Under the pieces are notes generated by a model. The model worked only from the letters and a program-made list of their open reading frames with translations, ran no database searches and had not been told where the DNA came from. Below, one piece after another: positions 1-53,430 of a stretch of DNA of 53,430 nucleotides. Numbering within the stretch: position 1 is the stretch's first letter; every line of letters begins with the position of its first letter. Source of the DNA: a virus; IMG/VR virus record IMGVR_UViG_3300048927_000178, positions 1 to 53,430 of that record. One strand, written 5' to 3'. Both the position numbers and the translations under genes were made by a program.

Positions 1-371
1 AACGCTACAGCGATGTGCAATGGCAAGCGCCGCAGGTGCGTGGCGGACTGGCGCCCGCCGTGTTGCGGCGAGTCATGGCGTATATTGATGCGCAGCTCGA
101 TCAGCCATTAACGCTGGCGCAACTGGCTGCTGAAGCGGCGCTGAGCGAATACCATTTTGCCCGCATGTTCCGCAGCAGCGTTGGCGAGGCCCCGCATCAA
201 TATGTGATGCATCGCCGCATGGATGCTGCGCTGCAGCTGCTGAAATTCAGCCGTTTATCGCTAACAGAAATCGCATTGCGCTGCGGTTTTCACTCCTCGA
301 GTCACTTCAGTAACCGCTTCCGTCAGCTGCATGGCGTGACGCCATCGGCATGGCGCCACGATCAAGTCTGA
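1..371 (+). CDS. AraC-family regulator, C-terminal part (5' end outside window)
   Basis: The reading frame is open from the window edge, so the true start lies upstream. The visible part is an AraC/XylS DNA-binding domain with two helix-turn-helix units. The first spans the LTLAQLAAEAALSEYHFARM segment; the second carries the family signature ALRCGFHSSSHFSNRFRQ followed by GVTPSAWR at the C-terminus. It is a transcription activator or repressor of unknown target; the ligand or dimer domain is cut off. It is host chromosome, outside the prophage. Confidence 0.9.
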   Translation, partial: RYSDVQWQAPQVRGGLAPAVLRRVMAYIDAQLDQPLTLAQLAAEAALSEYHFARMFRSSVGEAPHQYVMHRRMDAALQLLKFSRLSLTEIALRCGFHSSSHFSNRFRQLHGVTPSAWRHDQV

Positions 372-558
372 TTACGATCTCACTTTTAAACCGTTGTAAT
401 CGGCTGCAAGAACCTCTGTTTTTTTCTGAACACATCTCTCAATTAGGCATTCTCAAACTCAGTGAGGCATTTTTTCCATGGATTTTGGAGTAGGATGCTT
501 TGCAGGAAAATTAAGCTATCACATTGATTACAATGACAAGTTACAAGAGGCTGTAATT

Positions 559-810
559 GTGGAAAAGCGCGTGTCAAAGCTGGAAGCGGATATTGACGAT
601 ATCAAAACCGATATGGCAGTAATGAAAACGGATATCGCGGTGATCAAATCGAATTACGTCACCAAAAGCGATCTTTATCAGGAGATCGGCAAAGTGCATC
701 AGGATATTGGGAGAATTCATCAGGAGTTAAGTAAGCAGACAAAATGGATAATCGCTGGGATGCTGAGTACTGCGGGCATGACGTTGGCACTGGCTCGCTG
801 GTTGTTTTGA
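559..810 (+). CDS. Small coiled-coil protein with C-terminal membrane anchor (XhlA-like), copy 1
   Basis: 83 aa. The N-terminal heptad-rich segment starts EKRVSKLEADIDDIKTDM, and the C-terminus is a hydrophobic anchor (WIIAGMLSTAGMTLALARWL). The pattern resembles haemolysin XhlA-type phage proteins; function unknown. An upstream in-frame ATG at 478 would add 27 residues. The GTG at 559 is preferred because an AGAGG ribosome site lies 8 nt before it and the protein then begins exactly like its neighbour copy. It lies outside attL, so it is host or remnant DNA. Confidence 0.6.
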   Translation: MEKRVSKLEADIDDIKTDMAVMKTDIAVIKSNYVTKSDLYQEIGKVHQDIGRIHQELSKQTKWIIAGMLSTAGMTLALARWLF

Positions 811-835
811 GTGAATAACTAATCAAGGAGTGAAC

Positions 836-1024
836 ATGGAAAAGCGCGTATCAAAGCTGGAAGCGGATATTCATGAAATGAAAACGGATATCGCGGTGAT
901 CAAATCGAACTACGCCACTAAAAGCGATCTTCATCAGGCGATAAATCAACAAACGAAATGGATTGTGGCGGGAATAATGAGCACCGCTGGACTGACACTT
1001 GCTCTGGCAAGATGGCTGTTTTAA
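836..1024 (+). CDS. Small coiled-coil protein with C-terminal membrane anchor (XhlA-like), copy 2
   Basis: 62 aa, a shortened paralogue of the preceding gene. It shares the start MEKRVSKLEADI, the TDIAVIKSNY block and the anchor QTKWI-AGI-STAG-TLALARWLF, but lacks about 20 residues of the central coiled coil. AAGGAG at 825-830 is ideally placed for the ATG at 836. It ends 20 bp before the prophage attachment repeat. The function is not known. Confidence 0.65.
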   Translation: MEKRVSKLEADIHEMKTDIAVIKSNYATKSDLHQAINQQTKWIVAGIMSTAGLTLALARWLF

Positions 1025-1044
1025 GCGGGAGAACGATGAAAATC

Positions 1045-1059
1045 TGGTGTCCCCTGCAG
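1045..1059. repeat. attL: attL core: 15-bp repeat of tRNA-Arg 3' end
   Basis: TGGTGTCCCCTGCAG is identical to 51543-51557, which is the last 15 nt (including CCA) of the tRNA-Arg gene on the minus strand. Integration at a tRNA 3' end leaves such a copy at the far end of the element. The two copies bound the integrase-to-excisionase interval of about 50.5 kb. Confidence 0.9.
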
Positions 1060-1119
1060 ACGTCTAATCCACCGCATAACAAGTTGCACTATATAGAGTT
1101 TTTCAGATTGGAAGAATTC

Positions 1120-1138
1120 TTTACCCAGCATTTTACCC
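1120..1138. promoter_or_regulatory. Putative integrase arm-type sites, left arm (2x TTTACCC)
   Basis: TTTACCC occurs at 1120-1126 and 1132-1138, 12 bp apart, just inside attL and overlapping the stop end of the excisionase gene. The same heptamer occurs four times near the integrase start at the other end. Paired arm sites on both sides of the core are expected for a heterobivalent tyrosine integrase; that role is inferred. Confidence 0.55.
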
Positions 1139-1327
1139 GCCGCAGCCGGAAATGAGCTTGTTTTTGAACTCCAGGTGATCGCGATATTTCCAGCGAGAAC
1201 GTCCGCTGATTTTGATGGGCTTGCAGAGGGTGCCGTCTTTTACACGGTCATAGATGTAGGTCTTGCCGAATCCAGTATCGGCCATGATGAATTTCAGGTC
1301 AACGAGCGTGTCTTCGCGCAATTCCAT
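1133..1327 (-). CDS. torI: TorI-like/AlpA-family excisionase
   Basis: 64 aa winged-helix protein. The blocks LVDLKFIMADTGFGKT, YIYDR and RWKYRDHLEFKNKLIS match, from memory, E. coli TorI of the argW prophage KplE1. TorI is both the excisionase and an inhibitor of the TorR response regulator. The ATG at 1327 is chosen because GGAGA lies 8 nt upstream; a longer in-frame start at 1399 would add 24 hydrophobic residues unlike the family. It is the last gene of the left operon and sits next to attL, as expected for a recombination directionality factor. Confidence 0.85.
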   Translation of the reverse strand: MELREDTLVDLKFIMADTGFGKTYIYDRVKDGTLCKPIKISGRSRWKYRDHLEFKNKLISGCGG

Positions 1328-1399
1328 AATTGAATTCTCCAATGTCGGTATATAGCAACAACCCACCCAATAAAAGCAAATGTGACCATATAGCCACAC

Positions 1400-1507
1400 T
1401 CACTCTTTAGGTGGTTTGCCGAGGATAAAAGCGATGATTACTGCAGCGAGAAGGCTGAAATCGATGATGACCTCAGCCGGGGTGATGTCTTCGCAGGTGG
1501 TGGTCAC
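1400..1507 (-). CDS. 35-aa single-span membrane peptide
   Basis: The GTG start overlaps the stop of the upstream gene (GTGA), implying translational coupling. The peptide has a short polar N-terminus (TTTCEDITPAE), one hydrophobic stretch (VIIDFSLLAAVIIAFILG) and a charged tail (KPPKE). It fills the only gap between the neighbouring left-operon genes. I do not recognise a family; a small membrane-acting early protein is inferred. Confidence 0.5.
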   Translation of the reverse strand: MTTTCEDITPAEVIIDFSLLAAVIIAFILGKPPKE

Positions 1508-1797
1508 AGAATGCCTTTGCGGTATTCCGATTCGATTGGGTGCTCCTTCGCCACCGCTTCAATTACTCCACCAAGAATGCGTCGGTTAACCTGACCTATT
1601 GGCGAGTCAGGATGTATGTCCAGACCGGCTAGCGGCTTCAATCGTGAGGCTTCACGCTCAATTAAATCCGCGCGCTTCGCATCGACAAGCTTTATCACTT
1701 CTTCAAAATGCTCTTCGCATGAAGTGAAGCCACGATATTCATATGCGCTGTAACCGTCGAGCACTTTTTTACAGCGACAGCACTGATATTCAGACAT
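1504..1797 (-). CDS. Small Cys-containing phage protein, unknown function
   Basis: 97 aa. The N-terminus has a possible zinc knuckle (YQCCRCKKVL), with further Cys and His residues in SCEEHFEE. The remainder is helical with charged residues. It belongs to the left (PL) operon, upstream of and coupled to the 35-aa membrane peptide. I do not recognise the family. Confidence 0.65.
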   Translation of the reverse strand: MSEYQCCRCKKVLDGYSAYEYRGFTSCEEHFEEVIKLVDAKRADLIEREASRLKPLAGLDIHPDSPIGQVNRRILGGVIEAVAKEHPIESEYRKGIL

Positions 1798-1843
1798 AAC
1801 AACTCCTCACGCAGAGCGCGATAAAGGTTAATGGGGTGGGGGA

Positions 1844-2050
1844 TTAGTAACAGAAATCGACTTTGAAGTTATGACCGCACTCTGGGCACTCGACTTCTAC
1901 GTCCCGTGTATTTCTTGTGTCATGCTCGCAAGCTTCATAACGAGCATCAATCCAAAAATCATCGTCCTGCTCGATTAAGTCGAAACATTCTTCACACTTG
2001 GGACACTCAGTGTTTAGCGAGATGTTCCAGTTAGCGTAATTCTTGCTCAT
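1844..2050 (-). CDS. Small zinc-ribbon phage protein
   Basis: 68 aa, acidic, with two Cys pairs that could bind one zinc ion: CPKCEEC near residue 16 and CPECGHNF near residue 55. Its ATG overlaps the stop of the TraR-like gene upstream (ATGA), so the two are probably co-translated. The function is unknown; such proteins are common in early phage operons. Confidence 0.65.
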   Translation of the reverse strand: MSKNYANWNISLNTECPKCEECFDLIEQDDDFWIDARYEACEHDTRNTRDVEVECPECGHNFKVDFCY

Positions 2051-2253
2051 GCTGCCCTCCGGTGCTTAGCCGCACGCTCAATGCGCTCATAATCATCTTT
2101 GCATTCAGAGCAGCAGAAGAAGCCCTTATCCACTTTCTCTTCGCAGTAGTGACAGGCGCCGGTGAAGGCCATGGTCGGACGCTCTCTGTTGGCAAGCGCT
2201 ACTTCAATCATCTGCAGCTCAAGCGCCGCTGCCTCATCTGCAATATCACACAT
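2047..2253 (-). CDS. TraR/DksA-type C4 zinc-finger protein
   Basis: 68 aa. It has the TraR-like N-terminus CDIADEAAALELQMIEVALA and a C4 zinc finger, CHYC-(N)-CCSEC, followed by KDDYERIE. TraR/DksA proteins enter the RNA polymerase secondary channel and alter promoter choice; that role is inferred by family. The ATG at 2253 overlaps the end of the DUF5405-like gene by 8 nt. A longer frame reaches 2349, but its extra Cys/Trp-rich residues do not fit the family. Confidence 0.7.
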   Translation of the reverse strand: MCDIADEAAALELQMIEVALANRERPTMAFTGACHYCEEKVDKGFFCCSECKDDYERIERAAKHRRAA

Positions 2254-2518
2254 TTCCCGCCCCCTTGAATGCCTGCTCACACTGCAATGCCACGCGGTTA
2301 ATGTGCTGCTCCATCGCCTGCAGCGACTGCACATCTGACAATTGCACATCCAGATGAATCAGGCCGGTAATCGCCTGACTGAGTTTTGGGTAGTAGCCGA
2401 CGAGCGAGAGATATTCGCTGCCAGCGTTCTTGCCTTCCTTGACCGTCTTCTTCTCCTGAACGATGTACTGATACTGGTCAGCGGTCAGGACGTATTTGTC
2501 GCCGATATTGATTTGCAT
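2246..2518 (-). CDS. DUF5405-like phage protein
   Basis: 90 aa. The block NIGDKYVLTADQYQYIVQEK followed by GSEYLSLVGYYPKLSQ recalls the DUF5405 family of temperate phages, whose function is unknown. The gene is first in the set that follows the terminator at 2538-2561 and overlaps the TraR-like gene. Confidence 0.65.
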   Translation of the reverse strand: MQINIGDKYVLTADQYQYIVQEKKTVKEGKNAGSEYLSLVGYYPKLSQAITGLIHLDVQLSDVQSLQAMEQHINRVALQCEQAFKGAGNV

Positions 2519-2537
2519 GTTGGTTTCCTATGGGCAA

Positions 2538-2561
2538 TAAAAAACCCCGCCGTGGCGAGGT
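2538..2561 (-). terminator. Rho-independent terminator (minus strand)
   Basis: Read on the minus strand, an 8-bp GC-rich stem (ACCTCGCC with GGCGGGGT) is followed by six T residues. It lies just after the gene ending at 2580 and would attenuate the left operon. N-mediated antitermination would be needed to reach the distal genes, including the excisionase. Confidence 0.75.
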
Positions 2562-2579
2562 CGTTTGAGCTTTCTTTCG

Positions 2580-2795
2580 TTAACCTTTTTTATTTAGGTC
2601 AATGTAGTAGCTCGGCTTTCCTTCGATTTCTTTCATTCGAATTGGGTGCTCGCTGGCAGGAGCAAATATGCCATTATCTTCTAAAGCGTAACCATAGACG
2701 CCATCGGCATTTGGCTTGTCATGGACAGTCATATTCAGGAAGGCTTTACCATTGTCACGAGTGAAGACAATTACCTTTTTAGTTTCAGTTTTCAT
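2580..2795 (-). CDS. Phage hypothetical protein
   Basis: 71 aa, with a beta-rich look (KKVIVFTRDNGKAFLNMTV) and no transmembrane segment. The start ATG overlaps the stop of the upstream gene (ATGA). It is followed by the terminator at 2538-2561. I do not recognise a family. Confidence 0.6.
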   Translation of the reverse strand: MKTETKKVIVFTRDNGKAFLNMTVHDKPNADGVYGYALEDNGIFAPASEHPIRMKEIEGKPSYYIDLNKKG

Positions 2796-3034
2796 AACTT
2801 CTCCTCCTTCTGATAAACCGGATCGCTTCCACGCGGAAACTGCAACGCGACATTCCTGTAATGCTGCAGGCGTTCTTTGAAGTGTTCACGAAGCTCCGCT
2901 GGCTGCTGCATCTCCACTTCCATGGCGATAACCGGCAGATTCATACGCTCCTTAAACGCAACGCCTGACGCGGCTAAATCCACGTTAATCTTGTCGCGCT
3001 CTTCAGTGCTGCGTGTTGCTAAGTTGTGTGACAT
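2792..3034 (-). CDS. Phage hypothetical protein
   Basis: 80 aa, all-helical and charged, containing RSTEERDKINVDLAASGVAF. This type of sequence is frequent in enterobacterial prophages but has no assigned function that I know. GGAGG precedes the ATG by 7 nt. It is coupled by ATGA to the next gene. Confidence 0.65.
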   Translation of the reverse strand: MSHNLATRSTEERDKINVDLAASGVAFKERMNLPVIAMEVEMQQPAELREHFKERLQHYRNVALQFPRGSDPVYQKEEKL

Positions 3035-3070
3035 GGCGAATCCTCCTGTATGGAGTATATCGCTATAGTG

Positions 3071-3307
3071 TCAGAGGGGAAGGTTAGGTTTGCGGTAGAG
3101 TGGTATCCATGCGCCTGATTGTTTTCTGACATCCTCAATTACAGAGTTATTCAGCTTTTCGCCTGTTGTCTGGTGAATCCAAACAATCGGCTGTGTGAAT
3201 GCCTTGCGCTGCGCCAGCAGCTCCTTCGCCATCGATACGATTTCCTCAGTGACATTGCACATGCGCTTATCGTGAGCGAATTGCTCCAACCTCTCATCAC
3301 TAATCAT
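3071..3307 (-). CDS. Phage hypothetical protein
   Basis: 78 aa soluble protein. The helical N-terminus ISDERLEQFAHDKRMCNVTE is typical of small early-operon proteins of P22-like phages. The start overlaps the stop of the upstream gene (ATGA). Unknown function. Confidence 0.6.
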   Translation of the reverse strand: MISDERLEQFAHDKRMCNVTEEIVSMAKELLAQRKAFTQPIVWIHQTTGEKLNNSVIEDVRKQSGAWIPLYRKPNLPL

Positions 3308-3834
3308 TCTTCCTCCGCCGCTACTGGTTTAATGCCTAGCGCTTTCTCGATTCTGTCCGCCCACCCTGGAATGATGTGCTTACCGCCATGCTCATCAGCT
3401 TTCGGATTGTAGGTTCGCAGCTCAAGCAGCACCTGCTTCAATTCGCGAGGGACAGGTTTCACCCACTCTGCACCACCTGTGGCACATATAGGCTCTATTG
3501 GTGCTGTGTGTGGAGCATTGAGGCGCTTCGTTTCAGCAATGCATGAGTTCCACGCCATCTTGTAGCTTTGCGCTATGGTTGTTACCGCGCTAGCATTATC
3601 GAGCGCGGTAATTGCTGTTCTCACGCTGATAGTTTCAGGAAACTTCAAAGCTGGGCTTGCAGGTTGGGTGAGTGCTGTTCCCAGGCTGTCCAGAGCTAAT
3701 TTTGCGCTGTCAATTTCGCACTGCAAGTGCCTTTTTACTCCCGGCAGGGCCTCTTTCATGAACTGAGGCGTGATGGAATTTATCTTCGCGATATTGTGTT
3801 TAATCAGCGCCTGCTTCTGCTCTTCGGTCATCAT
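3304..3834 (-). CDS. Early-operon protein (Ead/Ea22-like mosaic), unknown function
   Basis: 176 aa. The N-terminal helical part is MTEEQKQALIKHNIAKI. The C-terminus (LKQVLLELRTYNPKADEHGG then HIIPGWADRIEKAL) looks like a short ligand- or dimer-binding module seen in Ead/Ea22-type proteins. The start is placed at the ATG at 3834, which has GGAGG 7 nt upstream and overlaps the stop of a 37-aa membrane peptide. A frame extends to 3921, but those residues duplicate the peptide region in another frame. Confidence 0.6.
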   Translation of the reverse strand: MMTEEQKQALIKHNIAKINSITPQFMKEALPGVKRHLQCEIDSAKLALDSLGTALTQPASPALKFPETISVRTAITALDNASAVTTIAQSYKMAWNSCIAETKRLNAPHTAPIEPICATGGAEWVKPVPRELKQVLLELRTYNPKADEHGGKHIIPGWADRIEKALGIKPVAAEEE

Positions 3835-3944
3835 GAAAACGCCTCCACTAAACCAAGCGCAATGAAGATGAAGGCCCCTGCTATTCCAAGAATGCACACT
3901 AAGAACCCAAGAAATTGCCACTTGTACGACTCAAGCTTTCTCAT
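3831..3944 (-). CDS. 37-aa single-span membrane peptide
   Basis: MRKLESYKW is followed by one long hydrophobic segment (FLGFLVCILGIAGAFIFIAL). Both ends overlap neighbours by ATGA (start with the gene ending at 3941, stop with the gene starting at 3834). This coupling is the main support for it being real. The function is unknown. Confidence 0.6.
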   Translation of the reverse strand: MRKLESYKWQFLGFLVCILGIAGAFIFIALGLVEAFS

Positions 3945-4315
3945 GACTTCACCTCGTATCCGGCGTCGCGGATGGCTTCGATAAACTCATCCCGCATTTC
4001 ATTCATTAACTCAGCCTTTCTTTTTGCGTCGGACTCGTAAACGTAATCTGACCATGTTGCAACCTTCGGCAACTCAATTGGCTTCAGTTCTGGCAATGGC
4101 GGCGCGGTGTAAAGGTCATAGGAACCATCTGGCATTCGGTCATAAACCGTCAGCTCATGCTCATATTCCGCTCTTCTGCATACTGTCAGTGATATGCGAC
4201 TTTTTGCTTTCAGACTCGCCAGCGCCACTCTCGCCATATCCACCACCCAATCCAGATGGTCTTGCGGATTGGCGATAACGTCTTCGCAATGTGCTTTAAG
4301 TTGCTGGTTAGTCAT
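3941..4315 (-). CDS. Ead/Ea22-like or DUF551-like phage protein
   Basis: 124 aa. It contains the spacer YDLYTAPPLPELKPIELP, typical of modular Ead/Ea22-type early proteins, and a charged helical C-terminus (RDEFIEAIRDAGYEV). These proteins vary strongly between phages and have no established function. It sits in the left operon, coupled to the 37-aa membrane peptide. Confidence 0.6.
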   Translation of the reverse strand: MTNQQLKAHCEDVIANPQDHLDWVVDMARVALASLKAKSRISLTVCRRAEYEHELTVYDRMPDGSYDLYTAPPLPELKPIELPKVATWSDYVYESDAKRKAELMNEMRDEFIEAIRDAGYEVKS

Positions 4316-4604
4316 GGTTGGCTCCGTTGATTTTTATTCCTTCAAACTTCCGCATGAAAGAGATTATTGTTCCGGCAGCGCTTTTCATTTCTGACTTATT
4401 CCCATGTTCAATAACTATGTACGGTCCGCAGTAAGTGGCTGAAGATAATCCACCACTGCTACCATAGAATTTGTTCATGTGCTTTTTATTGGCAATTGAT
4501 TGGGCGTGTTTAAGTATTTTTTCTACACTCACTGCATCTTTTTCCCAATCTCTTGTTTTGACATGAAATTCAACCCTGTAGCGATAAAAGGTCTCAATAT
4601 TCAC
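4308..4604 (-). CDS. Phage hypothetical protein
   Basis: 98 aa, basic, with mixed alpha and beta character (FYRYRVEFHVKTRDWEKDA). It is coupled to genes on both sides by short overlaps (8 nt and 4 nt). Its base composition is more AT-rich than its neighbours, suggesting separate acquisition. No family recognised. Confidence 0.55.
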   Translation of the reverse strand: MNIETFYRYRVEFHVKTRDWEKDAVSVEKILKHAQSIANKKHMNKFYGSSGGLSSATYCGPYIVIEHGNKSEMKSAAGTIISFMRKFEGIKINGANHD

Positions 4605-5080
4605 TCATCACCTCCTTCGGCGCTGCCGGCGCGGAGTTGGGCGGAGAATTCTTCGATGCGGTCTAGCATGAATATCACGCCGGATAACTCGCTATCGCCA
4701 TAGCGCAAGGCAGCTCTTTTGAGTGCATCGAAATTATCGTACTGCCACGTAACAAGCGCCCACCCCAGTTGCTCCCTATGTAATGCAGTCACCGCATCCG
4801 CCCGGACCTCATTGAGGTAGGATTCGACGCTCGACCATCCGTTAGCCAAGTCATAAAACTCCTGTATTGTCTGACCATCACAGGCGACATCCGGCGCCAT
4901 CTCTTTATTGTATTCTGCGTAAACATGCGCAGCTTCTTGGGCTAAATCCATGCCTTTGGCCAGCACCGCATCCAGCTTCTGCTGCAGGGCGGCGTAGTCC
5001 TCCAGTCGAACAAAAGTGCCACCCTTGACGCCCAAGTCGATGAGCCCATCAGCTACGACATATTGCTTAACTTGTTCCAT
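4601..5080 (-). CDS. Ead/Ea22-like early protein
   Basis: 159 aa. The N-terminal module is VKQYVVADGLIDLGVKGGTF and VRLEDYAALQQKLDAVLA, seen in many Ead/Ea22-type proteins; a helical C-terminal half follows. The ATG at 5080 is used because AGGGG lies 8 nt upstream. The GTG one codon earlier is less well spaced. Function unknown. Confidence 0.6.
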   Translation of the reverse strand: MEQVKQYVVADGLIDLGVKGGTFVRLEDYAALQQKLDAVLAKGMDLAQEAAHVYAEYNKEMAPDVACDGQTIQEFYDLANGWSSVESYLNEVRADAVTALHREQLGWALVTWQYDNFDALKRAALRYGDSELSGVIFMLDRIEEFSAQLRAGSAEGGDE

Positions 5081-5092
5081 CACTCTTTCCCC

Positions 5093-5206
5093 TCATTCGC
5101 CAACCGGGTACAGGCCAGCGTCGATTAATCTGGCGCGGCGCTGTGCCGCTACTCTTGTCTGATTGCACCAAAGCGCCCGCGAATGGTGTTGGTAAAGTCG
5201 CGCCAC
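5093..5206 (-). CDS. 37-aa basic peptide overlapping the next gene
   Basis: A GTG-started frame overlaps the 3' end of the gene at 5149-5472 and ends just before the gene starting at 5080. It encodes a Cys/Arg-rich peptide with SRALWCNQTRVAAQRRARLI. It fills an otherwise empty 68-bp gap in a tightly packed operon. No strong ribosome site is visible, so this call is tentative. Confidence 0.4.
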   Translation of the reverse strand: MARLYQHHSRALWCNQTRVAAQRRARLIDAGLYPVGE

Positions 5207-5472
5207 TCGTAATCGTCGACTTTCTTCGTCACGATGATTTGTGGCAGCGGTGGGCGCTTCGACATCTCGTAATGCTCACGCCGCTCAATCTCTTTGATGT
5301 AGAGCGACTCCTTTCGCTCAGGCGTTAACAGGTGAGGGTGGTCAGCACCGACAGCCTGTGCCTGCAGGGCCGCCATCACGCCATCCAGCACTTCCTGCTT
5401 ACGGCGCTTTATATCTTCATCAGCTGCATCCAGGCGTGACAAATGCGCCGGGTGTACCGGTGAGTGGTTCAT
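5149..5472 (-). CDS. Phage hypothetical protein
   Basis: 107 aa, charged and mostly helical (LDAADEDIKRRKQEVLDGVM). There are no membrane segments or recognisable domain. It lies between ssb and the Ea22-like genes of the left operon. Confidence 0.6.
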   Translation of the reverse strand: MNHSPVHPAHLSRLDAADEDIKRRKQEVLDGVMAALQAQAVGADHPHLLTPERKESLYIKEIERREHYEMSKRPPLPQIIVTKKVDDYEWRDFTNTIRGRFGAIRQE

Positions 5473-5497
5473 GTGGAGGCCTTATTGGTGGGTTAAA

Positions 5498-5893
5498 TCA
5501 GAAGGGAATATCCGGATCAAACTGATTGGATGCGGTAGATTGCCCACGAGATTGCGGCTGATTCGATGGAGCGTTTGCAGGGTTTTTTGATGAAAAATCC
5601 AGAGAATTAACGATTAAAACTGGCGTGATTCTTTTTTGTCCTTGCTTGTCCTCCCACTCTTCAATCAGAAACTCTCCAACCACTGTAACCTTAATTCCCT
5701 TTGTTAGGTGTTGGGGGAGTTTTTCTGCCCTTGCCCCGAACATTTTGCATGTTATCCAACTGGTCTTTTCATGCTCGCCAAATCCTTGTGTTACGGGCAG
5801 TGAAAATTGCGCAACCGCTTTCCCGGCAGTCGTCCATCTTTGCTCGCAATCTTTGCCTATATTCCCGCTAAAGGTGCAATTATTAATAGCCAA
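5498..5893 (-). CDS. ssb: Single-stranded DNA-binding protein
   Basis: 131 aa. The N-terminal OB fold (about residues 1-105) is followed by a Pro/Gln/Ser-rich linker and the SSB acidic tip DPDIPF, which recruits host repair proteins. It would protect ssDNA during Erf-mediated annealing and replication. The start codon is a rare TTG at 5893, with AAGGAG 6 nt upstream inside the HNH gene. This appears to be a consequence of the HNH insertion. The family normally starts with ATG. Confidence 0.93.
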   Translation of the reverse strand: MAINNCTFSGNIGKDCEQRWTTAGKAVAQFSLPVTQGFGEHEKTSWITCKMFGARAEKLPQHLTKGIKVTVVGEFLIEEWEDKQGQKRITPVLIVNSLDFSSKNPANAPSNQPQSRGQSTASNQFDPDIPF

Positions 5894-6521
5894 TGTATTC
5901 TCCTTTTAGTGCAGCCCTAATTGTGTCTTCGCAGACGCCAAACTGTTTAGCTATCTGCCTTTTCTGAACGCCTTCGCCTCTACCGTTTTTGGCGACAAAC
6001 TTCATGGAACGTATTTGCTGCACTTGCTCTTTGGATAAAATCGGATTGTGGTTCAGATTGGCGCTACTAATCGGGTTATGCCGATTTCTTTCCGTCATAT
6101 CCCGCATGTTGTCCTTTTGCGTACCAATCTCTAGGTGGTTAGGGTTTGTACATTCAGGGTTGTCACATTTATGCCTGACGACCATGCCAAGTGGAATCTC
6201 GCCATGATGCAGTTCGTAGCTAACGCGGTGGGCTTTTTCCTTGCGCTGCTTCGATCTCCTGCCAAGTCTTCCTGATAAAATCCCATACCCGCGATTGTCC
6301 TTCGTTCCATCCCACTTCCAGCACTTATCTGCGCCAAGTTTTACCTGTCTTTCCTCTAATCTTTCGAAAATCGATTTGGCCCTGATTTTGGCAAAGTGCA
6401 CTGAAACACACTTGACTGAACAGAAGCAGCGGTTAGCCCACTGAGACTCTGAGTCTCCATAACTCTCAATGAACTGCGCGCCGCAATCTCTACATGATTT
6501 AGACCGACGCTGCTTGGTCAT
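5883..6521 (-). CDS. HNH homing endonuclease, free-standing
   Basis: 212 aa. The N-terminus has paired Cys motifs (CRDCGAQF, CFCSVKC). The core is an HNH_3-type nuclease (HRVSYELHHGEIPLGMVVRH, then CDNPECTNPNHLEIG). The C-terminal helix-turn-helix (KRQIAKQFGVCEDTIRAAL) is likely used for target recognition. It lies between erf and ssb. Its ATG overlaps the erf stop (TAATG), and its stop overlaps the ssb start by 11 nt, which marks it as a mobile insertion. Confidence 0.88.
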   Translation of the reverse strand: MTKQRRSKSCRDCGAQFIESYGDSESQWANRCFCSVKCVSVHFAKIRAKSIFERLEERQVKLGADKCWKWDGTKDNRGYGILSGRLGRRSKQRKEKAHRVSYELHHGEIPLGMVVRHKCDNPECTNPNHLEIGTQKDNMRDMTERNRHNPISSANLNHNPILSKEQVQQIRSMKFVAKNGRGEGVQKRQIAKQFGVCEDTIRAALKGEYIGY

Positions 6522-7135
6522 TATGCTGCTGCTCCTTCCAGTTCAGATTTCCTGATTTCGTAAACTTCCTTCGCCTTTGCTTGCTCTGGCGTGCCATCAA
6601 GCATCTGCCATGCTTTAGCGAACGCTTGTTTCAACTCTTCCAGTGTTGCTTTCTTCATTGCAGCTTCAGTGAACGCCGCCAGCGCGGCATCCGGTGCTGG
6701 CTTAGGTTTTTGTTGCTGCTGCTGGGGTTTTGAGTTGTTTTGCTGCTGCTTATGCTCGTTCGAATCGGCGTCCTTGGAGTCATCAATACCGAACAAGCCA
6801 TTCAGGCAGTATTTGCGTGCATAAGAGCTGGTAGCGCCGGTAATCTGCGCCTCATCCATCCCTTTCTTATCAAGCGCCTCACGCGCCATTGCGGTCGCGC
6901 TGTGGCTTGTTTCGCCATCAGTAATCGTTGCTGTCGACTTAACGTAATAACGATCGCCAATCAGCACAATCTCGTCAGATATCGAGAGGAATAAGCCGTC
7001 AAGAAGCGGCTTGACGCCCTCCAGAATGTCTTCGCAACTGCGATAGTGATACTTGCCGAAGTTGTTGTACTGGCCCTTTGGCGCGTTCAGCGCGTGCTGA
7101 ATTGTCGCGAGCCGCGCATAGAACTCTTTACTCAT
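6521..7135 (-). CDS. erf: ERF-family single-strand annealing recombinase
   Basis: 204 aa. The conserved ERF region is at the N-terminus: FGKYHYRSCEDILEGVKPLL and later DEAQITGATSSYARKYCLNG. A Gln/Lys/Pro-rich linker (about residues 130-147) and a helical C-terminal domain follow. It anneals complementary strands, circularises phage DNA and supports recombination; P22 Erf is the type member. It is paired with ssb downstream, interrupted only by the HNH gene. Confidence 0.93.
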   Translation of the reverse strand: MSKEFYARLATIQHALNAPKGQYNNFGKYHYRSCEDILEGVKPLLDGLFLSISDEIVLIGDRYYVKSTATITDGETSHSATAMAREALDKKGMDEAQITGATSSYARKYCLNGLFGIDDSKDADSNEHKQQQNNSKPQQQQQKPKPAPDAALAAFTEAAMKKATLEELKQAFAKAWQMLDGTPEQAKAKEVYEIRKSELEGAAA

Positions 7136-7280
7136 GGCATCCTCCCATCATTTTAAACTGGCGTTCCGTGCGGTGATCAGCAATCGCATCCTTTGCGGCT
7201 TGCTCGTATGTCATAGGGTCGGACAGGTCTCCCAGCGCACCCTGCATGAATTCAATAAACGCTACATCGTCGTCGCTCAT
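7128..7280 (-). CDS. 50-aa acidic phage protein
   Basis: Starts MSDDDVAFIEFMQGALGD and ends near FKMMGGCHE. The start overlaps the previous stop (ATGA) and its end overlaps the erf start by 8 nt. It is part of a run of five small coupled genes leading to erf. Unknown function. Confidence 0.65.
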   Translation of the reverse strand: MSDDDVAFIEFMQGALGDLSDPMTYEQAAKDAIADHRTERQFKMMGGCHE

Positions 7281-7447
7281 GCCGCTGCCTTAGTGTGAAG
7301 GGTGACAATGTGGCGGCGAGTTGTGGCTGCCATCATCTGTAAGTGCGCTGCTGACTCACGGTCGCCAGTGCTGCGGCTCTCTTTAGCCAGCAAAAGGTAA
7401 TGGCGGTGCCATGAGATAAGCGCGATACGTGACTGAGGGAATTTCAT
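7277..7447 (-). CDS. 56-aa phage protein
   Basis: KFPQSRIALISWHRHYLLLA is followed by a helical DRESAAHLQMMAATTRRHI segment. The ATG at 7447 is preferred over an upstream GTG because it overlaps the preceding stop (ATGA) and has a GGAG/GAG ribosome site. It is found in the recombination segment of the left operon. Function not known. Confidence 0.65.
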   Translation of the reverse strand: MKFPQSRIALISWHRHYLLLAKESRSTGDRESAAHLQMMAATTRRHIVTLHTKAAA

Positions 7448-7557
7448 TTGATAGCTCTCCGTAACAGATTCATCGCCACCGCCCACTTGGCAGGGCTGCT
7501 ATACAGGACGGCTTCACGAGAAAGCTCCTGAGCCTTTCTGAAATGACGTGTTCTCAT
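7444..7557 (-). CDS. 37-aa basic phage peptide
   Basis: Begins MRTRHFRKAQELSREAVLYS and contains PAKWAVAMNLLRRA. Both ends overlap neighbours by ATGA. The peptide looks conserved in character (amphipathic and basic) but I cannot assign a role. Confidence 0.6.
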   Translation of the reverse strand: MRTRHFRKAQELSREAVLYSSPAKWAVAMNLLRRAIK

Positions 7558-7706
7558 AGCGGGTTACCTGGCTGATTCAGCGTGTCGATAAGTGATCGCC
7601 AGCCTTTCTTCAGACTGGTGCGGATGCGGCCGACTAAGCGGTCAAGCTGTGATTCGTTTTGGTCTGCGAAGTCCACGATGACTCCGCCACCGATGGCATA
7701 AGTCAT
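7554..7706 (-). CDS. 50-aa phage protein
   Basis: MTYAIGGGVIVDFADQ leads into a helical region (LDRLVGRIRTSLKKGWRSLI). AAGGA lies 8 nt before the ATG, and its stop overlaps the next start. It is first in the small-gene run that leads to erf. No family recognised. Confidence 0.6.
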   Translation of the reverse strand: MTYAIGGGVIVDFADQNESQLDRLVGRIRTSLKKGWRSLIDTLNQPGNPL

Positions 7707-7740
7707 CGTGGTGTTCCTTGGTGTTGGTTAAGTGGTTAAA

Positions 7741-8712
7741 TCAGTAGGTGATGCTGGTATGCGGGATGTTGCCGTCTTTGATTTGCATCAGAACGTCGAT
7801 GGCCTGCACGCGAGTCAGTCCGGCGTGACCCATCAGGGCGTTAACGACCGCAGTTCCGATCGTCTTTCTGTGCGCTTCATTGGCGGCACGTGCTGATGCT
7901 TCGTCCGCGATGCGCTTCTCTTCAGCCAGGCGGGCATCTTCCGCTGCTTTGGCTTTGCGCTGCTCTTCGGCGATTGCTGCTTGTTTCTCACGCTCAGCCT
8001 GCTCACGCGCTTCTTGCGCCAGTCTTGCGGTGCGCTCCTGCGCTTCTTTAGCTTCACGCTCTGCACGCTCCTGTGCGGCTTTAGCGTCGGCCTCAGCCTT
8101 TTCCTTCGCTGCCTTCAAATCAGCCTCACGCCGTGCTGCTGCTTCGCGTTCCTGCTGGGCTTTCTGCTCAGCCTCAATGCGGGCCTGCTCGACAGCCTGA
8201 CGCTTAATCTCTTCTTCGTGAGCAATGCGCTGACGCTCTGATTCGGCTTTCGCTTCAGCTGCTTCGCGGTCGAATTTGTCATTCAGAAGTATGGCGATTT
8301 CATGATCAACTTCGCGCTGCTCGGCGTCCTTAATGGCCTGCACGCGCGCTGCTTCCTCTGCCTTGACGCGATCCTGTTCAGCTTCCCAATCTGTTACCGG
8401 CTGGCGAGCTTTGTCTCGAAGAGCATCAAGGCGATCGCGCACTGTCTTGCGATTGGCATCGATTAGCTTTGGAACCTCTTTCAGCTCCGCGACCAAATCC
8501 TTACCCAAGCCACCCAGGTAAGATTTCGTCTGCGATACACGGTAGGCCAGTGAAGCGATCTCCTTTCTGCCCTTCGCCGTGGTGACATCCGGCACAAAGG
8601 ACATAACTTCACGCTCAACCTTTGCCAGAATCTCTTCAATCTGGTCGGCTGATTTGAAAACGGTGAGGGCGTTAGCCTTCTCAATGACGACAAGATCCGT
8701 TGTTTCACTCAT
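7741..8712 (-). CDS. Long coiled-coil phage protein near recombination genes
   Basis: 323 aa. A globular helical N-terminus (about residues 1-110) precedes a very long Ala/Glu/Lys/Arg coiled coil (about 110-285, TolA-like composition) and a C-terminal domain ending in IPHTSITY. Proteins with this end occur beside ssb and recombinase genes in many temperate phages; the role is unsettled. The ATG at 8712 is chosen because AAGGA is 7 nt away. The coil produces deceptive open frames on the other strand. Confidence 0.75.
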   Translation of the reverse strand: MSETTDLVVIEKANALTVFKSADQIEEILAKVEREVMSFVPDVTTAKGRKEIASLAYRVSQTKSYLGGLGKDLVAELKEVPKLIDANRKTVRDRLDALRDKARQPVTDWEAEQDRVKAEEAARVQAIKDAEQREVDHEIAILLNDKFDREAAEAKAESERQRIAHEEEIKRQAVEQARIEAEQKAQQEREAAARREADLKAAKEKAEADAKAAQERAEREAKEAQERTARLAQEAREQAEREKQAAIAEEQRKAKAAEDARLAEEKRIADEASARAANEAHRKTIGTAVVNALMGHAGLTRVQAIDVLMQIKDGNIPHTSITY

Positions 8713-8729
8713 TTGCATTTCCTTCAGGC

Positions 8730-8756
8730 AAAAAGAAGCCCAGCATTGCGCCGGGC
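8730..8756 (-). terminator. Terminator upstream of the coiled-coil gene
   Basis: On the minus strand, a 7-bp stem (GCCCGGC with GCTGGGC) is followed by TTCTTTTT. It lies immediately before the coiled-coil gene and would stop PL transcripts unless antitermination is active. Confidence 0.65.
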
Positions 8757-8817
8757 ATAAGGATGTAACGTTCTATTTGTTGCTCAAGGGCTCGACTCTT
8801 AAGCGCTGGTGCGGAAT

Positions 8818-8852
8818 GCACCGTTGAGCTGACTAAGCAATCAGCTCTGCGG
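8818..8852. other. Long imperfect stem-loop between left-operon genes
   Basis: An outer stem (CACCG/CGGTG) and an inner 7-bp stem (GAGCTGA/TCAGCTC) form one extended hairpin directly after the gene ending at 8855. There is no T-run, so it may be an RNA processing or stability structure rather than a terminator. Confidence 0.45.
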
Positions 8853-8854
8853 TG

Positions 8855-9112
8855 TCACTCTTTGATTTGGAACTTAATGGCGCTGACTTTCTTCATCTGC
8901 TTATCCAGTGACTTTAACTTTGCGATGCGCATCTCTCCTGCGCGAGTCAGCGCATCCTCTTCTGTCAAATGAAAATCTTTGCCATGCGCATGCTCTACGA
9001 AATAACCCTCTGCGCGCTTGTAGCTCACTGCGGTGTCATCAGCGAACAAACTTCCTTCAACGGCAAATACTCCATAGGTCAGCGCATATTTGGTGATGTA
9101 GACCTTTGTCAT
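8855..9112 (-). CDS. Phage hypothetical protein
   Basis: 85 aa. Starts MTKVYITKYALTYGVFAVEG and ends in a helical segment (MRIAKLKSLDKQMKKVSAIK). The pattern is common in P22/lambda-like left operons; function unknown. Of two adjacent ATGs, the one at 9112 has the better spacing to GGAG. Confidence 0.7.
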   Translation of the reverse strand: MTKVYITKYALTYGVFAVEGSLFADDTAVSYKRAEGYFVEHAHGKDFHLTEEDALTRAGEMRIAKLKSLDKQMKKVSAIKFQIKE

Positions 9113-9208
9113 CATCTCTCCTGTCAGTGGTTACCGGCCGCCTCGTTGCGACCGCTCTAAATTCATCTAAAATAATCCCTCTGCATCACTTTCCAGATGA
9201 GGTGCGTT

Positions 9209-9334
9209 ATGAAGAAAAGTGAGCTCCCAACCAAAATCTGCACCGTGTGTGGACGGCCTTTCACATGGCGTAAAAAGTGGGAGAAGTGCTGGGATGAAGT
9301 GCGTAAGTGCTCGGAGCGTTGCCGGAGGCAGTGA
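9209..9334 (+). CDS. DUF2256 zinc-finger protein, opposite strand in left operon
   Basis: 41 aa. The protein matches the DUF2256 pattern: [20 protein letters not shown], then CSERCRR. Four Cys in two CxxC/CxxxC pairs suggest zinc binding. GAGG precedes the ATG by 6 nt. It is the only plus-strand gene inside the minus-strand left operon, so it probably has its own promoter and could be expressed in the lysogen. The family function is unknown. Confidence 0.7.
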
Positions 9335-9347
9335 GCGTTGTAGGTAG

Positions 9348-9590
9348 TTACTGGCCCAGCGCCTTACTCATTGCGGCAGCGCATTTATTGTAAGCTTCTT
9401 CGCTCATGGAGAACTTCATTGCCTCCTGAAGCGACTCAAGCAACTCTGGAGCAGCTGCCATTAGCCTGCCGTTGTCATCTTCATCACCGTTAATCACCAA
9501 GTCAGCAATAAGCCCGGCTTGGTCACTTTTGATTTCCCCGAGTGCCGGCGAATAAATCCACTTGCCTTTAGTTCCCCTAAATTTACTCAT
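9348..9590 (-). CDS. Phage protein with NGRLMAAAPELLESL motif
   Basis: 80 aa. It ends with a helical block after NGRLMAAAPELLESLQ, a very common motif in small phage proteins of unknown function. The ATG at 9590 is chosen because it overlaps the stop of the upstream 25-aa peptide (TGATG) and has GAGG 5 nt upstream. A frame reaching 9653 is an artefact of reading through that peptide. Confidence 0.7.
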   Translation of the reverse strand: MSKFRGTKGKWIYSPALGEIKSDQAGLIADLVINGDEDDNGRLMAAAPELLESLQEAMKFSMSEEAYNKCAAAMSKALGQ

Positions 9591-9667
9591 CAAATCCTCG
9601 CTATCATCGCCAACCCCATCAGCAACACAGTCACTACCCAGCAGATAATGCAATCTTGTGTGCTCAT
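9590..9667 (-). CDS. 25-aa hydrophobic membrane peptide
   Basis: MSTQDCIICW is followed by a single hydrophobic span (VVTVLLMGLAMIARI). AAAGG lies 8 nt upstream of the ATG, and the stop overlaps the next start as TGATG. It is tiny, so the evidence is coupling and position only. Confidence 0.45.
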   Translation of the reverse strand: MSTQDCIICWVVTVLLMGLAMIARI

Positions 9668-9693
9668 GGTTTTGGCCTTTGTGTAGGTAAAAA

Positions 9694-9716
9694 GAAACCC
9701 GCTCGGGGGCGGGTTA
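9694..9716 (-). terminator. Terminator in left operon
   Basis: On the minus strand, AACCCGC and GCGGGTTT form a stem around a C-rich loop, followed by a T-rich run. It overlaps the stop codon of the gene at 9714-10202. Confidence 0.7.
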
Positions 9717-10202
9717 TGCTGGCTGTTTCATTTGCTCGTTTATCTTGTCGATATTGAGCAGGCAGTAAATCGCACATTCAATGTCGTCAGGGGTTAAATC
9801 TTTTTCCCGATATTCACGACGTAAACCAACTACGAAAACCACAGAGCCATGTTTCGGTCCGTATCCATATGCGCAATCACAGCGCTGGTCACGCCAGTGC
9901 GCGTAATTCTTAGTGCCGAAGTAACCATTCTTAAGTGATTTGGCACATTTACCCAAGTCATCAATTGCATCATCAACACAACTTTTACGCTCGGGGCTGT
10001 CTTGCACGTCACCAAAGCTAATCACGTTCATTCCGTGCTTCACCATCTCTTCATCAAGTCCAGCGTTAGCAATGTTCAGACGCTGAGTGAGTCGCATAAT
10101 TTCGCCATCAACGTTAGCGATATCTACCTGATAGGACGCCTGAATGGCAGACTTGCGTAAATTGGCGGCTCTCAATTCTTGGGTTAATTCTGTTAATGTC
10201 AT
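9714..10202 (-). CDS. Phage hypothetical protein with Cys-rich centre
   Basis: 162 aa. The N-terminal coiled coil (about residues 1-50) precedes a central Cys/aromatic-rich section (KSCVDDAIDDLGKC, DQRCDCAYGYGP) and a C-terminal helix (DDIECAIYCLLNIDKI). AGAGG lies 5 nt from the ATG at 10202. No family recognised. It is an early gene, two genes after N. Confidence 0.6.
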   Translation of the reverse strand: MTLTELTQELRAANLRKSAIQASYQVDIANVDGEIMRLTQRLNIANAGLDEEMVKHGMNVISFGDVQDSPERKSCVDDAIDDLGKCAKSLKNGYFGTKNYAHWRDQRCDCAYGYGPKHGSVVFVVGLRREYREKDLTPDDIECAIYCLLNIDKINEQMKQPA

Positions 10203-10254
10203 ACTCACCTCTTATCAGTTCTGCTGCTTCCACGCTGGGACTTATAGCTGCGGG

Positions 10255-10521
10255 TTAGATGACAATCCAATCATCAGAAATAACATCAGTTTGGCTGGCT
10301 AACCACGGCACTAACTTGTTGTCAGCCGTCTTCATGCAGATAAATGGCGCGCCGTAAAGCCCGTCAATTCCTTCGATGTCGCTTTCGAAGCCCCAAGCAT
10401 CTTGATCAATCAAAAAAAGAAACATCCCTTTCCCGTTCCATCCAGACCTGCATACTTTGCATCCCGCCTTCATTGCGGCGACCGCTTCGCCGAAAGAAAG
10501 TGAATTTTCTACAGTACTCAT
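10255..10521 (-). CDS. DUF2829 protein (Tad2 anti-Thoeris family)
   Basis: 88 aa. The DUF2829 signature is clear: LSFGEAVAAMKAGCKV, SGWNGKGMFLFLI, then FICMKTADNKLVPWLASQTD and DDWIV. DUF2829 includes Tad2, shown for some members to sequester the Thoeris signal molecule (a cyclic ADP-ribose isomer). Whether this copy binds it is inference. It is the first gene after N under PL, so it would be made at the onset of infection, as suits a counter-defence protein. Confidence 0.85.
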   Translation of the reverse strand: MSTVENSLSFGEAVAAMKAGCKVCRSGWNGKGMFLFLIDQDAWGFESDIEGIDGLYGAPFICMKTADNKLVPWLASQTDVISDDWIVI

Positions 10522-10523
10522 GC

Positions 10524-10829
10524 TCAACCTCTCGCCGTCACGTTGTCTTTAGATTTCCGATAGCCAGCTGCGTAAATTGCAACGTCTGTCAGACACATTC
10601 CTGATTCAATCTCACCGCCGATGTACTTCGCCGCACCCGCCAGAATCTGCTTGTGATACTCCGTCTCGGTGTCGACTGCCTTCACCACACGATCTGACGG
10701 CTTGCGGTTCAGCGTCAGGATAGGGCGGCACGCTGGCAAAGCTTTCACGCCAACCGACAGGGGGTTGGCTTGCTTCCATGCCGATTGCTTCTCAGCACGA
10801 GCTGCACGGCGTTTTTCTTGTGCATTCAT
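10524..10829 (-). CDS. N: N-type antitermination protein, lambda-like N-terminus
   Basis: 101 aa. The arginine-rich motif MNAQEKRRAARAEKQSAWKQ, with Trp at position 18, is followed by ANPLSVGV and RPILTLNRKPSDRV. This aligns closely with lambda N (from memory). The C-terminus (DVAIYAAGYRKSK) instead resembles the end of P22 gp24. N binds boxB RNA and lets RNA polymerase ignore terminators. The ATG at 10829 has AGGAG 7 nt upstream. nutL lies between PL and this gene, as in lambda. Confidence 0.85.
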   Translation of the reverse strand: MNAQEKRRAARAEKQSAWKQANPLSVGVKALPACRPILTLNRKPSDRVVKAVDTETEYHKQILAGAAKYIGGEIESGMCLTDVAIYAAGYRKSKDNVTARG

Positions 10830-10944
10830 GGTCATTCTCCTGTCAGTTAGCTTTGGTGGTGACGTGCTGCGACGCTGATCTCCGCAGTTGCGCTTTCTCA
10901 CGCTGCAATTCACACCACCCCAAAGCTTGCTGCTTTGAATGTTT

Positions 10945-10975
10945 GCGCTTTTTCAGCGCTATCTGTTAAGGAGCA
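10945..10975 (-). promoter_or_regulatory. nutL: nutL site (boxA and boxB)
   Basis: On the minus strand, boxA TGCTCCTTAACA (10964-10975) is followed by boxB GCGCTGAAAAAGCGC (10945-10959). The boxB has a 5-bp stem and a GAAAA pentaloop like lambda. It lies downstream of PL and upstream of N, where an N-loading site is expected. Confidence 0.85.
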
Positions 10976-11026
10976 GGGACTGCATCTCTTGTCCCGTTGT
11001 TGCTTCAGCGTCCTGCTGTGTGACTA

Positions 11027-11056
11027 AAGATACAGATAAAACTGTATTATCGTCAA
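11027..11056 (-). promoter_or_regulatory. PL promoter
   Basis: On the minus strand, -35 TTGACG (11051-11056) and -10 TATCTT (11027-11032) are separated by 18 bp. Two operator dyads overlap the -10/spacer and the -35, so repressor binding would block this promoter. Confidence 0.7.
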
Positions 11057-11100
11057 CAGGTAAAACTGTATTATTTGTGAATTCAGAGGTATCAAACTGT
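11032..11100. promoter_or_regulatory. Left operator cluster (OL): ACAG-N6-CTGT dyads
   Basis: Perfect dyads lie at 11032-11045 (spacer ATAAAA) and 11056-11069 (spacer GTAAAA), 24 bp apart. A degenerate half-site (ATCAAACTGT, 11091-11100) lies 31 bp further. The 14-bp architecture is that of phage 434 operators (ACAA-N6-TTGT), with the fourth base changed from A to G. Confidence 0.8.
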
Positions 11101-11130
11101 ATTTGAAGGCAAATAAATTTGTATTGGGCG

Positions 11131-11153
11131 AAAAAAAACCGCCTTTCGGCGGC
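11131..11153 (-). terminator. Terminator after the CI repressor gene
   Basis: On the minus strand, CCGCC-GAAA-GGCGG is followed by eight T residues. It separates the repressor transcript from the PL region. Confidence 0.85.
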
Positions 11154-11172
11154 TTGTTTGCAATATGAGTGG

Positions 11173-11802
11173 TTATCGTTTGCGGCGGTAGATGCGATGC
11201 TCAACCATTGTGCCGATAATCTTGATTGCGTGATCGGAACTAGCCATGGTTGGGTAGTCGTTGTTCAGTGGAACCAGCTCGAAGTGTTGCTTACCTTCAG
11301 AGAAGAACGTGGGGCGATACTTTTTGAAAGTGGCCTCATGTTCACCGTTCTTAGCCACAACGAATTCACCTGGTGCTGGCTCTATCTCCGGGTCAACGAC
11401 AATAACATCCCCGGCCTTGAAATCAGGCTCCATCGAGTCACCAATGATCTTTAGAGCGAAGGTGTACTGTGACCAATCCATGTCGGTCAGGACGTATTCA
11501 AAGCTGCCGTCCATTGCCTCTATTGCTGGTTTAGTGGCGAGTGCCCCAGCCTGCACATAGTTAATCAAGGGAATCCTCCTTGTATTCACCTCGCTAACTG
11601 GCACGAAGGTGCCTCCATTCATAAGCCAAGCTGGCTCACATTTCAGGGCATCAGCCATACCAACAATATTGCGAGGTTTGAGGGTCTTTCCATCCTCAAT
11701 ACTAGCCCATGATTGTTGTGTGATGCCCGCTTTTTCTGCCACATCGGTCTGAGTGAGACCGAGCTCTAATCTTCTCTGCTTAACCCGATCTGCAAGGCTC
11801 AT
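11173..11802 (-). CDS. cI: CI-type prophage repressor with S24 autoprotease domain
   Basis: 209 aa. The N-terminal HTH (residues 1-65) is close to 434 repressor; the recognition helix reads TQQSWASIEDGKT. The C-terminal LexA/CI-like domain has the cleavage pair A85-G86 (YVQAGAL), nucleophile S123 (GDSMEPDF) and general base K160 (EATFKKY). It should maintain lysogeny at OL and OR and be cleaved during the SOS response. The ATG at 11802 has GAGG 5 nt upstream; an in-frame GTG/ATG extension to 11826 lacks family similarity. Confidence 0.95.
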   Translation of the reverse strand: MSLADRVKQRRLELGLTQTDVAEKAGITQQSWASIEDGKTLKPRNIVGMADALKCEPAWLMNGGTFVPVSEVNTRRIPLINYVQAGALATKPAIEAMDGSFEYVLTDMDWSQYTFALKIIGDSMEPDFKAGDVIVVDPEIEPAPGEFVVAKNGEHEATFKKYRPTFFSEGKQHFELVPLNNDYPTMASSDHAIKIIGTMVEHRIYRRKR

Positions 11803-11831
11803 ATGTTCCTCTCCATTTACACACAAGCTTC

Positions 11832-11890
11832 ACAGTTAAAGCTGTAATTGACAAACAGAACTAACTGTTAGAGAATACAGATAAAACTGT
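11832..11890. promoter_or_regulatory. Right operator cluster (OR): three ACAG-N6-CTGT dyads
   Basis: Perfect dyads lie at 11832-11845 (spacer TTAAAG), 11855-11868 (AACTAA) and 11877-11890 (ATAAAA), with 22-23 bp centre spacing. They lie between divergent cI and cro and overlap the PR elements, the classic three-site OR layout. Confidence 0.85.
11848..11876 (+). promoter_or_regulatory. PR promoter
   Basis: The -35 is TTGACA (11848-11853), the spacer is 17 bp and the -10 is GAGAAT (11871-11876). The middle and right operators overlap it. It drives cro, cII and the replication genes. Confidence 0.75.
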
Positions 11891-11902
11891 GGAGGTGAGT
11901 TT

Positions 11903-12121
11903 ATGGATACTATTTCTCAACGCCTCAAACAGAAGCGCATGGAGTTAAATCTTACTCAGGCGCAGTTAGCTGAGAAAGCTGGCATGAAGCAGCAATCGTT
12001 ACAGCGAATTGAAGATGGTACGACCCAACGTCCACGCTTCCTGTTTGAACTGGCCTTAGCGCTCAAGTGTGATCCGCTCTGGTTGATGTACGGCAACAAA
12101 GGTGGCAGTAAGGCCGCCTAA
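11903..12121 (+). CDS. cro: Cro-type repressor, 434-like
   Basis: 72 aa single HTH protein. Much of it aligns with 434 Cro: [20 protein letters not shown], then [20 protein letters not shown] and [12 protein letters not shown]. It would bind the same operators as CI with opposite site preference and promote lytic growth. GGAGG sits 7 nt before the ATG. At the recognition-helix position equivalent to 434 residue 33, it has Arg where 434 Cro has Leu. Confidence 0.95.
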
Positions 12122-12128
12122 TCTTTCC

Positions 12129-12160
12129 CGCTCTTAAACATCCCCGCCCTGAAAAAGGGC
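12129..12160 (+). promoter_or_regulatory. nutR: nutR site (boxA and boxB)
   Basis: boxA CGCTCTTAAACA (12129-12140) is followed by boxB GCCCTGAAAAAGGGC (12146-12160). This boxB is the same 15-mer as lambda nutR boxB (from memory). It lies just after cro, the lambda position. Confidence 0.9.
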
Positions 12161-12199
12161 AGTAATCAAACAAACGATTCAATGACGTGACCGCACTCC

Positions 12200-12213
12200 G
12201 CAATGTCACGCAA
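12200..12213 (-). promoter_or_regulatory. CII binding site (PRE)
   Basis: On the minus strand the sequence reads TTGC-GTGACA-TTGC, the direct-repeat target of lambda-type CII. It lies between cro and cII and points toward cI, so it would be the establishment promoter for repressor. No strong -10 is visible, as usual for activator-dependent promoters. Confidence 0.7.
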
Positions 12214-12242
12214 TTACTTATTCAACAAAGGAATATTACGCA

Positions 12243-12524
12243 ATGGAATCAGCAAACTACAGCAAACCAACAGAGAGCGAGATTAACCGCACTCAAACAG
12301 ATCTTCTACTGGCTGTGTCTCAAATGACCGGGCGAGAGTTCGCTAAAGGCGTTGGGTGCCATGAGACGAAGATTAGCCGCGCTGACTGGCGCTTTATTGC
12401 AGCTGTGATTTGTACGGCTCGCATGGCTTGGGAAGTTAGCCCGATGGGCCGGTTAGTGCAGGAAACGATTGAGGCGATAAGCGCCAAAGAAAAAGCCCCA
12501 AACGCGGGAACGTTTGAGGCTTAA
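12243..12524 (+). CDS. cII: CII-type transcription activator
   Basis: 93 aa. An HTH region contains GREFAKGVGCHETKISRADW, then helices (FIAAVICTARMAWEV) that in lambda CII make the tetramer, and a polar tail. Length and position (after cro, before the O-like gene) match lambda cII. It should activate PRE at the TTGC repeats just upstream. Confidence 0.85.
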   Translation: MESANYSKPTESEINRTQTDLLLAVSQMTGREFAKGVGCHETKISRADWRFIAAVICTARMAWEVSPMGRLVQETIEAISAKEKAPNAGTFEA

Positions 12525-12601
12525 ACCAAATTAGTGACACCAATCACTGGAGAAAATTATGCCAGGACTAACTGGATATGTAAACAGTGGCGAGGTGCTT
12601 T

Positions 12602-13480
12602 ATGAGTAATCTTGCCTACAGCAACGTCTCACCAATTAGGCCTGATTCTGAGGCCGTGGAGCGCCGTGTGGTCGATACAGATAATGGTTATACCAGAATC
12701 GCTAACGAGCTACTGGAAGCTATCGCAAGTGCCGATTTAACAGCTAGGCAGTTGAAACTGATGCTGGCATACGTCCGCAAAACATACGGTTTCAACAAGA
12801 AATCAGATCGCATTGCTGACGAGCAGATTGCCCAAATCACCGGGCTTTCTCGCCAGAACGTCAACAAGGCAAAAAAAGAACTGCTTTCAATGAATTGCCT
12901 GTTAATGGATGGAAGCCAAATCGGGATTAACAAGGAGGTTTCAGCGTGGCAATTCAGCAAGTGTCTCCAAGTTAGCAATTTAGTCTCTAAACCAGAGACA
13001 AATAGTGTCTCTAAGCTAGAGACTTCTCCTGTCTCTAAAACGGAGACACACAAAAGACATTCTTCAAAAGACAAGAAAGATAATATTAATAAACCCCCTT
13101 TATCCCCCGGAAGTGATTCGACTAAACCAGCTGAAAAGCCAAAGTCCAAATCGTTCGATCCGATGGATACCGAATTGCCCGAATGCGTCACCTCTCAACT
13201 TTGGTCGTCGTGGGTCTCATACCGCAAAGACATCAAGCAGCCGATTAAATCGCAGCAGACCATCACGCAGGCTCTCAAGCTGTTAAGCCGCTGTCACGCC
13301 AAAGGACACAGCCCTGAGGACGTTGTTAACAACAGCATTGCCAATGGCTGGACAGGTCTCTTTGAGCCCAAGCAGTCGGCTGCGCCACGTACCAACTCAT
13401 CTCCATCGCGCGCGGTGGCTGAAAACTTCAACAGCAAAGACTACGGTCAAACTCAGGTGCCCTCATGGGCTAGGGATTGA
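12602..13480 (+). CDS. O: Replication initiator, O-like
   Basis: 292 aa. The N-terminal winged-helix domain (about residues 20-115; YTRIANELLEAIASADLTAR, IAQITGLSRQNVNKAKKELL) is of the phage Rep_O type. The middle has three octapeptide repeats (VSKPETN, VSKLETS, VSKTETH) encoded by the origin iterons. The C-terminal half should contact the helicase loader encoded next. The ATG at 12602 is used; an upstream GTG at 12587 is weaker. Confidence 0.9.
   Translation: MSNLAYSNVSPIRPDSEAVERRVVDTDNGYTRIANELLEAIASADLTARQLKLMLAYVRKTYGFNKKSDRIADEQIAQITGLSRQNVNKAKKELLSMNCLLMDGSQIGINKEVSAWQFSKCLQVSNLVSKPETNSVSKLETSPVSKTETHKRHSSKDKKDNINKPPLSPGSDSTKPAEKPKSKSFDPMDTELPECVTSQLWSSWVSYRKDIKQPIKSQQTITQALKLLSRCHAKGHSPEDVVNNSIANGWTGLFEPKQSAAPRTNSSPSRAVAENFNSKDYGQTQVPSWARD
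12983..13100 (+). other. Predicted replication origin inside the O gene
   Basis: Three 17-bp iterons, GTCTCTAA-N4-AGAGAC or close variants, start at 12983, 13007 and 13031, exactly 24 bp apart. A degenerate copy starts near 12963. An A-rich tract follows (13048-13100). Iterons plus an AT-rich unwinding element within the initiator gene is the lambda ori plan. Confidence 0.8.
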
Positions 13481-13482
13481 GC

Positions 13483-14364
13483 ATGAGCATTCACGATTCA
13501 ATGGCGAGCGATACCCGCGAGAAGATCGCGAAAGTTCAGAACCAGCTTGATGAGCTGAATTCGCCACCCCTGCAAATCGAAAACACCTTCTTCGAAGTCG
13601 TGCAGGCAGCGTGCGACAAGCATGGCACATTCGAACAGCGCGTCCGGAAGATGAATCTCGGAAACAGTGGAAAAGGGATCACGACCAGAAGCGAATGCAA
13701 GCGATGCCTTGAAGAGCGCCTAGCAAAACTGCAAAGCGACGAGGGGGCTATTCAGCAACGCCGCAAAGAAAGCGCCATTAACCGCCTGATGGGCGATTTG
13801 AATCTTCCACAGCGATTCGCACATGCAACGCTGGATAACTACGAAGCAGTGAATCCAGACGCAGCCCGGTGCCTGAAGCTTTGCAAGGCCTACGCCGCTA
13901 AATGGCCTGACCGCCGTAAGCAGGGGGGCGGACTTGTGATGTGTGGAAAGCCCGGCACCGGCAAAAACCACCTGGCCCTGGCTATCGCTCAGCACGTTAT
14001 CAACGAGCATCAACACGGCGCGATGTTCACAACCGCATTACGAGTCGCCCGCGCGTTTAAATCCACATGGGGAAAGAACGCCGAACGCACCGAATACGAT
14101 GTGATTCACGCTTACACCGATCCTGACTTGCTCATCATAGATGAGGTTGGCGTGCAGTTCGGCAGCGAGTCGGAAAAGCTGATTCTCTTCGAGGTAATTA
14201 ACACACGCTACGAGCAGATGAAGCCGACCATCCTGATAAGCAACCTGCCACTTGAAGAGCTATCCGCTTTCATCGGTGAGCGCGTCATTGACCGCATGAA
14301 CGACGGCGGCGGTTGCACACTGGCTTTCACGTGGGATTCATACCGTTCGCGAGGTGGCGCATGA
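13483..14364 (+). CDS. DnaC-like helicase loader (AAA+ ATPase)
   Basis: 293 aa. The N-terminal region has a Cys pair (CKRC near residue 72) and is likely to bind the initiator or helicase. The AAA+ core has Walker A GKPGTGKN (155-162) and Walker B LLIIDEVG (about 216-223). It would load host DnaB at the phage origin, replacing lambda P. The ATG at 13483 follows the O stop by 2 bp; a TTG two codons earlier is possible. Confidence 0.92.
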   Translation: MSIHDSMASDTREKIAKVQNQLDELNSPPLQIENTFFEVVQAACDKHGTFEQRVRKMNLGNSGKGITTRSECKRCLEERLAKLQSDEGAIQQRRKESAINRLMGDLNLPQRFAHATLDNYEAVNPDAARCLKLCKAYAAKWPDRRKQGGGLVMCGKPGTGKNHLALAIAQHVINEHQHGAMFTTALRVARAFKSTWGKNAERTEYDVIHAYTDPDLLIIDEVGVQFGSESEKLILFEVINTRYEQMKPTILISNLPLEELSAFIGERVIDRMNDGGGCTLAFTWDSYRSRGGA

Positions 14365-14705
14365 GCAAATACCTCACACAGTGTCAGAGCGAAGTACTGC
14401 AGTTCATCAGCTCGCAAATCGCTGAAAACGGCATCGCACCCACCTACACCGAAATTGGTAAGCACTTCGGCTACTGCCCCAGCAATGCTTATCTGCATGT
14501 CGATGTACTGGTCAGAAAGGGTCATATCCATCGCGTGAAGGGTATCAGCCGAGGCATAACGCTGACTGATACGGCCGCAGTAGAAATGCCCGACATCAAC
14601 GACAGCGAGTACTGGTACGAAGGCGTGTTCAAACCACAGCTTTACCAGCGTGACGTGGTGGACGCTATCAAATCGGCCGGCATGAAAGTTAAGGAGTTCG
14701 CATGA
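14361..14705 (+). CDS. LexA-like winged-helix DNA-binding protein
   Basis: 114 aa. The first 65 residues resemble the LexA DNA-binding domain (VLQFISSQIAENGIAPTYTE, IGKHFGYCPSNAYLHVDVLV). No S24 protease domain follows. The start overlaps the loader stop (ATGA). It may be a local transcription regulator. Confidence 0.75.
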   Translation: MSKYLTQCQSEVLQFISSQIAENGIAPTYTEIGKHFGYCPSNAYLHVDVLVRKGHIHRVKGISRGITLTDTAAVEMPDINDSEYWYEGVFKPQLYQRDVVDAIKSAGMKVKEFA

Positions 14706-14812
14706 CACAGGTAATTCACGGACTGCCTCGCGCTGAGCTGATTAAGCGCGTATTCGGCGAAAGCAAACCGGAACCAAAAGTCGAGCATCAACGACCAAAC
14801 CAGGGGCGATGA
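14702..14812 (+). CDS. 36-aa basic phage peptide
   Basis: MTQVIHGLPRAELIKRVFGE is followed by a charged tail. The ATG overlaps the preceding stop (ATGA). Small peptides at this position are common in nin regions. Function unknown. Confidence 0.5.
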   Translation: MTQVIHGLPRAELIKRVFGESKPEPKVEHQRPNQGR

Positions 14813-14889
14813 TTGCTGTTAATCATGGAAGTTGTATTTTCGCACCGCAAAAAATCAATAAGTTCTGCTTTATGTTTCATGGTGTGAAT

Positions 14890-14919
14890 TTGACTTGCGC
14901 TTTACCGGTAACATCTTAT
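14890..14919 (+). promoter_or_regulatory. Candidate promoter for a small membrane gene
   Basis: TTGACT (14890-14895), 18 bp, then TCTTAT (14914-14919) lies 45 bp before a 45-aa membrane protein gene. This would let that gene be expressed independently of PR. Confidence 0.45.
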
Positions 14920-14964
14920 TTTCAGATGGAGAGTTTAATACACCCAAACTGAAGAGGGATATTT

Positions 14965-15102
14965 ATGGCTAAGCATCATTTCATTAAAACACTTGAAATA
15001 TCAGCAATTGTTATATTCGCGCTGGTTTTGGCTTATCTGGCCGTTACCGGAATCCTTTCATCTGCGGGCATAGATCACTCCTGGCCGTATCCGAATAAGT
15101 AA
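14965..15102 (+). CDS. 45-aa single-span membrane protein
   Basis: A basic N-terminus (MAKHHFIKTLEI) is followed by one transmembrane segment (AIVIFALVLAYLAVTGILS) and a short tail. GAGGG lies 7 nt upstream of the ATG. It has its own candidate promoter and separates the replication genes from ninB, the layout of an accessory (moron) gene. No family recognised. Confidence 0.6.
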   Translation: MAKHHFIKTLEISAIVIFALVLAYLAVTGILSSAGIDHSWPYPNK

Positions 15103-15157
15103 CTAGGAACAACACCAGGGAAATAAGCACCGCTTAAATATAAACATAATAAATCAC

Positions 15158-15616
15158 ATGACCGATATCTCTAAAAATGGGGTTCGGTTGCACAAATCGA
15201 ACTTCAGCGCCATCGGGCAACAGCTTCTTCCTCTGCTCGAATCTGGCGAAAGCTACCGGCTAATCGTTAAGCCGTGGAAAGAAAAACGCAGCATCAACCA
15301 GAACTCCTTATCCCATATGTGGTACGCCGAAATCAGCGCCTATCTGATTAAGTCCGGCCGTGCTGACGCCACGCCTGAATGGGTAAAGCGAAACCTCAAG
15401 CGCACCTATCTTGGCTGCGAAGAAATCACCTACACCGACTTCGTTACAGGCGAGAAGGTCACCACCTACGAACCCCGGCACACATCCAGCCTTGATACCG
15501 GAGAGATGCATTTCTTTCTGAACCAGGTTGAACGGTGGTGTGCGCAGTTCGGCCTGGCGCTGACAATTCCGCACGACAGCGAATACCAAAAGCTGAAGGA
15601 AAAACAAAATGCCTAA
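15158..15616 (+). CDS. ninB: NinB/Orf recombination protein
   Basis: 152 aa. The NinB signature is visible: YRLIVKPWKEKRSINQNSLS, then HMWYAEIS and a Trp/Cys-containing C-terminus (ERWCAQFGLALTIPHDSEY). NinB (lambda Orf) binds ssDNA and SSB and substitutes for RecFOR. It overlaps the next gene by 8 nt. Confidence 0.92.
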   Translation: MTDISKNGVRLHKSNFSAIGQQLLPLLESGESYRLIVKPWKEKRSINQNSLSHMWYAEISAYLIKSGRADATPEWVKRNLKRTYLGCEEITYTDFVTGEKVTTYEPRHTSSLDTGEMHFFLNQVERWCAQFGLALTIPHDSEYQKLKEKQNA

Positions 15617-15815
15617 ACGCCACTGGAGTCGAGAGGAAATCGAAATCCTCTGCAATGAATACTCCTCATCATCCACCGATTTACTTGTCGAGCTGCTCGG
15701 CAAAAGCCAGCAGGCAATCAACTCGAAGGCGACATTCCTTGGCCTGAAGAAAACGCCAGCCATGCTTTCACAAATCAGGCACAACGCTACTGATAGCAGG
15801 AGAAGGGTGAGATGA
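15609..15815 (+). CDS. Small SANT/HTH-like protein of the nin region
   Basis: 68 aa. RHWSREEIEILCNEYSSS and LLGKSQQAINSKATFLGLKK fit a Myb/SANT-like helix-turn-helix common in phages, so DNA binding is likely. It is coupled to ninB and to the following ninE-like gene (ATGA). Confidence 0.7.
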   Translation: MPKRHWSREEIEILCNEYSSSSTDLLVELLGKSQQAINSKATFLGLKKTPAMLSQIRHNATDSRRRVR

Positions 15816-15982
15816 AGAGACGAAAATCCATCTGGGAACGCTACGAAAACCACGCCATCTACGACACCAAATCACCCCGCAAGAAACGCCAGCCACAACC
15901 CACCGAATCCCAAGTAACCACTTTCAGCTATCTGGAAGGGCTGCGCCAATCTGTGGCTAACAGAGTGAGGTTCACGCGATGA
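15812..15982 (+). CDS. ninE: NinE-like protein
   Basis: 56 aa, very basic. The C-terminal part, TESQVTTFSYLEGL, resembles the ESDVKTFNY region of lambda NinE (from memory). It is overlapped by ATGA at both ends. Function unknown. Confidence 0.6.
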   Translation: MKRRKSIWERYENHAIYDTKSPRKKRQPQPTESQVTTFSYLEGLRQSVANRVRFTR

Positions 15983-17010
15983 CGGCTTACTACAACGAAA
16001 TCGACCCCTACGCCGCCCAATGGCTGCGCAACCTAATTGAAGCAGGACACATCGCCGCCGGCGTTGTTGATGAAAGGAGCATTGAGGATGTTACACCCGG
16101 AGATTTGCGAGGCTTCACACAGTGTCACTTCTTCGCTGGAATCGGCGTCTGGAGCTACGCCCTCCGCCAGTCAGGATGGAGTGACGATCGCCCAGTGTGG
16201 ACAGGAAGCTGCCCATGCCAACCTTTCAGCGCGGCAGGCAAAGGACGCGGGTTTGCTGACGAGCGGCACCTTTGGCCCCACTTCCATTACCTCATCGAAA
16301 AATGCAGACCTGAAACAGTTTTTGGTGAGCAGGTTGCAAGCAAAGACGGAATCGCTTGGTTCGACCTTGTACAAGCTGACCTGGAAGGAACGGGCTACGC
16401 CTCAGCAGCACTTGATATTTGCGCTGCGGGCTTCGGTGCGCCGCATATCAGACAGCGCCTCTTCTGGGTGGCCAACGCCGCAAGCAAGCGACAGCTCGGG
16501 TGGCGGACAGATTGCAAGAGCGATGGGTGCGACACGGCACGGTTCAAACCTGAACGACTTTGCAATGTTAGCGGGATGGCCGACACCTCAGGTTTCGATG
16601 ATAACCAACTGCACCAAAATTCAGATGAGCGGGGACGGTCGCCAAACACCAAACAAAATGGGGTGGGCGGCATCTTTGGCGGGATGGCCAACACCTACAG
16701 CATCGAGCAACGACAGGACGCCAAGCCCGGAAAATGCAATGAGCATGAAGAGAATAGACGGGACGAAGATTCAGCAGCGCCTGCAGGACTTTGCTTCGAT
16801 AGCTCAGCCAATCCGGTTAACGGCTTCTGGAGAGATTCTGACTGGCTCCTCTGCCGGGATGGAAAGTGGCGGCCAGTTGAGCCCGGCACATTCCCGCTGG
16901 CTAATGGCGCTCCCCAAAGAGTGGGACGACTGCGCGCCTACGGTAACGCGATCAACGCGGAAGTCGCGAAAGGATTCATAGAGGCATATATGGAGGTTCA
17001 AAATGCGTGA
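15979..17010 (+). CDS. C5-cytosine DNA methyltransferase
   Basis: 343 aa. Motifs in order: HFFAGIGVWSYAL (motif I), SCPCQPFSAAGKG (motif IV with catalytic Cys), VFGEQVAS (motif VI), HIRQRLFWVA (motif VIII), then a target-recognition region with the repeated units GMADTS and GMANTY, and RLRAYGNAIN (motif X). Motif VI reads EQV rather than ENV. It would methylate cytosine in phage DNA, giving protection from restriction. The specificity is not readable. A second frame is open through the recognition region. Confidence 0.92.
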   Translation: MTAYYNEIDPYAAQWLRNLIEAGHIAAGVVDERSIEDVTPGDLRGFTQCHFFAGIGVWSYALRQSGWSDDRPVWTGSCPCQPFSAAGKGRGFADERHLWPHFHYLIEKCRPETVFGEQVASKDGIAWFDLVQADLEGTGYASAALDICAAGFGAPHIRQRLFWVANAASKRQLGWRTDCKSDGCDTARFKPERLCNVSGMADTSGFDDNQLHQNSDERGRSPNTKQNGVGGIFGGMANTYSIEQRQDAKPGKCNEHEENRRDEDSAAPAGLCFDSSANPVNGFWRDSDWLLCRDGKWRPVEPGTFPLANGAPQRVGRLRAYGNAINAEVAKGFIEAYMEVQNA

Positions 17011-17278
17011 ACGCTGCCACCGCTGCCACACTATCCTCACCAGTGAAGACAAGTACTGGTACTCAGTCGCATGCGAAGCGTGCGAAACCGACCTCAAGTG
17101 GGAGGAGTATGAGCAACACAACCCCATCAAATCAGCCTACTGGCGCTGGCGAGCTATCTGCTTTGGTGTGCGTGTTCTGCGCCATTACCCTGGCCGATTG
17201 CGAGACCTATTGCTGCAGCGCTTGCGAGGTGGAGCTAATGAGCGACCCGAATTTCATGATGTGCGGAGGAAGCGATGA
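17003..17278 (+). CDS. Small zinc-binding phage protein
   Basis: 91 aa. Two CxxC pairs (ERCHRCHT and ACEACET) suggest a zinc ribbon. The C-terminal half is basic and overlaps the ninF frame for about 170 nt, which is unusual. The ATG overlaps the methyltransferase stop. The N-terminal half looks convincingly coding; the C-terminal half could be frame noise after a length change. Confidence 0.55.
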   Translation: MRERCHRCHTILTSEDKYWYSVACEACETDLKWEEYEQHNPIKSAYWRWRAICFGVRVLRHYPGRLRDLLLQRLRGGANERPEFHDVRRKR

Positions 17279-17294
17279 CCAAACTACGCAATGA
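17109..17294 (+). CDS. ninF: NinF-like protein
   Basis: 61 aa. The C-terminal Cys motif CCSACEVELMSDPN resembles the end of lambda NinF (CxxCCAELMSDPNSS, from memory). GGAGG lies just before the ATG at 17109. It overlaps the zinc-protein frame upstream and DUF1364 downstream. Confidence 0.6.
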   Translation: MSNTTPSNQPTGAGELSALVCVFCAITLADCETYCCSACEVELMSDPNFMMCGGSDDQTTQ

Positions 17295-17565
17295 AGCACG
17301 CGGCAGAGAATGCCAGGTAAGGCTGGTCGGTATCTGCAACGGCAACCCGGAAACAGTCGTGCTGGCGCATTACCGCATGGTCGGCATCTGCGGAACCGGC
17401 ATGAAGCCAGATGACCTTTTTGGAGCTTGGGCCTGTTCAGCGTGCCATGACGAGATTGATCGCCGCACAAGACGCTGTGAAGTGACAGAAGCGCGTATCG
17501 CTCACCTTGAGGGCGTTATCAGGACACAGAGTGCATTACTGCAGGAGGGCAAGCTAAAGCGATGA
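17275..17565 (+). CDS. DUF1364 protein of the nin region
   Basis: 96 aa. The signature LRNEARGRECQVRLVGICNG, NPETVVLAHYRM and WACSACHDEIDRRT is typical of DUF1364, which has HNH-like Cys/His spacing. Its biochemical role is not established. It overlaps rusA by ATGA. Confidence 0.88.
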   Translation: MTKLRNEARGRECQVRLVGICNGNPETVVLAHYRMVGICGTGMKPDDLFGAWACSACHDEIDRRTRRCEVTEARIAHLEGVIRTQSALLQEGKLKR

Positions 17566-17924
17566 ATGAATACAGGCTTACGCTACCGTGGCCGCCCGGA
17601 AACAATAACCTCTTCTCAGTGTTCCGCGGGCGAAAGATAAAAAGCAAAAAGGGAAGGGAATACACCTCAGCAGTAATTCAGCAAATCACCGAAGCAAATC
17701 AGCAATTCCAACTGGCCGGCAGGCTGAAAGTAAAAATTCTCGCATATCCACCTACACGCGCCCGGCGTGACCTCGACAACCTTTTCAAAGCACCCCTCGA
17801 CTCACTCACCCATGCAGGCGTCATAGCTGACGACAGCTTGATTGATGACGTGCGCATGGTTCGCTGCGAAGTGGTGAAGGGTGGCAGATTGGAAATCATC
17901 ATTACCGAATTGGGGGCCGCATGA
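17562..17924 (+). CDS. rusA: RusA-type Holliday junction resolvase
   Basis: 120 aa. LPWPPGNNNLF at the N-terminus and the acidic catalytic cluster RRDLDNLFKAPLDSL, then GVIADDSLIDDVRM, match RusA, a homodimeric nuclease that resolves four-way junctions. It works with Erf and NinB in phage recombination. It is coupled to genes on both sides. Confidence 0.95.
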   Translation: MNEYRLTLPWPPGNNNLFSVFRGRKIKSKKGREYTSAVIQQITEANQQFQLAGRLKVKILAYPPTRARRDLDNLFKAPLDSLTHAGVIADDSLIDDVRMVRCEVVKGGRLEIIITELGAA

Positions 17925-18055
17925 CCGACTACCTCAGACAGAAGTGGCAACTGCTGCGGATGTACCGCGCCCGCCGCATGTTCGAAATCAACTACCGCAT
18001 ATTGCGTAACACAGCGAAAATCATGGGGGTGAAACATGCCAGTACGCGAGTTTAA
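17921..18055 (+). CDS. 44-aa basic phage peptide
   Basis: TDYLRQKWQLLRMYRARRMF, then NYRILRNTAKIMGV: a strongly basic amphipathic helix. The ATG overlaps the rusA stop, and the end overlaps the Q-like gene by 20 nt. Unknown function. Confidence 0.55.
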   Translation: MTDYLRQKWQLLRMYRARRMFEINYRILRNTAKIMGVKHASTRV

Positions 18056-18524
18056 TCTTACTAAAGAGCAGCATGACTGGCTTAACAGCTGGCTAGAGCT
18101 GTGGGGAGCGTGGGTCTATTCAGGAAGGCTGGAAAAGCGCCAGAGCAGCGTCATAGCGCAATACATGGCTACTGTTGAACCACAATCATATCCATACCGG
18201 CCAATGTGCAACGATGATGACGGACTCTTGATTTCTCAGGTCGTGGACTCCGTCATGTGCATCGATAAAAAAGCTTTTGGCATACTGCTTAGCTACTACG
18301 CACACGGCTCTTCCAAGCGTGCGATCGCATCTTACTATCACAAGTGCGCAAGTCCTCGCAAAATGTCGGGCCGAGGTGGTGAAAGCTATCGCGTACCGTC
18401 GATGATTACTTGCCGGCGAGAGGTGGACGAAATACTGAATGCAAGTTTGTATCTTCTCTACACTCCGCTGCTAAATGCCTTTAACGATCGCAAACGTGTG
18501 GTTAAAATTAGAAAAGTCGCATAG
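18036..18524 (+). CDS. Q: Q-type late antiterminator
   Basis: 162 aa. The region DWLNSWLELWGAWVYSGRL, then RPMCNDDDGLLISQVVDSVM and CRREVDEILNASLYLLY, fits a lambdoid antitermination Q family (DUF1133/AntitermQ type). It is the last gene of the right early operon, immediately before a promoter-terminator pair. Q would load at that promoter and open the late operon. Confidence 0.8.
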   Translation: MPVREFNLTKEQHDWLNSWLELWGAWVYSGRLEKRQSSVIAQYMATVEPQSYPYRPMCNDDDGLLISQVVDSVMCIDKKAFGILLSYYAHGSSKRAIASYYHKCASPRKMSGRGGESYRVPSMITCRREVDEILNASLYLLYTPLLNAFNDRKRVVKIRKVA

Positions 18525-18530
18525 TAAATA

Positions 18531-18559
18531 TTGACTCTGTTGAGCCAATGAGCCACAAT
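18531..18559 (+). promoter_or_regulatory. Late promoter (PR')
   Basis: TTGACT (18531-18536), 17 bp, CACAAT (18554-18559). It starts 6 bp after the Q-like gene and precedes a terminator about 75 bp downstream, the standard Q-dependent arrangement. Confidence 0.7.
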
Positions 18560-18632
18560 TCGAATGTAAGCTGCCGTTAGTGTACTTAATGATGCCCGGA
18601 CAGCAATCGAACAAATTATTGTGATATTCAAA

Positions 18633-18667
18633 AGCCTCGTAGCCTCACCAGCTAGCGGGGCTTTTTT
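18633..18667 (+). terminator. Terminator tR'
   Basis: An imperfect GC-rich hairpin (AGCCTCGTAGC...GCTAGCGGGGCT) runs into six T residues. It would end the short PR' leader RNA when Q is absent. Confidence 0.8.
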
Positions 18668-18673
18668 GCGATA

Positions 18674-18792
18674 TTGACACCCGAAAAAAGTTTTTGTAAA
18701 AAGTGAATCGCCTGATGTGTATTGTTCTTTAGTCCAATCATTCATCTCGCATATCAGGCCGAAAGCCCCGTCTTAACCGATGGGGCTTTTTG
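18674..18792 (+). ncRNA. Putative small RNA unit (own promoter and terminator)
   Basis: A second promoter (TTGACA 18674-18679, 17 bp, TAAAAA 18697-18702) is followed by an 80-90 nt transcribable stretch ending in a strong terminator (AGCCCC...GGGGCT plus Ts, 18764-18792). The stretch contains a long-range stem CCTGAT/ATCAGG and no open frame of note. It could be a small RNA or simply a second late leader. Confidence 0.4.
18764..18792 (+). terminator. Strong terminator upstream of the lipoprotein gene
   Basis: AGCCCCGTC and GATGGGGCT form the stem, followed by TTTTT. It stops transcription from 18674 or read-through from tR' in the absence of Q. Confidence 0.85.
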
Positions 18793-18918
18793 TTATTCAA
18801 GATTTCGAAACAAGGCACTTTTGCAATTGCTTAAGATCATTAAGACGCCAATTTCAACTTCAGGATTTTCAAACACAGTTATATGATTCTTTGGACAATG
18901 ATTAACTGGGTTTGTTTA

Positions 18919-19329
18919 ATGAAAAGTGGATTGGTGGTTTTGACATTGGCCGCATTGCTTGCAGGCTGCGCATCGAATGACATAGAGGATATGCCTAGAG
19001 ATGCTAGGGTTAAGTTTGCCAACATGGAAGGTTACTCAAATAACCCTTACCCGAAAGCCAAGATGCTAGGTGAGGTAATGGGCATGAGCTGCGCTCGTAG
19101 GGGTGGGTCATCAACGATGATTACGGAACTTGGCGGAAATATATTTGCTACAACTTCCGGACCTGATGTCGCTACTGGTGCTGAGGCATTAGAAGACATG
19201 AGATACAAGGCTGCCAAAATGGGTGGCGATGCAGTCGTTAACGCTGTGTGTAAATCCGGCGGAGTAGATTGGGGCCACAACTGCTGGTCGACAGTGAAGT
19301 GTGTTGGCGACGTGGTATCCAAGAGCTAA
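18919..19329 (+). CDS. RcsF-like outer-membrane lipoprotein
   Basis: 136 aa. A lipoprotein signal ends in LAALLAGC (Cys17 lipidated). The mature part has LGEVMGMSCARR, MRYKAAKMGGDAVVNAVC and a final CVG, with Cys spacing like RcsF/DUF4156 (YjeI). RcsF signals envelope stress to the Rcs phosphorelay. The ATG at 18919 is chosen because it places the signal peptide at the N-terminus. It sits alone between terminators in the late region, a typical lysogenic-conversion (moron) location. Confidence 0.65.
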   Translation: MKSGLVVLTLAALLAGCASNDIEDMPRDARVKFANMEGYSNNPYPKAKMLGEVMGMSCARRGGSSTMITELGGNIFATTSGPDVATGAEALEDMRYKAAKMGGDAVVNAVCKSGGVDWGHNCWSTVKCVGDVVSKS

Positions 19330-19352
19330 CAAACAAATCATAAATCTTTTGA

Positions 19353-19378
19353 GGCACTGCTTCGGCGGTGCCTTTTTT
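19353..19378 (+). terminator. Terminator after the RcsF-like gene
   Basis: GGCACTGC-TTCG-GCGGTGCC followed by six T residues: a strong intrinsic terminator with a UUCG-type loop. Confidence 0.9.
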
Positions 19379-19428
19379 ATTGCCGAGATTCTAGCTTCCA
19401 GCCTGAGCATCTTTTGCTGCAAGTGAGC

Positions 19429-19542
19429 ATGATTAGCAGGCTAATAGTAAATAGAGCAAATAAAGTTAAAATTCCTTGTTATGAATCTGAGAAGATTGTC
19501 TCGCCCCTTCAAGAGCTAAGCCATTACGAGTGCCGGAGATAA
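19429..19542 (+). CDS. Possible 37-aa peptide before the lysis genes
   Basis: An AT-rich frame encodes MISRLIVNRANKV... and ends in SHYECRR. The ribosome site is weak and no family is recognised. It is listed because the 19379-19571 interval otherwise holds no gene. Confidence 0.25.
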   Translation: MISRLIVNRANKVKIPCYESEKIVSPLQELSHYECRR

Positions 19543-19571
19543 GCGCCGGGTGGGGTACATCAAATTTAAGA

Positions 19572-19595
19572 GGTCGCCAATTGGCGGCCTTTTTT
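19572..19595 (+). terminator. Terminator upstream of the lysis cassette
   Basis: GGTCGCC-AATT-GGCGGCC and six T residues. Q-modified polymerase must read through it to reach the holin gene. Confidence 0.85.
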
Positions 19596-19700
19596 CGTTT
19601 AAGCGCCATCCCAAAACTTATTCAGACCCTCATTGCTGTGTGGGGGTGAGCGCTCTTTTCTTACGACTACAGGCGGCACCAAGCGAACAGCGAGGTGTAT

Positions 19701-19943
19701 ATGAGTATCGATATGAGCAAACTGGCATCAGGCGCGGCATACGGCGCTTCTGCCGGGACGATTGCCAACGGTCTGCTGACCAGGTTAAGTCCCGATGAAT
19801 GGAGTGCTGTTGGCGTGCTGGCCGGTATTCTGGTTGCGCTATTCACGCTCGGCATCAACTGGTATTACAAACGCAAGGCCACAATGGCGCAGATCAAAGC
19901 GCTCCAACGCTGGCCCACTGCGCCCGACCTCACCGAGGATTAA
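19701..19943 (+). CDS. Holin
   Basis: 80 aa. Two hydrophobic stretches (about residues 6-26, GAAYGASAGTIANGLL, and 34-54, WSAVGVLAGILVALFTLGIN) are followed by a basic and acidic tail. The sequence fits small class II/pinholin-type phage holins. It would depolarise the membrane and activate the SAR endolysin. The ATG at 19701 has GAGG 5 nt upstream. Confidence 0.85.
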   Translation: MSIDMSKLASGAAYGASAGTIANGLLTRLSPDEWSAVGVLAGILVALFTLGINWYYKRKATMAQIKALQRWPTAPDLTED

Positions 19944-19947
19944 CCCA

Positions 19948-20451
19948 ATGGCAATTTCTAACACACTGCGCAACAGGCTTATTGCTGCTGCCGGCGGCGG
20001 AGCCATGCTTATTGCTACGGTATTCCTCGGCGGAAAGGATGGGGTAGAGGGGCGCGTGTACGAACCCTACAAAGATGTGGCCGGGGTATTGACTGTCTGT
20101 GATGGTCATACCGGCGCCGACATCGTGAAGGGAAAGAAGTACACCGACCGAGAATGCGATCGCCTGATGTGGAATGACCTGCAGCCAGTTAAGAAGGCTG
20201 TCGATTCCATGGTGAAGGTGCCGCTGGGCGAGTATCCCCGCGCCGCGCTCTACAGCTTCACTTATAACGTCGGTACATCTGCCTTCTCCAAATCCACACT
20301 GCTGAAAAAGCTTAACGCTGGAGACCAGGCTGGAGCATGCGAAGAGCTGCGCCGCTGGGTGTATGCCGGTGGCATGAAGTGGAAAGGCCTGATGAACCGC
20401 CGTGACATGGAGCGTTCTCTCTGCTTGGCGGATGGCCCAAATGATATTTAA
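19948..20451 (+). CDS. R: SAR endolysin (GH24 lysozyme)
   Basis: 167 aa. An N-terminal signal-arrest-release segment (LIAAAGGGAMLIATVFLGG) precedes the lysozyme core. The T4-type catalytic triad spacing is exact: E34, D43, T49 (VEGRVYEPYKDVAGVLTVCD). It degrades peptidoglycan once released from the membrane, so no large-hole holin is needed. It starts 4 nt after the holin stop and overlaps Rz. Confidence 0.95.
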   Translation: MAISNTLRNRLIAAAGGGAMLIATVFLGGKDGVEGRVYEPYKDVAGVLTVCDGHTGADIVKGKKYTDRECDRLMWNDLQPVKKAVDSMVKVPLGEYPRAALYSFTYNVGTSAFSKSTLLKKLNAGDQAGACEELRRWVYAGGMKWKGLMNRRDMERSLCLADGPNDI

Positions 20452-20824
20452 CTTGCGCATCTACCTGATCAGCATCGCTGTGATGATAGCCATTGCCATC
20501 GGATACGGGGAGATCCGCTACCTGAAGGGATGGTATGCGCACAGTGCCAAAGTTAAAGCTGACTATGCACTGAAGAAGCAGAAGGCCGAAATAAAGCTGG
20601 CTCCTACTGAAGCTAAGGCCGCAACGGCCAATGCCAAAGGAAAGGTCATCTACCAAACCATTTATCGCGACGTGGTGAGATATGTTCAGGATCCGAATCG
20701 CACTGTGTGCCGGTTTGATGATGATGCTGTCAGCATGCGCCAGCGTGCCATCGACGCTGCCAACAATATCGCAGGATTTGATGACACCTCCGTGCAGACT
20801 GAGCCCAGCGGGAAAGGACAGTGA
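20441..20824 (+). CDS. Rz: Rz-type inner-membrane spanin
   Basis: 127 aa. An N-terminal membrane anchor (IYLISIAVMIAIAIGYGEI) is followed by an Ala/Lys-rich periplasmic coiled coil. It overlaps the endolysin stop by 11 nt. Together with the nested o-spanin it fuses the inner and outer membranes in the last step of lysis. An ATG three codons earlier (20432) is an alternative start. Confidence 0.85.
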   Translation: MIFNLRIYLISIAVMIAIAIGYGEIRYLKGWYAHSAKVKADYALKKQKAEIKLAPTEAKAATANAKGKVIYQTIYRDVVRYVQDPNRTVCRFDDDAVSMRQRAIDAANNIAGFDDTSVQTEPSGKGQ

Positions 20825-20921
20825 TGCGGATCTGCAATCGGACGTTGAGAATACGGAGTGTGTGAGAACGCTTCGACTCAACACTTACCGATGGCAGGCG
20901 TGGTATAGAGCTTCGGAATGA
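20682..20921 (+). CDS. Rz1: Rz1-type outer-membrane spanin lipoprotein, nested in Rz
   Basis: 79 aa in the +1 frame of Rz. The signal peptide ends in the lipobox LMMMLSAC|A; a short Pro-containing mature chain follows. The overlapping architecture (starting inside Rz and running past its end) is the usual lambdoid one. The mature part is longer than lambda Rz1. Confidence 0.85.
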   Translation: MFRIRIALCAGLMMMLSACASVPSTLPTISQDLMTPPCRLSPAGKDSDADLQSDVENTECVRTLRLNTYRWQAWYRASE

Positions 20922-20925
20922 GCAT

Positions 20926-20955
20926 CACAGGGCGCATATATGAGTGCGCCCTGTG
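20926..20955. terminator. Bidirectional hairpin between convergent genes
   Basis: A perfect 11-bp stem (CACAGGGCGCA/TGCGCCCTGTG) with an 8-nt loop lies between the Rz1 stop and the stop of the reversed Tai-like gene. It lacks a T-run but is well placed to separate the two transcripts. A related copy occurs at 21639-21658. Confidence 0.55.
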
Positions 20956-20957
20956 CA

Positions 20958-21416
20958 TCACTGGCAGCCTAGGCTTTTCAGAGTGTCAACCAAAACAGGT
21001 AATGCTGGCGAACTCCATGGATCGATGAAGTCTGAGTGAAGAGTAGAACCTACAAGTTTACCGGCCTTATCGTAAAGCGGGTCAGAGTGGCTGGATTCGT
21101 ACTTCTTGTTTCGGTTGTCTATAGGATTAAAGATTTGGCGCAATGTGACTGGAGGGCAAGTCCCTGCACCACCACGCGCCGCTTGCTGCATAGCTGCCGC
21201 TATGAATCCAGAGCAATAAGACCAGTCACTTCTGCTTTGTTTTGTTTCTTCGGAGTTAGAGCCACTCACGCAATAGCTATAAATCTGCCCAATACTAGGA
21301 GAAGTCATTTTCACATTGGGACTTATAGGGGCGATTACAGGTAAATCCAAAAATTTGTCGTCAGCGTATGATAAGCAGCTAACTAGACACAGTGTGGATA
21401 AGAACAGCTTTTTCAT
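20958..21416 (-). CDS. Secreted Rap1a/Tai-like protein
   Basis: 152 aa. The signal peptide MKKLFLSTLCLVSCLSYA is followed by a mature protein with five Cys and the blocks IYSYCVSG, SYCSGFIAAAMQQAA and GTCPPVTLRQIF, ending LPVLVDTLKSLGCQ. This matches the general Rap1a/Tai immunity pattern (YCxGyi, C-P-vT, terminal Cys). Members block peptidoglycan amidase effectors in the periplasm. It is reversed relative to the lysis genes, so it is expressed separately, probably in the lysogen. Confidence 0.55.
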   Translation of the reverse strand: MKKLFLSTLCLVSCLSYADDKFLDLPVIAPISPNVKMTSPSIGQIYSYCVSGSNSEETKQSRSDWSYCSGFIAAAMQQAARGGAGTCPPVTLRQIFNPIDNRNKKYESSHSDPLYDKAGKLVGSTLHSDFIDPWSSPALPVLVDTLKSLGCQ

Positions 21417-21865
21417 TTGTATAATCAATACAGTCAGTTATCAGTGCTTTTATTATGACAAGAAGCCACACAAAGAAAAATCTGAAAAGAAGCACAGGCG
21501 ATCCACGCTGTGAATCGTTGCGGCATCGGCCCACTTAGCATTGAGGTCATTATGTCACTACAAAGTAGTCAAAACCCGTCACATTTCCGCGAGGAATGGG
21601 TTTAGCAGTCAGATGAGCAAGAAGAGTGAGCATCCCAAGGCGCATTTGCGAGTGCGCCTGATGATGAATCTCTCCGACAAGGGATAACGGTTAGCCACGC
21701 TGTGAATTTTTGTTTAAGAAGCTTGAACCAGTGTGGTTGGATTAGTAAGATTCAGGAAACGCATTTATTAAAGGAATAAACGTTATACCTGAGCACAGTG
21801 AGGGTGTTCACCTTTGGCTAATTTGCCGTCGCGGACATTGTTCGCTTTAAAAGAAGGGTATAGAG
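21417..21865. other. Gene-poor interval with repeats
   Basis: I see no convincing gene. It holds a hairpin (GGCGCA/TGCGCC, 21639-21658) related to 20926-20955, the 13-mer CCACGCTGTGAAT at 21503-21515 and 21695-21707, and presumably the promoters of the flanking divergent genes. Confidence 0.5.
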
Positions 21866-22282
21866 ATGCGTACAGAGGATGATCTGAAAGAAATCAAGCA
21901 AAGCTTACATAGGATCGCTTACGGCGGGCGATCCATTGGTAACCTTTGGCTTATTATCGCCGAAATCACTTTGTTCAATTTAATGCTTGTTTTTATGATT
22001 CACGGGCATTCAAATGGATCTATTGGGCAGTTATTTGCACTGTTTTATGGTGTTTCTGCTGTTTTTTTGATTTTAAGTAGATGGAACTTAATACCTCTAC
22101 TTATATGCTATGTATACGTGAGTTTGTGTTGGTCCATAATTCCTTACGGCGTGATCATGGATGCAAAATACCCTGTTCTTGCATGGGGTGTTGCGGCAGT
22201 TGTCTTTGCTTTTTCTATGTGGTTGCATATCTTTTATGTGACAGATAACGTTTTAAAAGAAAAGAAGAAAGGCAGAAGGTAA
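21866..22282 (+). CDS. Four-span membrane protein, unknown function
   Basis: 138 aa. A charged helical N-terminus (TEDDLKEIKQSLHRIAYGG) is followed by four hydrophobic helices from about residue 25 to 128 and a basic tail (KEKKKGRR). AT-rich compared with the structural genes, followed by its own terminator, and so likely a moron expressed in the lysogen. Superinfection exclusion is a reasonable guess only. Confidence 0.6.
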   Translation: MRTEDDLKEIKQSLHRIAYGGRSIGNLWLIIAEITLFNLMLVFMIHGHSNGSIGQLFALFYGVSAVFLILSRWNLIPLLICYVYVSLCWSIIPYGVIMDAKYPVLAWGVAAVVFAFSMWLHIFYVTDNVLKEKKKGRR

Positions 22283-22312
22283 AAGTAACTCAGCCTCAAT
22301 TTTTGTCATTAA

Positions 22313-22337
22313 GGGTTCGCTTCGGCGGGCCCTTTTT
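22313..22337 (+). terminator. Terminator after the membrane protein gene
   Basis: GGGTTCGC-TTCG-GCGGGCCC followed by five T residues. Confidence 0.85.
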
Positions 22338-22349
22338 ATTGGAAGGGAA

Positions 22350-22532
22350 ATTACCGACATTTACCGCATCACAGTCACCACCAAATCAGGCGAAACTCAC
22401 ATTGGCCTGATGAACCGCTCACAACCTGAAATCGTAAACGGCTTCATTGGTGTTGCTCAGGAAGATGGCGCTTGGGTATACCTCGCGCCGGATGACGTGC
22501 TCAAGATGGAATTCTTGCCGGTTAACGACTAA
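22350..22532 (+). CDS. Small phage protein without a canonical start codon
   Basis: About 60 aa, with clear coding character: IYRITVTTKSGETHIGLMNR, then GVAQEDGAWVYLAPDDVLKM. It resembles small proteins found before terminase genes in coliphages. No ATG, GTG or TTG lies in frame upstream of the conserved part. The only candidates are ATT at 22350 or 22359, after GGAAGGG (22341-22347). It is either an AUU-started gene or one that has lost its start. Confidence 0.5.
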   Translation: MTDIYRITVTTKSGETHIGLMNRSQPEIVNGFIGVAQEDGAWVYLAPDDVLKMEFLPVND

Positions 22533-22602
22533 GAACCCAAAGAACAATTGCGTTAATAGTTGGTGCGTATGCGACTGCCAGCTCAATTAATTTTGTAGAC
22601 AT
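22522..22602 (-). CDS. 26-aa hydrophobic peptide, antisense end
   Basis: MSTKLIELAVAYAPTINAIV followed by LWVLSR. A textbook ribosome site (GGAGGT, 4 nt spacing) precedes the ATG on the minus strand. Its 3' end overlaps the end of the preceding small gene antisense. Size and hydrophobicity resemble small toxic membrane peptides, but no antitoxin RNA is identified. Confidence 0.4.
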   Translation of the reverse strand: MSTKLIELAVAYAPTINAIVLWVLSR

Positions 22603-22674
22603 AATTACCTCCGTACTTTGGCGCCTCCGGTCTTGGAGGACGCTTCCCCATAGTGATGATTTTGAGGAACGCAT

Positions 22675-23277
22675 ATGGCAGCACCAGATTGGGAGGCCAT
22701 CGAATCGGCTTACCGTGCTGGTTTGATGTCTATCCGCGAAATAGCTTCACAACATGGCATTACTCACGGCGCTATAAACAAGCGAGCGAAGCGTGACGGA
22801 TGGGAGCGCGACCTCAAAGCGAAGATAAAAGCCAAGGCTGATTCGCTGGTATCCAAACGCGAGGTATCCAGACAGGTATCCACCGAAACGGCTACCAACG
22901 AGCGGATACTGATTGAGGCTAACGCCGAGGTGATCGCCAACGTCCGCATGGAACATCGTGGTGATATCCGCCGCGCACGAGGTATGGCTAACTCACTATT
23001 TGATGAACTGGAAGTCCAATGTGCCGATGTTGAGTCTCTGCGTAAGCTTGGCGAACTGATGTTTGACCCTGATGAGAAAACCGGCAGGGACAGGCTGAAC
23101 GAGATTTATCAGAAGGCAACGAGCTTGCCTGGGCGCGTGAAGTCTATGAAAGACTTATCCGACACGCTGAAAACCCTCGTTGGTCTCGAGCGTCAGGCAT
23201 ACGACATCGACGGGCCGACCGGCGATGAATCAACGAAGAAGCTCTCCGATTTGATGGACGATTTAGCCAAGGGGTAA
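22675..23277 (+). CDS. terS: Terminase small subunit
   Basis: 200 aa. The N-terminal HTH (WEAIESAYRAGLMSIREIAS, HGITHGAINKRAKRDGW) recognises the packaging site. The central helical region makes the oligomer and the C-terminus (LSDLMDDLAKG) likely binds TerL. It sits immediately upstream of terL, overlapping none of it (2 bp gap). Confidence 0.92.
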   Translation: MAAPDWEAIESAYRAGLMSIREIASQHGITHGAINKRAKRDGWERDLKAKIKAKADSLVSKREVSRQVSTETATNERILIEANAEVIANVRMEHRGDIRRARGMANSLFDELEVQCADVESLRKLGELMFDPDEKTGRDRLNEIYQKATSLPGRVKSMKDLSDTLKTLVGLERQAYDIDGPTGDESTKKLSDLMDDLAKG

Positions 23278-23279
23278 TC

Positions 23280-24752
23280 ATGAAGCCAGAACACATCGCG
23301 CTTCTGCGTGACAAACTCTGGCGCCTGAACAACCTCTACTGGATTACCGACAAAGAAGGCAAGCCAGTCCGGTTCAAGATGACGCCGGAGCAGCTCGAAT
23401 ACTTCGAAGGCATGCATACCCGCAACATCATCCTGAAAGCACGCCAGCTTGGCTTCACGACTGAGGTCTGCATCATTCAACTTGATGCTGCGTTGTTTGA
23501 GGCTGCGAAGTGCGCCCTGATCGCCCACACCCTAAATGATGCCAAGCGCCTGTTTCGCGAAAAGGTGAAATACGCCTACGACCGGCTGCCGGCAGAAATC
23601 AGGGCAGCCAATCCCGCGAGCAATGACTCAGCGGGTGAGCTGGTATTTAAGAAAGGCGGCTCTCTCTACGTCAGCACGTCATTTCGTGGCGGAACGCTGC
23701 GCTTCCTGCACGTTTCCGAGTTCGGAAAGATATGCGCTAAGTTCCCCGACAAAGCGCGGGAGATTGTCACTGGCGCATTCGAAGCCGTATCGAGCGATTG
23801 CTTCACCACGATTGAAAGCACAGCCGAAGGCCGGGCGAGTTACTTCTTCGATTACTGCCAGACTGCCGAGAAGGCAATGCTGCAGGGTAAGCAACTGTCT
23901 AACCTCGATTGGAAGTTTTTCTTCTTCTCCTGGTGGAAGAATCCACTCTATGCCATCGACCCTGTAGAGCCACTACCGCAGCGCCTGAGCGATTATTTTG
24001 ACGATATCGAGGCGAAGCAAGGCATCAACCTGAACGAGCGCCAGAAGGCTTGGTATTACGCCAAAGAGAAGACGCTCGGCGACGACATGAAGCGCGAGTA
24101 TCCATCGATACCCGCTGAAGCGTTTGAACAGTCTGTCGAGGGTGCTTACTACGCCAAGCAGTTCCGCTGGCTCTACACCAACAAGCGCGTTGGTGAATTG
24201 CCGGACAACTCGCACCAGCTCGTTCATACCTTCTGGGATATCGGTGTAGGAGACTCCACCGCGATATGGTTCGTGCGTGAAGTCGGTGATGAATTCCACA
24301 TCATCGACTATTACGAGAACAGCGGCGAAGGCCTGCGCCATTACATGAAGGTGCTGAAAGACCGTGGTTACGAATACGGTGACCATTGGGCGCCACACGA
24401 CATCGATAACCGTGAATTTGCTGGCGACGGTAAAAGCCGCAAACAGATAGCAGCTGAAGGTTTCGAAATCGACGGTCAGGTTTACTCAATTCGCTTTAAG
24501 GTCGCGCCAAAGCTTGGCGTTGACACCGGCATCGACTCAGTACGTGAAATCCTCCCAAAATGCGCTTTTGACGCTGCTAAGTGTGAGCAGGGCATTTCTC
24601 ACCTTGAGGGCTATCGCAAGGAGTGGGACGACAAACGCGGCTGCTGGAAAGATAAACCGCTGCACGACTTCACATCGCACGGCGCTGATGCGTTCCGCTA
24701 CTTTGCTGTAGCGAAGACCAACCACAAACAGACCGGCGCAATATTCTTCTAA
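23280..24752 (+). CDS. terL: Terminase large subunit
   Basis: 490 aa. The N-terminal ATPase region has the Walker A-like ILKARQLGFTTE (about residues 51-62) and FLHVSEFGKI (Walker B region). The C-terminal RNase H-like nuclease begins near FWDIGVGDSTAIWF and ends with HDFTSHGADAFRYFA, whose acidic residues should bind metal. It packages phage DNA into proheads. Length is normal for the family. Confidence 0.95.
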   Translation: MKPEHIALLRDKLWRLNNLYWITDKEGKPVRFKMTPEQLEYFEGMHTRNIILKARQLGFTTEVCIIQLDAALFEAAKCALIAHTLNDAKRLFREKVKYAYDRLPAEIRAANPASNDSAGELVFKKGGSLYVSTSFRGGTLRFLHVSEFGKICAKFPDKAREIVTGAFEAVSSDCFTTIESTAEGRASYFFDYCQTAEKAMLQGKQLSNLDWKFFFFSWWKNPLYAIDPVEPLPQRLSDYFDDIEAKQGINLNERQKAWYYAKEKTLGDDMKREYPSIPAEAFEQSVEGAYYAKQFRWLYTNKRVGELPDNSHQLVHTFWDIGVGDSTAIWFVREVGDEFHIIDYYENSGEGLRHYMKVLKDRGYEYGDHWAPHDIDNREFAGDGKSRKQIAAEGFEIDGQVYSIRFKVAPKLGVDTGIDSVREILPKCAFDAAKCEQGISHLEGYRKEWDDKRGCWKDKPLHDFTSHGADAFRYFAVAKTNHKQTGAIFF

Positions 24753-24763
24753 GGAGCTCATCA

Positions 24764-26221
24764 GTGAGTGAACTAAGCAACGGGGAGCAATTCCTCGTGA
24801 ACGCCCTCGCTGATGCTGTGGGCCGACAGCGCATGATGTATGGCGCCAGAAATGGCAACACCAAGCGCACAAAGCTATATGAGGAGTTCGGTTATCCCGA
24901 TGAACTTGGTTTCGACCAGTATTACCGCGCCTATGAGCGCAACCCTGTAGCCTATGCCGCAGTGCATAAGCTGCTGGAATCGTGCTGGACGGATAAGCCG
25001 ACGATTATCGACGGTGACGAGAACAAAGAGTCGACCGAAACAACGCCGTGGGAGAAGACAGCAACCAAACTGCTGAGCAAGCATTGGGCGAAAATCAAAG
25101 ATGCCGACCGCCGCAATTTGGTTGGCCGGTACTCGGCGCTACTCATCCAGTTCAAAGATGGCCGAGAGTGGAAAGAACCAGTAGATATCAGCGTCGTTTC
25201 CCGGTTGCGCGATAAAGCCATCGTCAAACTCATCCCTGCATGGGAATCGCAAATTAAACCTGGCAACTTCGACACGGACACCATGTCGGAAACTTACGGT
25301 GAGCCGGTTAACTACCAGTTCAATGAGCAGCCAGTGGGTGACGATGGCACCTATGGACCGGTGCGCAGCGTTACAGTCCATCCGGAACGCGTAATCATCC
25401 TGTGTGAAGGCTCAGAAGATGAAAACATGCTGTCCGGCGTGCCATTCCTACGCGCTGGCTACAACAAGCTGCTGGACCTCGAAAAAATATCCGGCGGTAG
25501 CGCTGAAGGCTTCCTGAAGAACGCTAGTCGCCAGTTAGGCATCAGCTTCGACGCGCAGACGGATATGGTGGCGATCGCCAAGATGGCGAAAGAGGCCGGT
25601 TACGAAAACCTCGGCGAAGCGATGAACGACAAGATGATGAAGCTGAATCGAGGTACTGATTCGGCACTCGTCACGCAGTCGGGCACCACATCGGTTCTAT
25701 CTGTCGCTGCAGCCGACCCGGCGCCAAGCTGGACAGTCACGGCAAACGAATTCACATCATCAATTCAGTGTCCGTTCACCATTCAGTTTGGTCAGCAAAC
25801 AGGGCGCCTCGCTTCTGATGAAGACAAAACAGATTGGGCAAAGCGCTGCAATAGTCGCCGCTGGGGCCATCAAACAGCTGTAGTAACCAAATTCATTGAG
25901 CGCTGCTGGAAGACAGGGGTGATTGAGCCGCCGAAATCTGGCGAAGTCACGCTAGCATGGTCTGACCTACTTGCACCAAGCGAGAAAGATAAGATCGCTA
26001 ACATGCAGGCGCTGGCAGACGTTGCCCAGAAGTCACAAGCGGCATACGGAACTCCTGCAATTGAACCTAACGAGATTCGTTCTGCCGGCGAGCTTGAGCC
26101 ATTGCCTGAACCTCAACTCCCTGACCCAAACAAAAAGCTAAACGATAAGGACCCGCTGAATGATGACGACGCCAGCGAGAACCCGAATCGGAACACCTAT
26201 AATTCCCCGCAACAAAGCTGA
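24764..26221 (+). CDS. Portal protein (DUF1073 family)
   Basis: 485 aa. The DUF1073 portal pattern is visible: FDQYYRAYERNPVAYAAVHK, LESCWTDKPTI, and DLEKISGGSAEGFLKNAS. It forms the dodecameric DNA gate at the prohead vertex. The acidic Pro-rich C-terminus overlaps the next gene by 62 nt. Databases sometimes name this family Acb1-like, but no paired HxT phosphoesterase motifs are seen here. Confidence 0.88.
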   Translation: MSELSNGEQFLVNALADAVGRQRMMYGARNGNTKRTKLYEEFGYPDELGFDQYYRAYERNPVAYAAVHKLLESCWTDKPTIIDGDENKESTETTPWEKTATKLLSKHWAKIKDADRRNLVGRYSALLIQFKDGREWKEPVDISVVSRLRDKAIVKLIPAWESQIKPGNFDTDTMSETYGEPVNYQFNEQPVGDDGTYGPVRSVTVHPERVIILCEGSEDENMLSGVPFLRAGYNKLLDLEKISGGSAEGFLKNASRQLGISFDAQTDMVAIAKMAKEAGYENLGEAMNDKMMKLNRGTDSALVTQSGTTSVLSVAAADPAPSWTVTANEFTSSIQCPFTIQFGQQTGRLASDEDKTDWAKRCNSRRWGHQTAVVTKFIERCWKTGVIEPPKSGEVTLAWSDLLAPSEKDKIANMQALADVAQKSQAAYGTPAIEPNEIRSAGELEPLPEPQLPDPNKKLNDKDPLNDDDASENPNRNTYNSPQQS

Positions 26222-27128
26222 CCCAACGCAATCATCGCGTCAGGTTGGGCGGATGTACCGCGACATCGATGATCGCTATTACCAGATTAAACTCGCGCTG
26301 AAGCAGCTATTTGATGAGCGGTTAACCGGAACTGAGCGCATTGGTAACGCCTCGCATGCCGTATATGGCGATGTGATTTACCAGGTGAACGCCGGTACCT
26401 ACGTCTACGACATGACAGCCGCGCAACTGGCTGACCTGCTGCAGCGTGTTCAGCTAATACTTGACGATCACCTTCTAGACGGCGGTAGTCAAAACCTGTG
26501 GGCGCTGAGTTACGTTGCAGCAGAGTATGAGCGCGGTACGCGGCAGGCTTTTACCAACCTGTCAGTGCAATCGACCGTCTACGAGCAGCAAACCACGCTG
26601 GCGCAGCTTCTGAGCAGCCCGGCATATCAGAACCAGATTGCCGCAGCCTACGTATCGACCTATAGCGACTGGAAAGGCATCAGTGACGCAACCCGCGCTG
26701 ACCTGGCTAATGTCGTGTCCGACTCAATCGGTCGTGGCGTTAACCCGCGCGAGACCGCCCGCATAATCAGTAAGCGGCTTGATGTATCGATGGCGCAGGC
26801 CAAGAACATTGCGCAGACCGAGCTGGTAGGCGCTCTACGCAAAGCACAGTGGTTTGAAACGGATTGGGCAAAGGAAAGGTTAGGCCTGAACACCGCCATC
26901 CTCTGGCTGTCCGCTCTGAAGCCAACAACTCGCTCATGGCATGCTGCCCGACATGGACACACTTACACCACTGAGCAAGTGGAAGCCTTCTACGCTGAGC
27001 GCGGCAATCGGTACCACTGCTATTGCGCTAACGTGCCCTGTTTGCTGGATGACAAAGGGGAGATCGTAAATGCCGGCCTCGTTGACAGGCTGAGCAAAGA
27101 GCGAAAGGAATGGCAGCAGACCACTTAA
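26160..27128 (+). CDS. Minor head protein (SPP1 gp7/Mu F-like)
   Basis: 322 aa. The C-terminal head-morphogenesis motif is clear: AQTELVGALRKAQWFETDW, SALKPTTRSWHAARHGHTY, and RYHCYCANVPCLLDD. The N-terminal 60 nt overlap the portal gene; AAGGA is 8 nt before the ATG at 26160. It is thought to act in early head assembly and DNA ejection. Confidence 0.88.
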   Translation: MMTTPARTRIGTPIIPRNKADPTQSSRQVGRMYRDIDDRYYQIKLALKQLFDERLTGTERIGNASHAVYGDVIYQVNAGTYVYDMTAAQLADLLQRVQLILDDHLLDGGSQNLWALSYVAAEYERGTRQAFTNLSVQSTVYEQQTTLAQLLSSPAYQNQIAAAYVSTYSDWKGISDATRADLANVVSDSIGRGVNPRETARIISKRLDVSMAQAKNIAQTELVGALRKAQWFETDWAKERLGLNTAILWLSALKPTTRSWHAARHGHTYTTEQVEAFYAERGNRYHCYCANVPCLLDDKGEIVNAGLVDRLSKERKEWQQTT

Positions 27129-27152
27129 CTATCCACCCCATGAGGACACAGC

Positions 27153-28352
27153 ATGAAACGCAATCGCGTTAACGTGCTGTCCGTCGTCAACTCTACGTCA
27201 AACATCACAACCGAAATCATCAACGGCAGGCTACACATCGTGGTCCGTGGCGTAACGCCTATCGTTGACGACATCGTGATGAACGGCAAGTTGTATACGG
27301 CAGCAGAAATCGCAAAGGGCTACAAAACCCTTGAGCGCACACCAATGCCTTTAGGGCACCCAATAGTTGATGGAAAACACGTCTCAGCCCGCGATGTTCA
27401 GGCGGTCAATGAATACCACGTAGGTGCATGGCTGCAGGATGTAGAACACAAGGATGGCAAGGTCTCTGGCGACATGTACGTTGATCGGCGCTATGCCGAA
27501 TCAACCGAGAAAGGCCAGCGCCTTGTCAACCGTCTTGATGACATGGCAGCGCGTAAAAATGTTGAGCCAATCCACATTTCAACAGGGCTTCTTTACTCCG
27601 GCATCGCCGCTAATGGCGAGTCGAAGGGCAAGAAGTACCGCGAAATCGTCACCAACATGATGTTTGACCACGTGGCCAACCTGCTCGATGAACCGGGCGC
27701 CGGCACACCAGAGGAGGGCGTGGGCATCTTTGTTAACTCCGATGGCTCCGAGCAGGAGCTGGAAGTGGTGAATCTGGCTGAAGCCGAGACGCCCGATCCT
27801 GATTTACCGCAAGACCCCGCACTTAAAACACTTTTCAACCAGCTAAAGGCGTTTTTCAGCGCCAACAGCAATTCCGTCAAAGAGGAAGCAAACCCGATGA
27901 AAGAACTCATCACCAATGCGCTGAAAGCGAAAGGCATCGACGTTGAAGGTAAGTCCGATGCTGAGCTAATGGACGCTTACAACCAGATGGCCGCCGAAGA
28001 TGCGACAGCGAAAGCTGCAGCTGATGAAAAGGCCAAGAAAGAGAAAGAAGAGGCTGACAAAAAGGCCAAAGAAACTGCCACCAATAGCGATGAAGCTCCG
28101 GCATGGTTCAAGCCATTCGCCGAAAAACTGAGCACCATTGAAAGCGGCCTGGCAGTTAACTCTGACAAAGAGAAAGGTGAAAAACGCGCAGCAGTTAAAG
28201 CCAGGTTCCAGCTCGACGATCTGGCTGTGAATGCTCTGGACGGGGCGGCGCTTGATGGCCTGTACGCCCAATGCCAGACCTCTACTGGCCTGAACGGATC
28301 ATTCCGTCAGTCCGCTACCAATAACCAATCAGTCAGCGAAATGCCGGAGTAA
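27153..28352 (+). CDS. DUF2213 protein: prohead protease fused to scaffold
   Basis: 399 aa. The N-terminal half (about residues 1-200; GRLHIVVRGVTPIVDDIVMN, RTPMPLGHPI) is a DUF2213 domain, placed where prohead proteases lie. The C-terminal half (about 249-399) is a charged Ala/Lys/Glu helix typical of scaffolds. An internal in-frame ATG at 27897 could produce the scaffold alone. Confidence 0.8.
   Translation: MKRNRVNVLSVVNSTSNITTEIINGRLHIVVRGVTPIVDDIVMNGKLYTAAEIAKGYKTLERTPMPLGHPIVDGKHVSARDVQAVNEYHVGAWLQDVEHKDGKVSGDMYVDRRYAESTEKGQRLVNRLDDMAARKNVEPIHISTGLLYSGIAANGESKGKKYREIVTNMMFDHVANLLDEPGAGTPEEGVGIFVNSDGSEQELEVVNLAEAETPDPDLPQDPALKTLFNQLKAFFSANSNSVKEEANPMKELITNALKAKGIDVEGKSDAELMDAYNQMAAEDATAKAAADEKAKKEKEEADKKAKETATNSDEAPAWFKPFAEKLSTIESGLAVNSDKEKGEKRAAVKARFQLDDLAVNALDGAALDGLYAQCQTSTGLNGSFRQSATNNQSVSEMPE
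27897..28352 (+). CDS. Possible nested scaffold protein (internal start)
   Basis: 151 aa, same frame as the DUF2213 gene. ATG 27897 (KELITNALKAKGIDVEG...) lies 10 nt after AGAGGA, at the domain border and just after a low-complexity Asn/Ser linker. Lambda C/Nu3 has the same nested design. It is a prediction from architecture only. Confidence 0.45.
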   Translation: MKELITNALKAKGIDVEGKSDAELMDAYNQMAAEDATAKAAADEKAKKEKEEADKKAKETATNSDEAPAWFKPFAEKLSTIESGLAVNSDKEKGEKRAAVKARFQLDDLAVNALDGAALDGLYAQCQTSTGLNGSFRQSATNNQSVSEMPE

Positions 28353-28355
28353 ATA

Positions 28356-28796
28356 ATGGCTAAAGATGGAAAGCACGTAATCCACGCGGGCGGTGTGTTC
28401 CACAACCCGCAACTCAACCGAGAAGGCGCTGCGGCGGCTGATACTCAACCCGGCACAGTCGGCTTCTTCGACAACACCACCAAAAAATTCACCGCGTCAG
28501 TTGATGGCAACGAAGACGCGATTTTGTACGTCGCGAACTACGACTACCTGCGTTGCAAAACAGTTGATGACGTCATTGAAGAGGGTGATTGGGTGGTTGC
28601 GATGCACCCAACTCCGGGCGTGTTCTTCAACATTCCTGCTGCAACCGGCACCTATACAAAAGGCCAGCCGCTCTCGATCGCCAATGGTCGCGTGAAAGCT
28701 GTTGCAACCGACGAGTCTATCCGCGCGTTCGTGGAAGAAGAGCGTCCATACACCATCGCGACAGCAGGTGACCTCCTGCGCGTTGTCATTAAGTAA
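28356..28796 (+). CDS. Capsid decoration-like protein
   Basis: 146 aa, beta-rich (AGGVFHNPQLNREGAA, EGDWVVAMHPTPGVFFNI). Position between the protease/scaffold and the major capsid gene, and size, match capsid-stabilising (decoration) proteins. The assignment rests mainly on gene order. Confidence 0.6.
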   Translation: MAKDGKHVIHAGGVFHNPQLNREGAAAADTQPGTVGFFDNTTKKFTASVDGNEDAILYVANYDYLRCKTVDDVIEEGDWVVAMHPTPGVFFNIPAATGTYTKGQPLSIANGRVKAVATDESIRAFVEEERPYTIATAGDLLRVVIK

Positions 28797-28806
28797 GGAG
28801 TACCGA

Positions 28807-29883
28807 ATGTTTGTATTCTCCACCAAAAAGGCGACCGAAACCGGCAACCTCGCGGCCAACTCAGCGCAGTTCAAAAAGTTAACAGCGGAGCGTAACGCAA
28901 GCGCGCAGTCAGCTGCTGACTTCATTGCTCGCACTCAATGGCGCGGTGATGCAGATGACACGCCAATGCTGGATGCGGTAAACGCAGTTGATGATATCCG
29001 TCGCATGTACCGCGCATACGACCAAACCGTATTGGCTCAGTTCGAGCCTAACACCGAATTCACCCTGCTTAACGACCTGATGCCACTGGCTCGCTCTGTC
29101 CGCCTAGAAGAATCAGTATATGAGTACGCTCGCACCGGCGGTCGCGGCTGGGCGCATACCTCAATGTCAGGTCAGATTGGCGCCGCGCTGGATGCGAAGT
29201 CTTATACCTTCGACGGCACAATGGTTCCTATCCATGATTCAGGTTTCAAATTTGGATGGCGCGACCCGGTATTTAACAAGGGTTCAGCGCTGTCATCTTT
29301 GGCTGATGCTCAAGCTGGCTCAGTAAATGACGTGCGCCGTCAGTACGTTGATTACATCTGGGATGGTTTCCGCGACTCAGCAGGTAATTTCATCAAGTTT
29401 GATGATTACACCTGGAAAGGTCTAAAGGGCGATGAGCGTGTTGGACAGATTACGCTGACCTTCAATTTCGCTACCAGTTCTGATCCGAAAGCCATTCGTG
29501 CTCAAGCGATTTTGCTCCGCGATGTGCTCAAACTTCAGAACTACCAGTACGGTGAGCAGGATTGGTATGTATCAAGCGAGATCATGTCGAACTGGGAACA
29601 ATATTTCGACGTTAATTCGCTGCGAACGATCATGGAAGAGCTCCTGAAGTTATCCGGCATTAAAAGCATCAAAGTGGATGCGAAATTAACTGGTAACCAG
29701 ATCCTGATTGTTCCGCTTGCCGCCGGTGTCATCGCACCTGTTGTTGGTCAGGCGTTTGGCACCGTTGCAGACCCGCGTCATCACTACAACAGCGACTTCG
29801 TTTGGCGCACTTGGGGTGCTTCCGGCCTGATGGTCAAGCAAGACATCAATGGTCATTTCTCAGTTATTTTCGCTTCGAGCTAA
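28807..29883 (+). CDS. Major capsid protein
   Basis: 358 aa. It follows the decoration-like gene and has the compact mixed fold expected of an HK97-type capsid (DDIRRMYRAYDQTVLAQFEP; FVWRTWGASGLMVKQDING near the end). The ATG at 28807 has AAGGAG 6 nt upstream; the longer open frame upstream lies within the previous gene. Present in hundreds of copies per virion. Confidence 0.85.
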   Translation: MFVFSTKKATETGNLAANSAQFKKLTAERNASAQSAADFIARTQWRGDADDTPMLDAVNAVDDIRRMYRAYDQTVLAQFEPNTEFTLLNDLMPLARSVRLEESVYEYARTGGRGWAHTSMSGQIGAALDAKSYTFDGTMVPIHDSGFKFGWRDPVFNKGSALSSLADAQAGSVNDVRRQYVDYIWDGFRDSAGNFIKFDDYTWKGLKGDERVGQITLTFNFATSSDPKAIRAQAILLRDVLKLQNYQYGEQDWYVSSEIMSNWEQYFDVNSLRTIMEELLKLSGIKSIKVDAKLTGNQILIVPLAAGVIAPVVGQAFGTVADPRHHYNSDFVWRTWGASGLMVKQDINGHFSVIFASS

Positions 29884-29892
29884 GGAACAAAC

Positions 29893-30294
29893 ATGGCACT
29901 CGTAAAGGTATTGGTAGCAAACCTCTTTGCCGGTGCCAGCTTCCAGAAACTGGAGGCTGGTCAGGTTTATGACGTGGATGATTCGATTGCTGAAAAGTGG
30001 ATAGCCAGTGGAAAGGCGGAGAAAACCAGCGAGAAGAAAGGCGAGAAGCTGACCTTCGAAGTGGCAACTCCATCGGCGCCGGTTAGCACTGACACATCGG
30101 TGTTGCAGTCGAAACTGGATGATGCGCTGGAGCAGCTGAAGACCGCTCAGGATGCAGTCGAAGCGAAAGACAAAGAGCATGCCGACGCGCTGGAGCAGCT
30201 GAAGACCGCTCACGCTACTGAGCTTGCTGCAGCAAACGATCGTGCAGATAAAGCAGAAGCAGCGCTGACAGCCGCAACCAAAAAGGACAAGTAA
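29893..30294 (+). CDS. Head-associated protein with duplicated coiled coil
   Basis: 133 aa. The N-terminal beta domain (KVLVANLFAGASFQKLEAGQ, VYDVDDSIAEKWIASGKAE) resembles small head-completion proteins. The C-terminus is a coiled coil with two copies of DALEQLKTA. The 26-bp DNA repeat behind it is identical (30124-30149 and 30187-30212), so the duplication is recent. Confidence 0.6.
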   Translation: MALVKVLVANLFAGASFQKLEAGQVYDVDDSIAEKWIASGKAEKTSEKKGEKLTFEVATPSAPVSTDTSVLQSKLDDALEQLKTAQDAVEAKDKEHADALEQLKTAHATELAAANDRADKAEAALTAATKKDK

Positions 30295-30296
30295 TC

Positions 30297-30674
30297 ATGG
30301 CAGTGCAGATAACGGCAGCGCAGGTTAAACAGCAGTTATCTGCGCTGGGTTACTCCATCCCGGACTTCATGATTGATGCCTACCTTTGCAAGCTGGGCAG
30401 TATAAGCATGTGCCTGGAGGCGGCTGGCTACGATGAATGCGACATGACACTGATTCAGGTGTACGCCGTCACACTTATGGCTATCACCGCTTTCAGTCAG
30501 CGCATCAAGTCACAGTCAGCGCCTTCAGGGGCGTCCCGATCGTTTGATTACAGCGGCGATGTGAAAACGATGCGCAACACGCTGGCTGCGCTGGACACAT
30601 CAGGATGCACCGCGCTGTTGCCGATTGACGTTGGCACAAGCGTAGGCTTCTTCGACGTTGTCGGGGGGTGCTGA
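30297..30674 (+). CDS. Head-tail connector-like protein
   Basis: 125 aa, helical (AAQVKQQLSALGYSIPDFMI, DAYLCKLGSISMCLEAAGYD). Position after the capsid gene and size fit an adaptor under the portal. It ends with TGATG overlapping the next gene. Confidence 0.6.
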   Translation: MAVQITAAQVKQQLSALGYSIPDFMIDAYLCKLGSISMCLEAAGYDECDMTLIQVYAVTLMAITAFSQRIKSQSAPSGASRSFDYSGDVKTMRNTLAALDTSGCTALLPIDVGTSVGFFDVVGGC

Positions 30675-30841
30675 TGGAATGGCAACCGGCATCACAACCG
30701 CCCAAGCCATTCGAGCGCGTGTGGGTGAAGACTTCAAACGGTCGGCAGACAACCGGCTACGTGAACAGCGGCGGCGAGTGGGTGATTAACTGCCCAAGAA
30801 TTGCTGCTGAGAAGCCCGCAGTGACCAGCTGGAGGAAATGA
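30674..30841 (+). CDS. 55-aa phage protein in connector region
   Basis: MEWQPASQPPKPFERVWVKT, then GYVNSGGEWVIN. The start overlaps the previous stop (TGATG) and the stop ends 1 bp before the next ATG. Unknown function. Confidence 0.6.
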   Translation: MEWQPASQPPKPFERVWVKTSNGRQTTGYVNSGGEWVINCPRIAAEKPAVTSWRK

Positions 30842-30842
30842 C

Positions 30843-31190
30843 ATGTCATCTTTAGCTAACTGGTCATACACGGCTAAAGCGACCTACTGGCGCAAATTAG
30901 GTGAAGACGAGTACGGCGATTCATTGGGTTTCGCCGAACCAATTGTCATCGATTGTGACTATGAAGGAGGGCTTTCATCAAGGCTTGGCGATATAGGTAA
31001 AGAGCTAACTGCGAGCAATACGTTTTGGACAGAGTTTTCCGAAGCAAAGCGTGGCGATTACCTTTTCATTGGCGAATCCACAGAGCCCGACCCCATCAAG
31101 GCAGGAGCAGACGAAGTTATGCGCTCTATTCAGTACGCTGACACGTTTGACCGCATCGCAGATGACTGGGCGATAATTACCGGAGTGTAG
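30843..31190 (+). CDS. Head completion (stopper-like) protein
   Basis: 115 aa, beta-rich (WSYTAKATYWRKLGEDEYGD, YLFIGESTEPDPIKAGADEV). Order (connector, this, HK97 gp10-like, terminator) is that of siphovirus neck genes, suggesting the stopper. Assigned by position. Confidence 0.55.
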   Translation: MSSLANWSYTAKATYWRKLGEDEYGDSLGFAEPIVIDCDYEGGLSSRLGDIGKELTASNTFWTEFSEAKRGDYLFIGESTEPDPIKAGADEVMRSIQYADTFDRIADDWAIITGV

Positions 31191-31192
31191 CC

Positions 31193-31561
31193 ATGGGCGT
31201 GAAAGTAAAAGGCATCAGGCAGGTTTCACGCAACGTTAACCGCGCTATCGATAACATTCAGGACCGGCGTGTTGTTCGCGCTCTTACCAGCGCGATGGTT
31301 GTAGGCGCATCGCAGGCAGCAATCTATACGCCAATCGATACATCGTATCTGCTCAACAGCCAGTTCCGTGAAATCGTCGTTAATGGCGCACGCATCACTG
31401 GTCGTGTTGGCTACACCGCTTCATACGCCGCTTACGTGCATGACCCGGCAAATCCGCAGCGGTTCCGCCGCGCCACGGCAGAGAAAGAATTCCTGACTAA
31501 AGGGTTCGAGGAAAGCCGCGATGTTATCGACCGTATTGTGCAGAAGGAGATGTCATTTTGA
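31193..31561 (+). CDS. HK97 gp10-like tail completion protein
   Basis: 122 aa. GVKVKGIRQVSRNVNRAIDN at the N-terminus, TPIDTSYLLNSQFREIVVNG in the centre and GYTASYAAYVHD match the HK97 gp10 family, which acts in head-tail joining. The stop overlaps the next start. Confidence 0.8.
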   Translation: MGVKVKGIRQVSRNVNRAIDNIQDRRVVRALTSAMVVGASQAAIYTPIDTSYLLNSQFREIVVNGARITGRVGYTASYAAYVHDPANPQRFRRATAEKEFLTKGFEESRDVIDRIVQKEMSF

Positions 31562-31941
31562 ATCCTCCAATGCATACGCGCGTGCGCAACTTCTTCAATG
31601 ACGCTGGCCTGACGGCAGGATTCAATACTCAGTTGCTCGTGTGGAACGACACCGGCAATCAGGCCGATAAATTTATGGTGTTTCGTCCTAATGGTGGCGG
31701 GCCTATTCGCAATCAACTCGGCGGACAATATTACATCATCGTCGATGTTGTCGGCGCTAAGTCCGGCAATGGCGTTGTGGACCAACGCGTGCAGGACATC
31801 ATCGATTTCGTTCAGCAAAACCCAATGGCTGACGCCTGTGTCGGCTATCTGGAAAACCTCGGCGGCATTCCAGGCCCCGTCCAAACAACCGAAGGCAGAC
31901 TTGTCTATCGGCTTCAGTTTGTTGCCACTTTCGGCAGCTAA
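31558..31941 (+). CDS. Tail terminator-like protein
   Basis: 127 aa. FMVFRPNGGGPIRNQLGGQY and DIIDFVQQNPMADACVGYLE fit the lambda gpU/HK97 gp11-type fold by size and position. A TTG start at 31558 is used because AAGGAG is 8 nt upstream and it overlaps the previous stop; an ATG four codons later is possible. Confidence 0.6.
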   Translation: MNPPMHTRVRNFFNDAGLTAGFNTQLLVWNDTGNQADKFMVFRPNGGGPIRNQLGGQYYIIVDVVGAKSGNGVVDQRVQDIIDFVQQNPMADACVGYLENLGGIPGPVQTTEGRLVYRLQFVATFGS

Positions 31942-31966
31942 ATAAACGTCAAAGAGGAATTACCCC

Positions 31967-32710
31967 ATGGCTGATTGCCAGAACAGCAACGAACGTTTGT
32001 TCGGTGGCGCCGTTGTGTTAGAAGTTGCCGATGGCTGCAGCGATGCGCTGCCGCAGGAATCGGAATGGAAAGCGCTGGCTGCCGGAACGAGCAAAGGGTG
32101 GGACTTCTCACCTAACACAGTAACTTCCGATGCGGATGACGGTGGCGGCTTTGTTGAAAGCATCATCACCAACTCTGATTTCACCATCAGCTTTGAAGGT
32201 GAAGTGCGTAAAAACGACAAGCTGGATCAGTACGGTATTTATCGCTTTATTAAATATTTCACTGCTGAGCTTAAAGCTCGCCGCCAGCCCGGCATTTGGG
32301 TTCGCATGGAGTTTGGAGCGGTGACCTTTGTTGGTTACATGGTCATTACGGCGCTGAGCTCAGACGGTGGCACGAACGACATCGTGACCTTTACCACCGA
32401 GTTCAAGGTTGGCGATGCCACGACTATTGATATTCTCGACACCGATGAAACTGTTCCAGCGACCGGCGTGACCGTGACACCGGCTACAGCATCGCTCGCT
32501 GTTGGCGCTACCCGCCAGTTGACCGGCGCAGTACAGCCGACCGATGCAACCGATCGCACCGGCGCATGGACGACTTCGGATGCAACTAAAGCGACAGTCA
32601 GCAATACCGGACTGGTCACTGCGGTGGCTGCGGGTTCTGCGACCATCACGTTCACCTCGACGGATGGAAATTTCACCGGCACAACAGCGGTTACAGTCAC
32701 TTCTTCGTAA
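31967..32710 (+). CDS. Major tail tube protein with C-terminal Ig-like domain
   Basis: 247 aa. The tail-tube domain covers about residues 1-160 (SIITNSDFTISFEGEVRKND, RMEFGAVTFVGYMVI). A Big_2-type Ig domain follows (ATGVTVTPATASLAVGATRQ, NTGLVTAVAAGSATITF). The Ig domain is dispensable in related phages and is thought to bind cell-surface carbohydrate. Confidence 0.88.
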   Translation: MADCQNSNERLFGGAVVLEVADGCSDALPQESEWKALAAGTSKGWDFSPNTVTSDADDGGGFVESIITNSDFTISFEGEVRKNDKLDQYGIYRFIKYFTAELKARRQPGIWVRMEFGAVTFVGYMVITALSSDGGTNDIVTFTTEFKVGDATTIDILDTDETVPATGVTVTPATASLAVGATRQLTGAVQPTDATDRTGAWTTSDATKATVSNTGLVTAVAAGSATITFTSTDGNFTGTTAVTVTSS

Positions 32711-32718
32711 CCATTACA

Positions 32719-32742
32719 AAGGGCTGGCTTCAGCCCTTGATA
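32719..32742 (+). terminator. Intergenic hairpin in tail operon
   Basis: AAGGGCTG-GCTT-CAGCCCTT is a perfect 8-bp stem, without a T-run. It lies between the abundant tail-tube gene and the chaperone gene and may lower downstream expression or stabilise the upstream message. Confidence 0.5.
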
Positions 32743-32759
32743 ATGCTTATGGAGGAAAC

Positions 32760-33431
32760 ATGACGCCACTAAAGGAAATCGGCGAGTGCGTGATTAGCGA
32801 CGGTGAGAATGAATATTTTTTCAGGCCGTCATTAATCAACATGACGCGAATCGGTGAGCCAGATGAAATCGTGCAGGCACTGTATGACCTGTATAACGAT
32901 GAAGTAGGCGACATGATGCGTAAGGCGCTCAAAGCGTTCGGAACCATCCCCGCTTGGCTGACTTCACATCTCGCTTCGCCGCAATACAGCAAGAAAGCGA
33001 TCGTCACCGCGATGTCGGTGCTTCAGGCTTGCTCACCGCAAGATGTATCGGCGCTGACCGGGGAGATTGTGCCGGGCAGGTCTGGCAAGTGGACATTCGT
33101 TTATCGCAAGGGACGCATGGCGTCCGAGGAAATGATCATCATCGCCCGATCGCTTATGGCGCATGGTGTCATCGGTAAGGCCAAAGTGCGCAAGCTACAG
33201 CGCCACGAAGGCGCCCAGGCATCCAGCGAGTTCAACGCATTTGAATACATCAGCGCAGCGCGTACGCATCTTGGCATGAGCCGGGAAGAGGCTGAGCAGC
33301 TTACGATGACGGATTTCCAATTGCTGCTAGCCGCCAAATATCCGGAGCAAAAGGGCTTCACGAAGGAAGAGTACGATTCAGTTGCTGAAGACTATCTGGC
33401 GAGGAAGGCGAGGCGGATGGCGAAGGGATAA
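32760..33431 (+). CDS. Tail assembly chaperone (DUF6246-like)
   Basis: 223 aa, helical (PDEIVQALYDLYNDEVGDMM, SREEAEQLTMTDFQLLLAAK). Between tail tube and tape measure this is the gpG position. I see no slippery sequence or -1 frame extension (gpT); an accessory cluster begins right after the stop. The ATG at 32760 has GGAGG 5 nt upstream. Confidence 0.75.
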   Translation: MTPLKEIGECVISDGENEYFFRPSLINMTRIGEPDEIVQALYDLYNDEVGDMMRKALKAFGTIPAWLTSHLASPQYSKKAIVTAMSVLQACSPQDVSALTGEIVPGRSGKWTFVYRKGRMASEEMIIIARSLMAHGVIGKAKVRKLQRHEGAQASSEFNAFEYISAARTHLGMSREEAEQLTMTDFQLLLAAKYPEQKGFTKEEYDSVAEDYLARKARRMAKG

Positions 33432-33436
33432 AGAAA

Positions 33437-33455
33437 ACCCGGCCAGAGCCGGGGT
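33437..33455. terminator. Bidirectional terminator
   Basis: CCCGGCCAGAGCCGGG has T-rich sequence on both sides (TTTTCTTT leftward). It separates the plus-strand chaperone gene from the convergent accessory gene. Confidence 0.75.
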
Positions 33456-33457
33456 TA

Positions 33458-33943
33458 CTAGTTATTTTTTTGCTCGATCTGGGCTTTTTGTGTTGCTTGA
33501 TCAACTTTTATAGACGTTAAAGTTTTACCAATATCGTCTAACTTATCTGCTACACGGTTCAGCCCTTGGTTAACATCGCTTCGCAGAGCAGAGTTATCTG
33601 ATGAAGCGCTCTCTCTGTCAGCAGACATTTGAGTTCTTATCTCAGCAAGTTGGGATTGCATCGCTTCCTGTGAAGCATCAATCCTGCTCTGGGTAAGCTG
33701 GAAAAATCCAAATGAGGCGCCAACTACGACCAAGATTATCGGCCAGCTAAGCTTCAGTGCATGAAGGAGTTCATGACCGTACGAATTTTGTCTCGACATG
33801 GCACCCTCCTCGTCAAGAACCATGGTGATTGTTTCGGCAACATACATGGTGCTGCCATCCATGTTTTCAATGATACCACCAACTAAAACGTTCGGCTCAG
33901 CATTGCCAACGAAATTCGGAAAGTAAGCATCAATTGCTGTCAT
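33458..33943 (-). CDS. Membrane-anchored coiled-coil protein, accessory
   Basis: 161 aa. The N-terminal soluble part (about residues 1-65) is followed by one transmembrane segment (SWPIILVVVGASFGFFQL) and a long coiled coil (about 88-160). Its start overlaps the stop of the zinc protein (ATGA). The pair is reversed within the tail operon and so expressed independently. Unknown function. Confidence 0.6.
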   Translation of the reverse strand: MTAIDAYFPNFVGNAEPNVLVGGIIENMDGSTMYVAETITMVLDEEGAMSRQNSYGHELLHALKLSWPIILVVVGASFGFFQLTQSRIDASQEAMQSQLAEIRTQMSADRESASSDNSALRSDVNQGLNRVADKLDDIGKTLTSIKVDQATQKAQIEQKNN

Positions 33944-34257
33944 AGCTTACCTTTTGACTTCAAAAAATCATAAACCTTAGAGGCTTCAAAAAACTTCATA
34001 TCTCCACAATCAGCACAGGCTATTGGAAATGCCCACATGCCGATACCTGGGGAAAATGGCATTGGAAACGTCACAACGTTTGGATTGGATGGGTCATAAG
34101 GTGACTTATGGATATGCCATGTAGTTGAGTGGCAGAATGAACACTCAGATTCTCCATGCTTATGCTCAATCTCTTGGAAAAAATACTTGATCATGTCAAA
34201 GGTGATTCTAGTAATTTCGTTAGAGTCACGCACTTGTCCAGCATTTTTGTCGTGCAT
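33940..34257 (-). CDS. Zinc-ribbon protein, accessory
   Basis: 105 aa. The two Cys pairs CSFCHSTTWHIH and CADCGDMKFFEA could bind zinc. The ATG at 34257 has AGGA 8 nt upstream; a frame to 34299 lacks a ribosome site and would overlap the presumed promoter (extended -10 TGCTAGGAT, minus strand). It forms an operon with the membrane coiled-coil gene. No family recognised. Confidence 0.6.
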   Translation of the reverse strand: MHDKNAGQVRDSNEITRITFDMIKYFFQEIEHKHGESECSFCHSTTWHIHKSPYDPSNPNVVTFPMPFSPGIGMWAFPIACADCGDMKFFEASKVYDFLKSKGKL

Positions 34258-34410
34258 CGCTTTTATCCTAGTATCCTTTTTTAAGAGGAATCCTAGCATT
34301 GACTTGGCAGTTCGCCCATCCTGACAGATGATCAGTGCTAATGGTTTTGCACCAACTTGCGACCACTACATGCTAGGATTTATCCGACTGATACCAATGG
34401 GGATAGGGAT

Positions 34411-34758
34411 GTGAAATTAGTTATAGCCGCTTTAGGCTTAATGACGTGCTTTGTGGCACACGCTAACTTAGAAGGTGCCGCTGACAATCTCAGCCGATGC
34501 GTTACCACATATGCTGAAAGCCAAGTCAAAACCACCAAATCAGCCAGCAGCATTTCAGATGAAGCTTTTGATAAATGTGGCGCTGAACTCTCTGAGTACC
34601 ATGATTCAATTGGTCCAGATAAAGCGCAGTGGTCTGGTTTAAGTGCTCAACAAAAAGAAGCCATTTCGAAAATCAGGGACCAGACAACTTTAAAAGTTCG
34701 CCAGAGCTTAAGCTCCCAGATCGTCACTTTCATAACTGAATCGCGCAAACTCTCTTAA
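34411..34758 (+). CDS. Small secreted protein, accessory
   Basis: 115 aa. A GTG start is chosen because GGGGA is 7 nt upstream and it gives a clean signal peptide (KLVIAALGLMTCFVAHA). The mature protein is helical with two Cys. Its leader (TAGGATTTA ... ATGGGGATAGGGAT) is repeated before the next gene. It ends at its own terminator. Confidence 0.6.
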   Translation: MKLVIAALGLMTCFVAHANLEGAADNLSRCVTTYAESQVKTTKSASSISDEAFDKCGAELSEYHDSIGPDKAQWSGLSAQQKEAISKIRDQTTLKVRQSLSSQIVTFITESRKLS

Positions 34759-34779
34759 CCCGCTCATGCGGGTTTCTTG
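34757..34779 (+). terminator. Terminator after secreted accessory gene
   Basis: AACCCGC-TCAT-GCGGGTT followed by TCTT. Confidence 0.7.
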
Positions 34780-34841
34780 CTTCCTTTTGCATCAGTTTCC
34801 CTTTAGGATTTACCCCATCAATTACTGATGGGGATAGGGAT

Positions 34842-35456
34842 ATGAAAAAATTAAAGTTCGCATTAATTGCTGTTTTATTGGGTGCATCAACAAATGCCCT
34901 TTCTCAAGAGGGTTTTACGGCACCACTTGGTTTGAGTTGGGGCGATAGCAAGGAAAAGCTGGTCAAAGAGTATGGAGCTCAACCTGCTGCAAAAAATGAT
35001 ACGAGACTTAAGCTTTTCTTACTCAGCTCGCCACCAGTAAAAGTTCCTGGTTTTGATGAATTCTATGGCGTAATTGATGACAAGCTTGGGCTCGTTAAAG
35101 TGGTTGTCATAGAAAACATTAAAGACGATGCTTATGGCGCAAAAGGCATTGAAGATTATAAGAAACTGAAAGACATCCTTTCCAAAAAATATGGTAAAGC
35201 TGATTCTCAATACGAGTTTATTGGTCGTGAGCTTTACAAGGATAGAGATGAATTCTATCAGTGCTTAGCCTATCAAGGTTGCGGGGCTTACAGCGCATTT
35301 TATAAGCCCACCGGCGGTGGAGACATAGCTCTCGAGATTAAAGGCCAGCGCAGAGGAATTGGTTATATTTCAATAAACTATGAGTCAACCTTGTTCGATA
35401 AAGTACTTGATGAAAATAAAAACGATGCAAAAAACCAAGCTGAACAGGGGCTTTAA
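34842..35456 (+). CDS. Secreted protein, accessory
   Basis: 204 aa. The signal peptide (KKLKFALIAVLLGASTNALS) is followed by GFTAPLGLSWGDSKEKLVKE, a pattern common in small exported proteins, and a beta-rich remainder. It has the same leader repeat as the preceding gene. Function unknown; a surface effect in the lysogen is inferred from position. Confidence 0.65.
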   Translation: MKKLKFALIAVLLGASTNALSQEGFTAPLGLSWGDSKEKLVKEYGAQPAAKNDTRLKLFLLSSPPVKVPGFDEFYGVIDDKLGLVKVVVIENIKDDAYGAKGIEDYKKLKDILSKKYGKADSQYEFIGRELYKDRDEFYQCLAYQGCGAYSAFYKPTGGGDIALEIKGQRRGIGYISINYESTLFDKVLDENKNDAKNQAEQGL

Positions 35457-35457
35457 G

Positions 35458-35775
35458 ATGAAATATGTAAAATCGCTTTGGCTCTTACCAGCTTTTTTGT
35501 TGATTGGGTGTGCAAATGATAAGCCTTTGAATTCCTATGATGACGCTGGTCTATGTACGTTAAAAGGACAGGCTCTTGGCTATGGCAATACCGAAATCAT
35601 GCCAAAAATACAAGCCGAGTTTGCAAGGCGGGGTACGCTTAAAATCAGCAAAGATGACTGCGATTTGTATATCAGAACTGGTCAGCAAGACGCCAGAGTT
35701 CGCATGGGAACAACTAACAATATCATTGAGCAATCTCAGAGATCGCAAACAATTGACGCTATCAGAGGGTATTAA
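35458..35775 (+). CDS. Small lipoprotein, accessory
   Basis: 105 aa. The lipoprotein signal ends WLLPAFLLIGC (Cys lipidated). The mature part contains ALGYGNTEIMPKIQAEFARR. AGGGG is 7 nt before the ATG, 1 bp after the previous stop. It is the last gene of the accessory cluster, before a strong terminator. Confidence 0.65.
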   Translation: MKYVKSLWLLPAFLLIGCANDKPLNSYDDAGLCTLKGQALGYGNTEIMPKIQAEFARRGTLKISKDDCDLYIRTGQQDARVRMGTTNNIIEQSQRSQTIDAIRGY

Positions 35776-35791
35776 CCTTAAATAGCTTAAC

Positions 35792-35816
35792 AACCCGCCT
35801 TGAGCGGGTTTTTTTT
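35792..35816 (+). terminator. Terminator closing the accessory cluster
   Basis: AACCCGC-CTTGA-GCGGGTT followed by more than six T residues. Confidence 0.9.
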
Positions 35817-35833
35817 CGCTCGGAGATCATGAA

Positions 35834-38800
35834 ATGCCAGGCACATTAAACGCAGGCAGCATCATTTATGAAGTTGATATGGACACGGCAAGGTTAATCG
35901 CTGCCCGCCGCGAAGTAGATGCTGCGCTGAATGGTATGGGCGGTAGTATGGGGAGGCTTGAGGCTAGCTTCAATCGTACTGAGCGAGCGGTAAACTCCAT
36001 GCAGGGCGCACTATCTAGCTTGAGTGGTATAGCTAAAGGTGTTATGGCCGCTCTTTCAATTCAGCAGGTAGCGCAGTATGGGAACGAATGGGTAAATGTA
36101 AACAATAAACTGGCGAACTCAATCAGGGCGAATGAGCAACTTGCAGAAGTAACTCAACGCGTTTTCGATATTTCCCAGAACACCATGAGCAGCCTAGCGG
36201 CTACTGCAACTTTGTATGGTCGGCTAGAGCGTGCAACACGCAGCGCCGGTACAAGCACCAAAGACCTGATCACGCTGACCTCTACCATCAACAAAGGCTT
36301 GGCTGTATCAGGTGCCACCACCGAAGAAGCCAGCTCTACTATGACGCAGCTATCTCAAGCGCTCGCGTCTGGCGTTCTGCGCGGTGAAGAATTTAACTCC
36401 ATCTCCGAGAACGGTAGCCGACTTGCTGGAGCTCTAGCTGATTCACTTGGAGTTACGATTGGTCAGCTGCGTGCAATGGCTGCACAGGGAGAGCTAACGA
36501 CTGATGTTGTAGTAAAAGGTCTTCTGCAGCAAAGCGATAAAATTGCTAAAGAGTTTGCCAATACCGCGATGACGATGGGGCAGGCGATGACGATCGCTAC
36601 CAATAACATCACAAAATTTGTTGGCGAATCTTCGACTGTTCAGTCTTCAATAAATGTTTTCAACAGCGGCATCATTACGCTAAGTCAGAATCTTGAGAGT
36701 ATTGGGTCTGCCGTGGCGGCACTAGCGACATTAATGGGTAGTCGCTTTGTAGGCGCACTGGCAGCGGCAACAGCAGCGAAAGTTAAAACAGCCATTTCCG
36801 CTCGTGAGGCAGCATTAGCTGATAATCAGGCAGCGCAGGCAGCAGCAAATCTTACAGCCTCGGAACTCAGGGCTTCTTTGGCCGCCAAGCAACGCGCCCT
36901 AGATGAGATTCGATTGGCTGAAATGATGAGGGCAAGCGCTTTCAGTGCAGCAAATACAGCGGCAGCAGAAGCGGCCCTTTCATCTGCAAGGGTCGCAGCT
37001 GCTACGGCAGTTGATAACTACAATCGCGCTTTAGCTGCCAATACTGCAGCCCAGGCTGCGGCTAACACAGCAGCAAGAAATGCTAATGCAGGAATATCTT
37101 TGATGCGTGGTGCCCTTGCCTTGGTCGGCGGACCGGTTGGAGTTGCTGCTTTAGCCGCCGCTGCAATTTTCTATTTCTCGAATGCGGCTAAAGAAGCGAG
37201 GAAAGAATCTGAGCAACTGGCTGATAGTGTCAACACACTGGTGCAGAAGTTCAAAACCATGTCTGACACTGAGATCGCATCATCCATCGCTAAATTGAGT
37301 AAAAACATCCCTGAATTGAGCGAAGCTCTTGAAGAATCTCAGGATGCATTCGATAAAGCTTCATACCGCGTGGCAGACCTAAAAAAAGAAATCGATAACT
37401 GGGGTGAAAGCACGAAAAGAGGGCGTCAGGCGTCAGCGGCCTTATCTGGTGCACAGGATGATCTGGCTATAGCGACCGACAACCTTTCTCAAGCGCAAAG
37501 AAGGTTGGATCAGACTCACAGCGCTATTAATATCGGTAGAGCTACGCTGAATGGCACAATCAAGGAAGGCATCGATCTTCTTCGTCGTGATGGTGAAGCA
37601 ACAGACATTGCGACGGGGATGATGAACCGATTTGGTAAATCGCTCGACTTTGCTAGTAAAGCCAAAGAAAAATTCAATTCAACCACCCTCCAGTTACCTC
37701 GCAGTGTGAAAGCTGACGAATACAACCAGCAACTGGAAGATGAGAACGAACTGCTTGCCATCACTGATAAGCGCCTACGTGCGGTGACAAAGGCAAGAAT
37801 GGAATCGCAATCACGCGGTGGCAATGATAACCAAATCAATACTGCGGGCGAGCAAGCAGGAAAACAATATGACCTTCAACAGGCCGAAGCAGCGCGACTG
37901 AAGACAACCAAGGAGGCAAACTCTGAAGCTAAGAGTACAGCTAGTTCAGCTGAATCAGTGGCGCAAAAACTTGCGAAGCTCAAAGAGCAGTCCGAGCTTG
38001 CTGCGAGCTCCACAGTTGAGATGAGTAGAGAGCAGGCCATCCTTCGTGCGCAGCAATCACTTGGCAAAGCCGCTACCGACGAACAAATTCGCCAGGCGGG
38101 TGAGTATGCCGCTAAAACCTTTGACAGCGCCAAGGCCGTGCGTGATTTGGCTCAGGCAGAGCAAGGTAGGAAGTTCGCTACTCAGGAGATTGCCGCAGCA
38201 GCAGTGATGCCGGATGCCCAAACGGGTGCTGTGCAAAACCCAACTGCTGAAATCGATTTGCGTGAGCAGCAAAAGTTAGACGCGCTGGCAAAATATCAGG
38301 CTATCGATCTTCAAAATGCTCAGCTTTATGAAGACGCTAAAACAGCAATTCAGGAGCAAGCAGCTAACGCACGCCAGCAGATTGCAGTGAACGAAGCCAA
38401 TATGCAGTCGCAGGCCATTTCATCAATCGTGGGATCGGTATCTCAGGGCTTTGATGGTCTTGCTAACCTGGCTGCAGGTGCAGCTGGAAAGAGCAGCGGC
38501 GCGTATCAGGCAATGTTCGCGTTAAGCAAAGGGTTTGCAGTGGCTCAGGCTGCTTTAAACCTGCAACTGGCTATCTCGCAGGCAATGGCAGATCCCACTG
38601 CACTGACACCGGCGCAGAAATTTGCCAACTACGCTGCGATCGCCAGCGCGGGCGCCTCACTCCTGACAAGTATTGGCAGCATCTCAATGGGCGGTGCTCG
38701 CGAACATGGTGGGCCCGTCAGCGCGAGCAGCATGTACCGTGTAGGTGAAGGCGGTAAGCCTGAAATCTTCAAAGCCAGCAATGGCAGCCAGTACATGATC

Positions 38801-39013
38801 CCAGGCGACAATGGCAAGGTGATTAGCAATAGCGACTTGGGAGGTGGCAGTGGAGGCGGGGTGATCGAGCAGCACAACTACTTCACCATTCATTCGACTA
38901 CCGGAGACCCTGAGGAGCTAACCAAGCAGATTGCTCAAATTTCTTACCAACAATCACTTCGAGCAATGAAGGATCAACAAAGGCCTGGAGGAATGCTGAC
39001 GCAGCGTAAATAA
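35834..39013 (+). CDS. Tape measure protein
   Basis: 1059 aa, by far the longest helical protein. The N-terminal tape-measure domain is clear: LIAARREVDAALNGMGGSMG, TATLYGRLERATRSAGTSTK, GEEFNSISENGSRLAGALAD. Hydrophobic helices (about residues 425-445) and Ala/Gln-rich coils follow. The C-terminal GGPVSASSMYRVGEGGKPE motif is typical. It sets tail length and is ejected ahead of DNA. Confidence 0.95.
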   Translation: MPGTLNAGSIIYEVDMDTARLIAARREVDAALNGMGGSMGRLEASFNRTERAVNSMQGALSSLSGIAKGVMAALSIQQVAQYGNEWVNVNNKLANSIRANEQLAEVTQRVFDISQNTMSSLAATATLYGRLERATRSAGTSTKDLITLTSTINKGLAVSGATTEEASSTMTQLSQALASGVLRGEEFNSISENGSRLAGALADSLGVTIGQLRAMAAQGELTTDVVVKGLLQQSDKIAKEFANTAMTMGQAMTIATNNITKFVGESSTVQSSINVFNSGIITLSQNLESIGSAVAALATLMGSRFVGALAAATAAKVKTAISAREAALADNQAAQAAANLTASELRASLAAKQRALDEIRLAEMMRASAFSAANTAAAEAALSSARVAAATAVDNYNRALAANTAAQAAANTAARNANAGISLMRGALALVGGPVGVAALAAAAIFYFSNAAKEARKESEQLADSVNTLVQKFKTMSDTEIASSIAKLSKNIPELSEALEESQDAFDKASYRVADLKKEIDNWGESTKRGRQASAALSGAQDDLAIATDNLSQAQRRLDQTHSAINIGRATLNGTIKEGIDLLRRDGEATDIATGMMNRFGKSLDFASKAKEKFNSTTLQLPRSVKADEYNQQLEDENELLAITDKRLRAVTKARMESQSRGGNDNQINTAGEQAGKQYDLQQAEAARLKTTKEANSEAKSTASSAESVAQKLAKLKEQSELAASSTVEMSREQAILRAQQSLGKAATDEQIRQAGEYAAKTFDSAKAVRDLAQAEQGRKFATQEIAAAAVMPDAQTGAVQNPTAEIDLREQQKLDALAKYQAIDLQNAQLYEDAKTAIQEQAANARQQIAVNEANMQSQAISSIVGSVSQGFDGLANLAAGAAGKSSGAYQAMFALSKGFAVAQAALNLQLAISQAMADPTALTPAQKFANYAAIASAGASLLTSIGSISMGGAREHGGPVSASSMYRVGEGGKPEIFKASNGSQYMIPGDNGKVISNSDLGGGSGGGVIEQHNYFTIHSTTGDPEELTKQIAQISYQQSLRAMKDQQRPGGMLTQRK

Positions 39014-39070
39014 AAAGTGTTTGAATTGTATTATGCTGAGCAGGCAATTATTCATTCTAAGGACAAAACA

Positions 39071-39361
39071 ATGGAAATTACAGGCAAGCACGAGGGCGAC
39101 CTCCTGCCAAGTAGTGACGTGGTAATTCGCGGGATGGTTTGCGGTAATCTTGTAGTCCCAAATGGAATTAAAGCGCAAGTCCCCGGCATGGTAACAAAAA
39201 GAATTACCGTAGAGCCGGGCGGTATTCTCATCTTGCGAGGGATGGCCTCTGGAGGCGTTACTAACAACGGAGGATATGTCGAGATTTATGGCATGGTTAA
39301 CGGAGGTTTGATTGAAAACTCCGGAACCACGAAAGTCGACCCTGTCGCGCACATCAATTAA
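39071..39361 (+). CDS. Small beta-repeat (bactofilin-like) protein
   Basis: 96 aa. It consists of about five short beta turns with Gly every few residues (VVIRGMVCGNLVV, LILRGMASGGVTNNGGYVEI, IYGMVNGGLIENSGTTKV), suggesting a small beta-solenoid like bactofilin. The ATG at 39071 has AAGGA 7 nt upstream. It lies between tape measure and tail tip genes with its own terminator. Role unknown. Confidence 0.6.
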   Translation: MEITGKHEGDLLPSSDVVIRGMVCGNLVVPNGIKAQVPGMVTKRITVEPGGILILRGMASGGVTNNGGYVEIYGMVNGGLIENSGTTKVDPVAHIN

Positions 39362-39365
39362 ATAC

Positions 39366-39388
39366 AAACCCGCTTCGGCGGGTTTTTT
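39366..39388 (+). terminator. Terminator before tail tip genes
   Basis: AAACCCGC-TTCG-GCGGGTTT followed by Ts. Confidence 0.9.
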
Positions 39389-39404
39389 ATTGAGATAACC
39401 CCCC

Positions 39405-39758
39405 ATGCCAGAAACATTCATATGGAGCCCTCAAAAGGGCTTCACGGGCGATCGCACGCCTGATGTAGCCGTCGTGAAGTTGGGCGATGGCTATGAACAG
39501 CGCCAGGTTAAGGGCATCAACCCATTGATGGGAAAATACTCGCTGACGTTTATTGGGCGTGACGACTCTAAGTGCAGCCGTCCCAACGTGGCTAAAGCTG
39601 CTGATGCATTCCTGAAGGCACGCATGGCGGTGGAGTCGTTCAACTGGACGCCATCGGATACCGGTGTGCAAGGGCTGTATGTGTGTCGGTCATGGTCACT
39701 GCAAACAACGGGAATCCTTAGCCAATTGACAGCAACCTTTGAGCAGGTGCCGCGATGA
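39405..39758 (+). CDS. M: Minor tail protein M
   Basis: 117 aa. FIWSPQKGFTGDRTPDVAVV, KLGDGYEQR and LTATFEQVPR match lambda gpM-type tail tip proteins. It is coupled to L by ATGA. Confidence 0.88.
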   Translation: MPETFIWSPQKGFTGDRTPDVAVVKLGDGYEQRQVKGINPLMGKYSLTFIGRDDSKCSRPNVAKAADAFLKARMAVESFNWTPSDTGVQGLYVCRSWSLQTTGILSQLTATFEQVPR

Positions 39759-40459
39759 GAGACATACCAGCAGAACTCATTATCGAGAGCGTTGACGCCG
39801 GTGTCGGCGCAATGCTCGACCTGTACGAAGTGGACCTGCAAGCATTTGGTGGCGACGTTCTCCGATTTCATGCTGGAACAAACGGTTATTTCAACGACGT
39901 CATCTGGCAGAAAGTTGCTTATTCGGCATACCCCATTGACGTTGAAGGCTTTGAGGTTAAGTCAGAAGGCACCTATTCGCGGCCGACGATGAAAGTGGCA
40001 AACATCACCGGACTGATAACCGGCATCAACCACGATTTCGAGGATGCGCTGGGTGCAGTTGTAACGCGCCGGCAGGTTTTGGTTAAGCATCTCGACGCGG
40101 TTAACTTTCCGAACGGAAACGCTGATGCAGATCCGACTATGGAAGCGGTGTCGCGCTACGTTATCGAGGAAATGGCGGAAGAAACCTTCGAGACGGTCAC
40201 CTATAACCTTGCCACTCCGGTCGATTGCGACAATGCGATTATTCCGGCTCGTACAATTCTGGCTGACGTCTGCCAGTGGGTTTATCGCGGCGATGGTTGC
40301 GGTTACTCCGGCGGACCCGTTGCTGACGAGAAAGACAACCCAACCTCCGACATGTCGCGAGATAAATGCTCCAAGCATCGCAGCGGCTGCCGTCTTCGTT
40401 TCGCTAAACCAAGTGCGTTGCCATACGGCGGCTATCCAGGCTCAGCCAAGGTGTCATGA
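39755..40459 (+). CDS. L: Minor tail protein L
   Basis: 234 aa. The gpL pattern is IIESVDAGVGAMLDLYEVDL, then a C-terminal Cys domain (DVCQWVYRGDGCGYSG ... CSKHRSGC). In lambda gpL the C-terminal Cys residues hold an iron-sulphur cluster; the four Cys are present here. Coupled to K (ATGA). Confidence 0.9.
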   Translation: MRDIPAELIIESVDAGVGAMLDLYEVDLQAFGGDVLRFHAGTNGYFNDVIWQKVAYSAYPIDVEGFEVKSEGTYSRPTMKVANITGLITGINHDFEDALGAVVTRRQVLVKHLDAVNFPNGNADADPTMEAVSRYVIEEMAEETFETVTYNLATPVDCDNAIIPARTILADVCQWVYRGDGCGYSGGPVADEKDNPTSDMSRDKCSKHRSGCRLRFAKPSALPYGGYPGSAKVS

Positions 40460-41184
40460 TGATTGAATCTGAATGCCTGGCGTATGCCGCAGAGTCAGCA
40501 AATGAGGTGTGCGGGCTGATTATCGACGGTAACCGGTTTTGGCGTTGTGCGAATGAACATACCGAACCGGGGTGTAACTTCCGGATAGGCGAAAATGACT
40601 GGCTTGAAGCAGAAACGGCGGGGGAAATCACCGCCGTTTTTCATTCTCACCCTGAGCAAAAAATGGTGCTGTCCGCTGCCGATCGCACTGCACAACTGGC
40701 TACTGGAATCGAATGGTGGCTGGCAAGCGGGGGAGAGCTACGCAAATTCCGGCCTGTGCCGCATTTGCTGGGGCGCCGGTTTGAGCATGGCGTGATGGAC
40801 TGCTACACGCTGTTTCGGGACGCATACCACCTCTGCGGCATTGATTTGCCCCACTTTGAGAGAACCAACGGTTGGTGGGTGCGAGGTGAAAACCTCTACC
40901 TGAAGAACATGGCATCCAACGGATTTCACGATGTTGGCTTCAAGGCTATTCAGCCAGGGGATGTGATTATCCGCCGCGCATTTCCCGAGTGCGACCCATG
41001 CCACGCCATGATCTGGCTTGGTGACAACATCGTCCTGCATCACGAAGTGCACGGCAGGCTTAGCCGCCGCGAACCGCTTCGCCAGATTCACGTACCCCTG
41101 ATCCACTCCATCTGGAGGCATGAACAATGCTCATCGCTAGACCTAAGAGGAATTTATGATGATTTCAAATCAAAAACCCTATGA
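40456..41184 (+). CDS. K: Tail tip protein K (JAMM/MPN plus NlpC/P60)
   Basis: 242 aa. The N-terminal MPN/JAMM metalloprotease-like domain has FHSHPEQ. The C-terminal NlpC/P60 domain has the Cys of GVMDCYTLFRDAYHLCGIDL and the His of CHAMIWLGDN. It is a tail-tip hydrolase. The last 18 residues (after RHEQC) derive from the HNH insertion; without it the frame would stop directly after RHEQC. Confidence 0.9.
   Translation: MMIESECLAYAAESANEVCGLIIDGNRFWRCANEHTEPGCNFRIGENDWLEAETAGEITAVFHSHPEQKMVLSAADRTAQLATGIEWWLASGGELRKFRPVPHLLGRRFEHGVMDCYTLFRDAYHLCGIDLPHFERTNGWWVRGENLYLKNMASNGFHDVGFKAIQPGDVIIRRAFPECDPCHAMIWLGDNIVLHHEVHGRLSRREPLRQIHVPLIHSIWRHEQCSSLDLRGIYDDFKSKTL
41126..41131. repeat. Left junction repeat of HNH insertion
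   Basis: AATGCT at 41126-41131 is repeated at 41705-41710. Removing the 579 bp between them restores a K stop codon and an intact gpI start with its own GGAGG site. Confidence 0.6.
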
Positions 41185-41719
41185 GGAAATTTGGTTGCCA
41201 GTTCGTGGCTATGAAGATTTTTATAAGGTTTCCTCATCTGGTCTTGTATGGCGCATAGGCAAGTCAAAATGTTTAAAGCAGCACAAAGATCGACACGGAT
41301 ATCTGTACGTAACTCTGTGCGTTAATGGAAAGCCCGCGAAGAAATATGTTCATCGCTTGGTCGCAGATACTTTCATTGTTGGCGGATCGGACTTGTTGCA
41401 GGTCAACCATATCGATGGAGTTAAATCGAACAATGTTTACTTAAATCTGGAGTGGGTGACCGCTAAAGAGAATATAAGACATGCATTTAATACCGGCCTT
41501 AATAGGGCTGGCGCGCACCTTGCGAGTGGCAAAAAACATATGTGGTTTCAGGGCGTAGTCGTAGCCACATGCATCGAAAGCGGTAAGGAGACTTACATGC
41601 ATGGCGCCAAAGATATCAGGGCGAATGGTTTTACTGATTCTCTCGTTTATCGCTGCGTTAATGGAAAGCTTCAGCATCATAAGAAACACACGTTTCGGAG
41701 GGTGAATGCTGATATTTAA
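41156..41719 (+). CDS. HNH homing endonuclease (NUMOD4 type) between K and I
   Basis: 187 aa. The NUMOD4 motif is EEIWLPVRGYEDFYKVSSSG; the HNH core is VHRLVADTFIVGG and VNHIDGVKSNNVYLNLEWVT. The C-terminal part is a DNA-binding tail. GAGG lies 5 nt upstream. It overlaps K by 28 nt and I by 14 nt, in an otherwise strictly conserved gene pair, so it is a mobile insertion. Confidence 0.92.
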   Translation: MMISNQKPYEEIWLPVRGYEDFYKVSSSGLVWRIGKSKCLKQHKDRHGYLYVTLCVNGKPAKKYVHRLVADTFIVGGSDLLQVNHIDGVKSNNVYLNLEWVTAKENIRHAFNTGLNRAGAHLASGKKHMWFQGVVVATCIESGKETYMHGAKDIRANGFTDSLVYRCVNGKLQHHKKHTFRRVNADI

Positions 41720-42230
41720 ATTCGCTGGAAACTTACGACGACACTTCCGCCAAATCGCTTTAAACGTAGATACCCCATCCCAGGGGTTACGCCTGTTGCT
41801 GGCTCAGTGCCCAGCATTCAAACGCGACTTCTACCAAACCCGACTGCGCATGCGCATCGATGGCAGCGACATCTCAGCCGACAACCTTGAATTCCACATG
41901 AACCGGCATATCAAAGATGGCGCTACGGTGTTGTTCGTGCCGATCGTAGAAGGTTCGATTTCGGCGGTGGCGGCCGTATGGATTATGGTCGCGGTCACTG
42001 TCGCTTCAGTTGCCTATTCGCTCTATATGACCTCGCACATGAAGACGAGCTCATCAGCGGATCAGGACAGCAATTCCATCACCAACAACTCATTCACCAG
42101 CGCGGAGAACCGCATTGGGCAGGGCAGACCGGTTCCTCTGCTATTGGGTGAGATGGTTGTTGGCTCAAACGTAATCAGCCTTGGCATCGACACGTCGAAC
42201 AATCAGGACTGGAATATCTCAATTAGTTAA
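41706..42230 (+). CDS. I: Tail assembly protein I
   Basis: 174 aa. QGLRLLLAQCPAFKRDFYQT and the hydrophobic segment (AVAAVWIMVAVTVASVAYSL) match lambda gpI-type proteins, which help assemble the tip with J. The C-terminus (AENRIGQGRPVPLLLGEMVV) is the usual gpI end. It now uses a ribosome site (GGAGGG) supplied by the HNH gene. Confidence 0.88.
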   Translation: MLIFKFAGNLRRHFRQIALNVDTPSQGLRLLLAQCPAFKRDFYQTRLRMRIDGSDISADNLEFHMNRHIKDGATVLFVPIVEGSISAVAAVWIMVAVTVASVAYSLYMTSHMKTSSSADQDSNSITNNSFTSAENRIGQGRPVPLLLGEMVVGSNVISLGIDTSNNQDWNISIS

Positions 42231-42239
42231 GGTGAAAGC

Positions 42240-45200
42240 ATGGGCTCAGGCGGCGGCGGTGGCAGTACTCCAAAATTAATCGACGACAACCTCAAATCGA
42301 AGCAATTCCTCCGCGTTCTCGACCTTATCAGTGAAGGCCCAATCTACGGACCGGTAGACCAGCAGCACCTTTCCTCGTTCATGCTGAATAAGACGCCGGT
42401 CACCGATTCCCTAGGCGGCACGACGATTAATGGCGTGAGCGTGGCATGGCGCCCGGGCACGGCGACACAGACGCCAATCAACGGCTTTAATACCATTGAG
42501 GCTACAACGGTCGTTAACACGGACGTGACTCAGGCAACGCCTCTGGTGCGCACGGTTACGGACACTGATGTCGATCGCGTTCGTATGAACATCGGCGTGT
42601 CCAGCCTTGTTGAGCAGGACAGCAAAGGTAATCAGCACGAAACATCTGTGACGATGGTAATCGAAACCCGCTCTGGTAGCGCCGGTGCATGGCAAATCCA
42701 GAAGACAGTGACGATTACCGGTAAGCAGTCTGGCGAATATCTTGAAGCACACCTGTTTGATGCGCCTGAAACTAAGCCATTCGACATCCGCCTGCGCCGC
42801 GTTACAGCTGACAGCTCTAGCGACCTGCTGAACAACGGAACCATCTGGAACAGCTTCACCGAAATCACCGACGATAACCTGTCATACCCCTATGCTGCTG
42901 TCGCTGGCTGCGTGGTTGACCGTGACCAGTACACAGATACGCCTTCTCGCACCTACCACCTGCGCGGGTTGATTGTCGATGTGCCGGATAACTATGACCC
43001 GATCGCCAGAACTTACACCGGAATTTGGACAGGTGGGTTCAAATCGGCATGGACGAACAATCCAGCCTGGTTGTTCCGCGCACTGGTGAAGAACACGCGT
43101 TACGGTCTGGCACGACGAGCGGGCTATGTTGATGTCGATGACGGAAGCCTGTACGTGCTTTCGCAGTTTTGCGATCAGCTTGTCGATGACGGCTTTGGCG
43201 GCAAAGAACCACGCTTCACGCTTAATGCCTACATCACCGAGCAGAAAAGCGCGCGTGACCTGCTGGACGATATCGCGGGCATGTTCCGTGGCATCGCATT
43301 ATGGGATGGCATGCGTTTCTCAGTGATGCTGGATAACCCGCAAGACCCGGTTGCATCAATTACTAACGCGAACGTCGTGGATGGGCTGTTCACTTACAGC
43401 TCTATGAAGCGATCGGAGCGCTACAACGCGGTTATCGTCTCATGGACAGACCCGAATAACGGCTGGTCACAGGTTAAGGAATATGTGTCTGATGATGGCC
43501 TAATTGACCGCTACGGCTACAACGAAACCACTATGGAGGCTTTCGGTTGCACCTCTCGCGGACAGGCATTCCGCACCGGTAAATGGTTAATTGAAACAGC
43601 CAAGCGAGAAACCAAGAAAACCACCTTCAAGATGGCGCGAGAGGCAATTCGCTTCATCCCCGGCGACGTGGTGGAGGTGCTGGATAACAACTATGCAGCC
43701 ACGCGTCTTGGCGGTCGAATCATCTCGCACAGCGGCACGTCAATAACGGTTGATGCTGATGTGTCTGAGTTGGCCGGCGGCGGCGACAAAATGTCGATCA
43801 TGGGTTCAACTGGCAAGTTCATTAAATACGAGATTGCCAGTGTCACGGGTCGCGTTATCCGCCTCAAAACTGCGCCAGCGTGGGTGCGTGATGGCACCGT
43901 GTTTGTGATTTCTACTGACGAAGTCGCGCCGCGCCTTTTCCGCATCATGGGCATTTCCGAAGACGAGAACAACTCGGTTTACTCCATCTCTGCAACGCTG
44001 TACGACCCGAATAAGCAGGCTGTAGTCGATGACGGCGCGGTATTCGATACACCCGGCGATACGCTAAATGGTTATCGTGTGCCGAACATTGAGAACCTGC
44101 GCATCATCAACGTCAACAGCGAGACCATTCAGGTATCGGCGACCTGGGAGACTGCAACGCTCACCAAGAAGATCGTTTTCGAGCTCTATGTATACAGCAT
44201 GGACGGCAAAGTGGTTGCGCAGTATGAAACTGACCAGTTCCGTTATGACTTTTACGGCCTGGAGTCCGGGAGCTACTCGCTCGGTGTGCGTGGCCGGAAT
44301 GAGAACGGGATGAAGGGAGCAGAGACGCAGGTTAGCCTGGTGATCGGCGCTCCATCTGCGCCAACTTTCATTCAGTGGACGCCTGGCATCTTCTCCGCCG
44401 ACATCGTGCCGGTAATGAGTGTGTCAGCAACAACCGATACCTCTTTTGAGTTCTGGTACACCGGCGAAGTTCCTGCGAGCAGCATTGGCGCCGTGGAGAG
44501 TGAAGCGCAATTCCTCGGCCGCGCTTCACAGTGGACGCTTCACGGGCTGAAGGCTGACACGACCTACTACATGTATGTGCGCACCAAGAATGCATTCGGT
44601 GTATCGGCATTCGTACAGGCATCAGGTCAGGCTTCATCGGATATTCCGGGCATGATTGATTATATCGACGATGCGATCCGAAACTCAGAAGCTTTCGAGA
44701 ATCTGACCGGAAAAATCGACACAAACATCGAAGGCATGCTTCAGAACGCGCTGGATAACAACGCAACTGTCGATCACCAGTTCGCTATTAATGGAGAGGT
44801 TCGCGCTGACATCATTACTGTGAAAACCACAGTTGCGACTGTGTCACAGGCTATGGCGCAGTTGGAAAATCAGGTACAGGCTCAGATTGGTGACCTGAAT
44901 GCGGCCGTGAATGAAAAACTCACGGCAACCGTAACGGATAACGGGACCGCTAAAGCCTCCTACACATTAAGGGTGGGGATTACTCGCAGCGGTGTTTATT
45001 ACGGTGCTGGCATGGCTATAGGAATAGAGCCATCTGGCAGCTCTTATAAATCAACGCTGGCCTTCAATGCTGATCAGTTTGGCATTTATACCGGAAGTAA
45101 CGCCGGAAACTACCAGTTAGCATTCGCGACTGTAAATGGACAGGTCTTTATAAACGATGCATTTATCAATTATGCGTCAATAACACTGGCAAAGGTTGGT

Positions 45201-45377
45201 TCGTGGTATTCAGCAAACTATGTCCCAGCGCGTTCTGGCACGATCATGAATAATGATGGTTCATTCGAACTAAATGGAAATGGCGGCGTTGGTGGCGGTT
45301 CAAGATTGAACTCCAATGGCTTTGGTGTTTATGACACAGGTGGAGTTGAGAGGACTTTTATAGGGAAGCTAAACTGA
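42240..45377 (+). CDS. J: Tail tip protein J (host specificity)
   Basis: 1045 aa. The N-terminal region GSGGGGGSTPKLIDDNLKSK is followed by the conserved tail-hub core (about residues 20-620), Fn3-like domains (about 625-830), a coiled coil and a C-terminal variable tip. J binds the host receptor; the last about 150 residues should decide specificity. Its stop overlaps the next gene (TGATG). Confidence 0.95.
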   Translation: MGSGGGGGSTPKLIDDNLKSKQFLRVLDLISEGPIYGPVDQQHLSSFMLNKTPVTDSLGGTTINGVSVAWRPGTATQTPINGFNTIEATTVVNTDVTQATPLVRTVTDTDVDRVRMNIGVSSLVEQDSKGNQHETSVTMVIETRSGSAGAWQIQKTVTITGKQSGEYLEAHLFDAPETKPFDIRLRRVTADSSSDLLNNGTIWNSFTEITDDNLSYPYAAVAGCVVDRDQYTDTPSRTYHLRGLIVDVPDNYDPIARTYTGIWTGGFKSAWTNNPAWLFRALVKNTRYGLARRAGYVDVDDGSLYVLSQFCDQLVDDGFGGKEPRFTLNAYITEQKSARDLLDDIAGMFRGIALWDGMRFSVMLDNPQDPVASITNANVVDGLFTYSSMKRSERYNAVIVSWTDPNNGWSQVKEYVSDDGLIDRYGYNETTMEAFGCTSRGQAFRTGKWLIETAKRETKKTTFKMAREAIRFIPGDVVEVLDNNYAATRLGGRIISHSGTSITVDADVSELAGGGDKMSIMGSTGKFIKYEIASVTGRVIRLKTAPAWVRDGTVFVISTDEVAPRLFRIMGISEDENNSVYSISATLYDPNKQAVVDDGAVFDTPGDTLNGYRVPNIENLRIINVNSETIQVSATWETATLTKKIVFELYVYSMDGKVVAQYETDQFRYDFYGLESGSYSLGVRGRNENGMKGAETQVSLVIGAPSAPTFIQWTPGIFSADIVPVMSVSATTDTSFEFWYTGEVPASSIGAVESEAQFLGRASQWTLHGLKADTTYYMYVRTKNAFGVSAFVQASGQASSDIPGMIDYIDDAIRNSEAFENLTGKIDTNIEGMLQNALDNNATVDHQFAINGEVRADIITVKTTVATVSQAMAQLENQVQAQIGDLNAAVNEKLTATVTDNGTAKASYTLRVGITRSGVYYGAGMAIGIEPSGSSYKSTLAFNADQFGIYTGSNAGNYQLAFATVNGQVFINDAFINYASITLAKVGSWYSANYVPARSGTIMNNDGSFELNGNGGVGGGSRLNSNGFGVYDTGGVERTFIGKLN

Positions 45378-46438
45378 TGGCTGATGTGTATGGAATACGA
45401 ATAACTCCCGATGATGGTGGTAAGCAGATAATATTAGATGGCTCTGCAAGATTTATCTCTTACCTTGGATATCTTGAGCTAAACGGTGTAAATAGAACCC
45501 GTCAGGTAAAATCTCCTACTCCCGGAGCCTCACAACTAATAATTCCAAGAAACCTGATCCGCTCATTTGTAGGGGTAAACGGACCAAGCAGATTCTTTTA
45601 CATCAAAAGCTATAGCCTCTCTTCGTCAGGGGTTTTCACTTATGAAGTAGGAGGGCATCAGGATGCACAAACATCACAAAATGCTTTTGGCTTCGTTGAC
45701 ACTCTATCTGTCGATGGCGGCGCATCTCTGGGAAGCAGCCAATATGGAATACGAATCAGAAATGGGTCTGATTTCCTGAATTTAAATGACACCACGATGC
45801 TCGGATTTGTCACTTATCGAGCTGTCGTAAATATTAATGGAAGCTGGACCATACCGTCTGATGTTGTTGCTAAAGGAAACTATGTTTGCTTTGTGCGGTT
45901 TAGTGGCGGAGACAGGACATTATATCTTGAGCGTGGAAGCAATAGAATTGACGTTTATGGACCTGGGGGAGTGAGTGGAGGGACGGTAAATGGCGTGCAG
46001 ATAGTGATTGTTTCGTGCGGATTTTCACCAGAATTGCCAGCTTCAGGGTATGGGATGGTTATTCGCAATGCCGCCGGGGCAAATACTTTCACCAGTAAAT
46101 ATCCGCCAGTAATGTGGCGTGGTGCGGCATATAATTTCCCCGGATATGAAAATCAGGACACAAGTGATGGCGAAGTTTTGCAATGGATATCACCTTCATT
46201 GAGCATTGCCCAGCCTATGATCCCACTTTGTAGCATAGGTTCACAAAGCGGCGCTGAAAGTAGGTCTGATGCTACCTGGAAGTACAGGCCTATTATGTAC
46301 GCGGGTTTTAAGATGGATGGCTATCAGGTCTCCTGCGCGCGAGGCCCCACGGTTGGCGAGGGGGCTAAAACATTAAGCCCTAAAGCAATGCAGGTTGGTT
46401 GTTCCATACCATGCATCGATGCAGTCGATTACTTCTAA
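45377..46438 (+). CDS. DUF6453-like tail-associated protein
   Basis: 353 aa, beta-rich. DVYGIRITPDDGGKQIILDG and YGIRIRNGSDFLNLNDTTML are characteristic of proteins found directly after J in lambdoid phages (DUF6453 type). It is probably a central or side fibre component. AT-richer than J, so possibly exchanged as a module. Confidence 0.75.
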   Translation: MADVYGIRITPDDGGKQIILDGSARFISYLGYLELNGVNRTRQVKSPTPGASQLIIPRNLIRSFVGVNGPSRFFYIKSYSLSSSGVFTYEVGGHQDAQTSQNAFGFVDTLSVDGGASLGSSQYGIRIRNGSDFLNLNDTTMLGFVTYRAVVNINGSWTIPSDVVAKGNYVCFVRFSGGDRTLYLERGSNRIDVYGPGGVSGGTVNGVQIVIVSCGFSPELPASGYGMVIRNAAGANTFTSKYPPVMWRGAAYNFPGYENQDTSDGEVLQWISPSLSIAQPMIPLCSIGSQSGAESRSDATWKYRPIMYAGFKMDGYQVSCARGPTVGEGAKTLSPKAMQVGCSIPCIDAVDYF

Positions 46439-46457
46439 ATAACGCTTAATTTAATGA

Positions 46458-46481
46458 CCCGGCCATCGTGCCGGGTTTTTT
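46458..46481 (+). terminator. Terminator between tail genes
   Basis: CCCGGC-CATCGT-GCCGGG followed by six T residues. Confidence 0.85.
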
Positions 46482-46498
46482 ATTGCCCGGAGAACACT

Positions 46499-47677
46499 AT
46501 GCCAGCAGGCACCATTGCTCTAACAAATAACTCAGCAACCGTCACAGGCACAGGAACTAATTTCACTACTGAATTAAAAGTGAATGACTTTCTGGTTTCT
46601 ACTATCGGCGGTCTGGCATATACGCTTGGCGTTAAGTCGATCGAGTCGAATACATCTCTTACTCTGATGGAGAAATATACGGGGCCATCTGCAACAGGCC
46701 AGTCATGGACACCGGTTCCTTACGGTACGATGGCAGCTATTACTGCGCAGTTGGCAGCGCAGGTTACATACGCCATTCGTGGCTTCAACCTGGATAAAGC
46801 AAACTGGCAGCAGATCTTCACCGGCACTGGAACGGTTACGGTAACGCTGCCAGATGGAACCTCTTGGCAGGGGCCAGCTTGGAGTGGAATTACAAGCGCT
46901 TTGGCAAGCAAAGCCAACTCTTCTGATGTGCTGACTAAAGCCGACAATCTTGCCAGCGTTGCCGATAAATCGGCTGCCAGAACTAACATGGGCTTGGCTT
47001 ATGGTGCAGTTGCAGGAACTGTAGCTCAAGGTAATGACAGCCGCCTTAGCACTGTTAACAACAAAACAGGTGGCAGCCTGGCAGCAGGTTCTGGTCTTGA
47101 TATTATCAGCAACACCTTTTCTAATCCTGCGACAGGTACATTTCTAAATGGTGTTGATTTCCGTAGTTTTATTAACGGGCGCGGCGCTTATGGAGACAGT
47201 CGTGGTGCATTTTTTGGAATGCGGGCGATTGAACAGGTGGGCTCCAGTGTTTTCGGTGTGCTTCAGTACAATGGCTGGTCCGTAGACAGGTTCTGGCGCT
47301 TTTATTCCAACGGAAATGCGGAGGCGACGGCAGGAAACTGGGTGAATACTTCCGATGAGCGATTAAAAACTAACAAGCAGATAATCAAGGACCCGCTTTC
47401 TAAAATGCGCATGTTGCGGGGTTATTCATGGGATCGCCTTGATGACGCCTCTCCCGGTTATGGTTTTTTGGCTCAAGATCTTGAGAAAGTATTCCCGGAT
47501 GCAGTTTTTGAAGGCGGGTCTAGAAAGTTAAAAGATGGAACGGTAATTGAAAAGGTTAAAAATGTGGAACTGGCTGGTCCATCTGCTGCTCTTCATCACG
47601 AAACGCTTTTAGTTTTAATGGATATAGTCGAAGGGCTGGGTAAGCGCTTGAAGGATTTGGATGGACTCGACGCTTAA
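46499..47677 (+). CDS. Tail fibre protein with S74 intramolecular chaperone
   Basis: 392 aa. The N-terminal beta domain (TIALTNNSATVTGTGTNFTT) is the usual fibre attachment module. The C-terminal about 110 residues form a peptidase S74 chaperone (NTSDERLKTN near residue 283, then GYGFLAQDLEKVFPDAV), which trimerises the fibre and cleaves itself off at Ser285. The ATG at 46499 has GGAG 6 nt upstream. Confidence 0.92.
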   Translation: MPAGTIALTNNSATVTGTGTNFTTELKVNDFLVSTIGGLAYTLGVKSIESNTSLTLMEKYTGPSATGQSWTPVPYGTMAAITAQLAAQVTYAIRGFNLDKANWQQIFTGTGTVTVTLPDGTSWQGPAWSGITSALASKANSSDVLTKADNLASVADKSAARTNMGLAYGAVAGTVAQGNDSRLSTVNNKTGGSLAAGSGLDIISNTFSNPATGTFLNGVDFRSFINGRGAYGDSRGAFFGMRAIEQVGSSVFGVLQYNGWSVDRFWRFYSNGNAEATAGNWVNTSDERLKTNKQIIKDPLSKMRMLRGYSWDRLDDASPGYGFLAQDLEKVFPDAVFEGGSRKLKDGTVIEKVKNVELAGPSAALHHETLLVLMDIVEGLGKRLKDLDGLDA

Positions 47678-47697
47678 AAAAGCCCCGGCGACGGGGC
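47676..47697 (-). terminator. Leftward terminator after the tail fibre gene
   Basis: On the minus strand, GCCCCG-TCGC-CGGGGC is followed by six T residues. It would stop transcripts from the reversed lipoprotein gene entering the late operon antisense. Confidence 0.75.
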
Positions 47698-47823
47698 AGC
47701 TTAAGACCGCGTCCATCTTCGTGCAGGCTGCGGGTGTAACCTTGAGGTTAGACCATTTGAGCCGTTTCTTATACCAGCGCTCAGCTGCAGGCGTACCGTG
47801 AAGACTCCACTAAAGGAGGATGC

Positions 47824-48021
47824 ATGGATATTGAAGTTTGCGACCTTGCGATGGATGCAGTGCGTACCGTCATGGGGCAGGCGGTGATTAACATGCTTGA
47901 CGAGGGAATCCCGATTACCAATGAATCTCTGGTCGGGTACATGGCGGCAATGTTTGAAGATGAGGACGGGAGCTGTGTAGCTGAGTTAGCGATGTATCTC
48001 TTTGGAGTCAGCAAGCACTGA
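47824..48021 (+). CDS. AriR/YmgB-like small regulator
   Basis: 65 aa. VMGQAVINMLDEGIPITNES followed by helical segments recalls the AriR/YmgB biofilm and acid-resistance family (LGQAV...L...G...T). AAGGAGG lies 5 nt upstream, so strong translation is expected. Located outside the late operon terminator, it is probably a conversion gene. Confidence 0.5.
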   Translation: MDIEVCDLAMDAVRTVMGQAVINMLDEGIPITNESLVGYMAAMFEDEDGSCVAELAMYLFGVSKH

Positions 48022-48042
48022 ATTGTGCCTGCTGACTTTCAG

Positions 48043-48213
48043 TCATGCCTGAGGCTGGCCAACCGGTCCTTTACCTAATGGGCCGCCTGGTACTGACTCT
48101 CCACTTGGCGCGTGCGGTCTGCCATCCGGACCTACAGCAGGGCTTTCATGCTGGCAACCTGCTAATGTCATTAGACTTGTAATTATGATCATCCCACCTA
48201 AGAAGCTCTTCAT
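48043..48213 (-). CDS. 56-aa Pro/Gly-rich lipoprotein
   Basis: A signal peptide with lipobox LMTLAGC (Cys20) is followed by a mature chain of 36 residues rich in Gly and Pro (VGPDGRPHAPSGESVPGGPL). Of two ATGs, 48213 is better spaced from AAGGA. Small lipoproteins next to tail fibre or J genes in lambdoid phages (Cor-type) block receptors against superinfection; that role is inferred from size and place. Confidence 0.65.
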   Translation of the reverse strand: MKSFLGGMIIITSLMTLAGCQHESPAVGPDGRPHAPSGESVPGGPLGKGPVGQPQA

Positions 48214-48378
48214 CATTTCCTTTCCCCGTTAAAGCAACGATATGTTGCTAATTAAGCGTAGATTTCTAATCGCTTAAGTCAAAAAGCCATCAGTTAAAAA
48301 ACTAAATTTCTTTACCCACCAATGGCTTTACAAATTCCTCAAGTGCAGCGACTTGATCGATCCCACCGATCGATATTA

Positions 48379-48394
48379 CTGTATTTATATACAG
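48379..48394. promoter_or_regulatory. LexA box (SOS operator)
   Basis: CTGT-ATTTATAT-ACAG with flanking TA on both sides is an essentially ideal enterobacterial LexA site. It lies 24 bp upstream of the first gene of the umuC operon. Confidence 0.9.
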
Positions 48395-48418
48395 TATCTA
48401 TCAGGGAGGGAGATGATC

Positions 48419-48658
48419 ATGCCCCGCGAGTACGAAATCAAAGATGCCTTCAGGTTCGCAATCAAACGCGATGCTGCTGGCCGGTACACCGTAAGCACAC
48501 TCGACTTTGTCACTGAACTTGAGCGCCTGAACTGGCATTACACGCCACGTCAAGCGAATAACTGGATCGAGGCTCACAAGTCAGTATTCCGGGATATCTC
48601 AACATCGGAAGGTGAGGAGCGCGTGTTTCAGGTATTCAATCCAAACGGCGGCATGTGA
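48419..48658 (+). CDS. SOS-operon protein upstream of umuC
   Basis: 79 aa. PREYEIKDAFRFAIKRDAAG, RQANNWIEAHKSVFRDIS and VFQVFNPNGGM. It occupies the umuD position but is not UmuD-like (no Ser-Lys protease motif). The ATG at 48419 is favoured by the distance from GGAGG; 48413 is possible. Its stop overlaps umuC (TGATG). Function unknown. Confidence 0.7.
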   Translation: MPREYEIKDAFRFAIKRDAAGRYTVSTLDFVTELERLNWHYTPRQANNWIEAHKSVFRDISTSEGEERVFQVFNPNGGM

Positions 48659-49920
48659 TGTTTGCGCTCGTTGACGTGAACTCGTTTTACGCCAGCTGCG
48701 AGACGGTGTTCAGGCCTGATTTGCGCGGTAAGCCGGTTCTGGTTCTCAGCAACAACGACGGCTGCGTCATCGCCCGAAGCGCCGAAGTAAAAGAGCTGAA
48801 AATCCCGATGGGTGCGCCTTACTTCAAGCTGAAGGACGAAATCCGCCGGCACAAGATTCACGTGTTCAGCAGCAACTATGCGCTATACGCCGACATGAGC
48901 AACCGGGTGATGACCATACTTGAAGATATGGCGCCGTCGGTTGAGGTCTATTCAATTGATGAGGCATTCATGGACGTCACCGGACTGGACAGATTGCAGT
49001 CATTCGATGAACTCGGCCGAAAGGTGAGAGCGCGAATAAAGCAGGAGGCGCACCTCACTGTTGGCGTTGGCATCGCACAGACAAAGACACTGGCGAAGCT
49101 GGCTAACCACGCTGCTAAAAAGTGGACGAAGACCGGCGGCGTGCTTGACCTTTCTGACGTTGAGCGGCAGCGAAAACTTATGGCGCTGATTGACGTTGAG
49201 GATGTATGGGGCGTAGGAAGGAGAATCGCCAAACGGCTAAAAATCATGGGCGTTAACACAGCCCTGGATTTAGCGAACAGCCCCATCAAGCTGATGCGCG
49301 ATAACTTCACTGTCGTAATGGAAAGAACCATCCGAGAACTGCGCGGCGAGCCATGCCTCGAGCTGGAAGAGTTCGCGCCGACTAAGCAGCAGATTGTCTG
49401 CTCACGTTCATTTGGTTCACGCATCACTGAATACGAGGACATGAGGCAGGCGGTTTGCTCGTACGCAGAACGCGCAGCTGAGAAACTGAGAAGGGAGCGT
49501 CAGTATTGCAGTCAGGTAGCGGTCTTCGTCCGAACAAGCCCACACGCAGAGGGCGAAGTGTTCTATGGCAACCAGGCCATGAGCAGACTCCTGACCTCAA
49601 CGAATGACACGCGAGAAATAATACGCGTGGCCATGCAGGGACTCGACCACATCTGGCGCGACGGATGCCGGTATATGAAAGCTGGCGTGATGCTGAGCGA
49701 CTTTTACAGTCAGGGCGTCTCACAGCTCAATCTCTTTGACGAATTCAAGCCACAGGCCAACAGCGAATCGCTGATGCGTGTCGTTGATGGTCTGAACCAG
49801 AGCGGGAAGGGGAAATTATGGTTTGCAGGACAGGGTATCCAGAAATCCTGGGAGATGAAGCGCGAAATGTTGTCGCCGGCATACACCACCAGACTGTCGG
49901 ACCTGCCAGTAGCGAAGTGA
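48658..49920 (+). CDS. umuC: UmuC-like translesion DNA polymerase
   Basis: 420 aa Y-family polymerase. Catalytic motifs: FALVDVNSFYASCE at the N-terminus and VYSIDEAFMDVTG (about residues 97-109). A helix-hairpin-helix (VEDVWGVGRRIAKRLKIMGV), a little-finger domain and a clamp-binding motif (QLNLFDEF) follow. Full length. It needs a UmuD' partner, which must come from the host or from the unusual downstream gene. Confidence 0.95.
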   Translation: MFALVDVNSFYASCETVFRPDLRGKPVLVLSNNDGCVIARSAEVKELKIPMGAPYFKLKDEIRRHKIHVFSSNYALYADMSNRVMTILEDMAPSVEVYSIDEAFMDVTGLDRLQSFDELGRKVRARIKQEAHLTVGVGIAQTKTLAKLANHAAKKWTKTGGVLDLSDVERQRKLMALIDVEDVWGVGRRIAKRLKIMGVNTALDLANSPIKLMRDNFTVVMERTIRELRGEPCLELEEFAPTKQQIVCSRSFGSRITEYEDMRQAVCSYAERAAEKLRRERQYCSQVAVFVRTSPHAEGEVFYGNQAMSRLLTSTNDTREIIRVAMQGLDHIWRDGCRYMKAGVMLSDFYSQGVSQLNLFDEFKPQANSESLMRVVDGLNQSGKGKLWFAGQGIQKSWEMKREMLSPAYTTRLSDLPVAK

Positions 49921-50216
49921 CGTTTCTTCTTCAGCCGCTGCAGCACATCCTGTCTACGCGTGAGACTTCCAGCATGGTGGAGCTGAACGGCCGCAGGTGC
50001 ATAATCGATAAGCAGCGTTACCCGGTAAACGGTGACACTGTGCTGATTGATATCTCAGGCATGTATGAGTGGGCGATGATCATGATTCACCCGCGGCGCC
50101 TCATTACCGACGATGGCGCGTTCCTGATGGATGACCTGCTGGAAGATATTGCGGTGGTGGGAGTGGTGACGCATGAAATCACGACCATGCATGAGGATGA
50201 CAGGCCGACGATTTGA
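49917..50216 (+). CDS. UmuD/S24-fold-like protein without protease motif
   Basis: 99 aa. The GTG start overlaps the umuC stop (GTGA). VNGDTVLIDISGMYEWAMI and the end VVGVVTHEI recall the UmuD/S24 C-terminal fold, but the Ser nucleophile box (GxSM) and catalytic Lys are not seen. It may be a UmuD'-like partner for UmuC or a regulator. The fold assignment is tentative; the gene itself is well supported by coupling. Confidence 0.6.
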   Translation: MTFLLQPLQHILSTRETSSMVELNGRRCIIDKQRYPVNGDTVLIDISGMYEWAMIMIHPRRLITDDGAFLMDDLLEDIAVVGVVTHEITTMHEDDRPTI

Positions 50217-50231
50217 GGGGCATTACGCCCC
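50217..50231. terminator. Hairpin between convergent genes
   Basis: GGGGC-ATTAC-GCCCC lies in the gap between the umuC operon and the integrase gene. It is a likely weak bidirectional terminator. Confidence 0.5.
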
Positions 50232-51380
50232 ATTTCCTTCCAGATAATCTGCCCACCATTGCATCATCTCCCTGCGTTTTTCAAGATACTGCGCGTGGTT
50301 ATAGATGCCTCGGATGTTATTGCGATCGACGTGAGCAAGCTGGCGCTCTATCGCATCATGCGGCCAGCCGTGCTCGTTCAGAATCGTGCTGAACTGGTGC
50401 CGGAAACCATGCCCACTGGCAAGCCCCTCATAGCCAATCTGGCGAATTACCAGCAGCACGGCCGCGTCACTGATTGATTTTGATTTGTCATTGCGACCGG
50501 GGAATACGAATGCCGAGGTGGAGGTGATTGGGTGCAGGAACTTCAGCAACGCCTTTACCTGGCGTGACATCGGCACCACGTGCTGCTTACGATTTTTCAT
50601 CACATCCGCGGCGATCGTAATCAGGTCGTTTTCGAAATCGACGTCTGTCCATTGCATACTACGCATCTCTTTAGTGCGCAGGGCGGTGTACTGAAGGATT
50701 TGGGTAGCAACGCGGGAAATGACGCTTCCTGAATAAGTGGCGAGCGCTGCGTTAAACGCTGGTATCTGGTCGGCTGGCAGGAATGGGTAGTTCTGCTTTC
50801 GGTAGCCTTTCATTGCATCAGCAAGGTCTGGCGCCGGATTGTATTTGCAACGTCCGGTAACGACTGCATAGCGAAACACTTCACCGCAGCGGCGCCGCGC
50901 TTTGTTGGCTCGCTCCATCGCGCCCCGATCCTCAAACCTGCGCAACACCTTCAGCAGGGCCATCGGCTCGATGTCATCCATCTGCAGCTTGCCAATATAA
51001 GGAAGGATGTCGTCATCAAACATGCGCCTGAGTTCACTGGCGTACTTCTCAGACCAAACCTGCTTCTTATGCTTGTACCACTCCTCGAAAATTGAACCAA
51101 ACGAGTCCGGTTCCTTTCCCTTCTGTTTTTTCTTCACGGCCGGATTCAGGCCGACAGCCAAATCGCGTTTCAGCTCAAAAGCCATACTTCGGGCATCCGC
51201 TGGACCAATCTCCGGATATTTCCCGATCGTGTGCACCTTCTCTTTCCCGTCGAACTGGTAGCGCACCTGCCAGACCTTCTTTCCGGATGCGGGCACATAG
51301 AGGAATAGTCCGTTTCCATCTGCAACCCTGTAAGGCTTCTCTTTGGGTTTTGCAGCGTCAATCTGCTTGATCGTGAGCAT
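50223..51380 (-). CDS. int: P4-type tyrosine integrase
   Basis: 385 aa. The N-terminal DUF4102 arm-binding domain (LTIKQIDAAKPKEKPYRVAD) is followed by a SAM-like core-binding domain (about residues 95-185) and a catalytic domain with R235 (TALR), H324-x-x-R327 (HGFRHQF), H350 (LAHVD) and nucleophile Y360. It integrates the phage at the argW 3' end, 160 bp away. Arm-type repeats overlap its start, suggesting autorepression. Confidence 0.97.
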   Translation of the reverse strand: MLTIKQIDAAKPKEKPYRVADGNGLFLYVPASGKKVWQVRYQFDGKEKVHTIGKYPEIGPADARSMAFELKRDLAVGLNPAVKKKQKGKEPDSFGSIFEEWYKHKKQVWSEKYASELRRMFDDDILPYIGKLQMDDIEPMALLKVLRRFEDRGAMERANKARRRCGEVFRYAVVTGRCKYNPAPDLADAMKGYRKQNYPFLPADQIPAFNAALATYSGSVISRVATQILQYTALRTKEMRSMQWTDVDFENDLITIAADVMKNRKQHVVPMSRQVKALLKFLHPITSTSAFVFPGRNDKSKSISDAAVLLVIRQIGYEGLASGHGFRHQFSTILNEHGWPHDAIERQLAHVDRNNIRGIYNHAQYLEKRREMMQWWADYLEGNGA

Positions 51381-51381
51381 T

Positions 51382-51426
51382 GGGTAAAATCCGGGTGGGT
51401 AAAATTGATTTACCCAGAATTTACCC
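51382..51426. promoter_or_regulatory. Putative integrase arm-type sites, right arm (4x TTTACCC)
   Basis: GGGTAAA at 51382-51388 and 51397-51403, and the inverse TTTACCC at 51409-51415 and 51420-51426, cover the integrase promoter and start region. The same heptamer occurs twice next to attL. Confidence 0.65.
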
Positions 51427-51446
51427 AGCCAATAGTCTGGCTGTCA

Positions 51447-51535
51447 ACGAACTATGGCGAACGATTGCGAACGGTAATTTAGGTGAGTGCTTGGTGCAAT
51501 GGGGTTTTAGCGAACGGAGAAGGATGGGTGCGAAC
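51447..51535. repeat. Phased CGAAC repeats between int and attR
   Basis: CGAAC occurs at 51448, 51458 and 51468 (exactly 10 bp apart) and again at 51511 and 51531 (20 bp apart), four of them as GCGAAC. One-turn phasing on the same DNA face suggests cooperative binding of a small DNA-bending protein such as the TorI-like excisionase. Confidence 0.6.
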
Positions 51536-51542
51536 TGCTATA

Positions 51543-51557
51543 TGGTGTCCCCTGCAG
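51543..51557. repeat. attR: attR core: 15-bp repeat
   Basis: TGGTGTCCCCTGCAG at the 3' end of the tRNA gene, identical to 1045-1059. Confidence 0.9.
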
Positions 51558-51617
51558 GAATCGAACCTGCAACTAGCCCTTAGGAGGGGCTCGTTATATC
51601 CATTTAACTAAGGAGAC
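51543..51617 (-). tRNA. argW: tRNA-Arg (anticodon CCU)
   Basis: 75 nt with encoded CCA. The acceptor stem is GTCTCCT with AGGGGAC; the anticodon loop is CTCCTAA on a CCCC/GGG stem; the T arm is GCAGG-TTCGATT-CCTGC. It is nearly identical in character to E. coli argW, a known prophage integration site. The gene is kept intact by the prophage end. Confidence 0.95.
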
Positions 51618-51704
51618 GCCGGGCGCGCAGTATAGCGCACCGCGAACCTGATTTTAACTATGCAGCGGTTGTTTGCTCAATCTATCAGCAATTTAAGACC
51701 AGGC

Positions 51705-52619
51705 TTACACCTGTTTTTGCTTCTCTTTCCGCTTCTGTTCCGCACGCGCTTTGGCTTTCGCCGCTTCACTCATATCGTTACGAATCTGCGCATGGCTGAT
51801 CAACGCAAATATCAGCGTACCGCCCGTGATGTTGCCAAGCAGCGTAGGCAAGGCAAATGGCCAGAAGAATTCGTACCACGGCAGCGTGCCCGCAAACACC
51901 AGATACAGCACCTCGACTGAACCGACCACGATATGCGCTAAATCGCCTAACGCCACCAGCCAGGTCATCATCACAATCACTACAATCTTTGCGCCACCCG
52001 CATACGGGAACATCCATACCATGGTGGCGATAATCCAGCCTGATATCACCGCATTAGCGAACATTTCGCTTGGTGAGTTCACCATCACTTTTTCACTGAT
52101 GGCGGTAAAGGCCTGACGCGTCGCATCGTCGAATATTGGCATATGATTAAAGGCCAGCGCCCCCAATGCGGTGCCAATCAGATTGCCGAGCAGCACCACG
52201 CACCAGAGCCGTAACAGCAGCGCAAAGTTGCTGCCGGTCGGTTTGTGCATCACCGGCAAAACGGCGGTAACGGTATTCTCGGTAAACAGTTGCTGGCGCG
52301 CCATAATCACGATGACAAAGCCAAAGGTATAACCCAAATTTTCCAGTAAAAATGCGCCCGGCACGCCTTTAAGATGGACCTGAAAAATGCCTTTCGCCAT
52401 CAGCGAAGCGCTCATTGACAGTCCCGCCGCAACCGCGGACCAGAGCAGCGCCATGCCGTCACGCTCGAGCTCTTTTTCCCCATCCTGGCGTATCTCTTCA
52501 TGAATCGCCGCAGCCTGCGAGGGCAGGGCATCTTCATCGACTTCTATCTCCTTACCTTGCTCCTTCTCATCACTCTCTACATCGTTGTCACTGTTTGAAA
52601 TCGATGGTGATTGTTTCAT
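51705..52619 (-). CDS. yfdC: Formate/nitrite transporter family protein (YfdC-like)
   Basis: 304 aa. An acidic N-terminal tail (about residues 1-55) precedes six membrane helices with FNT-type signatures (MAKGIFQVHLKGVPGAF, ENLGYTFGFVIVIMARQQLF, GNLIGTALGALAFNHMP) and a basic coiled C-terminus. The ATG at 52619 has GAGG 5 nt upstream. In E. coli, yfdC is also beside argW, so the host order is conserved. Confidence 0.85.
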   Translation of the reverse strand: MKQSPSISNSDNDVESDEKEQGKEIEVDEDALPSQAAAIHEEIRQDGEKELERDGMALLWSAVAAGLSMSASLMAKGIFQVHLKGVPGAFLLENLGYTFGFVIVIMARQQLFTENTVTAVLPVMHKPTGSNFALLLRLWCVVLLGNLIGTALGALAFNHMPIFDDATRQAFTAISEKVMVNSPSEMFANAVISGWIIATMVWMFPYAGGAKIVVIVMMTWLVALGDLAHIVVGSVEVLYLVFAGTLPWYEFFWPFALPTLLGNITGGTLIFALISHAQIRNDMSEAAKAKARAEQKRKEKQKQV

Positions 52620-52762
52620 GTTTTCCTCAGGTGATAATGCCATTGCGTCATAAGCGTAGCTGGTTTTTGCAAGGTCGATTTGTTACGAAGATTCAAATTA
52701 AGAGTAACGAAATTTTAACTGAGTTGGATTTTTGAGCAATTTGTTGATCTGGGGCGCACGAA

Positions 52763-52778
52763 TACCCCATTTGGGGTA
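52763..52778. promoter_or_regulatory. Possible NarL/NarP-type 7-2-7 site upstream of ccmA
   Basis: TACCCCA-TT-TGGGGTA is a perfect 16-bp palindrome. Each half differs by one base from the TACYYMT heptamer. The E. coli ccm operon is NarP/FNR-regulated. The site lies about 85 bp before the ccmA start in the 243-bp divergent intergenic region. Confidence 0.45.
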
Positions 52779-52862
52779 AGTGGGAGCCAGCTCACAGACT
52801 TCGGCCCACAGATTCAATGTGGTATTATCCCCGCCTCATTCATTGCCGCGATTCTCCCTTCT

Positions 52863-53430
52863 ATGCTCGAAGTCATTAATCTCTCATGCGTTCGTGATGA
52901 GCGAACCTTGTTTCATGGGTTGAGCTTCCGCGTGCAACCGGGTGACATTGTGCAAATTGAAGGGCCAAACGGAGCCGGGAAAACTTCGCTGTTGCGCCTG
53001 CTGGCCGGATTAAGCCGGGCGGAAGAGGGCGACGTAACGTGGCAGTCACAGCCCCTTCGTCAACAGCGCGAAGTATGGCAACAAAATCTGCTCTATCTTG
53101 GCCATCATCCCGGCGTGAAATCGGTACTCTCACCGCTAGAGAACCTGCATTTCTGGCACGGTAGCAGCAAAGAAGACGCGATTTTTGCCGCGCTTGAGCA
53201 GGTCGATCTGCTGGGCTTTGAAGAGGTGCCGGTGGCACAACTCTCCGCCGGACAGCAGCGGCGCGTGGCATTAGCACGCTTATGGCTCAGTCCGGCGTCG
53301 GTGTGGATCCTCGATGAACCCTTAACCGCCATCGATAAAGGCGGTGTGGAAAAATTAATGGCGCGATTCGTCAGCCATGCCGATAACGGCGGAGCGGTGA
53401 TTCTGACCACGCATCAGGATCTGCCCGATC
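52863..53430 (+). CDS. ccmA: CcmA, haem exporter ATPase (3' end outside window)
   Basis: 189 codons are visible and open to the window edge. ABC ATPase motifs: Walker [11 protein letters not shown] (about residues 36-45), signature [15 protein letters not shown], Walker [13 protein letters not shown] and the switch THQD. The sequence start [17 protein letters not shown] is CcmA-type. With CcmB/C/D it works in cytochrome c maturation. It is host chromosome. Confidence 0.93.

Follow-up and report, generated by a model that had tools for sequence, protein, structure and literature searches.

ACAG operators in a 434-type lambdoid immunity region show no one-to-one link with residue 33 of CI or Cro

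Introduction

Which parts of a recognition helix decide the base at position 4 of a 434-type operator? The CI repressor and Cro of phage 434 are a textbook model of DNA recognition: in the complex of the 434 repressor with DNA, Gln28 touches base 1, Gln29 base 2 and Gln33 base 4. Phage 434 itself carries the helices TTQQSIEQLE (CI) and VKQQSIQLIE (Cro) on ACAA sites, and among natural phages the same scaffold occurs with either base at position 4. The locus described here lies in an IMG/VR virus record of 53,430 bases (the whole stretch analysed, hereafter the window) and combines ACAG sites with altered residues at position 33 of both proteins. A first-pass annotation had proposed that base 4 and residue 33 changed together, that Arg33 of Cro recognises the G, and that a distinct specificity had arisen on the 434 scaffold; it named Ser33/Arg33 proteins on ACAA operators in related phages as an observation that would count against this. 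Comparing helices with half-sites in this way is not new, since Hall, LeFevre and Cordes (2005, J Mol Biol 350:667), as cited in PMC4488713 and PMC4997575, correlated Cro recognition helices with OR half-sites.

Methods

Sets of CI, Cro and OR were drawn from phage records, IMG/VR contigs and species-representative genomes. The widened set consists of these earlier sets together with the results of a CI profile search and E. coli chromosomes. At each locus the divergent pair was located, both helices were aligned to 434 numbering and three sites were fitted, scoring bases 1-3 of each half only and leaving base 4 free. Prophages of Marinomonas, whose Cro comes from another family, stand outside the main set. 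Trees were built on 55-110 columns and are poorly resolved.

Results

The window is very probably a prophage, since it includes lambda-like tail genes and an integrase and ends on the right in genes that are not phage-borne. That edge (51705-53430) holds a formate/nitrite transporter gene and a ccmA-like ABC-transporter ATPase gene, probably host DNA past the integrase. Between the tail genes and the integrase lies a gene for a UmuC-type translesion polymerase (48658-49920; IMS family with DUF4113), and there are two homing-endonuclease-like HNH endonuclease genes (41156-41719 and 5883-6521), one of which has NUMOD4 and sits among the tail genes. A prophage of Pantoea endophytica (L277) has a Cro identical to that of the window and the same five operators.

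The immunity region is whole and conventional in the lambda/434 style, running in the order N with nutL, PL with OL, cI, OR with PR, cro, nutR, cII, O and a DnaC-like loader. On the minus strand, cI (11173..11802) encodes a 209 aa repressor with a 434-type HTH (HTH_3, 3e-10) and an S24 autopeptidase domain (Peptidase_S24, 5e-21), and a terminator-like hairpin (11136..11155) lies 3' of it. The cro gene (11903..12121, plus strand; 72 aa) matches 434 Cro at E=1.5e-26. By consensus match, PR (TTGACA, 17 bp, GAGAAT; 11848..11876, plus) is placed as in 434, and PL (TTGACG, 18 bp, TATCTT; 11027..11056, minus) runs across OL1 towards its target, the N antiterminator gene (10524..10841, minus; N_peptide 1e-12, N36 1e-10, with a match to HK544 N). 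On the other side, cII (12243..12524, plus; Phage_CII 3e-14) follows nutR (12129..12160, plus), which is made up of boxA CGCTCTTAAACA (12129-12140) and boxB GCCCTGAAAAAGGGC (12146-12160), the latter presumably lambda boxB. The nutL boxB, GCGCTGAAAAAGCGC (10945..10959, minus), differs from it, and a single N apparently serves two boxB stems.

The best relatives of CI and Cro among solved structures are the 434 repressor and 434 Cro (entries include 2OR1, 1PER, 1RPE and 3CRO), and a CI with 434-like HTH and S24 domains beside a Cro of the 434 Cro family makes this a 434-type immunity region. Alignment and domain matches bear out the first-pass description of both proteins as 434 relatives that keep Gln28 and Gln29 in their recognition helices. 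Aligned to the 434 repressor, the CI of the window reads I26 T Q28 Q29 S W A S33 I E and the Cro reads M26 K Q28 Q29 S L Q R33 I E, so that the two reported substitutions, Ser for the Gln33 of 434 CI and Arg for the Leu33 of 434 Cro, are correct. The recognition helix of CI (residues 26-38) is ITQQSWASIEDGK, with the Ser33 codon at 11701-11703 on the minus strand; Arg33 of Cro in 434 repressor numbering is residue 35 when Met is counted as 1, and its codon is at 12005-12007 on the plus strand.

Two OL and three OR sites had been described as perfect ACAG-N6-CTGT dyads, and all five are present, starting at 11032, 11056, 11832, 11855 and 11877 in the positions that OL1, OL2, OR3, OR2 and OR1 occupy in phage 434. 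The motif occurs 6 times in the window against 0.63 expected (at most 2 in 100 shuffles), and five copies within the immunity region are far beyond chance. The sixth (44829-44842) stands isolated within the tail tip gene, where it is probably a chance occurrence at 0.63 expected per window. On the plus strand, OR3 ACAGTTAAAGCTGT (11832..11845), OR2 ACAGAACTAACTGT (11855..11868, between the -35 and -10 of PR) and OR1 ACAGATAAAACTGT (11877..11890) have the 23/22 bp spacing of the 434 OR. OL1 (11032..11045, plus), OL2 ACAGGTAAAACTGT (11056..11069, plus) and a degenerate OL3 AGGTATCAAACTGT (11087..11100, plus) were ordered by analogy with 434, and OL1 has the same letters as OR1, ACAGATAAAACTGT. 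OL3 lies at +31 from OL2, as in 434, and has a single good half-site (CTGT); relatives have ACAT...CTGT there. The arrangement of three OR and three OL sites of 14 bp with a 6-bp spacer and 434 spacing is therefore present, OL3 as a half-site only. Base 4 is G in all ten good half-sites, which places the window outside the 434 operator class although its switch is of the same kind. The statement that ACAG replaces the ACAA dyads of 434 holds for these ten half-sites, but not for 434 as a whole: 434 OR3 is ACAAGAAAAACTGT, one half of which is ACAG, so 434 is not ACAA throughout.

The main set holds 92 distinct combinations of CI helix, Cro helix and OR, which fall into 41 ACAG, 47 ACAA and 4 mixed groups. 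ACAG phages come from Pantoea, Klebsiella, Enterobacter, Citrobacter, Yersinia and E. coli, and 9/5426 complete E. coli genomes carry ACAG prophages; the letters of OR1 in the window recur in 30 of the 41 ACAG groups. Across OR1 and OR2, base 4 is A in 177/188 half-sites of the ACAA class and G in 93-100% of those of the ACAG class. The right half of OR3 in the ACAA class has G at base 4 in 32/47 groups, compared with 2/188 of the OR1 and OR2 half-sites. This OR3-specific mark at base 4 is absent from ACAG phages, in which bases 5-6 distinguish OR3 from OR1 instead (mostly T/T versus A/T).

Two groups of prophages may be intermediates: those of Xenorhabdus (L290, L294), with mixed A/G at base 4 and Thr or Val at CI residue 33, and those of Marinomonas (L307-L319), with mixed ACAA/ACAG sites, Ile26 and Lys33 in CI and a Cro of another family. 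In a 434-like immunity region of Candidatus Fukatsuia symbiotica (L332) the CI frame is short (75 aa) and is separated from a Cro remnant by a transposase-like gene, and the OR dyads are still recognisable.

An open-literature search on exact operator strings returned no operator papers for the ACAG class; the class may already be described elsewhere, as such a search misses most subscription journals.

Arg-to-guanine contacts are common in protein-DNA recognition generally, and it is this that would favour Arg33 of Cro as the reader of G. Residue 33 of Cro in the ACAG groups of the main set is, however, A in 14, Q in 15, R in 4, S in 4, D in 3 and Y in 1, and in the ACAA groups Q in 29, L in 9, R in 8 and S in 1. 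The Cro helix KQQSIQQIE is found on both classes (ACAA in L058 and L378, ACAG in L020 and L293), and the three OR sites of the window recur unchanged in the L030 group of prophages, where the Cro helix is QQSIQQIE with Gln33. Residue 33 of Cro changes 14-15 times on the trees compared with 1-8 times for operator class (14 and 3 on the concatenated tree); it predicts operator class with an accuracy of 0.77 in the main set and shows no association with it on the trees. Judged by this variety of residues, the helix shared by both classes, the OR triple with Gln33 and the number of changes on the trees, a reading of G by Arg33 is neither needed for these operators nor predictive of them.

Residue 33 of CI follows the operators more closely. 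In the main set it is Ser in 34 and Ala in 7 of the ACAG groups, and Gln in 35, Asn in 4 and Ser in 8 of the ACAA groups; none of the 92 combinations pairs a Gln33 or Asn33 CI with fully ACAG operators. After widening, Ser33 occurs in 40 ACAG and 17 ACAA groups. The clearest counterexample to a joint change is L180, which has Ser33 in CI (QQSIVSVE) and Arg33 in Cro (QQTIQRIE), yet carries clean ACAA sites in both OR (ACAATGTTTATTGT, ACAATATATATTGT and ACATGTAAATTTGT) and OL (ACAATTAGAATTGT and ACAATTAAATTTGT). The same two residues accompany ACAA(C) sites in L137, L138, L176-L179 and L308. Ser33 of CI also stands on ACAA in L395, L423, L434 and the L396 group, where the divergent Cro, where seen, has a different helix (QQAINRIE). 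The observation named beforehand as contrary to the claim was thus made, and a one-to-one link of residue 33 with base 4 is absent. A small residue at CI position 33 is perhaps needed for ACAG, to judge from these pairings, and is not sufficient for it. This reading rests on few events, as the group counts are not independent, and the mixed sites of the Marinomonas Lys33 CIs indicate that residues besides Ser and Ala also permit G.

Other CI positions separate the classes as well or better. Accuracy in the main set is 1.00 for residue 26, 0.955 for 34, 0.93 for 31, 0.92 for 27 and 0.91 for 33, and in the widened set 0.92, 0.82, 0.90, 0.92 and 0.82 in turn. Ile26 goes with ACAG in 41/41 main-set groups and Thr, Ala or Val with ACAA in 47/47; as the sole determinant residue 26 fails in the widened set, where L395, L423 and L434 have Ile26 on ACAA. 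Because operator class switches no more than 1-4 times on the CI trees, many positions correlate through shared descent, and these data cannot single out any one residue. Between CI residue 33 and base 4 there is one supported independent contrast, operator switches being too few for power.

Discussion

We consider the window to hold a 434-type lambdoid immunity region belonging to a large ACAG clade, whose operator class would be set mainly by the context of the whole CI recognition helix, with Cro permissive at base 4; we give this reading a probability of roughly 0.7. CI and Cro would compete at the three OR and three OL sites and thereby control PR, PRM and PL. Gln28 and Gln29 of CI would read A1 and C2, as in 434, and Ser or Ala at position 33 would remove the long Gln or Asn side chain that favours the T opposite A at base 4. 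A study of the 933W repressor (PMC3317979) names thymine methyls at inner operator positions, lodged in a recognition-helix pocket, as the usual determinant for phage repressors. Such a pocket would be lost on a change of Gln33 to a small residue. CI residues 26, 31 and 32 may then tune the seating of the helix so that G-C is preferred at base 4, and it is the combined surface of the CI helix, rather than Cro, that would set the class. Cro probably has almost no preference at base 4, which would explain the drift of its residue 33; since the right half of OR3 is usually ACAG in ACAA phages, a 434-type Cro already copes with G there. Of the distinct specificity proposed for this locus, a distinct operator class common to many phages and lacking Gln33 or Asn33 CIs stands on comparative grounds, and its basis in residue 33 does not. 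The ACAG class probably has an immunity different from that of 434.

A more specific and tentative proposal is that re-docking of the helix through residues 26, 31, 32 and 34, together with a small residue 33, moved the specificity, and that ACAG phages form a separate, unstudied immunity class. With G at base 4 of all their half-sites, such phages would be unable to use the base-4 G that marks OR3 in 434-like phages, and would have to tell OR3 from OR1 by bases 5-6 (TT versus AT) or by the site centre. Somewhat less likely is a narrower account, in which the semi-buried residues under the helix (26, 31 and 34) alone would re-dock it and set the class with no part played by a base-contacting side chain. 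The perfect split of the main set by CI residue 26, with 34 and 31 next, fits such an account, as does the helix ISQQSIEAIE (L331, L383, L386), mostly on ACAG, beside the near-identical TSQQSIEAIE (L332), mostly on ACAA. L332 is, however, a decayed prophage, Ile26 occurs with ACAA (L395, L423, L434) and with the mixed Marinomonas sites, so that residue 26 alone fails, and these residues share the phylogenetic confounding of all the others.

It is improbable that base 4 is nearly neutral, with 434-type proteins taking A or G and the two classes being drifted sets of the same or overlapping immunity. The ACAG half of 434 OR3, the mixed bases of the Xenorhabdus and Marinomonas prophages and the small number of operator switches on the tree would all be expected of a neutral base. 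Its near-invariance across OR1 and OR2 within the main classes instead argues that base 4 is under selection, and in 933W, putting G-C in place of A-T at position 4 in one half-site lowers affinity more than 5-fold (PMC3317979). Least of all do we credit a joint swap with Ser33 of CI and Arg33 of Cro as determinants and Arg33 reading G directly, for although the differences from 434 are real at both residues and at base 4, and all main-set ACAG CIs have Ser33 or Ala33, both residues occur together on ACAA and Cro residue 33 varies on ACAG.

For the textbook system, the comparison speaks against a code in which position 33 alone specifies the base. It also supplies natural controls, namely operators that are identical but accompany different Cro helices, and Ser33/Arg33 proteins that occur with ACAG as well as with ACAA sites, and it raises the question of how OR3 is discriminated once base 4 is G everywhere.

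Among known phages, the window shares its ACAG class with Enterobacter phage vB_EclS_CobraSix and Klebsiella phage ST16-OXA48phi5.2 (CI 70-74% identical to that of the window, Cro residue 33 Ala in both), with Yersinia phage vB_YenM_29.18 (CI 70-74% identical, with Ala at CI 33 and Gln at Cro 33) and with Hafnia phage vB_HpaM_Meifeng (Cro 33 Gln); our open-literature search found no operator study of these four. The L180 and L137 types (L180, L137, L138, L176-L179, L308) share Ser33 and Arg33 with the window, and the L137-type CI is 70% identical to that of the window over its full length, yet their operators are ACAA(C/T) and their helices differ from those of the window (CI QQGIVSIE, QQGIVSVE or QQSIVSVE; Cro QQTIQRIE). 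With phage 434 the window has in common the fold of CI and Cro, Gln28 and Gln29, 14-bp operators with a 6-bp spacer, the 23/22 spacing of OR, the 31 bp between OL2 and OL3, the positions of PR and PL, the nut sites, the order of the genes, and the neighbouring N and cII. Unlike 434, it has G instead of A at base 4 of its ten good half-sites, Ser33 in CI and Arg33 in Cro, a degenerate OL3, no base-4 mark specific to OR3 and no hex directly after cI.
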